In this document: positions 1-64,000 of the stretch, piece after piece
How the letters are laid out: each line of letters begins with the position of its first letter
Numbering within the stretch: position 1 is the stretch's first letter
Assembly (NCBI GenBank): GCA_019637955.1
Contig: JAHBUS010000005.1
Coordinates: 1-64,000, forward strand
From: Pseudobdellovibrionaceae bacterium
GTDB taxonomy: Bacteria; Bdellovibrionota; Bdellovibrionia; Bdellovibrionales; Bdellovibrionaceae
DNA: 64,000 nucleotides
Reading direction: 5' to 3'
Position numbers and translations under genes: made by a program
Notes under the pieces: model-generated
What the model saw: the letters and a program-made list of their open reading frames with translations, nothing else
Database searches by the model: none
What the model was told of the DNA's origin: nothing

Positions 1-14
1 TAGAAAGGATTTTT

Positions 15-512
15 ATGAATAATTTTAATAATGGGGAGAAGGGAGAAGCGGCCTTGGGTGTCATCGAAGATCGGGAGAACAAAACAAGTGATGTGATAAA
101 TGAAGAAGCTCCGGTTTTCAATCGTGGGGGCCGCAAGGGGCGCTCAAGCGCCGCGCAGCTTGGGGCCGATCAGTCCTCTGATAGCACAGCCGATAATACG
201 CAATATCGCGTTCTTATTTCGCCGGAAGCAAATCATGCGGTGGATGATCTGATCGGCAAGGTCAATTCGGGGTTCGACGGCGGGAAAGTCACGCGGCCTC
301 AGCTTGTAAGCTGGATTCTGTGTAAGTTCGGCCTAACCATCTCCGAACCTGATTTGCAGGAAATCCGCGCCGTCCACTTTGACCGAATTGCTTATTTTGA
401 AGCTCTGCTGAAGCGAGCTAAGGAAACAGGCGTTATCCCGCCGGAATTGGCGGCATTACTCCCTGCGGCCAGTATTCCTTCGGCCACTGGCAAGAAAAAA
501 AGAGCCGCTTGA
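15..512 (+). CDS. Hypothetical protein of the serine-recombinase element
   Basis: A 165-residue protein I do not recognise. The start has a ribosome binding site (AAGGAT) just upstream. The first 60 residues are polar and low in complexity with a basic GRKGR patch. Residues about 65-110 form a compact region (YRVLISPEANHAVDDLIG, then KVTRPQLVSWIL) that could be a short DNA-binding or partner-binding fold, and the tail is basic (GKKKRAA). It lies directly before an Xre regulator and the large serine recombinase on the same strand, so an accessory role in that element is possible. No function is assigned. Confidence 0.6.
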   Translation: MNNFNNGEKGEAALGVIEDRENKTSDVINEEAPVFNRGGRKGRSSAAQLGADQSSDSTADNTQYRVLISPEANHAVDDLIGKVNSGFDGGKVTRPQLVSWILCKFGLTISEPDLQEIRAVHFDRIAYFEALLKRAKETGVIPPELAALLPAASIPSATGKKKRAA

Positions 513-552
513 CAATATATCACCATTGATTTTATCATCAATGGTGATATAT
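509..552 (+). promoter_or_regulatory. Promoter overlapped by a 16-bp perfect inverted repeat
   Basis: TTGACA at 509-514 and TATCAT at 533-538, 18 bp apart, form a promoter-like pair. Arms 515-530 and 537-552 are perfect reverse complements (16 bp, 6-nt centre). The palindrome therefore fills the space between the two promoter boxes and covers the -10 box. The Xre gene begins 33 bp downstream, so this is most simply its own operator. A stable RNA hairpin is the alternative. The -35 box overlaps the stop codon of the preceding gene. Confidence 0.6.
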
Positions 553-585
553 GATGTTTTTTTAGAGCTAACGAATGGAATCGAA

Positions 586-810
586 ATGAAGAATGGAGAA
601 ATTCAAAAGCTCAGAGAACGGCTTGGGCTTGACCGTCATCAGTTCGCAGAGTTTTTGGGGCTGACCAGCTACCAAAGCATGATGAACATCGAAAATGGAA
701 TCAGGAATCCAAGCCGTTTAGCAATGAAGGTGTTGCGCTACATTGACTCGCTTCCCAAAGCAAAGGCTTTGGCCTTCGTTGAGGAGTTAAATCGCCATGA
801 GCCTAAGTAG
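586..810 (+). CDS. Xre-family helix-turn-helix regulator
   Basis: A 74-residue protein made almost entirely of an HTH_3-type domain: IQKLRERLGLDRHQFAEFLG, then SYQSMMNIENGIRNPSRLAMKVLRYI. An in-frame start at 526 lies inside the palindrome at 515-552. The ATG at 586 gives the usual length for a single-domain Xre protein and keeps the palindrome upstream, so I use 586. It overlaps the next small gene by 14 bp and probably represses its own operon, which includes the serine recombinase. The fold is clear; the target is inferred. Confidence 0.75.
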   Translation: MKNGEIQKLRERLGLDRHQFAEFLGLTSYQSMMNIENGIRNPSRLAMKVLRYIDSLPKAKALAFVEELNRHEPK

Positions 811-1036
811 TCTCTGGCAAAAAGTAAGGAAGCTAATGACACGCTCTTCGGGAAACGCTGGCAAGAAAGCCAGCTCCGATCAGTTGAGTGTCTATTTGAT
901 TCCGGTCGCAGAACAGGTAGCAAATGATCCAATACGACAAGCAGAAATTGTTAGCCTTGTCGCGCAGATCATCCTGTTAGGGAAATCGCGCAAGCGTATG
1001 AGCCGGAAGGAAAAGGAAGAAAAATATGCCGCATAA
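797..1036 (+). CDS. Small hypothetical protein between Xre and recombinase
   Basis: A 79-residue basic protein with charged ends (RKRMSRKEKEEKYAA at the C-terminus) and a helical, partly hydrophobic middle (VSLVAQIILLG). It overlaps the Xre gene by 14 bp and the recombinase gene by 11 bp, which strongly suggests translational coupling in one operon. Its size, charge and place next to a recombinase would suit a recombination directionality factor, but there is no sequence signature for this, so it is inference only. Confidence 0.6.
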   Translation: MSLSSLWQKVRKLMTRSSGNAGKKASSDQLSVYLIPVAEQVANDPIRQAEIVSLVAQIILLGKSRKRMSRKEKEEKYAA

Positions 1037-2771
1037 AATTGGTGCTTACGTTCGAGTGTCCACGGAAGAACAAGCTCAGGTAATGGATGGCTCACTTGAT
1101 AGCCAGCAGTACCGCTTAAAAAATTTCGTGCAGTCGAAGAACATACAAGAGAAAAATTGGGGAAAGATTGTCGATACCTATATTGATGACGGTTTTTCAG
1201 CTAAAGATACCCGTCGTCCGGCGTATCAACGAATGCTCCGAGATATTCGTGCTGGCAAAATCGACTTGATCTTAGTGACAGACTTATCACGCCTTTCGCG
1301 CAATATCTCAGACTTCTGCGGCTTGCTTGAGGAATTGGAATCACACAGAGCCAAGTTTCTTTCTGTCAAAGAGCAGTTTGATACCAGTACGCCCGTTGGC
1401 GAAATGATGATTTACAATATGATTAACTTGGCACAGTTTGAGCGTAAGCAAACGTCAGAACGTGTTTCTATGAATTTTAATTCACGCGCCCTTCGTGGCT
1501 TGTTGAATGGAGGGAATGCACTTCTTGGATATGATAAAGATCCCGCAAATCCTGGTAAGCTTGTAGTCAATACCGACGAGGCTCCTGGCGTGAGAAAAGC
1601 CTTTTCGCTGTATCTGGAAACTGGAAGTTTGCAGACAACAGCCGTAAAGCTAAACGCCACGAGCATTCGCCCGAAAGTCGGCAAAGGAAGAAAGGCTCGC
1701 CATGCCATCGAAGGACGATGGACTGTTAGTTCAGTCAGGAATCTCCTGACGAACCTTGCTTATGTTGGAAAACGTGAGGTCAACAAGAAGAACAAAGATG
1801 AGCCTCAAGAGGTATTGAAGCCGTGGCAGCGTTACCAAGTGGTAAAGGCATCGTGGCAAGGAATCGTCGAAGAAAAGCATTTTCTGACGGCTCAGAAATT
1901 GATTGAAGAGAATTGGAAAAAGGAAAGAAGTCGTATCGCCGAGGGCGAACGTCGCTTTTTCCCACTGTCAGGCGTTCTTCGTTGCGGTGACTGCGGCAGA
2001 GCCTTGATCGGCCAAGCCTCGCACGGAAGAAATGAAGTGCATAGGTACTATGGTCATAAGATGGTGGTTGGAGAAACCATAAATTGCAAAACCAAACGCC
2101 TTCGCGCTGATGAAGTTGAATCAGCCGCCATAGCGCATTTGACCGAGATTCTTTTCCGTAGCGGCCATTTTGATCTTGTGGAAGACAATTTGAAAAAATC
2201 TATTGGCGCTGAAGGAAGCGATCTCGTGTCCGAGCGTGACCGCGTTCAGCGCGAGATTGTTGGAGTCGAAGGTGAAATCGAAGGGGCCATGAAGCTCATG
2301 GAGCAGGTTTCCCAAAACCCTGATGTTATCAATCTTGTTCAAGAACGACTTGAGAAATTGGCAGCTCAAAAGCGACTCTTAGTATCTGACCGCGATAATC
2401 TGTTATTAAAAATTGATGAAATTAACGATGCGAGGGCCAGCCGCTCTGTCATTGAATCCAATGCCCACGAGTTCAAGAAAGGTTGGACGAAAGCCAGCCA
2501 AGCCATGAAACGCCGTCTTATTCGCCGCCTTGTGGATAGCCTCGTTTACACTCGTGAAGGGCTATATGCCTACTATGTGACTGCCAAAGAGCGGATCATT
2601 GTTCAGCCAATCCCACCTAAAAAAATGGCCTCGGAGGAAAACTCCGAGGCCACATCTAACAATGTCTATTCCATAAAAAAGAACCCTAAGTGTCCACCCC
2701 GCATCTCTGAGGACGGCGGTGTACTTAGGGTTGGTATTGGTGGAAACTCCTCCCGTATTATAACTACTTGA
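1026..2771 (+). CDS. Large serine recombinase
   Basis: A 581-residue serine recombinase. The N-terminal resolvase domain (about 1-150) has the nucleophile in AYVRVSTEEQ and the conserved LVTDLSRLSRN. The recombinase domain follows (about 160-290), then a zinc-ribbon (LRCGDCGRALIG, about 320) and a coiled-coil region (about 400-480). Enzymes of this class integrate or excise elements using short att sites without supercoiling. The start is supported by GGAAG upstream and coupling to the previous gene. The C-terminal coding region contains strong inverted repeats (2626-2652 and 2682-2732), so the last 50 or so residues may have been added by read-through into a recombination site. It has no phage structural neighbours in the window. 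Confidence 0.92.
   Translation: MPHKIGAYVRVSTEEQAQVMDGSLDSQQYRLKNFVQSKNIQEKNWGKIVDTYIDDGFSAKDTRRPAYQRMLRDIRAGKIDLILVTDLSRLSRNISDFCGLLEELESHRAKFLSVKEQFDTSTPVGEMMIYNMINLAQFERKQTSERVSMNFNSRALRGLLNGGNALLGYDKDPANPGKLVVNTDEAPGVRKAFSLYLETGSLQTTAVKLNATSIRPKVGKGRKARHAIEGRWTVSSVRNLLTNLAYVGKREVNKKNKDEPQEVLKPWQRYQVVKASWQGIVEEKHFLTAQKLIEENWKKERSRIAEGERRFFPLSGVLRCGDCGRALIGQASHGRNEVHRYYGHKMVVGETINCKTKRLRADEVESAAIAHLTEILFRSGHFDLVEDNLKKSIGAEGSDLVSERDRVQREIVGVEGEIEGAMKLMEQVSQNPDVINLVQERLEKLAAQKRLLVSDRDNLLLKIDEINDARASRSVIESNAHEFKKGWTKASQAMKRRLIRRLVDSLVYTREGLYAYYVTAKERIIVQPIPPKKMASEENSEATSNNVYSIKKNPKCPPRISEDGGVLRVGIGGNSSRIITT
2626..2652. repeat. Perfect 11-bp hairpin inside the recombinase gene
   Basis: TGGCCTCGGAG and CTCCGAGGCCA are perfect reverse complements around a GAAAA loop. 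It lies in the coding sequence about 120 bp before the stop. It could be a terminator stem without a U-tract, or part of a recombination site. Confidence 0.7.
2682..2732. repeat. Inverted repeat near the recombinase stop codon
   Basis: AACCCTAAGT (2682-2691) is repeated inverted as ACTTAGGGTT (2723-2732), 31 bp apart, with further partial symmetry inside (CCACC and GGTGT). Spacing and length are in the range of serine recombinase att sites, but no crossover can be identified. Confidence 0.55.
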
Positions 2772-2828
2772 AATCACTTGTAAATAACTTTTAGACAACG
2801 AAAAGGAAGCTAATTTTTATTAAATCCT

Positions 2829-2855
2829 GAATATGATTTGAAAGTAATCATATTC
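2829..2855. repeat. Perfect 10-bp inverted repeat before the island boundary
   Basis: GAATATGATT and AATCATATTC flank a 7-nt centre. It ends exactly where the T-loop-like motif at 2856 starts. It may be a terminator-like hairpin after the recombinase gene, although no run of T follows on the + strand. Confidence 0.6.
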
Positions 2856-2868
2856 GGGAATCGAACCC
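2856..2868. repeat. Candidate attL of the ssrA island (T-loop motif)
   Basis: GGGAATCGAACCC is identical to positions 10295-10307 inside the 3' end of ssrA. The sequence to its right is also loosely like the tmRNA body (9 of 17 positions). A further motif, CTAA-N4-TTAGTT, occurs just inside the island at both ends (2897-2910 and 10251-10264). The original tmRNA acceptor sequence expected to the left is missing, so this is a candidate or a remnant. Confidence 0.4.
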
Positions 2869-2992
2869 GTAGCCGTTCGTGATCCACAAAAATTGACTAA
2901 GTGTTTAGTTCATCTTTTGGATCATCCCAATCTTAAAAAACTATCCTTGCAAAGAAACCGACCATATGGTATCTTTCAAATTGGAGGTTTAT

Positions 2993-3337
2993 ATGAATCA
3001 AAATAGTTTAGCGTATGTATATCTAGGACTTGCGATTATAGCAGAGGTTGGCGGTACGACTTTTATGCAGAAGTCTGAGCAATTCTCGAAGCTAGGACCG
3101 TCACTGATCACTGCACTTTGCTATATCTGCACATTCTACTTTCTCTCTCAGTCTTTAAAGACGATCCCGCTAGGAGTTGCGTATGGGATTTGGGGTAGTT
3201 TGGGAATAGTTCTAACCGCCATCATTGGGTATCTTGTTTTTAAACAAAAGCTAGATCTTCCTGCAATGATCGGAATTGGAATGATGGTCGGCGGAGTTAT
3301 CGTGGTTCAGGTTTTTTCAAAAACAGTTTCCCACTAA
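2993..3337 (+). CDS. Small multidrug resistance (SMR) efflux protein
   Basis: A 114-residue inner membrane protein with four hydrophobic segments, matching EmrE/QacE in length. The key membrane glutamate is in the first helix (AIIAEVGGTTFMQKSEQF) and the family motif PLGVAYGIWGSLGIV is in the third. SMR proteins work as dimers and export cationic compounds in exchange for protons. I start at the ATG at 2993 behind a strong GGAGG; the upstream in-frame start at 2966 would add a leader the family lacks. It is followed 7 bp later by a TetR regulator, a typical drug-pump pair, and sits in an AT-rich island. Confidence 0.92.
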   Translation: MNQNSLAYVYLGLAIIAEVGGTTFMQKSEQFSKLGPSLITALCYICTFYFLSQSLKTIPLGVAYGIWGSLGIVLTAIIGYLVFKQKLDLPAMIGIGMMVGGVIVVQVFSKTVSH

Positions 3338-3344
3338 CTTTAAA

Positions 3345-3902
3345 ATGAAAACAGCTTATCATCGAAAGAAACAGCCGACCGCCGTTAGAGCTGAAATTGT
3401 AACTGCTACGATTGAACTTGCCTCAAAACTTGGTCTCTCAGGCATTTCAATTCAGGCGGTCGCCGACCTTGCTAAAATAACAAAGGGAGGACTGCTCCAT
3501 CATTTTCCAAACAAGCAGTCTTTGGTTCACGCCGTATTTAATCTTCTATTGGAAAATCTTGATCTAGAAATTGATAAGCTGATGTCCGAAGATCCCGATC
3601 CCATTGGAAGCTTTACTCGTGCATATATAAAGTCGAGCTTTCAAGGTCTCGCAAAAAATAAAAATAGTATCTGGCGAGTCTTTGCAACCTCTCTATTGAC
3701 TGATTCAGATTTACGCGAGCGTTGGTATCTCTGGCTCGACGGCAGATTAGAAAAACATCGAAGCACCGACTCAGGTGTTAATCTAGAAATTGTTAGACTT
3801 GCCACCGATGGCGCTTGGTACTTACTGATAGACAAAAAGACTCGAAACTCACGAATTGCTAGTTCAAAAATTCAAGAAAATCTAATCTTAATGACCCGAT
3901 AG
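3345..3902 (+). CDS. TetR/AcrR-family regulator of the SMR pump
   Basis: A 185-residue TetR-type repressor. The N-terminal domain has the family pattern: IVTATIELASKLGLSGISIQ, AVADLAKITKGGLLHHFPNK, then SLVHAVF. The C-terminal part (about 70-185) is a helical ligand-binding domain with a Trp-rich stretch (SIWRVF, RWYLWLDG). It lies 7 bp after the SMR gene on the same strand and is presumably co-transcribed, so it likely regulates the pump in response to its substrates. A hairpin follows at 3909-3926. Confidence 0.9.
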   Translation: MKTAYHRKKQPTAVRAEIVTATIELASKLGLSGISIQAVADLAKITKGGLLHHFPNKQSLVHAVFNLLLENLDLEIDKLMSEDPDPIGSFTRAYIKSSFQGLAKNKNSIWRVFATSLLTDSDLRERWYLWLDGRLEKHRSTDSGVNLEIVRLATDGAWYLLIDKKTRNSRIASSKIQENLILMTR

Positions 3903-3908
3903 CGTAGG

Positions 3909-3926
3909 CGTCCGAAACTTCGGACG
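3909..3926. terminator. Hairpin after the SMR-TetR pair
   Basis: CGTCCGAA and TTCGGACG form a perfect 8-bp stem with a 2-nt loop directly after the TetR stop codon. No T-run follows, so it could also be an operator for the next HTH gene. Confidence 0.45.
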
Positions 3927-3930
3927 AGTG

Positions 3931-4341
3931 ATGACGATTCGTAGGCATGAGATTTATCATTTATTTATGACTTATTTAAATGGCACTACCATCGAACAAA
4001 AAATCGCCGTTGGAATCAATATAAGAATCGGAGTTTTTCTTGCCGAACAGAGAAAACTTAAAGGGCGCTCCGTGCGCACCGTTGCTCGAAAAATAAAAAT
4101 CAAACGAAGCCATCTCAAAAAGTGGGAAGCGGGAAAATCATCACTGCCTTGCCAAGTATTTTTAAAAATTGTTTCTCTCTACGGCAAAGACGCCTACCGT
4201 CTTGCGAGTGAACTAGATTTACAGCTTCAGCTGGAAAAATATCACCGCATTATTGAGCAAGAAAAAGTTCAATGCCTACAACCTCGAAAACTTCCCGCAG
4301 TTATCTGGGCAACACACCGCCGAGATAAATTAGCCTCGTAG
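3931..4341 (+). CDS. Xre-like helix-turn-helix protein
   Basis: A 136-residue protein with an HTH domain at about 30-95: IGVFLAEQRKLKGRSVRTVA, then KIKIKRSHLKKWEAGKSSLP, then VFLKIVSLYG. A basic tail follows. Start sites at 3928 (GTG), 3931 (ATG) and 3967 (ATG) are all possible and none has a convincing ribosome binding site. It stands alone between the TetR gene and a clear terminator, suggesting an island repressor. The target is unknown. Confidence 0.65.
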   Translation: MTIRRHEIYHLFMTYLNGTTIEQKIAVGINIRIGVFLAEQRKLKGRSVRTVARKIKIKRSHLKKWEAGKSSLPCQVFLKIVSLYGKDAYRLASELDLQLQLEKYHRIIEQEKVQCLQPRKLPAVIWATHRRDKLAS

Positions 4342-4372
4342 CTATCAATTAAAATATTTGCTACTGCCTTGG

Positions 4373-4395
4373 GGCCTCGTTATGAGGCCTTTTTC
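4373..4395 (+). terminator. Rho-independent terminator
   Basis: The stem GGCCTC/GAGGCC with loop GTTAT is followed by a run of five T. It lies about 30 bp after the HTH gene ending at 4341. Confidence 0.8.
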
Positions 4396-4576
4396 ATTTT
4401 CTCGCGGATTATTTTTTAATTGCGCGCGATCCTATACATACGAGGCGAACTCTAAAAAGTTTGTCCAACTACTCGGGCAGAAATGCTCGGATAGTCAGAC
4501 GAACAGACCGAGTTCTCGGATTTTACTTCGGTCGATTTTTTAGTCTGCCGAAGAAAACTCGTGAAGAGGATTTAAG

Positions 4577-4894
4577 ATGAAGAAAAAAACCGATTTTGGA
4601 CAACGAATAGAAATGCTCTGCGAGCAAAAAGAGATAACGCCGAATGAGCTTGCTCGCCGTATTTCTATTCCTCGCACGAGCGTTCATGAATGGGTAGGAG
4701 CTTCGGGGAGAGTTCCCCGCAATTTGGAGCATTTAAAAAAATTGTGCGACTTCTTTGATGTCTCCGCTTCTTTTCTTCTCTGGGGCGAGGATGAAAAAAC
4801 GCCGACTCTTGAGTCATTCATTTCAAAGACAGAAATCCACACAGGACTCTATGAAATTACTCTTAAAAAAGTTGATCCGAAAAGTAAAAAATAA
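4577..4894 (+). CDS. Small Xre regulator with FLLWGED and EITLKKV motifs
   Basis: A 105-residue protein. An HTH domain occupies about 8-62 (IEMLCEQKEITPNELARRIS, IPRTSVHEWVG). A signature FLLWGED (66-72) and a C-terminal predicted strand GLYEITLKKV (90-99) follow. The same plan occurs in the 100-residue regulator at 42010-42312 in the other island (FLLFGED, GTFEISIKRV). Both lie directly before a lipoprotein gene. The ribosome binding site GAGGATTTAAG supports the start. Upstream, 4483-4560 holds several short inverted repeats that could be operators. The role is inferred as repressor of the lipoprotein cluster. Confidence 0.8.
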   Translation: MKKKTDFGQRIEMLCEQKEITPNELARRISIPRTSVHEWVGASGRVPRNLEHLKKLCDFFDVSASFLLWGEDEKTPTLESFISKTEIHTGLYEITLKKVDPKSKK

Positions 4895-4905
4895 GGACGG
4901 AACGA

Positions 4906-5094
4906 ATGGCAACGATAGCGAGATACATTTTTAATTCTACGAGCGACGCAGAACACTGCATGGAACAACTTTGGAGACAACTCTCGGGCGGTTTTTCTCG
5001 TGGAGGTAATGAAGTCTATATTGAGAGCGGTTGTAGCGATCCACAACTAGCATCAAAAATCTGCCAAGCGTGTGGCGGAAAACTAGGAGGGTAA
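4906..5094 (+). CDS. Small hypothetical protein (62 aa)
   Basis: A short protein, 11 bp after the Xre gene and 4 bp before the lipoprotein gene, so part of the same operon. It has three cysteines (HCMEQ, GCSD, QACGG), a glycine-rich end and no signal peptide. GGACGG upstream acts as a ribosome binding site. No family is recognised. Confidence 0.6.
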   Translation: MATIARYIFNSTSDAEHCMEQLWRQLSGGFSRGGNEVYIESGCSDPQLASKICQACGGKLGG

Positions 5095-5098
5095 AACT

Positions 5099-6130
5099 AT
5101 GAACTTAAAAAATTATTTTTCTCTATTTTTAGCGGTCTTTTTCTTATCGGCTTGCGGTGGTGGCGGAGGTGGTTCAACTTCTTTGCCATCTAACGGCGGA
5201 GGAAACCCTGGCGGTGGAGGTGGCGGACCCTCGGGCGGAGGCAATGGCTCTGCGTCTTACTACGGCTTCAATAGCGCCAATGGCATCGTTTCCAATGCCC
5301 TGCCTCCGTTTGTAAGCGGTGAGCAGTTTGTCGTCACGGGTGAGCTGGCATTTATCGTCTCGAACCTAGATAATCGAACGGCAGATTATATGATTTACGA
5401 ACCAACCTGTCTTGCTGGCGTTTTAACTTATGACTATAACGCAGTCCTTGTAAAAGGTGATCCGACAGCACCGTCTCGCATCCGTATCTCTGCGGGATCT
5501 TCGAGCGTGATGATTACCGAATACACCGAACTGCAATCGGGTGCTGGCTATGTCGATAAAACCACAGAGACGAACTCAGGAACTTGTACGAACGGCGAGT
5601 TTTACTCAAGTGTGAGTCAGTGGATTGTTTTTCAAAACGGTCGCTCTATTCTTTTTAAAGACATGGATAATAATATCTACTTTGGTTTTAGAAATCAGCT
5701 CGTCGATAAATCTCTACTTCAAGCGAAGCAGTACAAGGTTTATCACCAACTTAACAATGGAGCCGTGGACGTTGCGAACAAGCTCAACACTTGGAACTCG
5801 GCTTCTGCGAGTGTTGTAAATCTTGACGCTTCATCGTCGCCCTCGGACTCGGCTTTTGGGTTTAACTCGCCACACACGACGGCGAAAGGCTTTGCCAGCA
5901 CAACTAGAGGATCACACTATACAATCCAAGGCAATTTTGCTCGTGTATGGGACAATCAAACCGCAACGGTCCCGATGATGGGCGTAACGGCGACGCTCGC
6001 AGGGAAAAATATCTCGATTCATAATGCAATCCATAGAACCTGCCAAGGCGGTGATGTCTATTCCCATAACGGACAGAATGTCTGCGATATGGTCGGCTCT
6101 GGAGCCGTGAGCTTTTATGTAGGTCAATAG
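5099..6130 (+). CDS. Glycine-rich lipoprotein of the ssrA island
   Basis: A 343-residue lipoprotein. The signal peptide ends in lipobox LSAC at about 16-19. A flexible linker rich in glycine runs to about residue 50, and a 290-residue domain of predicted beta structure with several cysteines follows. The linker suggests the domain is held away from the membrane. It is preceded by GGAGG and by an Xre gene and a small gene in one operon. No domain is recognised. The second island has an analogous Xre-lipoprotein pair. A surface or periplasmic role specific to the island, such as exclusion, is possible but not shown. Confidence 0.75.
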   Translation: MNLKNYFSLFLAVFFLSACGGGGGGSTSLPSNGGGNPGGGGGGPSGGGNGSASYYGFNSANGIVSNALPPFVSGEQFVVTGELAFIVSNLDNRTADYMIYEPTCLAGVLTYDYNAVLVKGDPTAPSRIRISAGSSSVMITEYTELQSGAGYVDKTTETNSGTCTNGEFYSSVSQWIVFQNGRSILFKDMDNNIYFGFRNQLVDKSLLQAKQYKVYHQLNNGAVDVANKLNTWNSASASVVNLDASSSPSDSAFGFNSPHTTAKGFASTTRGSHYTIQGNFARVWDNQTATVPMMGVTATLAGKNISIHNAIHRTCQGGDVYSHNGQNVCDMVGSGAVSFYVGQ

Positions 6131-6147
6131 TCAAAGGAGGCGGTTTT

Positions 6148-6741
6148 ATGTCAGCAATGATTTATAAAATTGTCTCTACTCTTTTTACGCTCGTCATTGT
6201 CGGGCGTGTTCTATTTCTCATTTTTAAAAAATTATCACCGTTTTTAAAAAGAGCGGTTTTGCTATTCAAAAGATACACGCCTAAGCCTTTTCAACTCAGC
6301 GAAGGCGAAAAGAATAAAATCTGGTTTGCTGATTATCAACAAAAAGAAAAAGCAAAAACGGAACTTATCGAGCGTGAGCATTACACCTATAAAAATACCT
6401 ACATCAATTTATCCTTAATTGCGAGAGACAGAAAAAAGTTATTCGCAGAACGCTGGACGGATTGGAAATTCAATACGAACAACTGCGAACTTTCAAGCCC
6501 TGGCGACTACCATGCGCAGTGTTTGAAAATGTTTGGCGAGATGGCTTTTGCCAGAAAATTCTTAATAGCAAAACAACCAACATTTTGGACTGAAGAAAAA
6601 GAAACATTCTGGCGAAAAATCTGCCATCCTCAAATTGCGAAAACCGATGTCCGAGAAAAAAACTTATTCGATACTCGCCAACGAATACTTGCCGATGAAA
6701 GTTTTAGTCACGGCGATGATCCTGACTCGAAGCCTGCTTAG
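6148..6741 (+). CDS. Membrane-anchored hypothetical protein
   Basis: A 197-residue protein with one N-terminal membrane segment (about 5-28: IVSTLFTLVIVGRVLFLIF). A basic stretch and a soluble, charged, aromatic-rich domain (WFADYQQ, WTDWKF, FWTEEKETFWRK) follow. It starts 17 bp after the lipoprotein gene with AAAGGAGGCGG upstream, so it is the last gene of that operon. Its 3' end overlaps the convergent gene at 6704-6988 by 38 bp. No family is recognised. Confidence 0.65.
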   Translation: MSAMIYKIVSTLFTLVIVGRVLFLIFKKLSPFLKRAVLLFKRYTPKPFQLSEGEKNKIWFADYQQKEKAKTELIEREHYTYKNTYINLSLIARDRKKLFAERWTDWKFNTNNCELSSPGDYHAQCLKMFGEMAFARKFLIAKQPTFWTEEKETFWRKICHPQIAKTDVREKNLFDTRQRILADESFSHGDDPDSKPA

Positions 6742-6988
6742 CGTGTTCTTCCATTCTCTTCTTCTGTCGATACCTCTCGAACTTTTCGAGCCGTTCCGTT
6801 TGATGATGACGGTTTAACAAGAAAAACCAACTCACCACTAAATAACTCAACCCAAAGGAATAGAAATAAACCCAAAACTCTCGACTCGGATTAGTAAAGT
6901 AAAGAATCACTGGCTGAATGAAGATCAACGCCAAAAAACTGATCCAAAGAATAACGAATCCACGAAAAACAAAATCATACTTTCCCAT
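6704..6988 (-). CDS. Small two-helix membrane protein
   Basis: A 94-residue protein with two hydrophobic segments (GFVILWISFLALIFIQPVIL and FYSFGLSYLVVSWFFLL) and a long charged tail (RLEKFERYRQKKRMEEHAKQ). It is convergent with, and overlaps, the end of the preceding gene. No good ribosome binding site is visible, which lowers confidence. A small membrane toxin or immunity protein would fit this shape, but nothing supports this directly. Confidence 0.45.
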   Translation of the reverse strand: MGKYDFVFRGFVILWISFLALIFIQPVILYFTNPSREFWVYFYSFGLSYLVVSWFFLLNRHHQTERLEKFERYRQKKRMEEHAKQASSQDHRRD

Positions 6989-7199
6989 AGAAATTAAATG
7001 GCATTACTTCTCAGATAAGATTCCACTCTTTCTATTCTCTTTATTCTTAACTTTTTAGATGATCTTGCTTCCGTCATCGGCTCAGGGAAGTCATAAAAAC
7101 TTTTCCCCGAGATTGCTCGCAAGTCTTTGCGATAGGTCTAGGAATATATATCTATATAAAACAGAATCTTACTCCTGCTTATATTCTCTCGGGTCTCAC

Positions 7200-7495
7200 G
7201 CGGATTAATGCCCGTCTTATAGAACCGTCTTCTTTTTAAGCCTCGGTATTTGTCCCTTACTGCCCCGATTGGGTTGCCCTTGTGTTGGGTGTTGGACTTG
7301 CTTAACTGGCAGGTTATAGCCCCTGCTTGCCACTCGGTGGGTCTTTTCCCGTCGAATGCCTGCCTATGCTACCAGCGTCCTGACTTACGGCTATTATTGA
7401 CGCTGATAGTGGGCGACAGTTGCCCCTCTCCGAAGTCATAAAATAAATGGAAAGATCCTAAAGCCGTCAAAAATTGCTTCTTTCCATTTATCTTC
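7200..7495. other. Structured non-coding stretch upstream of the winged-helix gene
   Basis: The 519-bp gap 6989-7507 has an AT-rich left part and a distinctly GC-richer right part (about 7200-7440) with nested inverted repeats. These include AGCGTC/GACGCT around a 19-nt loop, GGGC/GCCC next to it, and a perfect 12-bp pair ATAAATGGAAAG (7443-7454) and CTTTCCATTTAT (7480-7491). No open frame here looks coding. It could be a non-coding RNA, a 5' regulatory leader for the gene at 7508, or an origin-like site. Confidence 0.45.
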
Positions 7496-7507
7496 ATCGG
7501 AGGATTT

Positions 7508-7825
7508 ATGGATCAACAACCGCTCGCCGTGTGGCTTCTTAATTCGGAGGTGATTGGAGCGTCAGCGTTCCGCCTTTACTTCATTTTCTTAGGAGCAAAA
7601 ACGGCTCACCCAGAAAGACGGTCTCATCACTTTACCCGAGGGGATCTAGCCCGACTGACCAAGTTATCCGCCAACACTTTAAAAAAAGGACTTCAAGAAT
7701 TGAAGACCTTAAACATAGTTCTCTTAGATTCATTCGATTTACAAAGGACTATGTTCATAGTGAATGATGTGAAGGATTATAATTGGACAGAGATCAAGCG
7801 AAGACAGGGACTCGTCAATAATTGA
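7508..7825 (+). CDS. Winged-helix-like small protein
   Basis: A 105-residue protein with a helix-turn-helix-like region at about 45-80: FTRGDLARLTKLSANTLKKG, then LQELKTLNIVLLDS. This resembles the winged helix of small replication or transcription regulators (GntR/replication initiator style). A clear CGGAGG precedes the ATG. It follows the structured region 7200-7495, which it may bind or be controlled by. No replication catalytic domain is present. The fold is a tentative reading of the pattern. Confidence 0.6.
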   Translation: MDQQPLAVWLLNSEVIGASAFRLYFIFLGAKTAHPERRSHHFTRGDLARLTKLSANTLKKGLQELKTLNIVLLDSFDLQRTMFIVNDVKDYNWTEIKRRQGLVNN

Positions 7826-7956
7826 GAGGGTCGCAGGATTTGCGGAGGATTTTAAATCATTCGGGCAATTAGGTAGGGTTATTACATATAAAAAATGGCT
7901 TTTCGTCGTTCATCAATTTTTGCTGACCTCCATCACATTTAGATTTTGGAGGTTAT

Positions 7957-8199
7957 ATGTCTGAAGATCTTTTCTCATTCTTTATTGTTCCCGAGACTCC
8001 CGATCTCGATTTCAAAAATCCAAAACGCTACACGGTATTCCGCAAGTTCTCGGATGAACTGATCGCCGTGGTCTCTTATGATTGGAACGGCGACGGCTTT
8101 CGAATTCGCTACGAGGTTGATCTACCACGCTGGGAGCAGGATCAACTTGTGGCTGAAGCAAAGACGCTCGGGCGTTGGCTTTTTAAACCTGATTTATAG
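7957..8199 (+). CDS. Small hypothetical protein (80 aa)
   Basis: An acidic protein with a strong ribosome binding site (TTGGAGGTTAT), like that of the SMR gene in the same island. It has alternating short strands (YTVFRKFSDELIAVVSYDW, FRIRYEVDLPRW) and a C-terminal helix. The size and charge resemble phage-encoded inhibitors or antirestriction-type proteins, but no known family is recognised and this is speculation. Confidence 0.55.
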   Translation: MSEDLFSFFIVPETPDLDFKNPKRYTVFRKFSDELIAVVSYDWNGDGFRIRYEVDLPRWEQDQLVAEAKTLGRWLFKPDL

Positions 8200-8300
8200 A
8201 CCTTAAACCATCAAAAAACTGACCGTCTCAAATAGAAAATAGGACCGGACTAGACCTGTATTGCGCGATATAATTATCCGATAAGCCCTCGGGAGTATTT

Positions 8301-9620
8301 ATGTCGGATATTGAAAAAAAAGAAGACCAGCAATCAATCACAGAGCCATCGTCATCAGGCGAAAAGTTCGAGCATGGAAAGCTGATCGAGCCGTACATTT
8401 ACAACTGCCGAAATAAGAAAAAATTAAAGCACTATGATGTTCATTTTTATTTGGTCATCAATGGTCGCCAAGTCAATCGCAAGAAAGCCAACATCAAAGG
8501 TATTCAGAGCGCACGGAATACTTTAAAGGAGTTTCAACAAGAACTCTGGCAATTGCGACTAAAAGCAAAAAATAATGATCGAAAATGGAAAGACGCTAAA
8601 GAACGCGCTTACCGCCGAATTGAAATCAAAGTTGAAAATCGTGGCGACACTTCCGTCGAACTCGAAGACATAAAAGGCACTTTGGAAAAACACACGAAAA
8701 AATGGGACGACATTTGGTTAGGCGATTTAACTCGCATGATGATTCAAGACCATATCGAAACTCTGAAAAACGAAAAAGGGCAACCTTTAGCACCGTCAAC
8801 GAAGATTAAAATTTTTGGTTATATCAGTCGCATTTTTGACCACAATGATTGGACGAAACACAACAACCCTGCACGAGGACTCAAGCCCTATGCGTGGCGA
8901 GATATTCAAAAGAATAGAAAAATTGAAGTCGGATTGACTCACGAGGAAGTTTATCGACTCATCGAGCATGTCAGACAGAAAGATTTAGAATGGGCTTTAG
9001 TTATTTCTTTTTCCTATTTTCTTGGCGCAAGATCCGCCGAACTTTTTGCACTACGATTTGAAAACATAGTCAGAGATAAAAACGGCGAACCTGAAAAGAT
9101 AAACATTTCTCATAGCTGGGCATGGAAAAAGAAAGCTCTTAAAAAGCCAAAGAATGGCGAAGCTCGCACCGTCATGCTCAGCCAAGACATGATTGAGTTG
9201 ATTAAACTCATCGAGAAAAATAAGTTTGATGAATTTTTTATTTTGCCTCGCATTCCCGAATGGAAGAATGGAAAAGCATCGACGGTGATCCGCAAGTATT
9301 TAGAGGAACTTAAAATTATCAAGCCTGAAGCAGAGCGAGAAAAGATAAAAAAAGCTGATCGCAGGGACTCGAAAGACTGGTTTCGATTTCATGACATGAG
9401 AGCAACTATGATCAGCTTGGCTTTGGATAAAAACAATCCGCTTAAAGCGGTTGCCCATCAAGTGGGACATCTTAGTTTGCAGAGCACGAACAGGTATTTG
9501 CGAACCACAGAAGAAGAAGTGCAAAAGGCAGTCGTTAATTCGCTCGGATTTGATAGTTTTAAGCGTCCCGCTGGCGTCGAAGACATGGCAAAACACCGAG
9601 CGAAAAAGAAAAAATCTTAA
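8301..9620 (+). CDS. Tyrosine recombinase / integrase of the ssrA island
   Basis: A 439-residue phage-type integrase. The catalytic domain (about 210-430) shows the first arginine in FLGARSAELFALRFE, HDMRATMISLALDK for the His-X-X-Arg pair, VGHLSLQSTNRYL for the second histidine and the tyrosine nucleophile. The N-terminal part contains arm- and core-binding domains. It lies about 660 bp from the 3' end of ssrA, a common target of tyrosine integrases, so it most likely mediates integration there. GGGAG upstream supports the start. It ends 3 bp from a convergent Xre gene. Confidence 0.93.
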   Translation: MSDIEKKEDQQSITEPSSSGEKFEHGKLIEPYIYNCRNKKKLKHYDVHFYLVINGRQVNRKKANIKGIQSARNTLKEFQQELWQLRLKAKNNDRKWKDAKERAYRRIEIKVENRGDTSVELEDIKGTLEKHTKKWDDIWLGDLTRMMIQDHIETLKNEKGQPLAPSTKIKIFGYISRIFDHNDWTKHNNPARGLKPYAWRDIQKNRKIEVGLTHEEVYRLIEHVRQKDLEWALVISFSYFLGARSAELFALRFENIVRDKNGEPEKINISHSWAWKKKALKKPKNGEARTVMLSQDMIELIKLIEKNKFDEFFILPRIPEWKNGKASTVIRKYLEELKIIKPEAEREKIKKADRRDSKDWFRFHDMRATMISLALDKNNPLKAVAHQVGHLSLQSTNRYLRTTEEEVQKAVVNSLGFDSFKRPAGVEDMAKHRAKKKKS

Positions 9621-9622
9621 AT

Positions 9623-10048
9623 CTATTTTTGAACCAACTGAAGCCGACGAGTTGCCATACTGGTTTCAATGTAGTTAAGAATGAAGCTTAGCTCCTGCTC
9701 GTTCAATTTCGGCAGGGCTTCGACAATCAATTCCTGCGGAGTGAATTTTTCGCCGTAGCGGATACACTTCTCGCTAAAACGCTTGCGATTAGACACACCA
9801 TATAGCTTGATGATCCGATCTAAAAAGCTACCCCTCGGCAAATCCATACGACCCTGCTCAATTTGCGATATTAGCGAGTCGGAGCATCCCATTTTTTCAG
9901 CCACTTCACGCATTGATAGCCCAAGCTCACGCCGTAAGTGTTTAAGCGTTCGAGCTTCCTTGGTGAGCTTCACATCATAAGATCTGCTCTTTGGCAGAGA
10001 TCTTTTTGCCTTTGGTTTTTTAGGCGTATCACCACTATTCTCACTCAT
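9623..10048 (-). CDS. Xre-family repressor next to the integrase
   Basis: A 141-residue protein. A basic N-terminal tail is followed by an HTH_3 domain at about 34-90 (LKHLRRELGLSMREVAEKMG, CSDSLISQIEQGRMDLPRG). A C-terminal helical tail (about 105-141) may serve dimerisation. It is convergent with the integrase. Upstream of its start is a perfect 10-bp inverted repeat (10065-10092), the likely operator, so the protein probably controls its own expression and island functions. Confidence 0.85.
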   Translation of the reverse strand: MSENSGDTPKKPKAKRSLPKSRSYDVKLTKEARTLKHLRRELGLSMREVAEKMGCSDSLISQIEQGRMDLPRGSFLDRIIKLYGVSNRKRFSEKCIRYGEKFTPQELIVEALPKLNEQELSFILNYIETSMATRRLQLVQK

Positions 10049-10064
10049 TAAAAACCTCGATTTT

Positions 10065-10092
10065 AAGCTACATATTTATAAGTATGTAGCTT
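10065..10092. promoter_or_regulatory. Probable operator of the Xre repressor
   Basis: AAGCTACATA and TATGTAGCTT are perfect reverse complements around an 8-nt centre, 17 bp upstream of the start of the Xre gene. This position suits autorepression. Confidence 0.55.
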
Positions 10093-10281
10093 CATATTAC
10101 CTGAGGTCATATGAAAAGATAGTGGACTAAAATATTCATCTATTTTTGAAGCATTGGATATATTGCCTAAAAATCTAATAAGTTATTAAAATCATTATTA
10201 AATTAATAATTCGGAGTATTAGAAAAGAAAATACGCCCCTCTCGTCAAATCTAATATATTAGTTTTAATAAAAGAGGAGTA

Positions 10282-10632
10282 TGGTGGAGGCGGAGGGAAT
10301 CGAACCCTCGTCCGCAAGCGATCCGCGATCAGGCGCTACATTCTTAGTTCTTGTTTTAAGTTGGGTGTTCCGGCTTCCAAGAACAAAATCCGGCTCACCC
10401 CTTCCCAAGGAAACTCTTAAGCCGGCGCCCCTCAGAAAACAGCGCCGGCCGAGACTGCATTATGACGGAGTGCTCACCAATCACAGTCCGAATCGGTGAG
10501 CTCCGCGCTGCTTAATTAAGCTGCGAGTGCGTAATCGTTGCCAATTACAAAGTGCACGTTTTTAACGAGGTCCCCATGCGCCCCGGAATGCTCCTGATGT
10601 TTCAGCACCCACGTCGAAACCAGGTCGCCCCC
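10282..10632 (-). ncRNA. ssrA: Transfer-messenger RNA (tmRNA)
   Basis: The 5' end reads GGGGGCGACCTGGTTTCGAC and the 3' end reads TTCGATTCCCTCCGCCTCCACCA in two parts. The ends pair as a 7-bp acceptor stem (GGGGGCG with CGCCTCC) beside a T-arm. The internal reading frame at 10542-10519 encodes GNDYALAA followed by TAA at 10518-10516, a typical proteolysis tag ending in ALAA. The RNA rescues stalled ribosomes and tags the nascent chain for proteases such as ClpXP and Lon, both encoded in this window. The 3' end is the insertion point of the island to the left, which restores the complete acceptor. Confidence 0.96.
10295..10307. repeat. Candidate attR of the ssrA island
   Basis: GGGAATCGAACCC in the T-arm of ssrA repeats positions 2856-2868. 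CTAA-N4-TTAGTT, seen inside the left end, recurs inside this end at 10251-10264. The integrase gene ends about 670 bp away. Confidence 0.45.
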
Positions 10633-10837
10633 ACACCGAAGAGCTTTGTTCTACCACAAATCCATAAACAGATGTTTTGCTGATTTCTGAAGGTTGTTGC
10701 GCTGCAGCTCATGACAGAAAATCGCGGTTTTGCTTACAAGCTGAGCACTTGACAGTTTCTTGATACATTTAAGAGGCAGGGTCAATTTGTCACGAAAACC
10801 ACAAGGAATAAGGGGTTTATCAACGTCTTCCCCAAAG

Positions 10838-10953
10838 TTATCCACATTATGCCGTTTCAGAAAGCAGCTTATTTTCATTTTCTGACATGGAAATGACATT
10901 CAAGCGGGGCCCTTGTGACACCAACTAGACCTAGGCCTAGAAAGTTATCCACA
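10838..10953. promoter_or_regulatory. Two DnaA-box-like sites between ssrA and the TIGR02147 gene
   Basis: TTATCCACA occurs at 10838-10846 and 10945-10953, both preceded by AAAG, in the 357-bp gap upstream of ssrA. This is the strong DnaA-box consensus. A 10-bp palindrome CTAGGCCTAG lies between them (10931-10940). There is no dnaA or dnaN in the window, so a DnaA-responsive promoter or titration site is more likely than an origin. I see no gene in this gap. Confidence 0.5.
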
Positions 10954-10989
10954 TCGTTTTGCGCGCTGGCCGGACCCCCTAAGTCGGGA

Positions 10990-11964
10990 TTACTTTGCTC
11001 GGTTCGTTACGGGAAACAGCTGCAGATTGAGCTGGTAAACCCGCTCTCCCTTAGAGGTCATTCGCTTCACCGAGTTTTCTTTTTGAACCGCTTTTCGCAT
11101 CTGACGAAGCTTAAAGCGAAGCTCTTCAAACTCCCCTTGAGTCAGCGTCAAGGTCGCGGTTCCGAACTCACGCTCGGTAGGTGAATCTTGAAACAAGCTC
11201 TCCATCCCAAGGTACATGAGCTGCGATTGCAGCTTGCGCACCAAAGCCACAGGGATCTCTTCGGGCGAGTCGATCAGCGAGCGGGTCTTATGCAAAGCCC
11301 CCGTCGTCTCGTTGAGCTCCACCTCTTTGGTGTCGATCAGCGAGCGCAGGGCTTGCTGGATCTCTTCGGTCGAGGCTTTCTTGCGCAAAAGATCGCGCAA
11401 GTTGTCCATGTTAAATTTGACGCCTTCTTGATCGATCATTGAGTACAAGATCCACGTGATCCAGCTCGGGATCTTCTCCCAAGTTTTGCGGTCGATCTCA
11501 CCACTTTTCAGTTTCATGTTCACGCGGTGATCGGCGAGATCTTTCAAAAGCATATTGCGCTCAGCCGGATCCGACGACTGGTTGTAAAGAACCAGCATTT
11601 TGAAATCGGTCGTCTCGTCTTTGCTCATGCCCATGGCTTTAGCGAACTTGCCCATCATATCGGGCGAGAGGTTGCGTTTGCCTTCGATGATCATACGCAG
11701 GTAATTGGGCGACTTGATGTTGGCGGCAGCCGAGAACATCGCGTAGCTGTAAGGACGCAGGTCCTTTTTGGTCATCTCACGTTTGAAGTTGTAGAAGTCT
11801 TCAAGAAGCTTGCGGTAGTCCATATACTCCGAAACAACGGGCTGAACCAAAATGTGCGGCATCTCGTTCATCAGCGCTTTGGCCGAGGCCAAGGCTTCGG
11901 CGGCCAGACGCGCCGGCGTGGGCTGCGAGGTGCTCTCTTCTTTGCTGAATCCAGTTGTTTCCAT
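10990..11964 (-). CDS. TIGR02147-family regulatory protein
   Basis: A 324-residue soluble protein of the TIGR02147/DUF4423 family, which is expanded in Bdellovibrio relatives and Fibrobacter. The family start is visible: YRKLLEDFYNFKRE, then PYSYAMFSAAANIKSPNYLR and IIEGKRNLSPDMMGKFAKAM (about 55-115), an HTH-like region. A helical region (about 150-230) and a C-terminal domain with LTLTQGEFEELRFKLRQM follow. I choose the ATG at 11964, behind AAGGGGA; one 10 codons upstream is possible. Its function is not known beyond likely transcriptional regulation. It stands alone. Confidence 0.82.
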   Translation of the reverse strand: METTGFSKEESTSQPTPARLAAEALASAKALMNEMPHILVQPVVSEYMDYRKLLEDFYNFKREMTKKDLRPYSYAMFSAAANIKSPNYLRMIIEGKRNLSPDMMGKFAKAMGMSKDETTDFKMLVLYNQSSDPAERNMLLKDLADHRVNMKLKSGEIDRKTWEKIPSWITWILYSMIDQEGVKFNMDNLRDLLRKKASTEEIQQALRSLIDTKEVELNETTGALHKTRSLIDSPEEIPVALVRKLQSQLMYLGMESLFQDSPTEREFGTATLTLTQGEFEELRFKLRQMRKAVQKENSVKRMTSKGERVYQLNLQLFPVTNRAK

Positions 11965-12099
11965 GCTGTCCCCTTCTTGAGTGTCCGTGTTCATTCATGG
12001 TCAGAAGTTTTCGGCCACGAAGCAAACACAAAATTGCGGGCTTTCAGCCGAAGCCATTGAAACCAACCAACAACTTCCTAACTCAAAGCCCGCTTAAAA

Positions 12100-13083
12100 C
12101 TAACGAAGCAAGCGAACCGTGATGTCGTCGATGATCACCTGCGACGCATCCAGTTGCAGAGTTTGCAGATCACGCCCGATGGTGCGCGCACCGGTCAGAC
12201 GGATGTTGTACTGCCCACCACCAACGGCAGGATTGAGTCCACCGATGACTTGTCCATTCACCAAAACAGTCACGGTGGCGAGCTGCTGCGGGTTCAGCGC
12301 GCGGGCGCGAACCACCACATCAACAACCGTTGAACCCACGTTTTGACCCAGGTTCAAATCGCGCAGCAAGTGAAAGCGCTCATTGTAGATCGCGCGGTTC
12401 ACCGGCAGACGTGCTTGGTACTCTTGCTGACCAGGCACCGGCGGGCGCGGACCAGGGCCGGGGCCAGGACCAGGTCCCGGGCCAGGGCCGTTGTTGCCAC
12501 GCACGCGAACGTGCAAGACGATCGTGCGCAGTTGCAGGCGGCCTTGCGTATCGAGATCGATGCGCACTTGACGGTCTAAACGCGCCGGGCGATTGGGACG
12601 CAAAACCACTTGGCCCCAAACATTGTCCACGCGGTCTTCAGTGAAGCCGTTCACCAAGAGCATCAAAGCGCCGCGGCGGTTTTGCTCGTAAGCTTCAACG
12701 GTGATTTGCTCGAGCTCACCGAACATCACATCACGCATGTCTTGCGGTGAGAGCAAACGGTCGATCGCGAGGCGTTCGTTGCGAACATCGCGGTTCACGT
12801 AAATGACTTTTTGAATGACGCGCTCACCGACTCCCGGAGGAGGCATCGGAGGACGCGGCGGTGCGGGCGGAGGCGCCGGCGGGCCGGGAGGACGAGGAGG
12901 CTCGGGAGGTCGGCCAGGTCCATGACCAGGGCCACCGGGGCCACCGGGACCGCCGGGTCCACCTGGTCGACCGGGTCCAAACCCTGGGCCGCGTGGTGCC
13001 GGATTGCCCCCTTGAAACTGCGCTTCCGCGATCGAACTGAGCGCCGCGAATGCCACTGCAACTACTAGAAGTGCCTTCTTCAT
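12100..13083 (-). CDS. Secreted Gly/Pro-rich protein with duplicated domain
   Basis: A 327-residue secreted protein. The signal peptide is MKKALLVVAVAFAALSSIAEA. A low-complexity Gly/Pro/Arg linker runs to about residue 85. Two related domains of about 90 residues follow, joined by a second GPGP linker. Domain 1 has VIYVNRDVRNERLAIDRLL and LMLLVNG; domain 2 has LPVNRAIYNERFHLLRDL and VTVLVNGQVIGG. The repeated VNR-NER-LL-VNG pattern shows an internal duplication. The upstream extension of the frame is ignored because the ATG at 13083 has a GGGGGG ribosome binding site and starts the signal peptide. No family is recognised; a periplasmic or surface structural role is possible. Confidence 0.8.
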   Translation of the reverse strand: MKKALLVVAVAFAALSSIAEAQFQGGNPAPRGPGFGPGRPGGPGGPGGPGGPGHGPGRPPEPPRPPGPPAPPPAPPRPPMPPPGVGERVIQKVIYVNRDVRNERLAIDRLLSPQDMRDVMFGELEQITVEAYEQNRRGALMLLVNGFTEDRVDNVWGQVVLRPNRPARLDRQVRIDLDTQGRLQLRTIVLHVRVRGNNGPGPGPGPGPGPGPRPPVPGQQEYQARLPVNRAIYNERFHLLRDLNLGQNVGSTVVDVVVRARALNPQQLATVTVLVNGQVIGGLNPAVGGGQYNIRLTGARTIGRDLQTLQLDASQVIIDDITVRLLR

Positions 13084-13325
13084 TTTAAAACCCCCCAAAG
13101 TCGTTTCGAGTCTTGGTCCCCTGGGCGCAAAACGCGCCGATAGGGTCCTATTGAGCAATAGGAAGGCCAACCATCTCGAAGCTAAAGCGGCACCATCGTG
13201 CGCAGCAGCAAACCCCAAAGGCTCCCTATAATGAATGCACGCGCCCCTCCCCTCACTTCGATCTGTTCAAGCTCTCGGCTATAACCGCAACGATCAAAAT
13301 CAAAATGAAGATCCCTGGAGGGTTT

Positions 13326-13922
13326 ATGACTAAAGCAATCTTGCTCGTGGCTTCAATTCTTGTCGCGGCTCCCGCCGTGAGGGCCGAATCCAAAGCCGAA
13401 ACAATTCAAAAACTGTTCGACCGCGGGACCGCGGCCACCACCGAACAACTCATCGGCGCTTATGCGGGTCGCTGCTTCCGCACCGATGGTGGTCCTCCGA
13501 CCGCAAATCCCGATGAGCCGTTTGGCATGCTCTATGTCGCTCGCGAAATCGAAGGCAAACCTGACGCGAACGCTGGGCCGCTTTTTCCGAAGCCCGAAAA
13601 AACGATCAAAGCCAATCTTTGGTATGAAGGCGAGCGTGCGAAGAAGGGCTACGAAGATTTCTCTGAGAAAAAAGCCATCGAGGCGTTTAAAAACAATTCG
13701 CTCAAATCAACCAACATGACTCTCGGTGCAACCGAAGCCTCGTTCAACAACGTCTACACGCAGTACTACAGCGATGAGTATTACCAGTACGAGACCGGCA
13801 AGTGGAACGTCGCTTACCGCGCGCGTTGGAGCGAAAATTACTTGGTGGTTTTAGGTTCGGATCAGGGCGACAAAGATCAAAAAGTCAAAATCGCCTGCTA
13901 CTTCTATAAAAAGCTTCAGTGA
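13326..13922 (+). CDS. Secreted hypothetical protein
   Basis: A 198-residue protein with a clear signal peptide (MTKAILLVASILVAAPAVRA, then ESKAE). The ATG at 13326 has GGAGGG at the right distance, so the upstream ATG at 13305 is not used. The mature protein is a mix of helices and aromatic-rich strands (YTQYYSDEYYQYETGKW, YRARWSENYLVVLG) with two cysteines. No domain is recognised. The divergent neighbour is also secreted. Confidence 0.75.
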   Translation: MTKAILLVASILVAAPAVRAESKAETIQKLFDRGTAATTEQLIGAYAGRCFRTDGGPPTANPDEPFGMLYVAREIEGKPDANAGPLFPKPEKTIKANLWYEGERAKKGYEDFSEKKAIEAFKNNSLKSTNMTLGATEASFNNVYTQYYSDEYYQYETGKWNVAYRARWSENYLVVLGSDQGDKDQKVKIACYFYKKLQ

Positions 13923-13944
13923 TTCGCTTAACCCCAAAAAAGAT

Positions 13945-13992
13945 GTGACCCCACCTTCTTCAGCCAACGTGCAAAAGAGAAAGTGGGGACAC
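13945..13992. repeat. Imperfect inverted repeat between convergent genes
   Basis: GTGACCCCACCTT and AAGTGGGGACAC match as an inverted repeat at 10 of 12 positions with about 23 nt between. It sits between two converging genes and could be a bidirectional terminator or a copy of a REP-like family. Confidence 0.5.
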
Positions 13993-14015
13993 GGGGGGTC
14001 TGTTTTTAAAAGAGC

Positions 14016-15365
14016 TTATTGCGCCAGCGAGGATTCGAGGCGCTCGAGTTGCTGCGAGGTCATGATCCCGAGGTGCGTGCGGATAAAGGTCACGCGCAAG
14101 TTTTCTTCTTGGCCGCCCACCGCGGGACGAACCGTGAAGAGGATCGTGATTTCTTTTTTGCCGTCATTGCCGATCATGCGGAAATCCGAAATCGAATCGT
14201 GCATGTTCGACTTAAAGTCGCGGCCGTTTTCGTAATCAACCAAGTCTTCAATATGAGGATCGCGGCCGAACTCCACGTTGGTCACGATGCCGCCGCCTTG
14301 AGCGCCGAGCAAGGGACCTGAGCCCACGATCACTTCGTTTTCGTTCGACACGAGCGACATCTTCACGCCCGAGCGTCCGTTGATGATTTCGAAAGTCTCA
14401 ACCAAAACGCGGCGGAGCGAGTTGCGCTGACCGTTTTTGCGTTCGGTGTTGGCGAACATCTCAACCAAACGGTTGAATTCGCGGTTGGCTTGATTGAACG
14501 AGCGCGGAAAGCGCCAGTCAAAGTTGGCGTTTGTTTTTCGAGAAATCACGCGCACCACGGCTTTCGAACCCGGGCGGCCGATCTCCAAACGGATCGAAGC
14601 CACGAAGCAGGTGCGAACGTTGCGGTCCAAACAAACCAGCGAGCCTTTAACGCCCGAGTTGTTTTGCGCGATCAAAGCCGTTGTTCCTTCGGCGCTCAAA
14701 GTTCCGCCCAAGACCACGGTCTCGGTACGGCCACCTTTATCGCGAACAACCGACACCAACACATCGCCCGTCTCACGGTCGATGCGTGTGCGCACGCCGC
14801 GAACCGAGTTGGCCGCCGCTTGGTTGCGCGAGCGCACGGAGTCGTCGCGAACGCTGTTCATTTTTTGCGTCAAGTAGCCGCGCAGGTAATCGTCGCCGGC
14901 GCCGGTGTAAGAGGTGATGAAGTCTTCTTGCGATGTCGGGGGCAAAGTCTCACGAGGAGGAACCTGCGATCCCGGCAGCCCAGGGCCCTGCTGCTCTTGA
15001 CCGGGCGCTTGTTGCCCCGGAGTTTGGCGCGGAGGCGCGTTTTGATTGCGAGGAGGCGTTTGTCCGGGCTCGGTGGGAATCGGTGCGGGCTCGGCCCCAC
15101 CCGGAAGACCGGGGCCCTGAGAGTCTTCGCCTTCTTTAGGAGGAACTTGCGGAGCCGCCGGCTCGGTTTGTGGCTGAGTTTGACGGGGATCAACCGTTTC
15201 TGTTTGTTGACGGCTCTGTCCGGGCTCTTGACGAGGAGCTTGATTGGGAACCTGCGAACGAGGTGTCGTGCGCGGTTTGCTATCGCCATCATCTTTCTTA
15301 CCGCAAGCGACCACCATCGAAACGACGAGCACTGGCAGTAAAGCGCGAACCCACAATGTTTTCAT
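14016..15365 (-). CDS. Lipoprotein with Pro/Gln-rich linker
   Basis: A 449-residue lipoprotein. The signal sequence ends in lipobox VVAC (about 18-21). A long Pro/Gln/Gly/Thr-rich linker (about 25-145) is followed by a folded 300-residue domain of mixed strands, including a conserved-looking part with two cysteines (GSLVCLDRNVRTCFVASIRL). The linker suggests the domain spans a distance from its lipid anchor. The codon choice and base composition match the core genome. No family is recognised. Confidence 0.75.
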   Translation of the reverse strand: MKTLWVRALLPVLVVSMVVACGKKDDGDSKPRTTPRSQVPNQAPRQEPGQSRQQTETVDPRQTQPQTEPAAPQVPPKEGEDSQGPGLPGGAEPAPIPTEPGQTPPRNQNAPPRQTPGQQAPGQEQQGPGLPGSQVPPRETLPPTSQEDFITSYTGAGDDYLRGYLTQKMNSVRDDSVRSRNQAAANSVRGVRTRIDRETGDVLVSVVRDKGGRTETVVLGGTLSAEGTTALIAQNNSGVKGSLVCLDRNVRTCFVASIRLEIGRPGSKAVVRVISRKTNANFDWRFPRSFNQANREFNRLVEMFANTERKNGQRNSLRRVLVETFEIINGRSGVKMSLVSNENEVIVGSGPLLGAQGGGIVTNVEFGRDPHIEDLVDYENGRDFKSNMHDSISDFRMIGNDGKKEITILFTVRPAVGGQEENLRVTFIRTHLGIMTSQQLERLESSLAQ

Positions 15366-15544
15366 AAAAGCCTCCCGGAGCGTTCTGATCCAAATCTAAA
15401 CCAGAGCAATCCCCGCACCGGCCCGAGAGGCCGTGTAAATTTCACCTATTCGATTTGATGACAGGGGGCTGTCTAAAACTTCGTCACGGTGACGTAGAGG
15501 GGCGACGTTTGCCAAACCCCCCTTGATCAGAAATACTCCCGCCC

Positions 15545-16996
15545 ATGCGTTTAATCTTATTAATGATCACGGCCCTCTTGCTCACTCGTCTCGCGCGTGC
15601 GGATCTGGCGTTTCCGCCCGACTTTGAGTTCGGCCTCGCCTCGGCGCCCGCCCACGCCGAAGATCAGCTGCACGACACCTGGGAGCTGTGGGCCGATCAA
15701 GGCCACGTCGCTGCGTTCTCGCCGAAACTCAAACCCAAAGAGCGCCTGCGATTTTGGACTCAGCCCGAAATCGAAATCGAGCTGGCCGCCAAAACCGGAA
15801 TTGGCATTTACCGCCTCGGCGTGGATTGGGGCCGTCTCGTGCCTCATCAACCCGGCACCAACAAGTGCGCCGGCGTCTGCCCGCGCGGCATTCAAGACCG
15901 CGAAGCTCTTGAGCAGTACCGAAAGATCTTAAAGCTCGCCAAAGCTAAGAATCTCAAAGTCATGCTCACGCTCTTTCACCACTCCTCGCCCAAGTGGTTT
16001 GCGCAAACCGGCGGGTGGCTCAACCCCGAGACCTCCGATTTGTTTCGCGACTTTTCTTTGGAGGTCATGAAAGAGCTCGGCGCCGACGTTGACGTCTGGA
16101 TCACTTTGAATGAGCCCACCGTTTTTGGTCTTTTGACTTACGTTGAGGGCCTGTGGCCCATGGGCACCAAGTCGTCGCCCGTGCAAATGCTGGATCTCGG
16201 CGTTTGGAGCGGCACTTACGCGCGTGCGATGAAGCTGATGGCGAAGTCTCACCGCGAGATCTTTGCAGCCGCCCGCGCGCAAGGAATCAAAACCCCGATC
16301 GGGATCGCCCATCACTTTTCGTACATCTTGAACACCGACGGCTCGCGGCCGTTTTGGGTGGGCCTGGCCGATCGTGTGTGGACGTGGAGCTTTTTGGATC
16401 AGATCCAAGATCACATGGATTTTGTCGGTATGAATTATTATGGTGCAGAGTTCCCGCGCCTCTTCACCAACTCCCCGCTCGCGAACCAAGAGTACTCAGA
16501 GGCGGGCCGCGCCGTGAATCCGCGCGGCCTTTACGACCTTCTCAAAGCGGCGCACGCCCGTTACCAAAAACCGATCTTCATCACCGAGAACGGCATTGCC
16601 GACAGCACCGATTGGCTGCGGCCTGCGTACATGACCGAGCACCTCGCGGCGGTTCATCAAGCTCTCGCCGAAAAGATCCCGGTGCAGGGTTATATTTTTT
16701 GGACCTTGTCTGACAATTGGGAATGGGCCGATGGCTACTGCCCCAAGTTTGGCTTGATGCGCGTTGAGCGCGAGCAAAACTTGGAACGCACCCCGCGCGA
16801 CTCGTACGAGCTTTATAAAAGCATCGCCACCAACCGCAGCGTCACCGATGACCAGCGCAGTCTCGCCTGGAGTTTGGTGGAGGAACATGTCGGTCAAGAC
16901 CGGCCGTTCTGCCGCGCCTCCGACGGACTGGGCTCGTTGGACGAACCCGAGCCCCGCCCGGTGCAGCCCTTCAACTGGCGCTTTGAAGCTCTTTAA
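15545..16996 (+). CDS. Glycoside hydrolase family 1 beta-glucosidase-like enzyme
   Basis: A 483-residue secreted GH1 enzyme. A hydrophobic signal (MRLILLMITALLLTRLARA) precedes the barrel. The acid/base glutamate is in WITLNEPTVFG (about 180) and the nucleophile glutamate in FITENGIAD (about 340). The family motifs FGLASAPAH near the start and IFWTLSDNWEWADGY near the end are present. GH1 enzymes cleave terminal beta-linked sugars. Export to the periplasm is unusual for the family and suggests use on external or prey-derived sugars, which is inference. It ends 4 bp into the convergent YgjP-like gene. Confidence 0.9.
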   Translation: MRLILLMITALLLTRLARADLAFPPDFEFGLASAPAHAEDQLHDTWELWADQGHVAAFSPKLKPKERLRFWTQPEIEIELAAKTGIGIYRLGVDWGRLVPHQPGTNKCAGVCPRGIQDREALEQYRKILKLAKAKNLKVMLTLFHHSSPKWFAQTGGWLNPETSDLFRDFSLEVMKELGADVDVWITLNEPTVFGLLTYVEGLWPMGTKSSPVQMLDLGVWSGTYARAMKLMAKSHREIFAAARAQGIKTPIGIAHHFSYILNTDGSRPFWVGLADRVWTWSFLDQIQDHMDFVGMNYYGAEFPRLFTNSPLANQEYSEAGRAVNPRGLYDLLKAAHARYQKPIFITENGIADSTDWLRPAYMTEHLAAVHQALAEKIPVQGYIFWTLSDNWEWADGYCPKFGLMRVEREQNLERTPRDSYELYKSIATNRSVTDDQRSLAWSLVEEHVGQDRPFCRASDGLGSLDEPEPRPVQPFNWRFEAL

Positions 16997-17763
16997 AGAA
17001 GATGCTGGTTGCTCTTGAGCCAGCGGTCCGCCTCGTCGTGCTGAGGTGCGAACTGCTCGACCAGATTCCAAAAGACCGATGAGTGGTTCATGTGGCGCAA
17101 ATGCGAGAGCTCATGCACGACGATCGCATCGATCACGTCGAGCGGCGCCCCGATGAGCTTCCAGTTCAAATTGAGGTTTTGCTTGGACGAACAAGAGCCC
17201 CAGCGTGTTTGCGCGCGCATGAGCCGCACGCGCTTGGGAAACAACTGCATCTGCGCGCCGTAGTGACGGATGCGCTCTTGAAACAGGGCTTCGGCTTCTT
17301 TTTTGCGGGCGGCTTCGATCCAGGCAAAGGCCTGCGCGCGGCGCTCACCACGGGTGGCCCACATCTTTTCGGGCCAGTACACGGTCACCGCTGACTCGCT
17401 AAAAACGACGAAGGGCTTTCCCACGAGCGTGATCGCATCCACCAAGGTGACGGCGCGGCCCAGGTGCATCCAGGACTCACCCACGACGCCCGCGCGCACG
17501 GCGGGTTTGGGGCGCTTGGCGAACTCGGCCACGTTTTTTTGGATCCACTTGGACTTGGCTTTGAGAAACTGCAGGATCTCGGCGTCGGTGACCCGCATGG
17601 CCGTGGTGATCTTGATGGGCTCTTCGGGACCCATCTGGATCGTCATCGTGCGCCGGCGGGGCTTACGATGCACAAGCACGTCGATCCCTTCGAATTGCAA
17701 TCTCGAAGGTTTGGGCTTAGCTTGCTTTTCCGATGGTGGGCGAAAAAAACCGAAAAAACTCAT
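16993..17763 (-). CDS. YgjP/SprT-like zinc metallopeptidase (DUF45)
   Basis: A 256-residue protein of the M48-like DUF45 family. The catalytic site is HELSHLRHMNH (about 215), with the downstream FAPQHDEADRWL that completes zinc binding. The preceding VRLMRAQTRWGSCSSKQNLNLNW is the hallmark of this family. I use the start at 17763 (MSFFGFF), which overlaps the divergent kinase gene by 31 bp; a longer start at 17799 is possible. The exact role of the family is poorly known. Confidence 0.85.
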   Translation of the reverse strand: MSFFGFFRPPSEKQAKPKPSRLQFEGIDVLVHRKPRRRTMTIQMGPEEPIKITTAMRVTDAEILQFLKAKSKWIQKNVAEFAKRPKPAVRAGVVGESWMHLGRAVTLVDAITLVGKPFVVFSESAVTVYWPEKMWATRGERRAQAFAWIEAARKKEAEALFQERIRHYGAQMQLFPKRVRLMRAQTRWGSCSSKQNLNLNWKLIGAPLDVIDAIVVHELSHLRHMNHSSVFWNLVEQFAPQHDEADRWLKSNQHLL

Positions 17764-18731
17764 TCTATGAATTACAACCCGATTTGGTGCTTGAGGCAAC
17801 CGAACAGAGCGGGTTTCGCACCACGGGAGAGATGACCCAGCTCAATTCGTATGAAAACCGCGTGTTCGATATCCGGCTCGAAAAGACGCCAGGAGCGCCA
17901 GAGCGGGTGATCGCCAAATTTTACCGCCCCGGACGCTGGAACGCCGACGCTCTTCTCGAAGAGCATGAGTTCTTACACGAACTCGCCGCCGAGGGCTTTG
18001 AAGTCGCCGCCCCTTACATTTTGCAAAGTGGCTCCACGCTTGGCGTTGCGGGCGATTTGTTTTTTGCGCTTTTTCCCAAAATCCAGGGCCGTATGCCCGA
18101 AGAGCTCTTGGAGCGCGACTGGAAGCAGGTCGGGCGGCTGCTCGCGCGCGTGCACAGCCTGGGCGCGCGCTCTGAGTTTAAGCACCGCCCGGTCGTGGGC
18201 GAGACGCCCTTTTCGCCGTGGGAAACGCTCGAGCTTTTAGAAAAATGGATTTCGCCCGAGATGTGGCCGCGCTATGAGGCGGCTGCCATCGAACTTTTGG
18301 ACCGCATCGATGACGAGATCGACCGCGGCGAGTACCAACGTATTCACGGCGATTGCCACCGCGGCAATTTGATTTGCTTTGATGAACGCATCAGCCTGGT
18401 GGATTTTGACGACTGCGGGATGGGTCCGGTGGTGCAAGATTTTTGGATGCTCTTTACCAGCGCAATGGGCGAAGACGAGCGCGATCTTTTGATCGAGGGC
18501 TACGAAGAGTTTCGCGAGTTTCCGCACCACCAACTGGCGTGGATTCCGCTTTTGCGCGGCCTTCGCATTTTGTCGTACTCGGGATGGATCGCGCGCCGCT
18601 GGGATGACCCGTTCTTTCCGAAAACGTTTCCGGATTTTGGCTCGTACACGATGTGGGCCGAAGAGACCGAGGCGCTTGAAAAAATCGCGTGGGGCTTAAG
18701 ACTCGCCCCACCCTCCGATGATATCAATTAA
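17733..18731 (+). CDS. srkA: SrkA/YihE-like serine/threonine kinase
   Basis: A 332-residue protein of the aminoglycoside-phosphotransferase fold, close in size to E. coli SrkA (328). Family features: QLNSYENRVFDI (nucleotide loop, about 30-42), VIAKFYRPGRW with the ATP-binding lysine, HGDCHRGNLICF with the catalytic aspartate (about 205), and LVDFDDCGMGP with the metal-binding aspartate. SrkA helps cells survive stress by acting against programmed death pathways. The start is uncertain: ATG at 17733 overlaps the divergent peptidase gene. No operon partner is seen. Confidence 0.88.
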   Translation: MVGEKNRKNSFYELQPDLVLEATEQSGFRTTGEMTQLNSYENRVFDIRLEKTPGAPERVIAKFYRPGRWNADALLEEHEFLHELAAEGFEVAAPYILQSGSTLGVAGDLFFALFPKIQGRMPEELLERDWKQVGRLLARVHSLGARSEFKHRPVVGETPFSPWETLELLEKWISPEMWPRYEAAAIELLDRIDDEIDRGEYQRIHGDCHRGNLICFDERISLVDFDDCGMGPVVQDFWMLFTSAMGEDERDLLIEGYEEFREFPHHQLAWIPLLRGLRILSYSGWIARRWDDPFFPKTFPDFGSYTMWAEETEALEKIAWGLRLAPPSDDIN

Positions 18732-19646
18732 CTAGTGGCGTCCGCGCTCGGCGCGCGGATCGGGATTGTTTTTCTTAAATCCCCCGTGGCGTGTGAACTT
18801 GAGCACGCCCTCGAGCTCCCCCTTGGGTTGACGCTTGAGGCGCGCCGGCACTTCGTCCACGCCGCCCCAGCTCACGGCATAGCCGCCGTCCACCGCGAGC
18901 AGTGCGCCCGTGATGTAGCTCGCCAAGTCCGAAGCCAAGAACGCGATCGCGTTGGCGATCTCCTCCACCGTCCCTCGTCGCTGCATGGGAATGTCCTCGG
19001 TCATGGTTTTTTCTTCGTTCTTGGTGATCGCCGAGCGTCCCGCGTGCGTGAGTGCGGTGTCGGTCACACCCGGCAGCACGGCATTCACGCGAATGCCGTG
19101 CACGGCTTGCTCCACCGCGAGGCCCTGCACGAACGCGTTCACGAAGCCTTTGGTGCCGCCGTACACGACATCACCCGGTTGACCTTTGAGCCCCGCGACC
19201 GAGCCGGTGGCCACAATGCAGCCGTGCGTTTTTTTAAGTGCGGGCAATGCCTCGCGCATGATGAAGAACGTCGTAAACACGTTCGCGTGCATCGTGCGCA
19301 AAAACTCATCGTCACCGATGGTCTCGGCCGCATCGGCGCAAAGGGTGACGCCGGCATTGCTCACCAAAATATCGAGACGGCCAAAGGTGTTTACGGCGTG
19401 CGCGATGCAGGCCTTGGCCTGAAACGGATCCGACAGATCACCCTCGAAAAAATCGGCTTTGCCCCGGCGGCGTTTGATCGCCTGCGCCACCTCGTCGACG
19501 GGATCACCCGGAAGCCCCGCGCACAGGACACGCGCGCCCAAACTCGCCAGTTTGTGCGCCGCCGCTTCGCCGATGCCGGTGCCCGCGCCCGTCACGATCG
19601 CCACTTTTCCTTCAAGACCAAATTCAGATTTTTTCCGAGTCGCCAT
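18732..19646 (-). CDS. Short-chain dehydrogenase/reductase (SDR)
   Basis: A 304-residue classical SDR. The NAD(P) loop is VTGAGTGIGEAAAHKL (about 18-33), the structural motif is VSNAGVTL, the serine is in VATGSVAGLKG and the catalytic YXXXK is YGGTKGF. The PG motif and VDGGYAVSWGG near the end are typical. The substrate cannot be told from sequence; the family covers sugar, fatty acyl and steroid-like alcohols. The C-terminal 40 residues (VPARLKRQPKGELEG) are an extension beyond the usual 250-residue length. It ends 1 bp after the stop of the SrkA-like gene in convergent orientation. Confidence 0.9.
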   Translation of the reverse strand: MATRKKSEFGLEGKVAIVTGAGTGIGEAAAHKLASLGARVLCAGLPGDPVDEVAQAIKRRRGKADFFEGDLSDPFQAKACIAHAVNTFGRLDILVSNAGVTLCADAAETIGDDEFLRTMHANVFTTFFIMREALPALKKTHGCIVATGSVAGLKGQPGDVVYGGTKGFVNAFVQGLAVEQAVHGIRVNAVLPGVTDTALTHAGRSAITKNEEKTMTEDIPMQRRGTVEEIANAIAFLASDLASYITGALLAVDGGYAVSWGGVDEVPARLKRQPKGELEGVLKFTRHGGFKKNNPDPRAERGRH

Positions 19647-19802
19647 TGAGTGTCTCCTTCACTGCAAATTCACAAATCCGTTGTCGTCGAATCGTGCCGA
19701 CAAATCAGGTCATGTTTTGTGGACAAACCTGTGGAGAGTTGGCGACGAAATCTCGTTGCCACCAGAAAGGCTTTGCGAGACCCTCAAAATTCGGAGGTGG
19801 AG

Positions 19803-20531
19803 ATGGCCAGCGTTCTTTACTTCGGTCTTGACGACCGAATTCCCAAGATGATGGATCAGTTTTTTCAGGACCGCCTCAAAGAAACCGGCGAATCGAACTC
19901 CATCATTCACGTCAAAGACGATCAAAAATTTGGCGAGATGCTCGTGGGCATGGCCTTCGACGTGATTTTTTGCGAAGCGGGCGTGCTGCCGCTCCCCGCG
20001 TTTGAATGGATCGTCGCTTTCAAAAAAGGGAAGTCGCGTCTCACCTCGCCGATGATTTTGGTCGGCACCGACAGTGACACCGTGAAAACCATGAAGTCGA
20101 TCGAGGCCGGCTGGACCGATTACATCATCATGCCCCCCGACAAACCTCTGTTGATCGAAAAAATCTGGCTGCACGCTTCCGGTCAGCGCAACTCCGACAT
20201 CCGTCAGGTGTACTCCATGCGCATGGGCGCGCCCGCCGATATGGCCAAATCGGCCGTACTCGAGGAGCTCAGCGAGTTCGATTGCAAGCTGCGCTCACGC
20301 AACCCGGTGACGCTCAATGACGTCATGGTTCTTTACTCCAACGCGTTTTCGACCGACGAGAAGATCATCGGGCACGTGATCGGCCGCTGCTACAAGTCCG
20401 AGCCGCCGCCCTCGAATGACGACCCCTATTACACCCACTCGTTCTATTTTGTGGGGATCTCTCCCGAGGTTTTGACCAACATTCGCAATGCGCTTCGCAA
20501 ACAATTTGTCTCCGTGAAAGCCAAGACGTAG
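19803..20531 (+). CDS. Receiver-like protein with possible PilZ-like C-terminus
   Basis: A 242-residue protein. Residues 1-130 resemble a response-regulator receiver domain: a hydrophobic strand then DVIFCEAG at the phosphoacceptor position, SPMILVGTDSD, then SIEAGWTDYIIMPPDKPLL. The expected lysine-proline is KP here, while the acceptor aspartate is not in the usual place, so it may not be phosphorylated. Residues 150-242 (SRNPVTLNDVMVLYS to FYFVGISPEVLTNIRNALRK) may be a degenerate PilZ domain. GGAGGTGGAG precedes the ATG at 19803. It is the last gene before the SRP RNA. Confidence 0.65.
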   Translation: MASVLYFGLDDRIPKMMDQFFQDRLKETGESNSIIHVKDDQKFGEMLVGMAFDVIFCEAGVLPLPAFEWIVAFKKGKSRLTSPMILVGTDSDTVKTMKSIEAGWTDYIIMPPDKPLLIEKIWLHASGQRNSDIRQVYSMRMGAPADMAKSAVLEELSEFDCKLRSRNPVTLNDVMVLYSNAFSTDEKIIGHVIGRCYKSEPPPSNDDPYYTHSFYFVGISPEVLTNIRNALRKQFVSVKAKT

Positions 20532-20604
20532 CTGGGACTTGATGCGGGCAGTGACGCGTAAAGTTATGGGTCGGAAAGCCCGGCGACTTCGATTAGACCT
20601 GGCT

Positions 20605-20702
20605 CCGGCCGGGTCCCTCCAATTGCGTTTTTGACGAATCCCGCTAGGCCCGGAAGGGAGCAACGGTACTCGAGGACCTTTGTGAGAGGGTCGCCCGGCC
20701 AC
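20605..20702 (+). ncRNA. ffs: Small bacterial SRP RNA (4.5S)
   Basis: The conserved S-domain loop AGGCCCGGAAGGGAGCAACGG lies at 20646-20666. The flanks close as a stem (GGCCGGGtcCCTC with GAGGGtcgCCCGGCC). The RNA works with Ffh in targeting proteins to the inner membrane. Its position directly before dnaX is the usual one in many bacteria. The exact ends are estimated from the stem. Confidence 0.88.
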
Positions 20703-20724
20703 TTTCTTTGAGGGGTTCAGTTCA

Positions 20725-22397
<1,673 letters not shown>

Positions 22398-22401
<4 letters not shown>

Positions 22402-22721
22402 AAGGCATGGCCGGCGGCATGGCTCAGCTCTTGAGACAAGCCAATCAAATGCAATCCAAAATGAAAAAGGTCCAAGAAGAACTCGCGGCCAAGACTTACG
22501 ATGGCACGGCGGGCGGCGGAGCGGTGAAAGTCACCGTCAACGGCGACCACTACGTGAAATCGGTTGTCGTCAGCGCCGACCTGATGAAATCAGGCGACGT
22601 CGAGATGCTTCAAGATCTGATCCTGGCTGCCACGAATGACGCCGTTAAAATGGCCCGCGACACGTCGGCCAAAGAGATGGAAAAAGTCACCGGCGGCATG
22701 AACATCCCGGGCATGTTCTAA
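22398..22721 (+). CDS. ebfC: YbaB/EbfC nucleoid-associated protein
   Basis: A 107-residue member of the YbaB/EbfC family: MAQLLRQANQMQSKMKKVQE for the N-terminal coiled helix, GGGAVKVTVNGDHYVKSVVV for the sheet, and a C-terminal helix. These proteins form dimers that bind DNA in a tweezer shape. It is translationally coupled to dnaX and lies 2 bp from recR, the standard dnaX-ebfC-recR order. Confidence 0.95.
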
Positions 22722-22722
22722 A

Positions 22723-23337
22723 ATGCTCGACATTGCGGCTCTCGAGAAATTGGTGCACGAGCTCTCGCGTCTGCCGGGCATTGGCCCGAAGACCGCGCAG
22801 CGTTTGGCGTACCACATTTTGCGTGCGCCTCAAGAGTACTCGGTCCGTTTGGGCGAGGCTCTGGAGCGTGTGCGCGCCGAGGTCCACACCTGTCCGTCTT
22901 GCTACAACTACACGGACAGCGACATTTGCCGTTATTGCAAAGATCCTCACCGCGCCGATGAGTCGATCTGCGTGGTCGAGGAGCCTTCGGACATCATGCG
23001 CATCGAATCTTCGGGCGCCTTCCGGGGCCGTTACCACGTTCTTCACGGCACGATCTCGCCGCTTGAAGGCATCGGCCCGCAAGATTTGCGCATCCAAGAG
23101 CTGATCCAAAAAGTGAACGCCGGCTTGGCGGGCGATCGCCCTCAAGTGCGTGAAATCATTTTGGCTTTGGACGCTGACCTTGAAGGCGACACCACGGTTT
23201 TGTACCTCGCCAAGGCTCTGCAAAATAAGAATTTGCGCTTGAGCCGAATCGCCCACGGCGTTCCGATCGGCGGCGATATCGAGTACGTCGACGAGCGCAC
23301 AATGTCTCGCGCTCTCGAAAACCGTGTTGAGGTCTGA
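22723..23337 (+). CDS. recR: Recombination protein RecR
   Basis: A 204-residue RecR of normal length. It has the N-terminal helix-hairpin-helix (LPGIGPKTAQRLAYHIL), the C4 zinc finger (CPSCYNYTDSDICRYC), the Toprim domain (ICVVEEPSDIMRIE) and the C-terminal Walker-B-like part. With RecF and RecO it helps load RecA at gaps. It directly follows ebfC in an operon. Confidence 0.96.
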   Translation: MLDIAALEKLVHELSRLPGIGPKTAQRLAYHILRAPQEYSVRLGEALERVRAEVHTCPSCYNYTDSDICRYCKDPHRADESICVVEEPSDIMRIESSGAFRGRYHVLHGTISPLEGIGPQDLRIQELIQKVNAGLAGDRPQVREIILALDADLEGDTTVLYLAKALQNKNLRLSRIAHGVPIGGDIEYVDERTMSRALENRVEV

Positions 23338-23364
23338 GCAAAACCCACCTAGAATTGAGCTCAC

Positions 23365-23958
23365 ATGTCGTTCTTCAATCACAACGCCAAAGAAATTCAC
23401 TGCAAGATCGTTTACTACGGCCCCTCGTTGGGCGGTAAAACGACCAATTTGCAGTGGGTCTACCAGCAGACCGTGGCCGAGCAAAAATCCAAGCTCGTCG
23501 CTTTGAACACCGACATCGAGCGCACGCTGTTCTTTGATTTCTTGCCTTTGAACATCGGCGAGATCCGCGGCTACAAAACCCGCTTTCACTTGTACACGGT
23601 TCCCGGCCAAGTCGTTTACGATGCGTCTCGCAAGCTGATCCTCAAGGGCTTGGACGGCGTGGTTTTCGTTGCCGATTCGCAAGAAGAGCGCATGGAAGAG
23701 AATCTCGAATCTTTGCGCAATCTGGAGCGCAATCTCGAGGCTCAGGGCTACGATATCAAAGAAGTGCCTTTGGTCATGCAGTACAACAAGCGTGATCTGC
23801 CCAATGCGGCTTCCCTCAAGGATCTCCGCTCGCAGTTAAACCTCTATAACATCCCTGATTTCGAGGCCACGGCCGCCGAGGGCAAGGGCGTGATGGAGAG
23901 CCTGAAAACCGTTTCAAAGTCCATTCTGCATGTGCTAAAGGGTGGCTCGACGATCTAA
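23365..23958 (+). CDS. mglA: MglA-type Ras-like GTPase
   Basis: A 197-residue small GTPase of the bacterial MglA family: P-loop GPSLGGKTTNLQWVY (about 19-33), switch regions with NTDIERTLFFDF and TVPGQVVYDASRK, and base-recognition YNKRDLPN. MglA controls cell polarity in myxobacteria, and in Bdellovibrio bacteriovorus it affects predation. It starts 28 bp after recR and probably shares its transcript. I see no MglB or Rom gene in the window. Confidence 0.93.
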   Translation: MSFFNHNAKEIHCKIVYYGPSLGGKTTNLQWVYQQTVAEQKSKLVALNTDIERTLFFDFLPLNIGEIRGYKTRFHLYTVPGQVVYDASRKLILKGLDGVVFVADSQEERMEENLESLRNLERNLEAQGYDIKEVPLVMQYNKRDLPNAASLKDLRSQLNLYNIPDFEATAAEGKGVMESLKTVSKSILHVLKGGSTI

Positions 23959-23976
23959 CGGTCGTAAGGAGCCCCT

Positions 23977-24951
23977 GTGAGCTATGATCTCGCCGCCGAC
24001 ATTCAAAAGCTGAAAGCCGAGAAAAACGCGGTCATTCTGGCGCATTTCTACGAAGACGGCGAGATCCAAGACATCGCCGATCACGTGGGCGACTCCTTCT
24101 TTTTGGCGAAGATGGGCCAAAAATCCAACGCCGATGTGATCTTGCTCGCGGGCGTGGTGTTCATGGCCGAAAGCGTGAAGATCCTCAATCCCACTAAAAA
24201 AGTTTTGGTTCCCGATCTCGAAGCCAGCTGCTCGCTCGTGAAGGGCGCGCCGTATGAGGAGTACAAAGCTTGGCGCGAAAAGCATCCCGATGGCATCGCG
24301 GTCACCTACATCAACTCGAGCGCCGAAGTGAAAGCCATTTCGGACGTGATCGTGACCTCGTCGAATGCCGAGCAGATCATCAACGCGATTCCCAAAGACC
24401 GCCCGATTCTGTTTGGTCCTGATGCAAACTTAGGGCGCTACCTCGCGCGTGAACTCAAGCGCGACATGATCTTGTGGCCCGGCTCGTGCGAAGTGCACAT
24501 GCTTTTTTCGGCCCGCCGCCTGCACGAACTGATTCAAAAACATCCCGACGCGGTCGTGATCGCGCACCCCGAGTGCGACGAAAACGTTTTGCAGTATGCG
24601 ACCGTCATCGGCTCAACGTCGCGCCTTTTGGATGAGGTGAAAAACAACCCCGCCAAAAAATTCATCGTGGCGACGGAGACCGGGATTTTCCATCAAATGA
24701 AAAAGGTGCGCCCCGAGGCCGAGATCATTCAAGCGCCTTCGGAAGACGAAACCTGCGAGTGCAACAACTGCCCGTACATGAAACTCAACTCGCTTCAAAA
24801 AATCAAACTCGCGCTGCAAACGCTGAAGCCCGAGGTCACGCTCTCCGATGCCCTTCGCAAAAAAGCGCAGGTGTCTTTGGACCGCATGATGGATATCACC
24901 TCGAACCAACCCGTGACTTGGCCCGGCCGCTTCGTCGCTCCCGAGTTATGA
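23977..24951 (+). CDS. nadA: Quinolinate synthase
   Basis: A 324-residue NadA starting at GTG behind AAGGAG. It has the three cysteines that hold the 4Fe-4S cluster (near SCSLVKGA, GSCEVH and CECNNCPYMKL), the motif YINSSAEVKAISDVIVTSSNA and TETGIFHQM. It condenses iminoaspartate with dihydroxyacetone phosphate to make quinolinate for NAD. No nadB is seen nearby. It overlaps the next gene by 4 bp. Confidence 0.96.
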   Translation: MSYDLAADIQKLKAEKNAVILAHFYEDGEIQDIADHVGDSFFLAKMGQKSNADVILLAGVVFMAESVKILNPTKKVLVPDLEASCSLVKGAPYEEYKAWREKHPDGIAVTYINSSAEVKAISDVIVTSSNAEQIINAIPKDRPILFGPDANLGRYLARELKRDMILWPGSCEVHMLFSARRLHELIQKHPDAVVIAHPECDENVLQYATVIGSTSRLLDEVKNNPAKKFIVATETGIFHQMKKVRPEAEIIQAPSEDETCECNNCPYMKLNSLQKIKLALQTLKPEVTLSDALRKKAQVSLDRMMDITSNQPVTWPGRFVAPEL

Positions 24952-25499
24952 TTTTCACGGCCGCCGAGCTCGACGACATGGCGATTCTGCTCGGCGTGCA
25001 AAAGCTCGAACTGTTCGTCAAATCCGAGTGGGGCGCGCAGGCACTGAATCACTCATCGCTGATCAAACTCGATCTCGGCGAACGCACCTACAAAAAGTTT
25101 GAAACCACCGACGCCTCCATTTCACATGCCGAGGGTTTGGGCGGGTACGCTTTGATTCACTACGCCGAGGGCGAAGATTTGCGCCTCGGCTTCGATATCG
25201 AAATTGCCGCGCGCGTGAGGCCCGAAGTCGCGGCCCGCATCTGCGAACACGACAACGAATTCAAAGCGGCGCCTTCTCCGGCCGCGCTCTGGTCGGCCAA
25301 AGAAGCCGGCTTTAAATGTTTCAAAGGGCCCGATCAACCGCCCGTGATTCCGTACCTTGTCGTGCACTCCTGGAAGCGAAAATCTCAGTATGAGACATTC
25401 GAGATCTCTCATCGGCAAACGGAGACAGGACTTAAGGCCTGGGGGTTGACATTCCAAAAAGATGTCTACCAGTTCGCCATTGCACGCCGATCCCCGTAA
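24948..25499 (+). CDS. Phosphopantetheinyl transferase-like protein
   Basis: A 183-residue protein starting at the ATG overlapping the nadA stop. It carries a short 4'-phosphopantetheinyl transferase signature: GFDIEIAARVRPEV (about 84-97) and ALWSAKEAGFKCFKG (about 120-134), the metal- and CoA-binding motifs of the superfamily. It may activate an acyl carrier protein. The pattern is similar to AcpS/Sfp-type enzymes, but the length and the rest of the sequence are diverged, so the carrier protein is unknown. Confidence 0.7.
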   Translation: MIFTAAELDDMAILLGVQKLELFVKSEWGAQALNHSSLIKLDLGERTYKKFETTDASISHAEGLGGYALIHYAEGEDLRLGFDIEIAARVRPEVAARICEHDNEFKAAPSPAALWSAKEAGFKCFKGPDQPPVIPYLVVHSWKRKSQYETFEISHRQTETGLKAWGLTFQKDVYQFAIARRSP

Positions 25500-25592
25500 T
25501 TTTCAAGATCAAGGTCCAGTTGGGACTTAACTTTGGTCGAGTTCCGCCGATCAGTTCAGTAAGAGAATTGGCTCTTCAGTCTGTGAGAAACG

Positions 25593-25994
25593 GTGAATGA
25601 TATGGCAAAACCAGCAAAGGCGAGCCGGGCGGCTCCCCGAAAAGAGCTGACACCCCTGAATGTAAGTTCCGTGTCGTCTCTTGAAAACTTGGCCAAGATC
25701 GCCCGAGGCGGCGAAGTGATCGAAGCTTCCATTAGCGGAATTCTGCTGATGGTGCGGCGAGAGGATTTGGTTCCCACCGCGCTTCGAAAAAACCTGAATA
25801 TCGATGCTCTCGTGGGCGACAAAATTTTGATCCACTTACCGGATCTGAATTTAGAGATCGCGGGCAAAGTGGCGCGCACTCGCTTCATGGGTAAAGAAGG
25901 TTTTGAAATCGGCATCGACTACAGCGACGACGCCCCCGAATACTGGCGCGAATGCCTGGTCGATCTGCTCCCCGCCCCCGGCGAATTCGAATAA
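25593..25994 (+). CDS. PilZ-like domain protein
   Basis: A 133-residue protein with a short polar leader (about 1-40) and a PilZ-like beta-barrel domain: VIEASISGILLMVRRED, GDKILIHLPDLNLEIAGKVA, RTRFMGKEGFEIGIDY. The usual RXXXR arm that binds cyclic-di-GMP is not evident, so binding is doubtful. The start is uncertain between GTG 25593 and ATG 25602. Bdellovibrio relatives have many PilZ proteins. A palindromic repeat follows at once. Confidence 0.65.
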   Translation: MNDMAKPAKASRAAPRKELTPLNVSSVSSLENLAKIARGGEVIEASISGILLMVRREDLVPTALRKNLNIDALVGDKILIHLPDLNLEIAGKVARTRFMGKEGFEIGIDYSDDAPEYWRECLVDLLPAPGEFE

Positions 25995-26014
25995 AAGGTG
26001 CCTGGCACCTTTTA
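25992..26014. repeat. Palindromic repeat GGTGCC-t-GGCACC, copy 1
   Basis: TAAAAGGTGCC and GGCACCTTTTA are a perfect 11-bp inverted repeat with a 1-nt centre, located between two convergent genes. A second copy of its core occurs at 28757-28773. With its T-rich end it may serve as a terminator. Confidence 0.75.
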
Positions 26015-26027
26015 GGGGAACGGCGTG

Positions 26028-26663
26028 TTAGAGAGCGCTGAATTCGGGCAGGCCCTTTTCGCTGACGAGAATCAGGGAGTAGTGGGCCGGCAAAAACCAG
26101 GACAGCGCTTCGCCGATCCCCGCCCATTCTTTTTCGGGCGGGTTGCCGAGCGATTCGAGTGAGAACGCGAGTTCGTAATTTTGGCGGTCTTCGCTGATGA
26201 CGAGAATGCGCGGATTTAAGATTCCTTGATCCCGGAAGAACTCACGCAAAATTTGGCGCACGTAAGCGGGCAGATACTGCGGCGTCGGCGTTCCGGCGTG
26301 CGCGATGTTTTCGAGCGAGAGCTTGGACGCCGACTGCGCTTTTTCTTCGAGACCGCGCTGGATGAAGCGTCCGGTTTCGCGGAAGTTCCAGATCATTCCG
26401 TACGACAAAACAAAATCGGGGTACTCTTTTTGCGGATTGATCGCGAGGCCGATCCCGCGAGTGCCCAGCCACTCAAAAATCTTTTGGGCAGGCTCACCCG
26501 TGGTCGATGTTTGCACGAGCAAATACGGCCAGCCGTCAGGCCCCGTCTGCGGATCGGGGGTCAGAAGGCTGACGTTGGCGGAAGAGAACTCTTGCAGGAA
26601 CTGGTCTTCCCACTTGATGTCCCGGGCATCTGCTGAAACTTGCATCAACTGCTCTAAAGTCAT
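26028..26663 (-). CDS. Conserved hypothetical protein
   Basis: A 211-residue soluble protein without signal peptide. The ATG at 26663 has AGAAGGGGG upstream, better than the longer in-frame start at 26717. It has a mixed alpha/beta pattern with two similar-looking halves, strand-rich parts (YLLVQTSTTGEPAQKIFEWL, FVLSYGMIWNF) and a C-terminal EALSWFLPAHYSLILVSEKGL. The fold is not identified. It diverges from the lipase gene by 80 bp. Confidence 0.65.
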   Translation of the reverse strand: MTLEQLMQVSADARDIKWEDQFLQEFSSANVSLLTPDPQTGPDGWPYLLVQTSTTGEPAQKIFEWLGTRGIGLAINPQKEYPDFVLSYGMIWNFRETGRFIQRGLEEKAQSASKLSLENIAHAGTPTPQYLPAYVRQILREFFRDQGILNPRILVISEDRQNYELAFSLESLGNPPEKEWAGIGEALSWFLPAHYSLILVSEKGLPEFSAL

Positions 26664-26743
26664 GCCCCCTTCTAGACCCGCCCGAGAGCAGGGGTCAAGG
26701 GCAAGCCTTGCACTCACCTCGCAAATTCGAGAAGCTTGAAGAG

Positions 26744-27586
26744 ATGCTGAAGCGTTCAGAAGGTTTTTTCGACGGCTACCAGGACACCCGCTTGTATTTT
26801 CAGGCGTGGCACCCCGAGGGCACTCCCAAGGGATTGCTGGTGGTGACTCATGGCCAAGGCGAGCACTCCGACTGCTACCAGCGTTTGATCGAAGCGCTCG
26901 AGCCCATGGGATGGACGATTCTACTTTGGGATTTGCGCGGCCATGGCCGCTCGGACGGTCAGCGCGGCTACGTTTCGAGCTTTCTGGATTACTCGCGCGA
27001 TTTTGAAATGTTCTGTTTAAAAATCGTTCCCCGCTTTGCCGAATCAGGACCGGTGGTCTTTTTTGCGCACTCGATGGGTGGGCTTGTTCAGCTCAACGCC
27101 TTGGCGAGCATGGCCGACGGAAACGTGAAGACTCAAATTTTGAGCTCGCCGCTCTTGGGCGTGGCGGTTCAAGTTCCGCTCGTCAAAGATATCGGCGCCC
27201 TCTTCATCCGTGAACTCATGCCGCGCCTGACGCTCGGAAACGAAATTAAACCCGAAGATCTTTCGCGCGATCCCGAGGTTTTGCAGGAGTACGACCGCGA
27301 TACGCTTCGTCACCGCAAAATCTCGGCGGGTGCGTATTTGGGAGCGATCGAATGCGCCAACAACATTCTGGCGCGCCCCATGGTTTGGCGCGGAAAAATG
27401 CTGTTTTTGCTCGCAGAAAAAGACCCTGTCGTGAGCACACCGACAACTTTGAACTTCATCGAAGGCTTGTCGCATGCCGACGTAGAGTCGGAAGTGTTTC
27501 AAGAACGTAAACACGAGTTGATCAACGATCTCGGCCGCGAGGAAGTTTTCGCTAAAATTCGTGAGTTTCTCTCGAGAATTGATTAA
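26744..27586 (+). CDS. Alpha/beta-hydrolase, lysophospholipase/monoacylglycerol lipase type
   Basis: A 280-residue serine hydrolase of the PldB-like family. It has the oxyanion region VVTHGQGEHSDCYQRL, the nucleophile elbow FAHSMGGLVQL (about 102), the catalytic aspartate in AEKDPVVSTP and the histidine in ERKHELIND. The motif LWDLRGHGRSDGQRGYV is typical. It has no signal peptide, so it acts in the cytoplasm or on the inner membrane surface on lysophospholipids or monoacylglycerols. A TTG start at 26708 is rejected because the ATG at 26744 has a GAAGAG ribosome binding site. Confidence 0.88.
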   Translation: MLKRSEGFFDGYQDTRLYFQAWHPEGTPKGLLVVTHGQGEHSDCYQRLIEALEPMGWTILLWDLRGHGRSDGQRGYVSSFLDYSRDFEMFCLKIVPRFAESGPVVFFAHSMGGLVQLNALASMADGNVKTQILSSPLLGVAVQVPLVKDIGALFIRELMPRLTLGNEIKPEDLSRDPEVLQEYDRDTLRHRKISAGAYLGAIECANNILARPMVWRGKMLFLLAEKDPVVSTPTTLNFIEGLSHADVESEVFQERKHELINDLGREEVFAKIREFLSRID

Positions 27587-27764
27587 AAATCAGGCTGGGC
27601 GCCCTGCTTCCTGTACACTTTCGAACACACTCTTACGACATCGCGCGCTAACGCCCAGAAATCTTAAGATTATCACAGAGGATTTCGCTTGTCGTTTAGC
27701 GTTCACTTCATAACAATCGTCTCAATTGCTTAATGCAAACAAACCCTCTTAAGGAGAGACACAC

Positions 27765-28610
27765 ATGAACAAAATGATTCTTGCTGCTGTTGTTTCGATG
27801 GCTGCTACAACAGCTTTCGCAAAAGCAACAACTGAGTACTACTTCCAGCCTGCTGCTGGCGCACACGCTGTAGAAATCAACTACTCGATGACTGCTGATC
27901 CCGGTAAAGCCGAGACTGGTGGCGGCGATGTAGACGTAAAACAAACCACTAACGACGTTGTCCTCGACTACGCTTACGGTTTGAACGAAACAACTGCTTT
28001 GGGTGCTTACACTTTCAGCGGTTCGTCGAAAACAACTGTTGGCACGACTGATACAACTGCTAACGGCATGGGCGACATCCACCTTTACTACAAAGGTTTC
28101 GCTGACATGATCCACTGGGGCGTTGACCTCGGCGTGAACATGGGCAAAGCAAAAGCTGACAAACGCGGTACTGGTGGTCTCTCGATCGCTGCTAACGTTG
28201 GTGTTTTGGCGAATTCGGCTGAGTGGAACTACGGTGGTGATTTGATGATCATCCTCCCCCAAGAGCGCACAACTGAGTCGACTACTGGCGACACTAAAAC
28301 TAAAGGCGGAAACACCACTAAATTGGCTGGTTTCGCTGAGTACAACTACGGCATGGGCTTCGTAGGTGGTGAACTTGCTTACGTTATGGTTGCTGACACT
28401 GACACTGGTGCCGCTGCTAAAACTAAAGGCGAAGGCTACCTGATGCTCACTGGTAACGTATCGTATGATTTCAACGATATGGCGACTGGCTTGCTCTCGA
28501 TCGGTGTTGAGAACCACTCTTCGCGTGATTCTGACGACTCTGCTACTCCCACTAAGCTCAAAGCTTACATGGGCACTAACGTAGCTCTCGGCGTACGTTT
28601 GAACTTCTAA
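27765..28610 (+). CDS. Abundant outer membrane beta-barrel protein
   Basis: A 281-residue protein with a signal peptide (MNKMILAAVVSMAATTAFA). The mature part consists of alternating strand-like segments rich in Gly, Thr and aromatic residues, ending in ALGVRLNF with a C-terminal phenylalanine, as in outer membrane barrels. Alternating GAV repeats (VEINYSMTADP, VDLGVNMG) support a 10-14-strand barrel. AAGGAGAG sits before the ATG, codon use is strongly biased (GCT, AAC, GGT) and a perfect terminator follows, suggesting very high expression. Its pore function is not known. Confidence 0.85.
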   Translation: MNKMILAAVVSMAATTAFAKATTEYYFQPAAGAHAVEINYSMTADPGKAETGGGDVDVKQTTNDVVLDYAYGLNETTALGAYTFSGSSKTTVGTTDTTANGMGDIHLYYKGFADMIHWGVDLGVNMGKAKADKRGTGGLSIAANVGVLANSAEWNYGGDLMIILPQERTTESTTGDTKTKGGNTTKLAGFAEYNYGMGFVGGELAYVMVADTDTGAAAKTKGEGYLMLTGNVSYDFNDMATGLLSIGVENHSSRDSDDSATPTKLKAYMGTNVALGVRLNF

Positions 28611-28632
28611 TCGTAAGATTAAAGTTTGATTC

Positions 28633-28661
28633 AAAAAGGGAGGTCTTTGACCTCCCTTTTT
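28633..28661 (+). terminator. Rho-independent terminator of the outer membrane protein
   Basis: AAAAAGGGAGGTC and GACCTCCCTTTTT form a 13-bp stem with a TTT loop, ending in a T-run 20 bp after the stop codon. Confidence 0.92.
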
Positions 28662-28690
28662 TTATTCCCTCGATGTTTCACACAAAAATA

Positions 28691-28722
28691 AAAAACCCCA
28701 TGAGACTTCTCATGGGGTTTTT
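28691..28722 (-). terminator. Bidirectional terminator before the HxlR gene
   Basis: AAAAACCCCATGAG and CTCATGGGGTTTTT form a perfect 14-bp stem with an ACTT loop, between the outer membrane protein and the convergent HxlR gene. The A-run on one side and T-run on the other suit termination in both directions. Confidence 0.88.
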
Positions 28723-28756
28723 CATTTCAGCATTCAAACTTAACGCTCGCGCTTCG

Positions 28757-28773
28757 AAGGTGCCAGGCACCTT
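28757..28773. repeat. Palindromic repeat GGTGCC-a-GGCACC, copy 2
   Basis: AAGGTGCC and GGCACCTT around a single A, matching the core of the repeat at 25992-26014. It is a few bases after the HxlR stop codon. Confidence 0.7.
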
Positions 28774-28775
28774 TC

Positions 28776-29249
28776 TTAGGTGTGGTAGATCGTGCCGGGG
28801 GCGGTTTGTGCGCCGGGAACGATTGTTTGATTGGCCAGCAGCTCTTCTCGCTGACGGCGCTCTTTGCGGCCATCGAGAAGTTTGCCACCCACGGTAACGA
28901 TGGCTTCGAGAACGGGTTCGAACTCACGGCCGAACTCGGTCAGGTGGTAGTAAACCGCAACGGGCTTCGAAGGCACGATTTCACGGCGAACCACGCCCCA
29001 GTCTTCGAGTTCACGCAGACGCGTGGTCAGCATTTTGGGTGAAGCGCCAATCGCGCGCTGGATCTCGCCGAAGCGCAAAGGCTTCTCGAGCAGGTGATAA
29101 AAGATCTCAACGGTCCAAGCGCCAGCCAGGAACTTGAGAACCTCTTTCACGGGGCACTCTTGGTTTTTTTCGCAGCTCTTTTTAAAGGTCTGAACCTCTT
29201 TGGAATCAAGAGCCTGCGGATTGTTTTGGGTGTCTTGGATGTCTGTCAT
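28776..29249 (-). CDS. HxlR-family transcriptional regulator
   Basis: A 157-residue winged-helix regulator of the HxlR family. Family features are the cysteine-containing start CEKNQECPVKEVLKFLAGAW, then IFYHLLEKPLRFGEIQRAIG, ASPKMLTTRLRELEDWGVVRR and VYYHLTEFGREFEPVLEAI. Such regulators often respond to oxidants or aldehydes through an N-terminal cysteine. The divergent gene at 29355 is a possible target. GAGG precedes the start. Confidence 0.92.
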   Translation of the reverse strand: MTDIQDTQNNPQALDSKEVQTFKKSCEKNQECPVKEVLKFLAGAWTVEIFYHLLEKPLRFGEIQRAIGASPKMLTTRLRELEDWGVVRREIVPSKPVAVYYHLTEFGREFEPVLEAIVTVGGKLLDGRKERRQREELLANQTIVPGAQTAPGTIYHT

Positions 29250-29354
29250 GTGGACCTCACAGTGTTATATTTCGGTGACCACCATATCACTTACTTTTCT
29301 AATGTAAATGATCTTTTTATAGCTTTTGTAGAAACCATACCGCATAATGTCGTT

Positions 29355-30356
29355 ATGCCAAAAATTCAAATCATCGGAACCTCCGGGGCGGGAAAAACCA
29401 CCCTGGCCGAAGCTTGCGCTCAAGCCTTTGATATTCCTCACATTGAGCTGGACGGAATCCATTGGCAGAACGGTTGGGTGGAGCTGGATCGCGCCGAAAT
29501 GAAGGCCCGAGTGGCCTCTTTGCTCGCCCAAAACCCTCAGTGGGTGGTCGATGGCAATTACTCCCAAGTCTTCGACCTGGTCCAGTCCCAGGCCCATTTG
29601 ATCATTTGGCCCGACCTCCCCAAATACCAAACTTTGTGGGCGGTCACCCGCCGTTCGATCATTCGCGGGCTGACCCGGGCGCGGCTTTGGAAGACCGAAA
29701 ACCGCGAATCCCTGTTCAAGTTCTTCTTCAGCAAAGATTCGATGTTTTATTGGGTTTGGACGACCCATGACCGGCGTCACCGAGAGTTCAGCGAAGTCTT
29801 CAAGCGCCTCACCCAGATCGACGATGGGCCGTTGCTGGTGCGCCTGAAGTCGCGCCGAGAAACGAAGATCTTGCGCGACACACTTTTACGACGAGGCCGC
29901 AAGGGCCTGATTCACAAAGCTCTGGCTTATGTCGTTCGCGGCTCCGGCAACCAAGCTCAGCTCTTGGTTTTTGAGCATCCTAAAACCAAGAACGTCGAAG
30001 TCGTGCGCGGAACCGTCGATCAAGGCGAATCTTCTCGGCAAACGGCGGAGCGCGAGCTCTTTGAAGAGGCCGGACTCTCGCTGCCAGTGAAAAAGCGGTT
30101 GGGATTCGAATCGATTTTCGTGAGAAGCGGTCCTTTTCGGCAAGGACCTTTTGAGCATCAATTGTACGACTGTTTTCTTTTTGATGGATCTGGCGTCGGC
30201 AAAGAGGAGTGGACGCATCAAGTTTCGGGAGACGGCGGCGACGAGGGGATGAAGTTTCGATTCTTCTGGATCCCGCTCGCCTCGGCTCAAAAAAAACTGA
30301 CTCCCGAAACCGCGAAGATTATCGGGTCGAAGGCGTTGTCGGACTGGGGGGCGTAG
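29355..30356 (+). CDS. P-loop kinase / Nudix hydrolase fusion
   Basis: A 333-residue two-domain protein. Residues 1-165: a nucleotide kinase-like domain with GTSGAGKTTLAEACA (about 7-21), IELDGIHWQNGWVEL and VVDGNYSQVFDL, as in the topology-modulation/FlaR-like AAA family. Residues about 185-333: a Nudix domain with the box GTVDQGE(X7)RELFEEAGL at about 222-244. The first may phosphorylate a nucleotide or small molecule; the second hydrolyses a nucleoside diphosphate derivative. The start is not secure because no ribosome binding site is visible. It is divergent from the HxlR gene. Confidence 0.8.
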   Translation: MPKIQIIGTSGAGKTTLAEACAQAFDIPHIELDGIHWQNGWVELDRAEMKARVASLLAQNPQWVVDGNYSQVFDLVQSQAHLIIWPDLPKYQTLWAVTRRSIIRGLTRARLWKTENRESLFKFFFSKDSMFYWVWTTHDRRHREFSEVFKRLTQIDDGPLLVRLKSRRETKILRDTLLRRGRKGLIHKALAYVVRGSGNQAQLLVFEHPKTKNVEVVRGTVDQGESSRQTAERELFEEAGLSLPVKKRLGFESIFVRSGPFRQGPFEHQLYDCFLFDGSGVGKEEWTHQVSGDGGDEGMKFRFFWIPLASAQKKLTPETAKIIGSKALSDWGA

Positions 30357-30930
30357 AGCCTCCGCCGCCGCCCGCGGGTCGACCGAAGCTGTTTTGTGAC
30401 GCCAGCTTTTTGATCTCTTTGTCGCAATCTGAATTGTCATAGCCCGGAATCGCATTGCGAGTCAGGCGTGTCGATTTGTCCCACAAGCACTTGAACGTGA
30501 CGTGATCCATTTGGTCCGACTGGCACTGCTCTTTTGCTTTTTCTTTGCAGGCGGCATCAACTTTGGCTTTTCCGCCCTCGTAGATCAGTTTGATCGACTT
30601 GGTGTAACGAGCCGCATGAGCCTCGAAATTGGCGCTGATTTCTTTGATCTTCTTCGAGCAGTCGGTGTTGTCCAGAACCGGCAAGGCATTGCGGGTCTGA
30701 CGGAAAACTTTGTCGTAGAGACATTTGAATTCGTCAGCATTGATGGCCATATCTCGAGTTTTCTTTTTACAGAGCGACGCCGCGGGTCCGGCACAGATGC
30801 CGAGCTCGTGCCGGTGCTGATCGAACATCGCATTCATATTCGTCGCAGGATTCGCGCCCGAATTTTGCGCGACCGCGACCATCGAGAACATCATTGAAAT
30901 TAAAATCAAAACGTAGCGAACCGGCTTCAT
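30319..30930 (-). CDS. Secreted Cys-rich protein with two repeats
   Basis: A 203-residue secreted protein starting at the ATG at 30930 (MKPVRYVLILISMMFSMVAVAQ). The mature part has two copies of a motif of about 40 residues: DEFKCLYDKVFRQTRNALPV-DNTDCSKKIKEIS and VTFKCLWDKSTRLTRNAIPG-DNSDCDKEIKKLA. It resembles the CxxC-spaced repeats of Cys-rich eukaryotic GLG1-type proteins. It ends in a Gly/Pro/Ser tail. Its end overlaps the convergent Nudix gene by 38 bp. Confidence 0.75.
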   Translation of the reverse strand: MKPVRYVLILISMMFSMVAVAQNSGANPATNMNAMFDQHRHELGICAGPAASLCKKKTRDMAINADEFKCLYDKVFRQTRNALPVLDNTDCSKKIKEISANFEAHAARYTKSIKLIYEGGKAKVDAACKEKAKEQCQSDQMDHVTFKCLWDKSTRLTRNAIPGYDNSDCDKEIKKLASQNSFGRPAGGGGGSTPPSPTTPSTR

Positions 30931-31015
30931 AAGACCTCCATGTCTAAACACAATTGATATTAGGCGCTTCGCCCGAAAAATGGGCTAAATAACGCTCTCC
31001 CCGACCATGGTCGGG

Positions 31016-31597
31016 CTACCTCTTCGAAACGAACGGGTTCCCCTCGAGGTAAAAACGAAGAGGCCACGCGGCCGCGTCACCCGCATAGTCAACACCCACG
31101 CGGGTGGTGGCGACAATCCTCTCGGTTCGCTCCCCTTCTTCGATCCAAATCGCAGATTTACGGGTGAACAGCGCAAGCCCATCATGAGCGCGCGTGATTT
31201 TCCAGAAGCGACAGAGTTTGCCAGGTCCGTTTGTGGGAAGCGCGGTTTTTTTGACCTTTCCGAGCGGAACAAAATCCAGCGGCTCGATCGCGCGGATCAA
31301 AACCGCCTCGGGCTCTTTCGTCGATTTGGTCACGACGTTGAGACAATCGTACATGCCGTAAATCAAGTAGATGTAGGCGTGACCGCCTGGCAGGTACATC
31401 GAACGCACGCGCTCGGTGCGGCGATGACCGAACGAATGGCAGGCGGCATCGTCGGCTCCCAAATAGGCTTCGGTCTCAACGATTCGGGCTCGCTGAACGC
31501 TCCCATCATCGAACCGCCGGCACAGCGTCTTGCCGAGCAGATCGCGAGCAATCTGTTTCGTGGACCGTCGATAAAAAGAAGGCGGCAGCAGCTTCAT
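31016..31597 (-). CDS. mpg: DNA-3-methyladenine glycosylase (AAG/MPG type)
   Basis: A 193-residue base-excision glycosylase of the AAG family. It has LPPSFYRRSTKQIARDLLGK at the start, ARIVETEAYLGADDAACHSF with the catalytic glutamate, and RSMYLPGGHAYIYLIYGMYDCLNVVT. It removes alkylated or deaminated bases. The ATG at 31597 gives the family start. It follows the pilin operon on the same strand, 12 bp downstream. Confidence 0.92.
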   Translation of the reverse strand: MKLLPPSFYRRSTKQIARDLLGKTLCRRFDDGSVQRARIVETEAYLGADDAACHSFGHRRTERVRSMYLPGGHAYIYLIYGMYDCLNVVTKSTKEPEAVLIRAIEPLDFVPLGKVKKTALPTNGPGKLCRFWKITRAHDGLALFTRKSAIWIEEGERTERIVATTRVGVDYAGDAAAWPLRFYLEGNPFVSKR

Positions 31598-31608
31598 GCC
31601 CGCCGAGT

Positions 31609-32697
31609 TTACGGACAGGAGGCCGGGCGGCGCAAATTGAAATTTTGCAGAAAAAAGGTGCCTTGGCGGCTGACCTGATCCGGGAGTGAGTGGGCGCCTG
31701 CTTCTTGAATGGCCTTGACCGTGATGTCCCCCGGAACCATTTCTAGATTGAAGCGCACGGCATTGGTGCAATCGGGATTGGCCAAAGAGTTGAGATCCGG
31801 GACGAAATCAGAGTCTTCCATGGCTTTTTTTCTTTGGACCTGACCAAAAGAAACTTTGAAATCTCGAACGCGGTACTGAGCAAGGTCACCGCTCAAAAGA
31901 CTCATACGTTGATCTTGCATCTCGCGAAGGCGAATCAGCTCACCCGTTTGCTGGCTCACGCAAAAATCAAAAGTGTCCGAGGCATAGGCCATCGATTGGG
32001 CGATGAAGACCGCATTGAGCTTGGTCGTCGAGGATCCATCGATCTTGGTGGGCAACGCCAACTGAAGAGCGGCATAGTCGAATTTTCGAGATGAGCCGTC
32101 GGGATTTGTTTTCGGAAGGTCATCGGCAGGATCAAAATCATGATTGCGGCGAATGACGATGCTGAGAACTCGGTAACGGCGCATTCCCAAAACGTCCGCG
32201 TCCACCAAGAAGATCTCTTGCGGCTTTTGCGCCGGATCCTCCGAAGCGAATGCAGAACCCGCAATCGAGATGCGCAGTTCATTCGCGGCTCCCGACATGC
32301 CCGCCGAGTCGTTCTCGCGCCAAGTGCGGTAGAGCCTTTCGGCTTTTTGATACCGGCGCAGCGTGGTGAGGCGCAGAACATGCGAGTTGTCTTGATTGAG
32401 ACACTCGGCGGGTCCGCGCCCGACCGGCACTTTTGCGATTCCCGAATAGCGACGGTCATTGTTTGAAATCAAATCTTCAGGTGGATAGATTTTGACCGAA
32501 CTTCTAAGGGCCGTTTCCACGCTCTCGAGCGCGAGCGTCGTCTCGACCTGACGGCCCGAAAAATTCTGAGCCATATTGCGGATGTTAAAAAACTTATGCG
32601 CGATGCCCAGAACTGCGCCCGTGGTCGCCATTCCGATCATCACGGCAACGAGAAGTTCAACAAGGGTGAGGCCTCTCTGCGAGGCGAGCGTCTTCAC
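31609..32697 (-). CDS. PilW-like minor pilin
   Basis: A 362-residue prepilin-like protein. The cleavage and hydrophobic region is QRGLTLVELLVAVMIGMATT, where the glycine and the glutamate at +5 are conserved, so it is a type IV pilin or type II pseudopilin. The globular domain is long, about 320 residues. It overlaps the preceding pilin gene by 4 bp and forms a three-gene operon. PilW/PilJ-type minor pilins prime pilus assembly. Confidence 0.85.
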   Translation of the reverse strand: MKTLASQRGLTLVELLVAVMIGMATTGAVLGIAHKFFNIRNMAQNFSGRQVETTLALESVETALRSSVKIYPPEDLISNNDRRYSGIAKVPVGRGPAECLNQDNSHVLRLTTLRRYQKAERLYRTWRENDSAGMSGAANELRISIAGSAFASEDPAQKPQEIFLVDADVLGMRRYRVLSIVIRRNHDFDPADDLPKTNPDGSSRKFDYAALQLALPTKIDGSSTTKLNAVFIAQSMAYASDTFDFCVSQQTGELIRLREMQDQRMSLLSGDLAQYRVRDFKVSFGQVQRKKAMEDSDFVPDLNSLANPDCTNAVRFNLEMVPGDITVKAIQEAGAHSLPDQVSRQGTFFLQNFNLRRPASCP

Positions 32698-33182
32698 GGC
32701 GCTCTCCTAAAAATTGTGAACGATTCTCGGTACTCGGGAATGGAGCCCGCCAATGTCGCCAAAGCATGCAGACGCACCTTGCGCACCAGCTTTCCCGTCG
32801 TTGGAAGCTTCATTCCCGGAGAGTTGAAGGTGACCTGAATGTCCTCAGGCCCAAGAACCTCCCACACGATCACCACCGAACCCATGGGCGGCGCTACGGG
32901 CGCACACGGCGCGTTCGTGGAGCTGGAAACCAGTTTTTGAGACGCATCGTACAGTCGCGACCAGCAGGTCCCGATGGGAGGAAGGCTGTCGAAATCTTTG
33001 GCCCGCGCTTCGATCAAATTGTTCAACAGCGCTTCTTTGAATTGATCGGCGGAACTCAAAGCCACCTGTTGGCGCTTCTGGTCCAAAACCAACTGAAGAT
33101 AAACCAAAACGACCGCGGTGCCGATGGCCATCGCGATCAGCATTTCGACAATGGAAAACCCATATTCTCGTGAGGGCCTCAT
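32694..33182 (-). CDS. PilV-like minor pilin
   Basis: A 162-residue prepilin. GFSIVEMLIAMAIGTAVVLV follows a six-residue leader, with the conserved glycine at -1 and glutamate at +5. The soluble part is short, with two cysteines (GTCWSRLYD, APCAPV). It overlaps both neighbours by 4 bp, in keeping with a coupled minor-pilin operon. Confidence 0.85.
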   Translation of the reverse strand: MRPSREYGFSIVEMLIAMAIGTAVVLVYLQLVLDQKRQQVALSSADQFKEALLNNLIEARAKDFDSLPPIGTCWSRLYDASQKLVSSSTNAPCAPVAPPMGSVVIVWEVLGPEDIQVTFNSPGMKLPTTGKLVRKVRLHALATLAGSIPEYRESFTIFRRAP

Positions 33183-35725
33183 TGCGCCCTCGTTTCAAAG
33201 GTCGGCATTTCAACGCCCGTGATGGCGCCGAGGTCCCGGTAGTTTGTCGACGGCGAGTTGTGGGTGAAGTTGTAACGCCCATCATTGATATTGGGATGCA
33301 TGGAGGTCTGCTCGTAAGGAGCCGCTAAGCCCGTCGCATCTAAGTACATCACATTCGTTGAAACGCAAGGCGTGCGCCAAGGACGGCCTTGGTAATAGGA
33401 GCTGCCAGAAGGGTACTCAAAACTTCGGCTCGACAAATCGATGCTTCCCACCAACTCGCGAGGATAGGTCGGAGCAAAATGAGTTTTCGAAAAATCGCGG
33501 CCGCCTTGAACGGGATCATACTGAAAATTCAGCTGCATTCGCAGCCCGTTCAGAATCACCTCGGACTCCTGGCGCATGACCCCCTCGGCCAACCGCTGGG
33601 TTTGAAACACCTGTGGGTAGTAAAGCTCCGGAAGGACAGGCTGGCCCCCATAATAGTTGGAACTAGGTGCCGGCAGCGGTGAGTTGCCAACGCCCGCATA
33701 CGCGGGAATTTGCGCCCGCCAGATACGCGAAGTGGCGCCAACAGGATTGAGATCTTCGCCGGGCAGAGAGACCATGCAGAGGTTCAAAACAAACTGCTGA
33801 GCCGATGAATCCAGAGCGCTCCACAGACCCTTCAGCAAAAAAGGACCATACAGATTGCTTGTTGTATTCCCGATCAGGCTCACGTCGTCGATGATGTAGC
33901 GACGGTACCCATAAAGAAACCCATCATTTTCATACCGCGTGTAGTCCGTGATGTTGTGCCGCACGGGCTGAAGCGTCCCTGAAGTCACCGGATAGGTGCT
34001 CGCTAATCGTGATGTGTCCAAAGGAACATACTGCGGACTAACAAGTTGAACAATTTCGGGAGACAGGAGCGTCAGCTTCAATCCTCTCAGGCCCGAGCCG
34101 CTCGTGTCGCGATTGAAGTAAATTTCGCGAAGGCGAGCGGGATCCGTGACGAGCGGAGAACTCGTGTCCGGCTGTACGCCCCGCAGGATCGTCGATTGCT
34201 CGTTGATCACCCAAAGAGAAAAAGCCGTGCGGAGCGTGTTGTTCGGCAAACGCGAGGTCATCAGACCATTGGCCTTGTTCTGAATAATTTCGAGAGGAAC
34301 TTTGGAGTAGATAATTTTTTGTTCGACTTGACCTTGAGTGGCGGCCGCTTGAACTCCCGAAGCATCGAAGGTGGGCCAAGATACGGCGTCCAGATCCAAA
34401 ACCGAAATGCGCTGACAGTTGGCGGTTCCGGTTGATGTGTAACTTGTGTAAAAGCCGCGCTCCCAGATTGGACAGTCCATGTAACTCGTCGGCAGCGGGT
34501 TCTCGATCACGAGACCGCAGCGTCGGGCATCCTCTTCGAGCGAGGCCATGTGCTCCTGCGAAATTTGTGGTGCGGGCGAGGCTTCGGCGTCATCCGTGAA
34601 GAGCGTCCCCTCAAGACCCGCGTTCTTTCTCCAGAGATCAAAGCTCTTCGGAAAGTGCGCCGAGTGGGAACAGTACTTTTTACCGGCAAAGGCCGTAGGA
34701 CGCGAGATGCACGTGCCGTTCATCGCGGTTCCCCAAGAACTCGCGCCCCCATAGGAATAAACGAATGAAGGCATTCGCATGGGGTCGCTAAAGTACCCCG
34801 TTCCGTCAACGCCGTTCCAAGCGAGCAAGGGCGGCGTACTTCCGCCAAAAAGCGCGAGCGGATAAACGTTCGGCGCCACCTGTGATCGGCGGGCCGTGCT
34901 GGGATCGCCCGATCGAACTTGATTCCAAAGCCCTTCGGCCAAAGTGGCATCTTTTAAGATGAGACCCACGCCGCCACCGTGGTTGGAGCTGTATAAATTG
35001 ACGTAAGGCGCGAGCAAAGATGGAAGATTGGCATTTCCGGGTGTGTTGTTCGGTACCGGGATTGGGTTCGGGTTGTAATAAATCCCGCCCAAAAATTGAA
35101 GGCGGTCTCCTTGAACAATCCCTCCCCACTCTCCGGGCCAATTTGTCGTGGGCGCATTGTAGACAACGCCGGCATCGTACCGAGCCACATAGCTGTAAAA
35201 AACCAGGGGGCCCTTGGTGTACATGCGACGGTCACGCGAGATCATGCCTGCGGGCGACTTCGAATTGTAAGACTGAGTGACGTAAACGGGGTCGGTGCTT
35301 TCGGAAAAAACCATGTAGTCCGAAACGTCCATGGTTTTGATCGAACGGATGAAGACCGTCGACATGCCTTTGTAGCTGGCTTCGACCGTGAGATCGTATC
35401 CCTTGGTCGCCGGCCGGTACGCCGCCGTCACCGTCCAATTCACGCCGTCGCTTGAACCGGTTGCCGTCACTTCGGGAATCACGCGGCAACTGGCATCGAG
35501 CGGCTGCTTCCACAGACGGCGTGAAAGCGCGGACTCCATCACCGCGAAGGCGGAAGTCGCGCCTTCATTTAAAATCAAGCGGTCCAAATTGCGACGACGG
35601 TTCTCTTGTCCAATGCGATAGAGATCCATCACCGAAAAAAAGAGGATGGTGGAGAGGGCCGAGATGACGGTCACGATCATGATCGACATCAGGCCGCGCG
35701 AATTTTGAAGAGGTCGAAACCGCAT
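33179..35725 (-). CDS. Large PilX/GspK-like minor pilin
   Basis: An 848-residue protein with a pilin-like N-terminal helix (GLMSIMIVTVISALSTILF) after a basic leader. The glutamate at +5 is missing, as in GspK/PilX-type tip proteins. The rest is a very long extracellular or periplasmic domain rich in Tyr, Pro and Asn, with little repetition. It is the first gene of the operon with two smaller pilins, and could form the tip of a pilus or pseudopilus. The size is far above the usual 200-330 residues of PilX or GspK. Confidence 0.7.
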   Translation of the reverse strand: MRFRPLQNSRGLMSIMIVTVISALSTILFFSVMDLYRIGQENRRRNLDRLILNEGATSAFAVMESALSRRLWKQPLDASCRVIPEVTATGSSDGVNWTVTAAYRPATKGYDLTVEASYKGMSTVFIRSIKTMDVSDYMVFSESTDPVYVTQSYNSKSPAGMISRDRRMYTKGPLVFYSYVARYDAGVVYNAPTTNWPGEWGGIVQGDRLQFLGGIYYNPNPIPVPNNTPGNANLPSLLAPYVNLYSSNHGGGVGLILKDATLAEGLWNQVRSGDPSTARRSQVAPNVYPLALFGGSTPPLLAWNGVDGTGYFSDPMRMPSFVYSYGGASSWGTAMNGTCISRPTAFAGKKYCSHSAHFPKSFDLWRKNAGLEGTLFTDDAEASPAPQISQEHMASLEEDARRCGLVIENPLPTSYMDCPIWERGFYTSYTSTGTANCQRISVLDLDAVSWPTFDASGVQAAATQGQVEQKIIYSKVPLEIIQNKANGLMTSRLPNNTLRTAFSLWVINEQSTILRGVQPDTSSPLVTDPARLREIYFNRDTSGSGLRGLKLTLLSPEIVQLVSPQYVPLDTSRLASTYPVTSGTLQPVRHNITDYTRYENDGFLYGYRRYIIDDVSLIGNTTSNLYGPFLLKGLWSALDSSAQQFVLNLCMVSLPGEDLNPVGATSRIWRAQIPAYAGVGNSPLPAPSSNYYGGQPVLPELYYPQVFQTQRLAEGVMRQESEVILNGLRMQLNFQYDPVQGGRDFSKTHFAPTYPRELVGSIDLSSRSFEYPSGSSYYQGRPWRTPCVSTNVMYLDATGLAAPYEQTSMHPNINDGRYNFTHNSPSTNYRDLGAITGVEMPTFETRAQ

Positions 35726-35764
35726 TCTTTATTGTGGGTGCGCAGATGGAAGAGAGGCAAACAA

Positions 35765-35790
35765 AAAACCCGCTATCGCTAGCGGGTTTT
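35765..35790 (-). terminator. Displaced terminator of tRNA-Val
   Basis: AAAACCCGCT and AGCGGGTTTT form a perfect 10-bp stem with a 6-nt loop and A/T runs. It lies 15 bp left of the attL repeat. Before the island inserted it would have stood just after the tRNA-Val gene, which is transcribed in this direction. Confidence 0.8.
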
Positions 35791-35804
35791 AGATTCTGAA
35801 AGAA

Positions 35805-35816
35805 TGGTAGGGAGTA
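35805..35816. repeat. attL of the tRNA-Val island
   Basis: TGGTAGGGAGTA is identical to the tRNA-Val 3' end at 42774-42785. It is the displaced tRNA end left by integration, 65 bp from the integrase stop codon. Confidence 0.88.
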
Positions 35817-35859
35817 ATGCCGCCCTGAAACCTGAGTGATTTCAAGGGCCCGACTGCCC

Positions 35860-35880
35860 GTTTCCTACAGATTCCTACAT
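35860..35880. promoter_or_regulatory. Integrase arm-type sites at the left end
   Basis: GTTTCCTACAG (35860-35870) followed by ATTCCTACAT (35871-35880). The 11-bp GTTTCCTACAG is repeated at 42590-42600 near the other end of the island, as expected for arm-binding sites of a tyrosine integrase. Confidence 0.6.
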
Positions 35881-36969
35881 TCACCGAAACTCGAGCACTT
35901 TCGCATCTTCCAGCCCGTGTGTTTTCAAGCTGTCGAAGACGCTCGTTGAATTCTTGATACTGATTCCGCCCTTCCGCATGTACATCATCATCGTATCAAT
36001 CGTTGCCCAGCCGCCTTGCGCCATAACTTGGCTTGGTGGGACCCCTTTATCCAAGAGCCAGGTCGCCCAACTTGCCCGAAGATCATGAAAACGAACTGCA
36101 TGAAGACCATTGGCTTTCAAAAATAGCCTCAGATCATAAGCCTGTTCGCCCCGCTCCCAACGAGTCAGCCGAGGAAGCACAAAGTCAGAACCTGCTGCTT
36201 TCAACTTCAATTCCTTCAACAACGGCATCAGAGGCATCGGGATTTCAACGACTCGGTCATTTCCAGACTTTGTCGATTTGAACCCATCTTTTTTGCTCCA
36301 AGAGCAATTGACCATGATTTGGCGTTTCTCGAGATCCACTTGATGCCACTTCAGAGCGTACAGCTCACCGTTTCGTAGACCCGTAAATAGCGCGACGGCA
36401 TAATGTGGGTACCATGGCCAATTCTGTTCTTGAGCTTTTTGAAGGACCATCAATATCTGAGACTCGGTCAAAACGGCTTTGATCTTGTTCTTGATTTTGA
36501 ACTTCAACTTTGGAGTCGGGTTTTTCAAGATCAAATTTGTATCGACAGCAAACTGAAAAACGCCTTTGACACATTTGACGAAAAACTTCCGATAGGACTC
36601 TGAGTTGTCAGCCAATCGCTCGCTCAACAGCCTCTGGACATCTTCCGAAGTGATCGAGTCAACAAACCGATCTCCCCAAGCTTCAAGGGTGTGGAAGTGC
36701 AAAAGCTTCTCTCTATTATAGCGCGTGGTCTCCGTAATGTCGGCAGTCTTCAAGCTTCTCAAATAATTCTCGAGATGCTGTTTCCAAGTCGGGATTTTCT
36801 CGCGTTTCAACTTCTCATTCACTTCGATAATCAAATCAGCATGAACACGCCGTGCTTCTGCCAGCGATTTGATTCCTCGTCGCTTCAGACCGACTGGTGG
36901 TCCACCACCAGCGGGTCGACGAGAATATGCAACCCGATATGTTTTTGACGATTCATCAAAGGTAATCAT
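35881..36969 (-). CDS. Tyrosine integrase of the tRNA-Val island
   Basis: A 362-residue phage-type tyrosine recombinase. The active-site arginine is in LFTGLRNGELYALKW, the lysine in STKSGNDRVVEIP, the HXXR in FHDLRASWATWL and the tyrosine in MMMYMRKGG. The position usually held by the second histidine reads GGWA. An N-terminal AP2-like DNA-binding domain (TYRVAYSRRPAGGGPPVGLK) precedes the core-binding part. It stands next to attL, and its start overlaps the AlpA-like gene by 4 bp. It should insert the element in the 3' end of tRNA-Val. Confidence 0.94.
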   Translation of the reverse strand: MITFDESSKTYRVAYSRRPAGGGPPVGLKRRGIKSLAEARRVHADLIIEVNEKLKREKIPTWKQHLENYLRSLKTADITETTRYNREKLLHFHTLEAWGDRFVDSITSEDVQRLLSERLADNSESYRKFFVKCVKGVFQFAVDTNLILKNPTPKLKFKIKNKIKAVLTESQILMVLQKAQEQNWPWYPHYAVALFTGLRNGELYALKWHQVDLEKRQIMVNCSWSKKDGFKSTKSGNDRVVEIPMPLMPLLKELKLKAAGSDFVLPRLTRWERGEQAYDLRLFLKANGLHAVRFHDLRASWATWLLDKGVPPSQVMAQGGWATIDTMMMYMRKGGISIKNSTSVFDSLKTHGLEDAKVLEFR

Positions 36970-37205
36970 AGAGGCCCTCTCTTATTTTTAAGTAAAAGAG
37001 CCTCCAACTCATCAAGACGATACCGATTGCTCCGGCCCAACTTGTAATACGGAACTTTCCCATTACTAGTCAGGTTCCAGAGCATCTGTTGCGACACTCT
37101 CAGAAACCGCGCCGCCTCTTTTCCATCCATCCAAATTGTCAAAGAACGAGGGGAGGGAGATACCAGATCAGCTTTTTTTTGGCAATTTAAGCATTGGATT
37201 GGCAT
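36966..37205 (-). CDS. AlpA/excisionase-like HTH protein
   Basis: A 79-residue protein. A CXXC pair at the start (IQCLNCQKK) is followed by an HTH_17 domain: WMDGKEAARFLRVSQQMLWN, LTSNGKVPYYKLGRSNRYRL, DELEALLL. Such proteins (AlpA, Xis) control excision and satellite gene expression. I use the ATG at 37205 behind GGAGGGC; an upstream start would add 53 residues without domain character. It is coupled to the integrase. Confidence 0.82.
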   Translation of the reverse strand: MPIQCLNCQKKADLVSPSPRSLTIWMDGKEAARFLRVSQQMLWNLTSNGKVPYYKLGRSNRYRLDELEALLLKNKRGPL

Positions 37206-37333
37206 CTGCCCTCCCCCCCAAAAAAGATATCGAGCAAAGAATGTGGTATCCAAGACACCGAAACACACCTTTAGATCATTCATTTTCTTAATAAAATTCG
37301 GAAATTGAACATTAGTTGCCTCTGAACTGTGTT

Positions 37334-38707
37334 TCACGTGTTTTGTCTGATTCGGATTCCACAAACCACACGCTTCCGAGCACCATCTTTATCTTGGATG
37401 GCGTTTGGTGGTCGAAAAGACTTGGGAAACTGCGCCTGAATTTCCTTAAAAAGATCTCTCTGGGACAGGCGAGGCAAATGTGAATTACGTATAGCCTCGC
37501 TAAACAAATTTAAGATATTTTTTGTAGGCTCTTTAGCATTCGGGTCTCCCTCAAAATTATCTTGAACCCATGGACGCAAGAGATCCGAATTCATCTTCAA
37601 CATCTCCAATTCATTTTTCTGACAAGCCGTCTCCAAAAAACCCTGATCGTTCAGACTTTTTGCCCCTTCCAAAGCCCAATTGAGCACACCAGAAAGTTCT
37701 CCGCTTTTTAACCAAAAATCTTTTTCTAGAAATTCAGGTTTTTGCTCTTTTTTTGAGATTGTCACAGGAAACTTAATGTAGAGAATTCTGCGCCACAAAC
37801 CAGATGAACGATCGTTGAATGTTGGAAACTCATTTGTGGCAAAGGTTAACTTCGCAGTCGGATTCAGAGTGAAGGGATCTTTAAACTTCTTTTCAACTGT
37901 AATCGCGCCGCCAGTGACGAAAAGCTTGATCGTATCCTCAACTCGGGATGTGATCGGACCAACTTCTTCAACGATGTTTGCAAGCTTCCCATATGTTGCC
38001 GCTAGCTTGAAAACTTTGTCTGGATCAAAGCCATTGATGGGGATAGATGAAACATTTTCCTCACCCAACATCAACCGAAGCACGAGCAAAACGACGCTCT
38101 TGCCATTTGCACCCGTGCCCTCGAAGAACATCATCTTTCCTTTCGAAAGGCCACTCATCAAGTGATATCCGAACCACTGCTGAAGTAGAACTTGGTCTTC
38201 CTTATTGGGAATGACCTTTTCAACAATCTGATTCCAGGTAGGGCAGCTCGCAAAAGGATCATAGTCATAGGGGATCTTAGATAAATTGAAGAACTGAGGA
38301 GTGTGGGAAATGATATCGACTCGATCCGGATCTTTTAGCATTTCATCGATATTCACTAAACCATTCTGGAAAGCGCGAAAAATTCCTAGCTCTGTCTGAT
38401 CAATGAACGTGTCGAGAAATACTACCGATGCCCCAGCACCCATCACAGTTTTGGTCTTAATGTGATGAAGTGCCTCTTCGGCATTATTGCGAGTATTTTT
38501 ATATTCTGGGTCGGCCAATTCTCCAGCCCACTTTGTGAACTCGAGCTTTAGATACTCGGAGCCAAGCTCGCGATAGTACCCCTCTTGCCAAATGTAAAAT
38601 TTGTTATCGCAATAGCGCAACATGTAGCCCATCTCGAGATCTGTATACTTATCTGCTAAAAATTGCGGAACGAGACTGGCTGGTGGAATTGACGATCCTT
38701 TTCCCAT
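37334..38707 (-). CDS. D5/P4-type SF3 helicase
   Basis: A 457-residue protein. A D5_N-like region (about 60-180) precedes the SF3 helicase with Walker A FFEGTGANGKSVVLLVLRLM (about 205-224), Walker B NIVEEVGP, and motif C LTFATNEFPTFNDRSSGLWRRILYI with the sensor asparagine and arginine finger. It has no N-terminal primase domain, so it is shorter than P4 alpha. It probably drives replication of the excised island. AGGAG precedes the start. The gene lies between excisionase and the divergent orphan pair. Confidence 0.88.
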   Translation of the reverse strand: MGKGSSIPPASLVPQFLADKYTDLEMGYMLRYCDNKFYIWQEGYYRELGSEYLKLEFTKWAGELADPEYKNTRNNAEEALHHIKTKTVMGAGASVVFLDTFIDQTELGIFRAFQNGLVNIDEMLKDPDRVDIISHTPQFFNLSKIPYDYDPFASCPTWNQIVEKVIPNKEDQVLLQQWFGYHLMSGLSKGKMMFFEGTGANGKSVVLLVLRLMLGEENVSSIPINGFDPDKVFKLAATYGKLANIVEEVGPITSRVEDTIKLFVTGGAITVEKKFKDPFTLNPTAKLTFATNEFPTFNDRSSGLWRRILYIKFPVTISKKEQKPEFLEKDFWLKSGELSGVLNWALEGAKSLNDQGFLETACQKNELEMLKMNSDLLRPWVQDNFEGDPNAKEPTKNILNLFSEAIRNSHLPRLSQRDLFKEIQAQFPKSFRPPNAIQDKDGARKRVVCGIRIRQNT

Positions 38708-38768
38708 AAAATACTCCTGTTAATTAAATTTTTCCTGTGTCTGTGGTGACAACAGTGGAGTGCCTTGT

Positions 38769-39488
38769 ATGAAGATAACTGCTCGAAAAGTAGAACCTAA
38801 CCTGTGCGTCTTTTTCACAAAGAGGGGATTTTCTACGCCCCCCAAAGAATTCAGATCTAAGGCTACCAATTCATTTAAAAAAAGATGGTCCTCTAAACCG
38901 TACTCATTTCTCGTCGAGCATATTGATCAAGTGGTTTGGTCCATCGGACTCCACGGCAGAGGGGCCTCCCTCGATAGACCCGTACTTCTTATGGATATTG
39001 AAAATCTGATTGAAATGATCACCGCCCCACCCCCTCCTGGGGGCCTTTATGGAAAATCAAGAAACTCAAAAAAAGAAATTGGAAAGAATGTTTACAGCAA
39101 GCGAATGCAAATCAGTAAAATGAGAAAAATAAATGATCTACTAGGAGATCTTAAGTTTCAAAAGAGTGATCAAGAATGGCTTGGGCGGCAATGGATGGTG
39201 GACATGATTGCTTTAGAAGAAACAATGGCGTCACTGATAGAACAGGCAGATAATTTGGCGCAAGAGTACTCAAAGAAAATGGTCGAAGGTTCCAACTCAG
39301 CCAGAAGATTGATTCTAACTTTCGGTGGAAAAAAAGCTGTCTTTGTAGATTTCGCAGAAGCCCTTACCAAAGATCTTCGTCACCATGGACTTCAGACTTT
39401 CAACACAGATAAGTTGAAGTCCAAAAAGCTAAACTCACGACTGCATTATTCAGATCCGAAAGAATGGTCTTGGTGGGATTGGATTTAA
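38769..39488 (+). CDS. Hypothetical protein of the tRNA-Val island
   Basis: A 239-residue basic protein starting at ATG 38769 behind AGTGGAG; GTG 38760 is an alternative. The middle has a Pro/Gly stretch (APPPPGGLYGK) followed by charged helices (SKRMQISKMRKINDLLGDL, EETMASLIEQADNLAQEY). No family is recognised. It is divergent from the helicase and its stop overlaps the next start. Its place between rep and the terS-like gene suggests a satellite function. Confidence 0.65.
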   Translation: MKITARKVEPNLCVFFTKRGFSTPPKEFRSKATNSFKKRWSSKPYSFLVEHIDQVVWSIGLHGRGASLDRPVLLMDIENLIEMITAPPPPGGLYGKSRNSKKEIGKNVYSKRMQISKMRKINDLLGDLKFQKSDQEWLGRQWMVDMIALEETMASLIEQADNLAQEYSKKMVEGSNSARRLILTFGGKKAVFVDFAEALTKDLRHHGLQTFNTDKLKSKKLNSRLHYSDPKEWSWWDWI

Positions 39489-39865
39489 TGTGTGGCAAAA
39501 TGCCAGACCCCAATCGAAAAACTATATTCAAAATTGTGCGTCCCAAAAAACAGATCGAAATCCAATCCCTGAGAGACCTAATGAAATTCAGACCCACTCT
39601 GTGTGACTGCGCGGGATTCTTTAAATGCTCAGAAGATACAATTTCTAGAATTATTCAGAAGGAAGAGAGTTTAACTTTTTGGGATTTCCGCGAAAGATAT
39701 TTTGGCTCCTCAAGAATGCAACTGCGCCAAAAGGCATTTCAAATGGCCATGTCAGGCGATCGAACAATGATGATTTTCATGCTCAAAAACTTCTGCGGCA
39801 TGAAAGACAATCCTGACTTCGATTTGGAGCCGCAGCAGTGTGAAGTTGAGTTCATCGACGACTAG
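39488..39865 (+). CDS. Small-terminase-like DNA-binding protein
   Basis: A 125-residue protein. An N-terminal HTH (SLRDLMKFRPTLCDCAGFFK, CSEDTISRIIQ) is followed by SSRMQLRQKAFQMAMSGDRT and MMIFMLKNFCGMKD. This pattern (an HTH choosing a target, then a helix ending in GN-TM-WLGK-LG) is common in small terminase subunits of phages and in satellites. The ATG at 39488 overlaps the previous stop; ATG 39464 is possible. It may redirect packaging to the island, which is inference. Confidence 0.6.
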   Translation: MCGKMPDPNRKTIFKIVRPKKQIEIQSLRDLMKFRPTLCDCAGFFKCSEDTISRIIQKEESLTFWDFRERYFGSSRMQLRQKAFQMAMSGDRTMMIFMLKNFCGMKDNPDFDLEPQQCEVEFIDD

Positions 39866-39869
39866 AAAA

Positions 39870-40811
39870 TCAATTCAGTATTTTCTTTGTTGGAATTTTG
39901 ATTTTAAAAAATTCAAAATTATCACCATTCATGACTTTTCGATCATCTGGAACTACTGGGGTATCGGCTTCAATTTTAATCGACGATTCTGTATCTTTGA
40001 GATTGTCGACAAGAACGGCAATATTATAGCCCTGCTTATCTCGCACTGAGGGAAAAATAATTCCCTGAATTCCCGCCATCAGACAGTAGTAGCCAAACCA
40101 TTGTGAATTCGATGGCATGTCCAATGAATAATAATTTTTGACAAAATCAGGATCTAACAGAGTTCGGTAAAGCTCGCCGTGGGTTTGAATTGTCCTCAAA
40201 GAAAAATATCCTAGATCTTTCGCCCACAGTTTAAACTCATCAGTTGGCTTAATGTCAGAAATGACCTGAGTAAAGCCGCGCAAATTATCTTTATTTCGAA
40301 GATCGATGCATTTTTCAATGTTCAGACCTAACTGAACGGTCATGAAATCACTCGGCTTCTGTAGAGCCATTTTCAATGCATCTACATTTCCTCTCATATA
40401 TCCTGGCGGGTAATGGTAACACTCACAAAAGGCAGTGTGAAAATCGTTGGCGACATACAGGCAAGCAAACGGTTTCGTATGCCCCATGCCGTTACCAATA
40501 TTGAAACGGCCTCCTGGCCCAGCCAAGCTACCCACCACAGAAAGCGGATCACCGTACTTTAATTGAACAATTCTCGTGTAACTTGCAGTAATCGCCGTGT
40601 CGGCTACGGCAGAGAGGGCATCGACAATTTCTTCTAATTTTTCTTCTCGAGATTTCTGAAGGAATCCGTAGTAAGCCTTGAAGAAGTCCTGAAGCTTCTT
40701 ATTTTCCCCATCTTCACTTTCAAAATACTGATTAAGTAGCTCATCAATCGAAGGAATCTTTTTATGCTGCGGCCTTGGAATGAATTGGCTTGAATGTTTT
40801 TTTCGGGACAT
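39870..40811 (-). CDS. RES-domain toxin
   Basis: A 313-residue protein with a RES domain at about 85-250: LKYGDPLSVVGSLAGPGGRF, NIGNGMGHTKPFACLYVAND, FHTAFCECYHYP. Residues of the expected pocket (Arg in GGRFN, Tyr in CLYV, Glu in CECY) are present. RES toxins of the Xre-RES class act on NAD+. It lies 3 bp after its antitoxin gene. It is longer than typical RES toxins (150-230), with an N-terminal helical extension. It may stabilise the island or defend the host. Confidence 0.85.
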   Translation of the reverse strand: MSRKKHSSQFIPRPQHKKIPSIDELLNQYFESEDGENKKLQDFFKAYYGFLQKSREEKLEEIVDALSAVADTAITASYTRIVQLKYGDPLSVVGSLAGPGGRFNIGNGMGHTKPFACLYVANDFHTAFCECYHYPPGYMRGNVDALKMALQKPSDFMTVQLGLNIEKCIDLRNKDNLRGFTQVISDIKPTDEFKLWAKDLGYFSLRTIQTHGELYRTLLDPDFVKNYYSLDMPSNSQWFGYYCLMAGIQGIIFPSVRDKQGYNIAVLVDNLKDTESSIKIEADTPVVPDDRKVMNGDNFEFFKIKIPTKKILN

Positions 40812-40814
40812 TAC

Positions 40815-41189
40815 TTAAGATTCGGAACGAGCCGCTAAAATAAACTCAAGAACCTTTTTGTACTTTCCTTTAAGGATTAGCTGCCTGGGAGAAAATCCTC
40901 CAAAATTTTGATTTGGAGTTCGAAGCCAGAAAGTAGTGGTTTTGAAGTCTCCTTCAAAGGTTTCAGAAACATACTCTAAAGCCGTTGCGAGCTGCTCGAC
41001 TCTTTCTTTTGCTTTACCAGTAAGCCTAGCTTGTCTGACTTGATCTACAGATAGGTTTAAAACCTCTGCTAATTGAGTCTTTGCCAGATCAAGAACATCA
41101 GCTAATTTGTCCACTTGGACATCGCCATTTTCTGCAAACAATCCGAGACTATTTTTAGAAAGACTCTTAGAGATTGAATTTTGGATCAT
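40815..41189 (-). CDS. Xre/MbcA/ParS-type antitoxin
   Basis: A 124-residue protein. A helical DNA-binding N-terminal part (VDKLADVLDLAKTQLAEVLN, LSVDQVRQAR) is followed by the MbcA/ParS toxin-binding domain: FWLRTPNQNFGGFSPRQLIL, KGKYKKVLEFI. The ATG at 41189 has GAGG upstream and is preferred to the TTG at 41201. It is first in the two-gene operon with the RES toxin, the common order for this class. Confidence 0.87.
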   Translation of the reverse strand: MIQNSISKSLSKNSLGLFAENGDVQVDKLADVLDLAKTQLAEVLNLSVDQVRQARLTGKAKERVEQLATALEYVSETFEGDFKTTTFWLRTPNQNFGGFSPRQLILKGKYKKVLEFILAARSES

Positions 41190-41436
41190 GGCTCGCCTCA
41201 ATTGTTAGAATCCATTTCGTACACTGATCGGCATAAAAAGCCAATACTTTACCGTTTGTATGCCATAAATATACCAAGAATATGCCTATTATTTAATCGT
41301 ACAAAATACTAATAAAAACAGATAGTTAATAGTTTTTAAAACTAGACCAATGTGCATTATTTTCATTTTAAAGTACAAAAAATCCACGCGGCGTTTCAAA
41401 TTGGGGCACAAATGTCCCCAGCTAGAAAGCGTATGG

Positions 41437-42009
41437 TCACCTGACTGGACCCGCGACTTCCCTTCCGACAAGCTTATATTTTTGCGAGAGGTTGAGCTTC
41501 TTCCCCTCAACCTCGTAAGTCACAAATAGTCCAAAAGTCTTCCCGATACATTCTTCATCCCTTTGCTCGTAGCCAGTGAATGGGATCAGCTTTTGCTCGC
41601 CGCAGATCATGAGGTGCTCCCAGCTTGTGCCGCTCCAAATGACTCTTGATGTGGGGCTTATCGAATCTGTCAAACTTGCTTTCGGTGGAATCATCGAAGG
41701 GACCATTGGAGCATTCCTGTCCAACAGACGAACGCCTTCGTGAATAACCTTTTCTGACTGACCTGAGGGATTGATGAAAGTTGTTTCGTCCCAGATCACC
41801 TTGATTGGCTTATCTGTTTTGTTCGTCATTACAAATGGAATGCTCGAACCAAAAGTCATGGGCGTGTAAGTGAAGACGATGTTCTTGTCTTCATACTTAA
41901 ATTCTTTCGCATCGACAGGCTCATAATCTCGCTTATATGTGGGTGGTTTCGGTCCCGTCGCACATCCCACAACAAAGAGTGCCGCCAAAGTAATCGCCAG
42001 CTTTCTCAC
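41437..42009 (-). CDS. Lipoprotein following the Xre regulator
   Basis: A 190-residue lipoprotein starting at GTG with GGAGG upstream. The signal ends in lipobox VGCA (about 15). The mature part is beta-rich, with VFTYTPMTFGSSIPFVMTNK, DKPIKVIWDETTFINPSGQS and ICGEQKLIPFTGYEQR. The start directly abuts the stop of the Xre gene. The parallel with the Xre-lipoprotein pair in the ssrA island suggests a shared module; the lipoproteins themselves show no evident similarity. Confidence 0.75.
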   Translation of the reverse strand: MRKLAITLAALFVVGCATGPKPPTYKRDYEPVDAKEFKYEDKNIVFTYTPMTFGSSIPFVMTNKTDKPIKVIWDETTFINPSGQSEKVIHEGVRLLDRNAPMVPSMIPPKASLTDSISPTSRVIWSGTSWEHLMICGEQKLIPFTGYEQRDEECIGKTFGLFVTYEVEGKKLNLSQKYKLVGREVAGPVR

Positions 42010-42312
42010 TCAATCCTCCCTGATTTTGACTCGCTTAATGCTGATTTCAAAAGTGCCCTTGAAAAAGTCTTCTTTCATGATTCTCTGAAGTGGCTCTTGG
42101 GCGTCGTCTTCACCGAACAACAAGAAGTGCAGACTGACCCCTAGATGATTTGCCACCAGGACGGCCTGAATCGGATTCGGGGAGCGATTTCCCAGCCACT
42201 CCGAAACTGTCGACTTGGGAACGCCTGTCGCCTGCGAAATCGACACAAGAGTTTCGCCCTTCTCGGCCATGAGCTTTTTCAAAATGGTTTTGATTCGTAA
42301 TTCTTTTTTCAT
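42010..42312 (-). CDS. Small Xre regulator with FLLFGED and EISIKRV motifs
   Basis: A 100-residue protein. An HTH domain occupies about 8-60 (ILKKLMAEKGETLVSISQAT, GVPKSTVSEWLGNRS). The motif FLLFGED (63-69) and the C-terminal strand GTFEISIKRV (86-95) match the regulator at 4577-4894 in position and order. It is joined end to start with the lipoprotein gene. It probably represses its operon; a 7-bp inverted repeat (ATCTCGG/CCGAGAT) in the upstream 100 bp is a candidate operator. Confidence 0.82.
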   Translation of the reverse strand: MKKELRIKTILKKLMAEKGETLVSISQATGVPKSTVSEWLGNRSPNPIQAVLVANHLGVSLHFLLFGEDDAQEPLQRIMKEDFFKGTFEISIKRVKIRED

Positions 42313-42572
42313 TTACACCACTCAAAATTCTGAAGGGTCCCTCCCCGTTAGGAGAGACCAGTTCCAAAATCTCGAACAAAGAAACGACATCTCGGCAGGA
42401 AAGGTCCTGAACTTCCGAGATCTCGAATCAAGGGTTTTGCGGTGTTTTCAGACAAAAGGGTGCCGAAGGCCGCAAAAGGCCCGTTCGAGGACTTTAATCC
42501 TCGTCTTCGACAATGTCTGGATGGGAAGAGGTGCGCGGCTTCTATGGCCGATACGGCCCTTTGGAGCATTGG

Positions 42573-42613
42573 TTTGTAGTCCACTTTTGGTTTCCTACAG
42601 CGTGGACTACAAA
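42573..42613. promoter_or_regulatory. Inverted repeat and integrase arm site at the right end
   Basis: TTTGTAGTCCAC (42573-42584) and GTGGACTACAAA (42602-42613) are perfect 12-bp inverted repeats. Between them lies GTTTCCTACAG (42590-42600), the same 11 bp as at 35860-35870. The gap 42313-42773 otherwise holds no convincing gene and looks like the recombination end of the island. Confidence 0.6.
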
Positions 42614-42773
42614 TGCCCTACAAGAGTCGTTAGTTCGGCTTATTTTGCCTGAGGTTTCATCAGATGAGCAGGACGCTCAAATTGTTAGTAAACGTGCGAA
42701 AACCAGAATGATTTTCGCGACTTCCGTTTGAATTTCTATTTTGAGTTTCGATCAAATTTCTAGGAAAGAAATT

Positions 42774-42785
42774 TGGTAGGGAGTA
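42774..42785. repeat. attR of the tRNA-Val island
   Basis: TGGTAGGGAGTA, the last 12 bases of the tRNA-Val gene, repeated at 35805-35816, 6969 bp to the left. Confidence 0.88.
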
Positions 42786-42849
42786 CAGGATTCGAACCTG
42801 CGACATCCACCTTGTAAGGGTGGCGCTCTACCAACTGAGCTAACTCCCT
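42774..42849 (-). tRNA. tRNA-Val (anticodon TAC)
   Basis: A 76-nt cloverleaf: acceptor AGGGAGT/ACTCCCT with encoded CCA, D-arm TAGCTCAGTTGGTAGAGC, anticodon loop CTTACAA giving TAC, and T-arm GCAGGTTCGAATCCTGT. The 3' end has been rebuilt by the inserted island (attR). Confidence 0.96.
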
Positions 42850-42871
42850 GCCGAAGAAGCGCTAATTAACC

Positions 42872-43444
42872 TTATTCTTCGTGGCAAATCAAGGCCGTAT
42901 TTGTACGAATTTTCTCGAGTTGGTAGCTCGTGCGCTTTTCCCAGTTGAATTTGGGATACAGCGAAACCACGATCACCGACTTGGCCGCGGCGTATTGGTC
43001 CATCGTTAGACGGGGGGCGGCCAGCGACATGCGCGCCGTTTGGCCCTCCAGTACCGATGTGTCAAACGCTCGGATCGAGAGATCATACGACTGCGAACCG
43101 GCCGCCATCGACGCGTAAATCACGTCGGCAAGTTCGTAGCCCAAACCTTCAGCGATTTTTTCGCAGGTTTGCGGGTTGTACTGCAGAACGCGCACGAATT
43201 TCTCGCCGTTATCGCTCTGCTTAAACACCTTGAAAACAAAGTAAGAGTCGCAGTCCAGAGCCAAAGGCGCCCAGATGCCCTGAATGCGGGTCCACGGGAA
43301 GCGGATTTCGCTGCCCCAAGGCCACGGGATGTGATCGCCGCCCTTGATGCTGGGATCGCGCATGCAGATGTTCTTAACGGCGGGGGCGGCCTGAACGGCC
43401 GAACCCAAAACGATGATCGTCAAAATTGAAAGCAAAAACCTCAT
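42872..43444 (-). CDS. Secreted hypothetical protein
   Basis: A 190-residue protein with signal peptide (MRFLLSILTIIVLGSAVQA). The mature part has three cysteines and a strand-rich sequence (WPWGSEIRFPWTRIQGIWAP, YFVFKVFKQSDNGEKFVRVL). Its start overlaps the TPR regulator gene by 4 bp, so it may be its target or partner. No family is recognised. Confidence 0.75.
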   Translation of the reverse strand: MRFLLSILTIIVLGSAVQAAPAVKNICMRDPSIKGGDHIPWPWGSEIRFPWTRIQGIWAPLALDCDSYFVFKVFKQSDNGEKFVRVLQYNPQTCEKIAEGLGYELADVIYASMAAGSQSYDLSIRAFDTSVLEGQTARMSLAAPRLTMDQYAAAKSVIVVSLYPKFNWEKRTSYQLEKIRTNTALICHEE

Positions 43445-44565
43445 TGCGGAACCCCCTCGTTCTGCTCAACCAGGACATTTGCAGCCTTATTCATAAAATA
43501 GCCATTCTTCGCTCTGAAAATGTATTTCGGCTTCTCAAAATCTGGTTCGATCATTTTTCGCAGACGCTTGATGGTGACGTAAATCTTGTTGTCGTGAACC
43601 GCAGGATCGTACTCCTGCTTCCAAACGTGCTCGACAAGGTACTCTTTCGAATAAACCTGGCCTTGGTTCTGAATGAACAGCTTGAGCAGATCGAGAAGAA
43701 TGAACTGATTCTTAAAGTCGACCTTGCCCAGCTTGCGCTCGGTGACGACGTGGTTTTCGATATCAAAAACCAAGTCGAAGTTGGCATTCGTATCTTGGCC
43801 GAGCTCTTTCAGATCCATTTCGATCTGGCGCGCGTAGCGGATTGAATTTTTTGGATCGATCGCACGGTGAGCAAGATTTAGATACAGGCGCGCCAGTTCC
43901 TTGTTTCCCGATTTCAAATACGTGCGGCCCATGTTGGCCAGCAGGTAAATGTGCAGGAGCATGGTCTTTTGGACCTTCACCAAATCATACGCGTGCCACA
44001 GAACTTCGATCGCCTGATCGAACTTCTTGAGCTCGGTAAAGATGTAGGCGTTCAGGATCAGGGTCGAAATTTTAATTTCGGGCAGAGGCATGACCTCGAA
44101 AAAGATCTGCAGATTGTAGATCTCTTTGAGGGCCTCTTGCAGACGGCCCATGGCCGTGTAGACGGCCGCGGTTCCGCTGATCGCGTAGCAAATGTCTTCT
44201 TTGTTGTCGTTGGCAAGCGCGATCGCCAGCGCCTTTTGGCAGTACTCAAGCGCGATCTCGTGCTGGCCTTTGTAAGACGCGCAAAGAGCGAGCGTGTAGT
44301 AGGTCTTCGAATTCAATTCGAAGCCTTCTTTGAGAACCAAGTCTTGCAGCTTTTCTTTGGTCAAAAAGATCTTCTGCTCTTGTTCCGTTTCGGCGTAAAG
44401 GCGGAGCAAAAGGTTTTGCGTCTTGAGGTAAGACGCAAAGTCGCGATTGGCCAAAAAACCCTCGGCCGCGAGCGGGAGTTTCTCCATGGCTTGAAAAAAA
44501 TCACCTCGATCGCTGTGAAGCTTACCGAGTTCGAATAAGGATTCTGGTTTTTGGCCAGTCGCCAT
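43441..44565 (-). CDS. TPR-winged-helix transcription regulator
   Basis: A 374-residue protein. TPR-like helices fill about 1-240 (TYYTLALCASYKGQHEIALE, YCQKALAIALAN). An OmpR-type DNA-binding winged helix occupies about 270-360 (LDLLKLFIQNQGQVYSKEYL, KIYVTIKRLRKMIEP, YIFRAKNGYF). There is no receiver domain, so the TPR part probably senses a protein partner. It is coupled to the following secreted gene. Confidence 0.82.
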   Translation of the reverse strand: MATGQKPESLFELGKLHSDRGDFFQAMEKLPLAAEGFLANRDFASYLKTQNLLLRLYAETEQEQKIFLTKEKLQDLVLKEGFELNSKTYYTLALCASYKGQHEIALEYCQKALAIALANDNKEDICYAISGTAAVYTAMGRLQEALKEIYNLQIFFEVMPLPEIKISTLILNAYIFTELKKFDQAIEVLWHAYDLVKVQKTMLLHIYLLANMGRTYLKSGNKELARLYLNLAHRAIDPKNSIRYARQIEMDLKELGQDTNANFDLVFDIENHVVTERKLGKVDFKNQFILLDLLKLFIQNQGQVYSKEYLVEHVWKQEYDPAVHDNKIYVTIKRLRKMIEPDFEKPKYIFRAKNGYFMNKAANVLVEQNEGVPQ

Positions 44566-44787
44566 GGGGTTTGTTTCCTCGCTGAGAAGTCGATTTCTTA
44601 CAAACTCTAAAATCCCCAGTCAAACTTTTTGGGCCTTCCCCCGCATAAAAACTCAGCACAGCACGAGTTTCGTCTCCCGGGCGTCATTTTTACGAATGCA
44701 CTGTTATATCAGGCATTTAACAAGAAAAAGGCCTCTCGGTTCGAGAAGATTTAAGAAGAGTGTGGCTTGGGGATAACACCTGGGCCG

Positions 44788-45723
44788 TCAACCCAGGTGC
44801 GGGTAATGCGCCAGGATCGTTTTGGCGCTCGTCACCAAATCTGAAGGCGTCACCGACGAAAGGCAAAAACGTTCCTGACAATGCATCACTCCCCGCCCCC
44901 GGCACTCCGGGAAACAGTTCGGGCCGCCCCAATGGATAAAGTTTTTCGACGTCAATGAACTCCAAGTGCCCGGAGGGGTTGGTCCAAACACGGTGATCGA
45001 CGGCACATCCATGGCCCCCGCGAGATGATGAATCCCGGAGTCGTTGTCGACATGAAAAAGAGAGCCGGCCATGAGCCCCGCGACTTTTTTGAGATCCGTG
45101 CGCACACTCTGAAAACGAGTGGGGGCCTTTCGATTTTGAAAAAGCGGTTCGTCCTGCGGCCCGACAAGTCCCACGGCCTGCAGACCCGGATGATCGGCCA
45201 ACAGCAGTTCGATCACGCGTTCAAAGTTGCGGGCGTCCCAATTCTTGGGAGCAAAATCCGACCCAGAATGCACGGTAAAGTAGTGAAAAGGCTCGAGGCC
45301 CAACTCATGGCAAATGGCCTCGTCGGCCTGAAGATCCAAATAGGGCGCCGCTTTGAAGTCGGTCGGCATCTCGGGGAAATGTTCGCGCAAAGCCTCGGCA
45401 TAAGACTGCGTGACGTGTTGGTGCCGGAAGAAAGGATCTCGGTTGAGCGTTTTTTGATCGATCGAAATCAAGTGCGTTTCGAGAAGAGGATACGTCAGAT
45501 TCAAAACGGCGGGCCAAGGACGGCGCTCCGCTAAAAAGAAATCGACCTCCGAGGCGCGCACACGGTTTTCGAGAAGACAGGTCTGTTCAAAAAGATCCCA
45601 CAGCATATCGGGAACCGCGATCGCGATGCCAGGACGCACGCGCTGAAGTTCACGCAAGCACGGCGTCAGCAGCAGGAAGTCGCCCAGCTTCACCTCGGAC
45701 ATCATCAAGAGAGAGGTGATCAT
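44788..45723 (-). CDS. Glycosyltransferase family 9 (heptosyltransferase-like)
   Basis: A 311-residue GT9 member. LKLGDFLLLTPCLRELQR is seen as VKLGDFLLLTPCLRELQRVR near the start (about 10-30). The family motif VHSGSDFAPKNWDARNFERV (about 155) and the donor-site DNDSGIHHLAGAMDVPSITV FGPTPP follow. GT9 enzymes add heptose to the lipopolysaccharide core. The ATG at 45723 overlaps the upstream stop (TGATG). No other LPS genes are adjacent. Confidence 0.87.
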   Translation of the reverse strand: MITSLLMMSEVKLGDFLLLTPCLRELQRVRPGIAIAVPDMLWDLFEQTCLLENRVRASEVDFFLAERRPWPAVLNLTYPLLETHLISIDQKTLNRDPFFRHQHVTQSYAEALREHFPEMPTDFKAAPYLDLQADEAICHELGLEPFHYFTVHSGSDFAPKNWDARNFERVIELLLADHPGLQAVGLVGPQDEPLFQNRKAPTRFQSVRTDLKKVAGLMAGSLFHVDNDSGIHHLAGAMDVPSITVFGPTPPGTWSSLTSKNFIHWGGPNCFPECRGRGVMHCQERFCLSSVTPSDLVTSAKTILAHYPHLG

Positions 45724-46067
45724 CAATAGCCTGTTCCGTAGTAGCCAGTGCCGTAATAAACCGAGCCGTAAACGCCCGTTCCGTAGAAAGGCTGCGCGTA
45801 CACGCCCGGACCATACATCCCAGGCCCTGCGGCCGGCGCTTGTGGAGGAATGGCCTGCGCAGGCGTCGCGCCGTAAGTGCCCGGCAAGGTCCCTGTGGAC
45901 GGAAGCGTTCCGGGTTGGGGTTGAGGCGGAGGGGCGGCTTGCTGAGGCTGGGGCTGGGGCTGCCAATAGCCTTGGCCGAAAGCGCGGCTCAACGGGGCCG
46001 CCACGATAAATCCGCCGAGCATCATCGAATTTCGCAGGAAGAGTCGACGTTCAAGTTTCTTTTCCAT
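45723..46067 (-). CDS. Small secreted Pro/Gln/Tyr-rich protein
   Basis: A 114-residue protein. RRLFLRNSMMLGGFIVAAPL is a twin-arginine-like export signal (arginines at 6-7), although the motif is short of the consensus. The mature part is low complexity: QPQPQPQQAAPPPQPQPG, then YGTGVYGSVYYGTGYYGTGY with tyrosine-glycine repeats. It is coupled to the following glycosyltransferase gene. The function is unknown. Confidence 0.7.
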   Translation of the reverse strand: MEKKLERRLFLRNSMMLGGFIVAAPLSRAFGQGYWQPQPQPQQAAPPPQPQPGTLPSTGTLPGTYGATPAQAIPPQAPAAGPGMYGPGVYAQPFYGTGVYGSVYYGTGYYGTGY

Positions 46068-46137
46068 GGTTCACCTCACAAGCGGGGCTTTGCACGGAGC
46101 GGACCAGCGATCAGCTGAAATAGGTGGCAGAAAAAAG

Positions 46138-46165
46138 AAAAAGGGGGCGTTTTCGCCCCCTTTTT
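46138..46165 (-). terminator. Terminator after lon
   Basis: AAAAAGGGGGCG and CGCCCCCTTTTT form a perfect 12-bp stem with a TTTT loop, 24 bp from the lon stop codon. It has A/T runs on both sides and can work in both directions. Confidence 0.9.
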
Positions 46166-46188
46166 GAAGTTCGACTCTGCCCCAAGAA

Positions 46189-48675
46189 TCAATGGGGGTG
46201 CAATTGCTGGCCGGTGTAGTTCGCTTTGATCCCCATTCCGCGCTCATGCTGCACTTTGAACAGCTCGCGAGGATTTTTGATATCCAAAGCGTTCACCAAA
46301 ACCTGATCGACGTGATCCACGAGGATGACTTTGAGATCTTTCATGACTTCCTTGGGGATGTCTTTCAGATCCTTTTCGTTCTCCTTCGGACAGATGATCG
46401 TCTTGATACCGCCACGATGAGCGGCCATGACTTTCTCTTTCAATCCACCGATCGCGAGCACCTTTCCGCGGAGCGAGACCTCGCCGGTCATCGCCACCGT
46501 TCTTCGTACGGGCATCTTCAAGATGGCCGACACGATCGAAGTCGTGAGCGCAATCCCTGCTGAAGGACCATCTTTGGGAGTGGCGCCTTCGGGCAAGTGG
46601 ATGTGAACGTCGATATTCTGGAAGTACTCTTTGTCGAGACCGAAGAGCGGGCCGCGCGAACGGACGTAGCTCATCGCCGCCGAACAAGACTCTTTCATCA
46701 CGTCGCCGAGCTGGCCGGTGACGGTGAATTTGCCGCGTCCGGGAACAACCGTGGCTTCGACCGCGAGCAGATCCCCGCCCACTTCCGTCCAAGCCATCCC
46801 GTTGGTGAGACCGATTTCGTTGACGTCTTCGATCTTGCCGAACTTGTACTTCTCAGGGCCGAGCAACTCGACCAGTTTCTTGGGATTGACGGTGTAAGAT
46901 TTGATCGGCGACGACTTCTTCTTGCCGCCTTCCGCCGATTTTTTCTTACTGCCACCCTTCATGTCCGAAACCGCCTCGGCGCGAACGATGTCGCGGGCGA
47001 CTTTACGGGCCACGTTTCCGATTTGGCGCTCGAGATTCCGCACGCCCGCTTCACGGGTGTAGTAACGGATCACGTTTCTCAAAGCCGCGTCGTCGATCGT
47101 CACTTTGCGGTCGAGCAGGCCATGGTTCTCCAATTGCTTGGGAATCAGGTACTGCTTGCCGATGTGGAACTTCTCGTTCTCGGTGTAACCCTCGAGCGAG
47201 ATGATCTCCATACGATCAAGCAAAGGACGAGGAATCGTGTGCAGCGAGTTCGCCGTCGCGATGAACATCACCTTCGACAAATCGTATTCGAGCTCCAGGT
47301 AGTGATCCTGGAAGTTGTGATTCTGTTCGGGATCCAAGACCTCGAGCATCGCCGAGCTGGGATCGCCGCGGAAATCCGACGCCATCTTGTCGATCTCATC
47401 GAGAAGCATGATCGGGTTTCCTTTGTCGACCTTACGCAGAGCCTGGAGGATTTTTCCGGGCATCGCGCCGACGTACGTTTTACGGTGACCGCGGATCTCG
47501 GCTTCGTCACGAACGCCGCCCAGAGAAATGCGCGCGAAGGGCTTATTCAGCGAACGCGCGATCGAGCGGGCCAGCGAGGTCTTACCGACCCCGGGAGGTC
47601 CGACCAAGCAAAGGATCGGGCCTTTCATGTTTTTAGCGATCGAAAGAACGGCCAGGTACTCCAGCACGCGCTCTTTGACCTTCTCGAGACCCCAGTGGTC
47701 TTCGTTCAGAACTTCTTCGGCGAAGGCCACATCGTGGCGGTCTTCGTTGTAGTCGTTCCAAGGCAAAGACAGAACCCAGTCGATGTAGTTGCGAACCACG
47801 GTGGCCTCGGCCGACATGGGCGACATCATCTTGAGTTTTTTGATCTCTTTTTTCAGTTTGTCGCGAGCTTCCTGCGACATTTTCTTTTTCGCGGCTTTTT
47901 CTTCCAGGTCCGCGAGCTCGGCTTGGTACTCGTCTTTTTCGCCGAGTTCTTTCTGGATCGCCTGCATCTGCTCGTTCAGGTAGTACTCTTTTTGAGAGCG
48001 CTCCATCTGTTTCTTCACGCGCGTGCGGATCTTTTTCTCGACTTCGAGAATTTCGATCTCACCGGTCATGAGGTTGAGCAGGTGCTCAAGGCGTTTACCC
48101 GAATCGAAGATCTCGAGGACTTTTTGCTTGTCTTCGAGTTTCAGGTTGAGCTGCGCGACGATGATATCGCCGAGTTCGGCGGGATTCTCGATCGTCGAGA
48201 CGCGCATCAAAATTTCGGGCGGAATGCGCTTGTTGAGTTTGACGTAAGTTTCGAACGTGGTTTTCACCGAACGCACGAGCGCTTGAGTTTCCACAACGCT
48301 TTCGTTTTCTTCGGGAATCTCTTCAACGCCGACGATGAAGAACGAATCGTTGCTCTTGTAGTCTTTGATTTTGACCCGGCGTTTGCCCTCGACAAGCACT
48401 TTCACCGTTCCGTCAGGCAGACGGAGCAACTGAATGATCGTGCCGATCGTGCCGACATTGTAGATGTCTTTGGGTTCGGGGTTGTTGGTTTTTGCATCCC
48501 GCTGAGCCGCCAGAACGATGTCTGTTTGTTTGCTCATTGCCTCTTCAAGAGCATTGATGCTCTTTTCGCGGCCGACGAACAACGGCATCATCATGTGGGG
48601 AAAAATAATCAAATCGCGTAAAGGTAAAAGCGGCAACTCTTTCGACGACGCTTCTTTATTGGTCGGTCCTGCCAT
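46189..48675 (-). CDS. lon: ATP-dependent protease Lon
   Basis: An 828-residue LonA protease: N-terminal substrate domain ([20 protein letters not shown]), AAA+ with [18 protein letters not shown] (about 360), Walker B LLDEIDKM, and the Ser-Lys protease domain with [12 protein letters not shown] (serine, about 715) and [14 protein letters not shown] (lysine). A Lys-rich insertion ([16 protein letters not shown], about 565-585) sits between the AAA+ and protease domains; the family usually has a shorter linker. It degrades damaged and regulatory proteins. It lies downstream of clpX with its own hairpin upstream. Confidence 0.97.
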
Positions 48676-48695
48676 GGTTCCCCTCCTTAGGATAA

Positions 48696-48720
48696 GACCC
48701 AGAAGTGAGGCTTCTGGGTC
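48696..48720. terminator. Hairpin upstream of lon
   Basis: GACCCAGAAG and CTTCTGGGTC form a perfect 10-bp stem with a 5-nt loop in the clpX-lon gap. A second hairpin (AACCACCC and GGGTGGTT around CGCGTG) lies at about 48749-48769 directly after clpX. Together they may limit read-through from clpX into lon. Confidence 0.6.
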
Positions 48721-48775
48721 AAAATATTCCGCCGAAGGGGTTCTTTAAACCACCCGCGTGGGGTGGTTATCAACT

Positions 48776-50071
48776 TTATGCGCTTTGAGCTCCAGAACCA
48801 TTACCGGAGTCGCCCTTACGCATTTCCTCCTCGGTTTTCAACACCAACTCGGGCTGGGCGCCTTCGTTGATGACCCTCTCGTTAATGGTAACTTCTTTGA
48901 CGTTCGATTTGCTAGGAATTTCAAACATGATATCCATCATCGCACTTTCGATCACGGAACGAAGACCGCGGGCGCCGGTTCGACGCTTCAAGGCCATCTG
49001 CGCAATGGCCTTGAGGGCCTGGTCCGTAAATTTGAGGTTGACTCCCTCAAACCCAAAAAGTTTTTGATACTGCTTAGTCAAAGCATTTTTGGGAGACACC
49101 AAAATGTCGATCAAAGTCGCCTCATCGAGGGGGTCCAGCACCGCGGTGACGGGCATACGGCCGATAAACTCGGGGATCAGACCGAAACGCGACAAGTCGT
49201 CGGGCTCGACTTTGTGAAGGATGTTCTCGGTCGAAGCTTTTTCGGCTTCGGTTCGAACGTCCGCCGCAATCCCCATGGTCTTGTTGGTCGTGCGTCCTTC
49301 GATGATCTTATCCAGACCCACGAATGCACCGCCGCAAATGAACAGGATGTTGCTGGTGTCGACTTGAATGAACTCTTGTTGGGGGTGCTTACGACCGCCT
49401 TTGGGGGGCAGGTTCGCGACCGTTCCTTCCAGAATTTTGAGCAGAGCTTGCTGAACGCCCTCGCCCGAGACGTCACGGGTGATCGAAGGGTTCTCGGACT
49501 TGCGCGAAATCTTGTCGATCTCATCGATATAGATTACGCCGCGCTGGGCTTTTTCGATGTCCCAGTCCGCCGCTTGCAACAGATTCAAGACCACGTTCTC
49601 CACATCCTCACCCACGTAACCGGCTTCGGTCAGGGTCGTCGCATCCGCCATGGCGAAGGGGACGTTGAGAACTTTGGCGATCGTCTGGGCCAGCAGGGTT
49701 TTACCCGAACCGGTGGGACCGATCAGCAAGATGTTGGATTTCTGGAGTTCAACATCTTGGTTCTTTTTGGAACCTTGAACATGATTGATACGCTTGTAGT
49801 GATTGTGAACCGCGACCGCGAGGGCCTTTTTGGCGCGCAATTGTCCAATGACAAAATCGTCCAGGAAGCCTTTGATGTCCGCAGGTTTGGGAACCTTAAA
49901 GCTCCCCTTCGTTGTGACTTCGCGTTCTTTCTCCTCGACGATAATGTCGGTGCAGAGATCGATACACTCGTCACAAATGTAAACGCCAGGGCCGGCGATT
50001 AGCTTTTTCACTTCTTTTTGGCCTTTGCCGCAGAAGCTACATCTCAGTGCATTGTTTTCGCCCTTACTCAT
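48776..50071 (-). CDS. clpX: ATP-dependent Clp protease ATP-binding subunit ClpX
   Basis: A 431-residue unfoldase. The N-terminal zinc-binding domain is [20 protein letters not shown] with [10 protein letters not shown]. The AAA+ has Walker [21 protein letters not shown], Walker [10 protein letters not shown], and the pore-loop and IGF-type loop that binds ClpP ([10 protein letters not shown] is the arginine sensor region). With ClpP it degrades ssrA-tagged proteins; ssrA is in this window. It overlaps clpP by 4 bp. Confidence 0.97.
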
Positions 50072-50700
50072 TTGTCGTTTCCTTTGATGTCTTGTTTGCC
50101 GATCGCGTTTTTGCGGAATTCCACCACGTGGTCAATCAAGCCGAACTCTTTCGATTCTTCGGCGCTCAAGTAGTAATCGCGCTCCATTCTGTCGCGCAAA
50201 AAGTCGTATGTTTTACCCGTGTGCTTCACGTAAATACCCGTGAGCTTTTCTTTTGTGCGAACGAGTTCGCGGGCGTGAATTTCGATGTCGGTCACCTGAC
50301 CGCCGATACCGCCGCCGCCCAAATGGGGTTGGTGGATCATCACACGCGAGCTGGGAAGCGCATAGCGTTTTCCGGCGGTTCCCGCGGTGAGCAAGAGTGA
50401 ACCCATGCTCGCCGCCATCCCCATGCAGTAAGTCGCAACGTCACATTTCACGAATTGCATCATGTCGTAAATGGCCAGGCCCGCAGACACGCTGCCACCA
50501 GGAGAATTGATGTAAAGGTGGATGTCTTTTTCGGGGCTGTCGACTTCAAGGAAGAGCAGCTGCGCGATGATCGAATTGGCGACCTCGTCGGTGACGGCGG
50601 AGCCCAAGAAGATGATGCGGTCTTTGAGCAGACGCGAGTAAATGTCATAGCTTCTTTCGCCGCGGGATGTTTGTTCGATGACGAAGGGAACGAGGGCCAC
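50068..50700 (-). CDS. clpP: ATP-dependent Clp protease proteolytic subunit ClpP
   Basis: A 210-residue serine protease: [20 protein letters not shown], the nucleophile serine in [17 protein letters not shown] (about 100), the histidine in [16 protein letters not shown], and the aspartate in [11 protein letters not shown] or its neighbour. Its length is typical. It is translationally coupled to clpX; both may be transcribed away from the pepA gene, which is divergent. Confidence 0.97.
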
Positions 50701-50891
50701 GTGAACTCCTTAGTTGTTGCTCTTCTCAAGTGTACTAGCTGCTGGGATTTTATCGGACAAACACGGTCCATACTCAATGGTTCTGGACCCGACTTGGGGC
50801 TGAAATTTCTGTCTCCTAGACTGGACCCTAGCGTTATGTTAAACCTCAGTTGATTGACGAAAAACTTAACGCTTACCAGCAAGAGGAACGT

Positions 50892-52379
50892 ATGAAAATC
50901 GAACTGAAAAAATCCCAGAATGGCGCGAGCGCCGACGTGATGGTGGTCTTTGCTTCGCAAACGAAAAAAGGCAAAGACACCACGACAAAAATTTCTCACA
51001 CCGAGATTTCAAAAATGCTGGGCGGCTCGGTTGCCGACAAGTCGATCACCGGCAAAGCAAAAGAAACCGTTCTTTTCCGTGAGATGAATTACGCAGGCGT
51101 GCGCCACGTGCTCGTGGTCGGTGCGGGCTCTTCGTCTGATTCTGAAACGATCCGCCAAGCCGGCGCGGCCGCGCAAAAAGCGTTGGCTGGTTTGAAAATC
51201 ACCACCGCGATGGTGGATGTTGACGGTCTTCCCGGCGGCGCCAGTTCGGTTGGCGCGTTGACCGAGGGGATGATCCTGGCGAGCTACAAATTTGACGAGC
51301 TCAAGTCGAAAAAAGACGACAAAAAAGAGACCAAAGAACTCGCCATTTCACTGGTGAGCAAGAAAGCGGACGCGGCTCAGAAAAAAGCCTTCGAGCAAGC
51401 CGTGATTCTGGCTGAAACCGTGAATTTCTCGCGCCGCTTGGGCGATATGCCCGGCAACTTGATGACCCCCACTATTTTGGCCAACTCGGCGGTTGAGGCG
51501 GTGAAAGGCACCAAAATCAAAGTCACCGTCTGGGACCGCGCCCGTATCAAAAAAGAGAACATGGGCGGCCTTTACGGCGTGGCTCAAGGTTCGGATCAAG
51601 AGCCCCGCTTCATCATCATGGAGTACAAAGGCGCGGCCGCTTCGAAGAAGCCCGTGGTTTTTGTCGGCAAAGGCCTCACTTTTGATTGCGGCGGCGTGAG
51701 CATTAAGCCCGGCGCCGGCATGGAAGAGATGAAGTATGACATGTGCGGCGGCGCGAACGTGATCGGCGCGATGCTGGCGATTGCCAAGCTCAAACTCAAA
51801 GTGAACGTTTACGCGCTCATTCCCTCGACCGAGAACATGGTCAACGGCTCGGCGACCAAGCCCGGCGACGTTCATGTGGCTCGCAACGGAAAATCGTTCG
51901 AAATCAACAACACCGATGCCGAAGGCCGCTTGATCCTGTCGGATGCTTTGTCTTACGGCTCAGAACTCAAACCCCAACTCATGGTGGATGCCGCGACTTT
52001 GACCGGCGCGATGGTCGTTGCTCTGGGCAACATCCACACCGGTTTCTTCACGCGCGACCAAAAATTAGCGGGCAAAATCGAGCGCGCGGCGCAGGCGTCG
52101 GGCGAACTCGTTTGGGGAATGCCTTTGGTGGACCACCACGCCGAAGACATGAAGGGCACGTATGCGGATCTCTCCAACATCTCCAGCGGTAAAGGCGCGG
52201 GTTCAGCCACGGCCGCCGCGTTCCTGGAGCAGTTTGTTGATGAGGGCATCCCCTGGGCGCACTTCGATATCGCGGGCACCGCGTGGTCGGTCGGCAATCG
52301 CTTGAACTACTGCTCGGCAAAAGGCGCGAGCGGCGCGATGGTTCGCACCTTCGTTGAACTCGCCAAACAGTACGAGTAA
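50892..52379 (+). CDS. pepA: Leucyl aminopeptidase (M17)
   Basis: A 495-residue cytosol aminopeptidase. The catalytic signature NNTDAEGRLILSDAL (about 340-355) is intact. Metal ligands appear in VGKGLTFDCGGVSIKPGAGM and MKYDMCGGANVIGAM. The N-terminal macro-like domain fills about 1-165. It removes N-terminal residues from peptides, finishing the work of Lon and Clp. The ATG at 50892 behind AGAGGAACG is chosen over the upstream 50850. Confidence 0.94.
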   Translation: MKIELKKSQNGASADVMVVFASQTKKGKDTTTKISHTEISKMLGGSVADKSITGKAKETVLFREMNYAGVRHVLVVGAGSSSDSETIRQAGAAAQKALAGLKITTAMVDVDGLPGGASSVGALTEGMILASYKFDELKSKKDDKKETKELAISLVSKKADAAQKKAFEQAVILAETVNFSRRLGDMPGNLMTPTILANSAVEAVKGTKIKVTVWDRARIKKENMGGLYGVAQGSDQEPRFIIMEYKGAAASKKPVVFVGKGLTFDCGGVSIKPGAGMEEMKYDMCGGANVIGAMLAIAKLKLKVNVYALIPSTENMVNGSATKPGDVHVARNGKSFEINNTDAEGRLILSDALSYGSELKPQLMVDAATLTGAMVVALGNIHTGFFTRDQKLAGKIERAAQASGELVWGMPLVDHHAEDMKGTYADLSNISSGKGAGSATAAAFLEQFVDEGIPWAHFDIAGTAWSVGNRLNYCSAKGASGAMVRTFVELAKQYE

Positions 52380-52384
52380 TTCAA

Positions 52385-53041
52385 TTACTGGAATTCGAGA
52401 ATCATGGGCTTCGGGATGTACTGCCGAAGCTCGGCACCCTCGATCGTGAGGGTGTCGCCGGAAGCCGCTTGCAGCTTCACGCCTTTTAGCACCCAGGCGA
52501 CGGGCCACTGATCAGACACATTGCTAAATTTCACCTTGATGGGGCGTTCATCACGGAAATCGAACTCCCCTTCCGCCACCGGTTCACCTAAAATTTTGGC
52601 CACCGGAATCCAGAGCGGCGAGATGCGGTTGATGTCCGCCGAGATCTCGCAGGCGCCTTCGACTTCCATCACCGGTTTTTGCCCGGCCACGGCCATTCCG
52701 TCGCCTTCGAACTGCAGAATCACTTGCGAGTACTTGTTGCAGGCGAAGGTCTTATCGCCCGCTTCACCGCGAACCACGAAGTGCCCGAGCTCAACGCCCA
52801 CGTTGGCGCTTTCTTTCAGGATTTTTGCACCCGCGATCAAGCGCTGCTTGGTCGCTTGGCTGAGAGCGATGCCGTCGAGTTCCGAAAAGTCATAAGACTT
52901 GCGGATCGCGGCGGGGTCCCGAGAGCCCGAGAAATTCATGTCGACGTACAAGTCGGCCGACTCTTTCGACGACCAGCTCATCCACCAACCGGCTCCGAGG
53001 AAGAAAAGAAAGAACGCAAAAATCTGTGCATATCTGACCAT
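52385..53041 (-). CDS. Membrane-anchored hypothetical protein
   Basis: A 218-residue protein with an N-terminal hydrophobic anchor (AQIFAFFLFFLGAGWWMSW). The rest is a beta-rich periplasmic domain with two cysteines (TFACNKYSQVILQF, EVEGACEISADIN) that could form a disulphide. No family is recognised. It lies convergent to pepA (5 bp apart) and 93 bp after gshA. Confidence 0.7.
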   Translation of the reverse strand: MVRYAQIFAFFLFFLGAGWWMSWSSKESADLYVDMNFSGSRDPAAIRKSYDFSELDGIALSQATKQRLIAGAKILKESANVGVELGHFVVRGEAGDKTFACNKYSQVILQFEGDGMAVAGQKPVMEVEGACEISADINRISPLWIPVAKILGEPVAEGEFDFRDERPIKVKFSNVSDQWPVAWVLKGVKLQAASGDTLTIEGAELRQYIPKPMILEFQ

Positions 53042-53134
53042 TTGAATAACCTCGACTGTTACAGAATAACCGAGGCGCGCCGAACTTTCAGAAAAAGACG
53101 CACCGGTCTAGCCGGAGGTCCTGAGTCCTTCGGC

Positions 53135-54382
53135 CTAAACGCACGCAGACGCTTTGTAATCTTTGAACGTGATGCCCATTTCGCGGGCCTCAAGACCGAT
53201 GGCCAAAACGCCCAACCGGGCCGACCAGCCGTAAACGTTCTCGAGAGGGTGCCCCTGCAGGCTCACGTTTAAGTCCGAGACGCAAAGGCGTTTGTACACC
53301 GCGCCCGGCGAGTTGAGCGACTCGCTCGACGACTTCTCGGCATGCGTGCGCAAGAATCCGCCGGCCAGCTCGCAGCCGATCATGTAGATCACGGGCTCCG
53401 CCGTCACGCCTTCGGCCTGAACTCGCGAGGGAATCCCCTCTTGAATGATGACCTCTTCGACGTCGCGTCCACCCTTGGCGGCCTTCATTTTCTTGCGCGA
53501 TTTGTAATTCCAATCCATCACCTCAGCGCCCGAGCCCACGCGGATCACGGCCAAACCGTAGGTGCCGGCGTTGTTCTTCACGAAAACGAAGGGCTTTTCG
53601 GTGATGCCGCGCTGATCGTACTGCTTCTGCAGACGTGCGATCATCGCGTCGACCTTGCCCGAGAGTTCCTTGAGCGAAGCCTCTTCGCCCATGTCGAAAT
53701 GTTCGAAGACCTCGGTTTCGACGTTCAGCAAAAAGGGATCAAGACCCAAGATGCCGGTGAACTCCGCGGCCAAATCGTTATAGTGCTTGAAGTAACGCGA
53801 TTTTTTTCGCTGGTACCAGCCGAGTTCACGGGGCGGATTCATCGGGATGCTGAGCTGCTTGGCCCAGTCTTCATTGGGATCCGAAAAGTCATTGTTCGAG
53901 ATGATCAGGTCGGGCTTAAACTCGCGCACCAAGGCGGAATTTTCGTAGCCCGAAACGACCTGGATTTCGTTGCCGGTCGCGCTTTTTAGCATCAAGGGCT
54001 CCGGAAGATCTTTGGGAAAAGAGACCAGAACTTGCTGGCCACCCGCCTCGAGAAGTTTTTTGATGGCGATGACATTTTCCCAATAAAAAGGATTGTTGGT
54101 GTGCTCTTCAGTCACCAACATGACTTTCTTAACCGCGGAACCATAGTGATCTTTGATGTAGTTGCCGAAGAGATCGCCCGAACTCTCTTTGTCGACGGGA
54201 CAAATATTGTTGAAACCCGCGGGGTAGATGTTCGCGTCCACGTTCGAAACTTTAAAGCCCGAATCGCGAATGTCGTAGCTCGAGTAGATCGGGTAGCTCA
54301 GCTCTTTGGTCTTTGCACAATACCAAGACTGAAGATCCTTCTCTTTTTGACAGTAGTTCTGGTGAAGCGAATCTTTGATCAC
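53135..54382 (-). CDS. gshA: Glutamate-cysteine ligase (TIGR02049-like)
   Basis: A 415-residue protein of the proteobacterial GshA subgroup named from Acidithiobacillus-like organisms. SSYDIRDSGFKVSNVDANIY, PAGFNNICPVDKESSGDLFG and FVFVKNNAGTYGLAVIRVGS, with the ATP-grasp-like VIIQEGIPSRVQAEG, are characteristic. It joins glutamate and cysteine, the first step to glutathione. It starts at GTG 54382, overlapping the upstream stop (GTGA) behind GGGAG. No gshB is seen in the window. Confidence 0.85.
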   Translation of the reverse strand: MIKDSLHQNYCQKEKDLQSWYCAKTKELSYPIYSSYDIRDSGFKVSNVDANIYPAGFNNICPVDKESSGDLFGNYIKDHYGSAVKKVMLVTEEHTNNPFYWENVIAIKKLLEAGGQQVLVSFPKDLPEPLMLKSATGNEIQVVSGYENSALVREFKPDLIISNNDFSDPNEDWAKQLSIPMNPPRELGWYQRKKSRYFKHYNDLAAEFTGILGLDPFLLNVETEVFEHFDMGEEASLKELSGKVDAMIARLQKQYDQRGITEKPFVFVKNNAGTYGLAVIRVGSGAEVMDWNYKSRKKMKAAKGGRDVEEVIIQEGIPSRVQAEGVTAEPVIYMIGCELAGGFLRTHAEKSSSESLNSPGAVYKRLCVSDLNVSLQGHPLENVYGWSARLGVLAIGLEAREMGITFKDYKASACV

Positions 54383-55536
54383 GGAGACTCCCGGCGCTGA
54401 TCCAAATTCGGATCGGTTTTGGTTGCGGGTTGAGATTTTTTTTGAGGGCCCTTCTCGATCGGAAACACGGGCTCGGAACGAACCGTGCCTTTGCGTTTCA
54501 AACGTCCGCGCTTTTGCGCCTCGGGCGTCAGCGGAAGAAGGGGGTTCAAGTTGAGCAGGCGCTCTTGCGTTTCTTTTTCGACGTTCGCGATGAACTCGTT
54601 CAGCTTCTTTTCTTGCGCGTGGATGACCGCCGCTTCGGGACGTTGATTTTGCTTGAGCGCGACCAAAGCTTGGCTGATTTGCCCGAGCCAGCGCTCTTGC
54701 AGTTCGGCGCGCGCGCGTTCTTGGGCGCCTTGATCCAGGCCTCGGCTGACGGGTGGGTTCATGCTTAAATTCCAAAAATCCTGATAGTGTTTTTGCAGCG
54801 CCATCAGCGCGTTGTCGGACCAAGGCGACACCCCGGCCTCGATCGACTTCAGCAGAAAGATCTGTCCTTCTTTAAAACTGTCAAGCTGGGCCTGAAAATT
54901 TTCGGGCGCGAGCTGGTTGGTCGAGACCGATCCCATTTCAAAGTAGATCCGCGCCCACGTCTCGGCGGGGACGCCCTTCTGCTTCAGCACGTTAAGCCCC
55001 TGATCGGCTTTCGCGAGCGATTGGCGAGCGGCCTCCGTTTCGCCCATTTTCAGTTGGGCGATTCCCATACGCGCGGGAAGAGCCGCTGTGCGAATCTCGT
55101 CAGGCAAATGGGCCGCTTGTTTTTCGGCGTCCATCAAAGCGGCCATCATTCCCGATTCATCGCCCAGCGCCTCGGCGGTCTTTGAGCTTTCGTAAAGAGA
55201 AAGCGCGGCGATTTGGGGTTGGGACTGAAGACGTTCGGACGAAAGCTGGCGGTAAATCTTGGCCGCGCGTGCCCACTCCCCCATTTGTTCGAGCGCTTTG
55301 GCTTCGCCAAACTTCGCTTCGGCCTCGAAGACGGTTTGCGGGTTGGTTTTCTGGAACTCGGTGAACATCTTGTACGCCACTTCGGGCTCATTTTGCGCGA
55401 GGTTCGACCAAGCCTTGTCGAGCTCGGTGCGGTAAGCGGCTTTTTGCTCGGGACTCGGGTCAAGGCCCGATGTCTTTGACGGCGTCATCGCGCAGGCGGA
55501 GAGGATCACGAAAGACAAACACAATAGCCCTTTCAT
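54379..55536 (-). CDS. TPR-like lipoprotein of the ArsA-like/gshA operon
   Basis: A 385-residue lipoprotein with lipobox LSAC (about 12-15). About 35-250 form TPR-like helix pairs (AWSNLAQNEPEVAYKMFTEF, AKALEQMGEWARAAKIYRQL). A charged, Lys- and Pro-rich tail follows (QKRGRLKRKGTVRSE). Stop and start overlap with both neighbours, so it is made together with the two ATPases and gshA. It may be a periplasmic partner protein. Confidence 0.78.
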   Translation of the reverse strand: MKGLLCLSFVILSACAMTPSKTSGLDPSPEQKAAYRTELDKAWSNLAQNEPEVAYKMFTEFQKTNPQTVFEAEAKFGEAKALEQMGEWARAAKIYRQLSSERLQSQPQIAALSLYESSKTAEALGDESGMMAALMDAEKQAAHLPDEIRTAALPARMGIAQLKMGETEAARQSLAKADQGLNVLKQKGVPAETWARIYFEMGSVSTNQLAPENFQAQLDSFKEGQIFLLKSIEAGVSPWSDNALMALQKHYQDFWNLSMNPPVSRGLDQGAQERARAELQERWLGQISQALVALKQNQRPEAAVIHAQEKKLNEFIANVEKETQERLLNLNPLLPLTPEAQKRGRLKRKGTVRSEPVFPIEKGPQKKSQPATKTDPNLDQRRESP

Positions 55537-56594
55537 GTTTGCTCCTTGAGTCGGTCCACGATCTCGAAAACGCCATCCAATGTGCGGATGTCTTCCTTCA
55601 TCTCAGGAAGTTCGCGAATCTGCACGCTCTGATTCTGCAGCTCGCTCAAGATCGAGGAGTTTTTTCTTCTTTCTTCAAAGTAACCCGCCCATTTCGCCGC
55701 CATTTGACCGGCAGGATCGCTGGGGAAAGTGCGGTCTTGGCGGTTGGCCAGCCATTCGGGAAAAGCGCGATTCAAAATCAAGCTGTGCAAGTGATAGCCG
55801 TCTTGCCGGATGGCTTTGGCGAATTTGAAAGCCTCGAGAAGTTTCGAGCGGTCGTACGAACACACCAACACGAATTGTGTGCTCGCGGCGACGAGCAAGC
55901 GGTGAACGTTGTTCGTGCGCTCTTCAAGCTCGCCTTGCCAAGACTGAATGCTCGAGAAGAAATCCGAAAGCTCGCGCACGAACTCGGACCCGGTGAGTTT
56001 TTCGAGAGCCTTGATGACTTGCTTGGTTCCCATTTGAAAAATGCCCACCAAGAAAGACTTGTCGCCGCCCTTGGGATCGCGAAACCAGCGCGTGATTTTA
56101 TCTTGAAAAAGAGCGCCCAGCTTTTGCGGCGCTTTTAAAAAATCCATCGCGTGTTTCGCCGGCGGCGTGTCCAGGATCACCAGATCGTAGTTTCCCGATT
56201 CGACCGCCTCGTACAGGCGCTCGAGCGCCGTGAACTCTTGCGAGCCGCTTAAGGTCGTCGAGAGCTGAACGTAAAGCTTGTTGTTCAAAATGCGTTGGGC
56301 CGATTCTTTCGAACGCGCCGAGCGCAGAACGAAATCGTCGAAGGTTTTCTTCGAATTGACGACGGCCGCGCTGAGCGAGCCTTTGATGCGCGGATGCTTC
56401 AGCTCGCTTGTTTCGCCGCTGTCCGAAAGACCCAGCGTCGTTTTCAGACGTTGGGACGGATCGATCGTGAGAACAAGAACCCGGCGGCCCTCTTCGGCGG
56501 CCTGCGCGGCCAAAGCCGCGGCGATCGTGGTTTTACCAACGCCCCCCGTCCCGGCGCAAACCACGACTCGGACATCCCTCGCAATGAAACTCAT
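55533..56594 (-). CDS. ArsA/GET3-family ATPase (second of a pair)
   Basis: A 353-residue P-loop ATPase of the ArsA/Get3 group. The A-loop is VVVCAGTGGVGKTTIAAALA (about 10-29); the signature lysine before GGVGK is replaced by threonine. Switch I LTIDPSQRLKTTLG and switch II VILDTPPAKHAMDFL are clear. The ATG at 56594 overlaps the upstream gene by 4 bp. It probably acts with the first ATPase; the cargo is unknown. Confidence 0.85.
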   Translation of the reverse strand: MSFIARDVRVVVCAGTGGVGKTTIAAALAAQAAEEGRRVLVLTIDPSQRLKTTLGLSDSGETSELKHPRIKGSLSAAVVNSKKTFDDFVLRSARSKESAQRILNNKLYVQLSTTLSGSQEFTALERLYEAVESGNYDLVILDTPPAKHAMDFLKAPQKLGALFQDKITRWFRDPKGGDKSFLVGIFQMGTKQVIKALEKLTGSEFVRELSDFFSSIQSWQGELEERTNNVHRLLVAASTQFVLVCSYDRSKLLEAFKFAKAIRQDGYHLHSLILNRAFPEWLANRQDRTFPSDPAGQMAAKWAGYFEERRKNSSILSELQNQSVQIRELPEMKEDIRTLDGVFEIVDRLKEQT

Positions 56595-57439
56595 CGCTTC
56601 ACTCCTTTGGCCAGAGCCGCGACGATTTTGGTTTCGTCCGCCTCGAACACGAACGGCAGTGAGGACCATCGGCCTTTGAAGGCGGCTTCGATGGTCGCCT
56701 GCGTGGAATCTTGACGCTGCTGTTTGAGGAAAAAATCTTTTTCGTACTCCGGCCCTTGAGCTTTCAGCGACTTCGGAAAATCAATCAGCTTGTTCAGCCA
56801 AAGATACGGTTTGACGTTCACCAGGGCCTGGATCTCGCGGTCAAGTTCGAGGCTTTCCTGCACCGGAAGCTCTTCGGGTAAACACACGAGATGGTAATTC
56901 GTGATCTGAGGATCGCGTAAGATCTTGAGAATACCTTTGGACTGCTCGGCCATCGGGCCGACGCGAACCGCTTCGATCATTCCGATCGGCGCTTTGAGCA
57001 GCGCCAGAAAGTGACCGGTGGCGTAAGCATCCACGACGATCGCGTCGTAATCGAGCTTGGGGCCGACGTTGCGCGGAGGACCGCTGGTGACCTTTCCCAT
57101 GATCGCCAGTTCGGAGAGTGCGGGTGCGACTTGAATCAGGGTGCGCGACACCGGGTTCTCGAAAAAGAGTTTGTAGAGGCTTTCGACCTTGAGCAAGTAC
57201 AGCGCGTACTCGCGCAAGCAGCTCGCTCCCGACCAGAGGGCCACATCAAAACCCAGAGGCGAGCGCACGGTTTGCCCCTCACGAAGGGGTTTTAAACCCA
57301 AGTAATCTTGGTAAAAGCTCTCATCGCCGAGTTCGGCGAGAAGAGTTTTCTGGCCGTCTTGAGCACATCGATAAGCGAGCGCCGCGGCCACCGCCGACTT
57401 GCCCACCCCACCTTTTCCGGTCACCAAATGAATCTTCAC
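56591..57439 (-). CDS. ArsA/GET3-family ATPase (first of a pair)
   Basis: A 282-residue P-loop ATPase. The deviant Walker A is intact: HLVTGKGGVGKSAVAAALAY with the signature lysine (about 4-23). Switch II is IVVDAYATGHFLALLKAP, and the alanine/tyrosine there differ from the DTPP of its partner. It heads the operon. Paired ArsA-like genes without arsenic genes are also known in actinobacteria, where their role is debated. Membrane-protein targeting is an inference from Get3. Confidence 0.85.
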   Translation of the reverse strand: MKIHLVTGKGGVGKSAVAAALAYRCAQDGQKTLLAELGDESFYQDYLGLKPLREGQTVRSPLGFDVALWSGASCLREYALYLLKVESLYKLFFENPVSRTLIQVAPALSELAIMGKVTSGPPRNVGPKLDYDAIVVDAYATGHFLALLKAPIGMIEAVRVGPMAEQSKGILKILRDPQITNYHLVCLPEELPVQESLELDREIQALVNVKPYLWLNKLIDFPKSLKAQGPEYEKDFFLKQQRQDSTQATIEAAFKGRWSSLPFVFEADETKIVAALAKGVKR

Positions 57440-57558
57440 GGCTCTAGTGTCGCAGGGGTGGTTTTGGGGTGCATTTCGCTACGCATCAATAGCTTGCCTC
57501 TCGAGGGCAAATTTCCTAAGATCCCGCGTCTTTTACATGTGATTAGCTAAGGAGCGTT

Positions 57559-58866
57559 ATGAAGTCGACCGTCGAAAAAGTGAGCAATTTGCAGCGCCGT
57601 TTGAATATCGAAGTCCCCGCCGAAGTTGTGGCTGGTGCTTTTGACAAAGTTTTCAAAGGAATTCAGCGTCAAGCCAACATCAAAGGCTTCCGCCAAGGAA
57701 AAGCGCCGATTGCGACCATCAAGAGCATGTACGGCGACCAAGTGAAGAACGATGTTGCTCAAGAATTGATCCAAAAACATTATTTCGACGCTCTTCAAGA
57801 ACACAAACTCGACCCGATCAGCTACCCCGAGTTCGAATTCGACGTTCCCAAAGAAACGGGCGACTTTTCGTTCTCGGCCAACTTCGACGTGCGTCCCGAA
57901 ATCGCGCTCAAAAAGTACGAGGGTCTCGAAGTGACGACTGAAAAATTCGTCGTCGATGATCAAAAAGTGAACGATGTTCTTGAGAACATCCGCGCTTCGC
58001 GCGCCAACCTCGTTGACGTTATCGAAGCCCGCCCGGCTCAACTCGGTGACGTTGCGGTGATCGACTTTGAAGGTTCGGTTGATGGCAAACCCTTGGACGG
58101 CGGCAGCGGAAAAAACCACAACCTCGAACTGGGCGCGAATCAGTTTATCGAAGGTTTCGAGCAAGGCATCGTCGGCATGGCGGTTGGCGGTCAAAAGACC
58201 CTGAGCCTTAAATTCCCCGATCCTTACCACTCGGCGGACCTCGCGGGAAAACCCGTTGAATTCAAAGTCACGCTCGTGGGCCTCAAGAAAAAAGCTTTGC
58301 CTGAGCTCAACGACGAGTTCGTTAAAACTTTGGGCGGCTTCGAGTCCGTTGACAAATTGAAGGCCACCATCCGCGAAGACCTTGAACAAAACGAAAAGCG
58401 CCGTATCGAAAGCGACACCAAAAACCGACTCTTGAAAGAGTTGGTCAAGAACAACCCCGTGGAAGTTCCGCCGTCGATGCTCGCCGATCAGAAAAAAGCC
58501 CTTGTCGATGACATGCGCAAACGCATGACCGAGCAAGGCATGGACGAAGCGGGCTTCGAAGACTACGCCAAAAAATGGGACCGTGATTTCGAGACGACCG
58601 CCGGCGAGATGATCCAATCGGGGTTCTTGGTGGACGCGATCGCCAAGAAACACGACCTCCGCTGGACGCAAGAAGAACTCGACGCGAAAATCGCCGAGTA
58701 CGCGGCTCAAACCGGTATCGATCTCGAGCGCATCCGCGAGTTCTACTCGAAGCCCGAGCAGACTCAGCGTTTGACCTACATGATCACGGAAGAAAAAACG
58801 ATCGCGCACTTGCTCAAGTCCGCGAAGCTCAAAGAAGTTCCGGCTTCGGAACTCAAAGACGCTTAA
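57559..58866 (+). CDS. tig: Trigger factor
   Basis: A 435-residue ribosome-bound chaperone. The ribosome-binding loop GFRQGKAP (about 43-50) is typical. The FKBP-type domain is VIDFEGSVDGKPLDGGSGKN, FIEGFEQGIVGMAVGGQKTL (about 160-215). The C-terminal substrate-binding arm is helical. AAGGAGCG precedes the ATG. It assists folding of nascent chains; tig usually stands close to clpP-clpX-lon, here 6.9 kb away after an inserted block of other genes. Confidence 0.95.
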   Translation: MKSTVEKVSNLQRRLNIEVPAEVVAGAFDKVFKGIQRQANIKGFRQGKAPIATIKSMYGDQVKNDVAQELIQKHYFDALQEHKLDPISYPEFEFDVPKETGDFSFSANFDVRPEIALKKYEGLEVTTEKFVVDDQKVNDVLENIRASRANLVDVIEARPAQLGDVAVIDFEGSVDGKPLDGGSGKNHNLELGANQFIEGFEQGIVGMAVGGQKTLSLKFPDPYHSADLAGKPVEFKVTLVGLKKKALPELNDEFVKTLGGFESVDKLKATIREDLEQNEKRRIESDTKNRLLKELVKNNPVEVPPSMLADQKKALVDDMRKRMTEQGMDEAGFEDYAKKWDRDFETTAGEMIQSGFLVDAIAKKHDLRWTQEELDAKIAEYAAQTGIDLERIREFYSKPEQTQRLTYMITEEKTIAHLLKSAKLKEVPASELKDA

Positions 58867-58869
58867 GCC

Positions 58870-58895
58870 AAAAGGGCGCCGCTAGGCGCCCTTTT
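58870..58895. terminator. Shared terminator of tig and the convergent gene
   Basis: AAAAGGGCGCC and GGCGCCCTTTT form a perfect 11-bp stem with loop GCTA, just after the tig stop codon. It overlaps the end of the convergent gene by 2 bp. Confidence 0.9.
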
Positions 58896-59454
58896 AGTTT
58901 GTGGGAAGCGATCGGCAGTTGTTGCGCTCGGCAAAGTAGCGGGCGCAGATCGCAACGGGACTGTTGCAGTCCGACGCGCGAGGCGACGTGTACACGCCCG
59001 TGTCCACGCAGGTGCGCGCGGGTCCTTGATCCACCATCACCTCAAACGATCCGCTCTCGATGTCTTGTCCCGCTTTGGACAAGATATACGAGACTTTATT
59101 CAATCCCAAATTCAAAAGCGGCGCCTGAGTTAATGAGCGCACCCACAAATTGAATCGGCTTGTGCTGAGACCCGTGCGCGCATCATAGCCCGCCATGCGC
59201 GACTTGCGACTGCCGTCTTCGTGCAGAACCTGAAGGTCCACTTGATCGGCTTTGGGTTTAAAGGGGTGCACGAAGTAATCGTAATCCCCCGGCTCCAAAA
59301 GATTCTGGTAGCACGTGAATGTCCGCGTGATGATTCCTGAGACGGCATCCTGACACGTGATCATCACCGGTCCCGAGATCGGTGTCGCCGTGAAACGGTC
59401 GCCGCCCGTCAGCCCCGGATTCGCCATCGCGATCGACAGAAGAAGACTCCACAT
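58894..59454 (-). CDS. Secreted hypothetical protein
   Basis: A 186-residue protein with a short signal peptide (MWSLLLSIAMA). The mature part is beta-rich with several cysteines (MITCQDAVSGIITRTFTCYQ, RTCVDTGVYTSPRASDC, CARYFAERNNC), likely disulphide bonded in the periplasm. It is separated from the division operon by a terminator. No family is recognised. Confidence 0.75.
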   Translation of the reverse strand: MWSLLLSIAMANPGLTGGDRFTATPISGPVMITCQDAVSGIITRTFTCYQNLLEPGDYDYFVHPFKPKADQVDLQVLHEDGSRKSRMAGYDARTGLSTSRFNLWVRSLTQAPLLNLGLNKVSYILSKAGQDIESGSFEVMVDQGPARTCVDTGVYTSPRASDCNSPVAICARYFAERNNCRSLPTN

Positions 59455-59456
59455 GA

Positions 59457-59501
59457 AAAACCCCCCGTGGTGCCCAAGATTAGGCGGATCGACGGGGGGT
59501 T
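59457..59501 (-). terminator. Terminator of the ftsE-ctpA operon
   Basis: Reading leftward: AACCCCCCGT and ACGGGGGGTT pair as a 10-bp stem around 23 nt, followed by a run of T. It lies 37 bp after the ctpA stop codon. Confidence 0.75.
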
Positions 59502-59537
59502 CGCAAGACTCGCAAAGTCACGCGGTTTTTAAACGCG

Positions 59538-60899
59538 TTACATTCCCTTCATGAGCTTCCAGGCTTTCAGATAATTGAAGGCTTGGTACGCTTGATAGTC
59601 TGTCGCGAGAAGCTTCTCTTTCGGCGTTCGATTTTCGTCTTTCTTGCTGGCGGCGTCTTTCCACCAAGCTTCGACCTTGGCGTTGGGAACGCTTTTCTTC
59701 GCGGCTTCTTTTTCTTTTTCGCTCAGCAAGTGGCCCGCGATGTCTTTTTCGCGAGTGCCTTTGCCTTTGATAATGGCCTTTTGGAAAGCCTCCACGTCCA
59801 CTTCCTCAACCGCCAAGTCAGGCGTGATGCCTTCGGCTTGAATCGATTTTCCGCTCGGCGTGTAGTAGCGCGCGACCGTCAGTTTCAAACCCGAACCGTC
59901 ACCCAGCTTGATCACTGATTGGACTGAACCTTTGCCAAAGCTCTTCTCGCCCATCACGATGGCGCGCTTGTTGTCTTGAAGGGCGCCCGCGACGATCTCG
60001 CTCGCGCTCGCCGAGTACTCGTTCATCAGCACGATGATGCCCGTGCCGTCGAATTTGTTTCGCTTGGTGGCATTCAAGACTTCTTTGTTTTTGGGATCGC
60101 GGCCGATCGTCGAAACGATGGTGTCGCCTTCTTTCAGAAACAGATCGCTGACTTTGACGGCTTGGTCCAAAAGACCGCCAGGATTGCGGCGCAGATCCAA
60201 GATCAGACCTTTGACACCGCCGTATTTCTTTTGCGCTTCGGTGAGGGCTTTTTCGAGGTCGCGGCCGGTATTTTCGATGAAACTCGTGATTTTAACGTAC
60301 ATGTAGCCGTCTTCCAGATCGGTGGCTTTGACCGAGCGGATTTTAACGCTTCCGCGGACGATGCCGATATCGCGGGGATCGTCTTCGCCTTCGCGCACGA
60401 TCGTCAAAACGATCTTGCTCCCACGGCGCCCTTTCATGAGCTGCGAAGCTTCAACGAGGCTCAGGCCCTTGGTGCTTTTCCCGTCGATCGCGATCACGCG
60501 GTCGCCGGGTTTGATTCCGGCTTCCCAAGCGGGCGTGTCTTCAATGGGCGAAATGATGGTCAAGACGCTGTTCTGAACCGAAATTTCGATCCCGATCCCG
60601 CCGAACTCTCCGCTCGTCTCGGTTTCAAAGTCTTTGAAAACTTCGGGCGTCAGAAAGTTGGTGTGCGGATCCAGTTCGCGCAGCATTCCTTTGATCGCGC
60701 CGTAAATCAGTTTTTTGCTATCCACCGACTCGACGTAATACTGCTGCACAAGATTGAGAACCTTGGTGAAGTTCTGCAAATCCGAGTACCTGTCCTCGGC
60801 GGAGGCGGTGTTGATGGCAAAGCGAAGTGCGGGCGCCACCGTACCGACCACGAAGGCGAGCGCGAGCGAAGCCCCCCAGATGATCCATGTTTTTTTCAT
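59538..60899 (-). CDS. ctpA: C-terminal processing peptidase, S41 family (CtpA-like)
   Basis: A 453-residue exported protease. An N-terminal membrane segment (IIWGASLALAFVVGTVAPAL) is followed by a PDZ domain (ISPIEDTPAWEAGIKPGDRV, about 115-190) and the S41 catalytic core: serine in NEYSASASEIVAGAL (about 315) and lysine in IVMGEKSFGKGSVQS (about 340). Such proteases trim cell-wall hydrolases and other periplasmic proteins. It is the last gene of the ftsE operon and overlaps the EnvC-like gene by 4 bp. Confidence 0.93.
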   Translation of the reverse strand: MKKTWIIWGASLALAFVVGTVAPALRFAINTASAEDRYSDLQNFTKVLNLVQQYYVESVDSKKLIYGAIKGMLRELDPHTNFLTPEVFKDFETETSGEFGGIGIEISVQNSVLTIISPIEDTPAWEAGIKPGDRVIAIDGKSTKGLSLVEASQLMKGRRGSKIVLTIVREGEDDPRDIGIVRGSVKIRSVKATDLEDGYMYVKITSFIENTGRDLEKALTEAQKKYGGVKGLILDLRRNPGGLLDQAVKVSDLFLKEGDTIVSTIGRDPKNKEVLNATKRNKFDGTGIIVLMNEYSASASEIVAGALQDNKRAIVMGEKSFGKGSVQSVIKLGDGSGLKLTVARYYTPSGKSIQAEGITPDLAVEEVDVEAFQKAIIKGKGTREKDIAGHLLSEKEKEAAKKSVPNAKVEAWWKDAASKKDENRTPKEKLLATDYQAYQAFNYLKAWKLMKGM

Positions 60900-61999
60900 T
60901 GCTGCCGTCCTTTCATCCACACTTGAGGATCGTAAGGTTCCGAAAAGTGTCTGATTTCAAAATAGAGTTGGTTGCGCGAATGGGCAATCAGCTGGCCTTC
61001 GCCGACTTCGAAACCCTCTTTGATTTGAGGTTCGAGCTCGCCGCTGTAGACACTGTAGTAATGATCGCCGTGATCCAAGATGAGCGTTTCACCCAATCCC
61101 GCCACGTCGCCGACGAAAGAAACTTTGCCGGGAAACACCGCGTGCACCGTGCTTTGCGGGCCCACGTCGTACAACAGGCCTTTGTGGCTCATACTCACGT
61201 TGAACTCGCCGTCTTTCCAAATGCCGAAGCGGCGGACGACCACGCCCTGAACCGGTGCCGCCAATTGCCCCTTCTTTTCGAAGAAGGAAGGTCTTAAGAG
61301 CAGCTCCAGAAGCTCGTCGTTTTGATCGCCTTGCAAGGCGACCGATTTCTCTCGGAGCTTGCGAATTTTACTCAAAGCTTTGGTTTTGGTTTTTCGGATG
61401 GATTCGAGGATCTGCGCCTTGGCGGTGGATTCGGCGTTGATCTTCGACTCTTGACCCGCGAGTTGTTTCTGGATCTTCTTGAGTTTGGCGAGGCGGCCTA
61501 AGAACTTGGTCTGCTTGACCTCAAGGTCGGCCACGTTCTTCGAGTAGTCTTTTAAAAGACCCAAGTCTTGCTTCGCCACGAGCCCGAGGATTTTAAGATT
61601 GCGCTCAAGCTGAGCCGAGTTGCTCGATGAAAGCAGCATTCGGGCCAGGCCCTGGCCGCCGAATTTGTAGATCGCGTTCAAGCGCACTTGCAAAAGGGAT
61701 CTCTGTTCTTTCAGCTTTTGTTCGATCTCGACGATTTTCTCGGCCATCTGCCGCGTCGAAGACTCGACGATCATCTTTTCTTGCGACGTTTTCGAGCGCT
61801 CCGAAACCAGTTGTTTCATTTTGCCATTGATCAAGAACAGCGACGACATGATGTTCCGCTGTTTCTCGTCGCTCTCGACCAAGCTTTGACGTGCGTTCTC
61901 GAAATCGGCTTTGACCTTCTCGGGCGACGGCGGCACGGCACCCTGAACCAGGGCGCCCGCAAGCATCGTCAAAGAAAAGAGCCAGAGACGACAACGCAT
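60896..61999 (-). CDS. EnvC-like LytM-domain protein
   Basis: A 367-residue exported protein. A signal peptide (LWLFSLTMLAGALVQGA) is followed by a long coiled coil (about 25-230) and a LytM/M23 domain (about 260-360: LILDHGDHYYSVYSGELEPQ). The catalytic residues are degenerate: the first His-X3-Asp reads HKGLLYD and the terminal HXH is LYFEIR, so it is probably not an enzyme. This is the state of E. coli EnvC, which is controlled by FtsEX and activates amidases. It overlaps ftsX and ctpA. Confidence 0.88.
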   Translation of the reverse strand: MRCRLWLFSLTMLAGALVQGAVPPSPEKVKADFENARQSLVESDEKQRNIMSSLFLINGKMKQLVSERSKTSQEKMIVESSTRQMAEKIVEIEQKLKEQRSLLQVRLNAIYKFGGQGLARMLLSSSNSAQLERNLKILGLVAKQDLGLLKDYSKNVADLEVKQTKFLGRLAKLKKIQKQLAGQESKINAESTAKAQILESIRKTKTKALSKIRKLREKSVALQGDQNDELLELLLRPSFFEKKGQLAAPVQGVVVRRFGIWKDGEFNVSMSHKGLLYDVGPQSTVHAVFPGKVSFVGDVAGLGETLILDHGDHYYSVYSGELEPQIKEGFEVGEGQLIAHSRNQLYFEIRHFSEPYDPQVWMKGRQQ

Positions 62000-62928
62000 C
62001 AAGCTTCTTGCCCCGCTTTGCTGGCGGCCCAACCATCGTTGAGTTTGCGCAGCGAAAAGGCCGAGCTCAAAAAGCCCACGGCGCCCGAGGCTAAAACAAA
62101 GAGCCCCGCGTGGGCGGCCCCGAAGAACTGCAAATGATGCGAGAGTTGCAAGAAAGCCAGCTCCCCCCGCAAAAAGTTTTGAATGGTTTCAAAACCCGCC
62201 GCCAGGACCAGCAACGCCAAGAAGCCCGAGAGCGCTCCCATAAAGAAACCTTCGAAAAGATAGGGTCCGCGAATCATCCATTTAGACGCACCGACAAGCT
62301 CAAGGACCTCGATCTCATTTTTACGTTGATGGATTGATGATGACACCGAGTTCGAGATGACAAATCCCGCCGCGGCCAAAATCAACACGATCATCCACAT
62401 TCCCGCCTTCGAAACGGTGGCCACGATTGAGGAGTAGGTTTTGACCCAATCTTGTCCGTAACTCACGCTTTCAACCGTGGGTTCCTGACCCAACTCGCCG
62501 GCCAGCTCCTGGAGAACTTTCATTTGCAAGATCGAAGACACCGACTGGCTGATTTGAACCTGAAGGCTTTCGGGGATGAACTTTAAAAGCTGCTCATCGT
62601 TCAAGAGATCGGGAGCGTAGCTTGCCATTTGCTCTTGAAAATGGGTCAGGGCTTCGCGTCGATCGACAAAAGCGGCCTTGGCCACGCGCTTGTCTTTTTG
62701 AAGACGCCCCTGAAGCGCCTGCACTTGCTCCGAAGTGGTGCCCTCTTTGAGATAAACGCTCATCTGCAGGGATTCGCCCCAAAGGGTCAAAACGCGGTCC
62801 AAGTTTTGACCCACGAGAACCAGAGATCCCGAGACAAAAAAGCTGGCGGTCAAAACGATCATTGTCGCGAGCACCAAACCGGTGTGATGCCGCAGACTCG
62901 TGAGCAAGTGAACGAAATAGCGTTTCAT
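61999..62928 (-). CDS. ftsX: Cell division protein FtsX
   Basis: A 309-residue inner membrane protein with four membrane segments (about 20-40, 180-200, 220-245, 265-290) and a large periplasmic loop after the first, where the EnvC-type coiled coil would dock. It overlaps ftsE by 4 bp and the EnvC-like gene by 1 bp. FtsEX couples ATP use at the division ring to cell-wall cutting. Confidence 0.94.
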   Translation of the reverse strand: MKRYFVHLLTSLRHHTGLVLATMIVLTASFFVSGSLVLVGQNLDRVLTLWGESLQMSVYLKEGTTSEQVQALQGRLQKDKRVAKAAFVDRREALTHFQEQMASYAPDLLNDEQLLKFIPESLQVQISQSVSSILQMKVLQELAGELGQEPTVESVSYGQDWVKTYSSIVATVSKAGMWMIVLILAAAGFVISNSVSSSIHQRKNEIEVLELVGASKWMIRGPYLFEGFFMGALSGFLALLVLAAGFETIQNFLRGELAFLQLSHHLQFFGAAHAGLFVLASGAVGFLSSAFSLRKLNDGWAASKAGQEA

Positions 62929-63590
62929 GGACGCGCTCCCGCCACCACTTGTCCGTGCAAAAGTTCGATCGTCCGGTGCTTACGCGCCTTCACCATCGAG
63001 TGGTCGTGCGTGGCCACAAAGACGGTCGTTCCTTGCGCACAGACGCGTTCCAAGAGATCCATGATCTCTTCGCTGAGCCGGGGATCTAAGTTTCCGGTCG
63101 GCTCATCCGCGATCAAAACGCCGGGTTGATGCACCAACGCACGCGCGATCGCCGTGCGCTGCTGCTCACCGCCCGAGATAAAATCAGGCAGCTGATCGGC
63201 CTTGGCCAACAGTCCCACTTGATCAAGGATGTCCTCGACGCGGTTTTGAATGTGGCTGGGACGGTCGCCGCGAACCACGAGCGGAAGCGCGACGTTATCA
63301 AAAACCGTCCGGTCTTTGAGAAGTTTAAAATCCTGAAACACCACGCCCACGCGGCGGCGAAACTGCGCGACGCTGGTTTGATTGAGGCTGGCCAGATCAA
63401 AACCCGCCACCTGAATTTGACCCGAGGTCGGACGGTCGTAGGCCGAAAGCATTTTGAAAAGCGTGGTTTTCCCCGCACCGCTCGGCCCCGTGAGAAAGAC
63501 GAACTCTCCCTTATCAATGCTGAGATCTATATTTTTAAGGGCATGAATCGGCCCTGGATAGGTCTTATAGAGATGCGAGAATTCAATCAT
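62925..63590 (-). CDS. ftsE: Cell division ATP-binding protein FtsE
   Basis: A 221-residue ABC ATPase: Walker A GPSGAGKTTLFKML (about 35-48), signature SGGEQQRTAIARAL and Walker B VLIADEPTGNLD. The length is that of FtsE (about 220). It forms the complex with FtsX and is coupled by a 4-bp overlap to both neighbours. Confidence 0.95.
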   Translation of the reverse strand: MIEFSHLYKTYPGPIHALKNIDLSIDKGEFVFLTGPSGAGKTTLFKMLSAYDRPTSGQIQVAGFDLASLNQTSVAQFRRRVGVVFQDFKLLKDRTVFDNVALPLVVRGDRPSHIQNRVEDILDQVGLLAKADQLPDFISGGEQQRTAIARALVHQPGVLIADEPTGNLDPRLSEEIMDLLERVCAQGTTVFVATHDHSMVKARKHRTIELLHGQVVAGARP

Positions 63591-63871
63591 TCTCTCAGTC
63601 TAAGAGAACTCCCCGGCGCGTCCAATTGTCCTGAAATAAGCTGGTCCAAGATGCGGTGGTGCTGCTGACGAAGGGCCAGCTTGACCGCTTCGACTTGGCT
63701 GGAAGGCCCGCCCCGCAAGGCTTCGGCGTAAGGAGTCTTGATGGTTTTGATCACGGCGCCCGAGCAAAAAACACGGGTGACCACGAACGGGTTCTGCGCG
63801 CCCCAGTCCTCGGTCTGGACGTGGTAGGGCTTACCCTTTACTTGGATGTCGGAGTTGAAACCTTTTTGCAC
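63587..63871 (-). CDS. Conserved orphan heading the ftsE operon
   Basis: A 94-residue soluble protein overlapping ftsE by 4 bp. The N-terminal half has SDIQVKGKPYHVQTEDWGAQ, NPFVVTRVFCSGAVIKTI, a compact strand pattern. A C-terminal helix (EAVKLALRQQHHRILDQLIS) follows. I do not know its function. The overlap makes it a candidate partner of FtsEX. The remaining 129 bases to the window end show nothing I can name. Confidence 0.7.
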   Translation of the reverse strand: MQKGFNSDIQVKGKPYHVQTEDWGAQNPFVVTRVFCSGAVIKTIKTPYAEALRGGPSSQVEAVKLALRQQHHRILDQLISGQLDAPGSSLRLRE

Positions 63872-64000
63872 GCACTGATGGTAGCTCGACTAAAGGACGA
63901 AGACCAGCGTTTCATTTTGAGACAACACGTCGCTGCCCTTATTCTAAGGCGGCATCTTTATCAACGGACTGACATTTTACGGCATGCCGTTTGCTCATTA

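Follow-up and report, generated by a model that had tools for sequence, protein, structure and literature searches.

Introduction

What is encoded by a non-coding, repeat-rich block of DNA that stands out from an AT-rich island and lies directly in front of a winged-helix gene? This question is raised by a locus in the window, the stretch of 64,000 nucleotides of Pseudobdellovibrionaceae DNA that was analysed as a whole. The original prediction placed the block at 7200-7495 and offered three readings of it, namely a new structured RNA, a leader, or a replication site bound by the 105-residue winged-helix protein. Comparison of the block with its relatives indicates that it encodes a folded RNA, about 250 bases long and not described before, that is carried in small mobile elements of the Bdellovibrionota.

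Much of what had been read from the letters is confirmed. The GC content is 0.483 in 7201-7500, compared with 0.363 in 6901-7200 and 0.373 in 7651-7950, so the block is indeed GC-richer than the AT-rich island around it; the host chromosome to the right of the island has a GC content of mostly 0.5-0.65. The perfect 12-bp inverted pair (7443-7454/7480-7491) exists as part of a 16-bp inverted repeat (94%; 7440-7455/7479-7494) and directly precedes the start of the 105-aa gene at 7508. Stops occur in every frame on both strands of the core of the block, and no reading frame is open across all six homologues described below, and hence a coding role of the block was rejected. Folding of both strands of 7080-7507, as had been proposed, gave z = -4.55 for the minus strand, with 0 of 100 dinucleotide shuffles as good, and z = -2.39 for the plus strand, with 2 of 100 as good.

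The Host Element and Its Genes

The block is part of an element at about 2856-10307 that is inserted in the tmRNA gene. A PF00589 match together with a 13-bp direct repeat at 2856 and 10295 identifies it as a tyrosine integrase element. Its ends and main genes are as follows:

2856-2868, no strand: likely left attachment repeat GGGAATCGAACCC, the only 13-mer in common with the tested stretch of the tmRNA 3' end
6148-6741, plus strand: 197-aa element protein without a family, for which relatives in sister elements were recognised by eye
6704-6988, minus strand: 94-aa small membrane protein, the next gene downstream of the RNA, with Pfam and NCBIfam matches below the cut-offs only
7508-7825, plus strand: 105-aa winged-helix protein, a core gene of the element family (AlphaFold2 pLDDT 89.4, winged-helix matches)
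7957-8199, plus strand: 80-aa element protein, with 75-95-aa relatives in sister elements by eye and no family
8301-9620, plus strand: tyrosine integrase (PF00589, 1.6e-11; phrog_1, 7e-38)
9623-10048, minus strand: HTH regulator of the Cro/C1 type (HTH_31, 4.8e-15)
10282-10632, minus strand: tmRNA gene (Rfam match)
10295-10307, no strand: right attachment repeat in the tmRNA 3' end (13-bp repeat)

Sister elements in genomes G002 and G325 adjoin tRNA-Ser genes, and five of the six RNA loci show other parts of this family of integrating elements of the Bdellovibrionota. Among the 20 proteins given to Pfam, a subset of the ORFs of the six elements, there was neither a reverse transcriptase, the partner of a retron or DRT RNA, nor an IscB/TnpB protein, the partner of a HEARO/omega RNA. 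The left end of the element contains, at 2966-3902, an SMR-type efflux gene (EmrE/Qac-like, below the family cut-offs) and a TetR-like regulator, which are apparently cargo. A large serine recombinase gene at 1026-2771 (CcrB/XisF-like, below the NCBIfam cut-off) ends just left of the left attachment repeat, and a second mobile element thus appears to be stacked beside the first.

The 105-aa protein has relatives at 13 places in 11 of 368 genomes. The AlphaFold2 model is a winged helix, and its best structural matches are tied among an archaeal regulator (Z 9.1), RepA-type initiator domains, a Vibrio protein and Pol III/TFIIE domains. The protein resembles the N-terminal domain of RepA-type plasmid initiators (PDB 4pql, 4pt7 and 5kbj) in its winged-helix fold, with Z of 8.5-9.0 over 94-97 residues, but differs from them in that it is equally near to the archaeal regulator and the Pol III/TFIIE domains, and the identity is 9-10%; we do not assign it to this group. 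As far as the model goes, the protein could be either a regulator of the sequence boxes described below or an initiator. The winged-helix genes of two sister elements look broken (L049:5675-6013, with a shifted start, and L050:5207-5482, with an in-frame TAA), and a replication-initiation-like gene is kept in both.

Homologues of the RNA

Among 59 relatives searched at the DNA level, G053 alone gave a clear match (81% over 112 nt, E 4.4e-21). One short match, in G002, was later confirmed by a closer comparison, in which the window, G053 and G002 were found to have a motif series in common; the many other short matches (E above 0.008) were set aside as chance. In G018, the RNA was recognised by reading upstream of the winged-helix gene. 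A pattern derived from the most conserved stretch matched in 5 of 143 genomes of the class and in seven stretches of a genome-contig collection. Four of these seven are real (L017, L018, L021 and L023), and the other three (L019, L020 and L022), the flanks of which are unlike the RNA, were judged to be chance matches. L034/G115 was dropped as a homologue row.

A covariance model built from four sequences, with the window and G053 excluded (R1), recovers both the window (29.6 bits) and G053 (42.0 bits); a sequence-only model scores the window almost as high (28.6 bits) and G053 at 25.7 bits. Over 368 genomes of the phylum, R1 found the RNA in 6, and a model built from six sequences (R2) returned these 6 again, together with two borderline places (L057 and L058) that were rejected as chance. 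Of the carriers, G000, G018, G002 and G005 represent four genera of the family to which the window belongs, whereas G053 comes from a different family of the order and G259 from a different family of the phylum. The core of the window is 42-55% identical to the other homologues. The RNA is rare and scattered. No result came from searches of plasmids or phages, of viral contigs with two patterns and the winged-helix alignment, or of genome contigs for which the winged-helix protein was the only query.

Fold and Covariation

The claim of a structured block holds, with limits that differ from those first drawn: the core runs on the minus strand from 7434 to 7188 and is followed by a conserved tail to about 7075, and the block thus extends to the left of 7200. 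The parts of the RNA in the window are:

7188-7434, minus strand: RNA core of 247 nt, from six homologues and covariation
7434-7430 (5' strand) and 7192-7188 (3' strand), minus strand: closing helix P0, from six homologues
7075-7187, minus strand: 3' tail of the RNA, an AT-rich CUAUAUACUUAUA-like stretch and then hairpins, similar by eye in six

The core, which is 234-247 nt long among the homologues, consists of the closing helix P0, the hairpins P1, P2, D and J, and a domain formed by A, F and G. The six homologues were aligned by hand, helix by helix, and each row was checked against its source sequence. In agreement with the expectation that a structured RNA would show covariation in relatives, 243 of 254 cells of this alignment hold a standard pair and two-sided changes are seen in 29 of 43 pairs; these changes are few as events because the six sequences represent about four lineages. 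Helix A reads UUAAGC/GCUUAA in the window, CUGUUU/AAACAG in G053, CAGGA/UCCUG in G002 and CAGAU/AUCUG in G018; helix F varies among GUCC/GGAC, CCGC/GCGG and CCAC/GUGG, and P0 among UUCGG/CCGAG, GUAGG/CUUGC and GCAAG/CUUGC. When the pairing partners were slid (three slides, all in one direction), 25-41% of the cells paired (52/205, 73/215 and 94/232) and 4-6 pairs had two-sided changes. The alignment fitted by R1, in which the first two helices are fitted to a doubtful 5' stretch in the window and G053, is 96.2% paired, with two-sided changes in 18 of 32 pairs, levels reached by 0 of 500 shuffles, compared with 24-44% in slid versions; the D, A and F helices by themselves have two-sided changes in 11 of 14 pairs. 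Both the hand and the R1-fitted alignments are biased towards the structure. A MAFFT alignment of the six cores (A6), in which the A and F helices are misplaced, was excluded from the counts, and the pair counts leave aside a stretch of about 40 nt between P2 and D, an extra hairpin of the window and G053, and a pseudoknot, B. Four standard pairs of pseudoknot B, a possible part of the core, can form in all six homologues, with a register that is shifted between subgroups and a placement that is ambiguous in G018 and L018.

The single-sequence folding energies of the six exact cores are modest (z of -2.05, -0.40, -1.34, -0.89, -3.97 and -2.10), and in L017 the opposite strand folds better (z -1.93). 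The pairs themselves distinguish the strands. On the minus strand, 21 cells are G-U and 2 are A-C, and the reverse is true on the plus strand, where only 224 of the 254 cells pair, indicating that the minus strand is most likely the functional strand. A conserved fold of the block RNA is well supported by these comparisons, and since the fold has been kept while most of the letters have changed, the RNA very likely does something.

In the window, GAAGTCATAAAA stands on either side of the RNA, at 7087-7098 and 7432-7443, as a perfect direct repeat of 12 bp. It is found in none of the five other homologues, and hence the possibility of a mobile RNA module with its own ends was rejected.

The CCATTTA Box and the Predicted Ends of the RNA

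The 12-bp inverted pair, which had been taken as the end of the structured block, exists, but it lies outside the RNA fold and corresponds to divergent, promoter- or operator-like boxes. The inverted repeat is two back-to-back boxes, one belonging to the RNA and one to the winged-helix gene. A third box lies in front of the small membrane-protein gene:

7444-7450, minus strand: CCATTTA box of the RNA (TAAATGG on the plus strand), a predicted promoter element 9 nt before P0
7484-7490, plus strand: CCATTTA box of the winged-helix gene, the other half of the inverted repeat
6995-7001, minus strand: CCATTTA box of the small membrane-protein gene (TAAATGG at 6995)

An exact CCATTTA is present 8-9 nt upstream of P0 in all six homologues, with spacer letters that are not conserved, and CCATTTA or TAAATGG occurs 7 times in the whole 64-kb window. 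In a survey of the upstream regions of 27 genes, 5 of 5 elements have a CYATTTA box ahead of the winged-helix gene, and 4 of 5 have one ahead of the 75-95-aa gene; the sequence in the window at the latter place is CACATTTA. For the membrane-protein gene, a pattern search gave the box in 3 of 5, with GCCATTTA in the window recognised by eye and none in G053. The box is also present ahead of the one initiation-like gene tested. It was found before none of 4 integrase genes and none of 4 genes for 186-210-aa proteins, and a CYATTTA-like string was seen at one of 3 HTH genes tested (L014, 46 nt off). The box is thus probably a promoter element or operator that the active genes of the element have in common. 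Neither a sigma-70-type promoter match at the box nor a standard intrinsic terminator in the RNA tail was found, so that the start and the end of the RNA are predictions.

The positions of the boxes bear on whether the RNA could be a cis-acting leader, similar to a riboswitch or an attenuator, of the small membrane-protein gene downstream. This gene follows on the strand of the RNA in five of the six homologues (6704-6988 in the window, and L015, L016, L017 and L018), as expected of a leader. However, the gene has a CYATTTA box of its own between the RNA and its start (6995 in the window; also L015 and L016), other members of the element family have this gene but no RNA, and the RNA of G053 is followed by a convergent methylase gene instead, so the arrangement is not common to all homologues; such a leader is accordingly a doubtful reading to which we give a small chance.

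The proposal that the block is a leader of the 105-residue gene itself does not survive. The strand that pairs runs away from that gene, the RNA of G053 lies about 4.4 kb from it, and five elements have the gene without the RNA, and so a leader of the winged-helix gene was rejected. On plus-strand transcripts that read through 7427-7502, the ribosome site of the winged-helix gene, CGGAGGA, could pair with CTCTCCG before the box repeat. It is possible that this pairing locks read-through transcripts of the winged-helix gene.

The Slot Upstream of the Winged-Helix Gene

The position in front of the winged-helix gene is variable in content. It is occupied by the RNA in the window, G002 (L015) and G018, by a 262-aa replication-initiation-like gene (PHROG 270 and 391, HTH_36) in L014, L049 and L050, and by the box repeat only in the five elements L051-L055. 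The survey of this slot left out G354, which has a relative of the 105-aa protein (E 5.6e-5). The sequence of L017 stops short of the winged-helix gene, and L018 has a MarR-like gene, named by eye from its sequence, at the winged-helix position. In G053, the RNA is separated from the winged-helix gene by those 4.4 kb and lies beyond a methylase gene, to which it is arranged tail to tail; near this island, several similar genes for proteins of about 180 aa lie in a row on one strand (L013:2773-5380), in a duplicated or cassette-like arrangement. The initiation-like gene is present in 3 loci and the RNA in 6, and the two are together in none; tblastn detected no initiation-like gene in the fetched RNA-bearing loci, among which L016 and L017 are short contigs. 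Genome G002 carries two sister elements at different tRNA-Ser genes, L014 with the initiation-like gene and L015 with the RNA. In G259, neither an integrase nor a winged-helix gene was seen in the roughly 15 kb read, and the RNA and small membrane genes persist (L056/L018) as if they were a remnant of an element.

The exchange with an initiation-like gene in the same slot, together with the location within an integrating element, would also suit a folded single-stranded DNA site for origin, transfer or recombination, of which the minus strand would be recognised during replication or transfer; covariation that includes G-T wobble pairs does not separate single-stranded DNA from RNA. Known single-stranded DNA sites are generally simple hairpins. 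In contrast, the block forms a multibranched fold of 247 nt with a terminal helix, a promoter-like box stands at a constant spacing from it across unconserved letters, and sister elements manage without the block. A structured single-stranded DNA is thus less likely than a structured RNA, and we regard such a site as quite improbable.

The variability of the slot can also be explained if the RNA is cargo, with an accessory function apart from the life cycle of the element, for example in defence or as a host-directed regulator. The RNA is optional, in G053 it lies far from the winged-helix gene beside a DNA methylase gene, and G259 retains it with little else of the element. Against this, the RNA and the core genes of the element have the CCATTTA-type box in common, and no defence family was found among the 10 element proteins scanned, except for a methylase and weak HTH matches; a cargo role is unlikely, yet it is an alternative to be taken seriously.

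The explanation that we favour, and that we consider somewhat better than an even chance, is a stand-alone noncoding RNA that belongs to the active phase, in which the element is excised or replicating. The box would be a promoter core, or an operator overlapping a promoter, that is used when the element is active. The RNA would begin at about P0, be transcribed divergently from the winged-helix gene and be made together with the mobilisation set of the element. It would then act in trans, in the form of a folded scaffold or a ribonucleoprotein and not through antisense pairing, and would serve the excised or replicating phase. The evidence for a stand-alone RNA is DNA sequence, from which we infer its transcription, ends and function. 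A transcribed, stand-alone, trans-acting RNA is suggested by the strand, the box, the location in G053 and the lack of antisense matches: no antisense match of the RNA to the element or the tmRNA of the window exceeds 11 nt, the longest in the element being a simple A/G-rich run of that length, and antisense control within the element was therefore rejected. The role in the active phase, which we infer from the shared boxes and the slot exchange, is the weakest step. As a speculative extension with little probability of being right, the RNA may replace the initiation-like protein, for example by serving as a folded primer or scaffold and, jointly with the winged-helix protein, starting or licensing replication of the excised element.

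Comparison with Known RNAs

A search of the window against Rfam 15 (4227 families, gathering scores) identified tmRNA, tRNA and the small SRP RNA, and no family match in the block, as a new RNA would require. At E values up to 10, the block region gave 6 matches, and at E values up to 5, G002 gave 2 and G053 gave 1, all far below the cut-offs, and thus a known RNA family was rejected. With covariation among related elements, no match in Rfam and the minus strand as the probable functional strand, a new structured RNA is the one of the three original readings that is borne out. No report on the block RNA or on the element family was found in the literature searched.

GOLLD, ROOL, HEARO and OLE are orphan large structured RNAs, several of them with unsettled function, and GOLLD and HEARO are linked to mobile DNA. 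The block RNA resembles them in being long and elaborately folded, and resembles GOLLD and HEARO in its location on mobile DNA, but it differs in that it has no Rfam match, has a shorter core (234-247 nt) and lies on integrating elements of the Bdellovibrionota. The immunity (CI) RNA of P4 is a regulatory RNA of a phage satellite, about 70 nt long, that acts by short antisense pairing. The setting is similar, namely a small integrase element in a tRNA-type gene with an RNA in the regulatory region, whereas the core of the block RNA is about 240 nt long and its longest antisense match in the element of the window is the 11-nt run noted above.

Noncoding RNAs are also described in a related bacterium. 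An RNA-seq study of Bdellovibrio bacteriovorus HD100 reports eight attack-phase RNAs, and the merRNA of this strain holds a c-di-GMP riboswitch (PMC3627812). The block RNA is like the merRNA and the attack-phase (AP) sRNAs in being a noncoding RNA of such bacteria, and appears to differ in that it has no Rfam match and was found in only 6 of 368 genomes of the phylum.

Implications

Orphan structured RNAs on mobile DNA are a known broad kind, and the novelty claimed here is that of a family, not of a mechanism: the block RNA is a member of no described family tested. The covariance models and the CCATTTA box are direct handles on this RNA family. A complex, well-kept RNA fold appears to be tied to the active genes of little-known mobile elements in bacteria of a predatory lineage, and the slot exchange poses the question of whether an RNA and a replication protein can serve the same step in sister elements.
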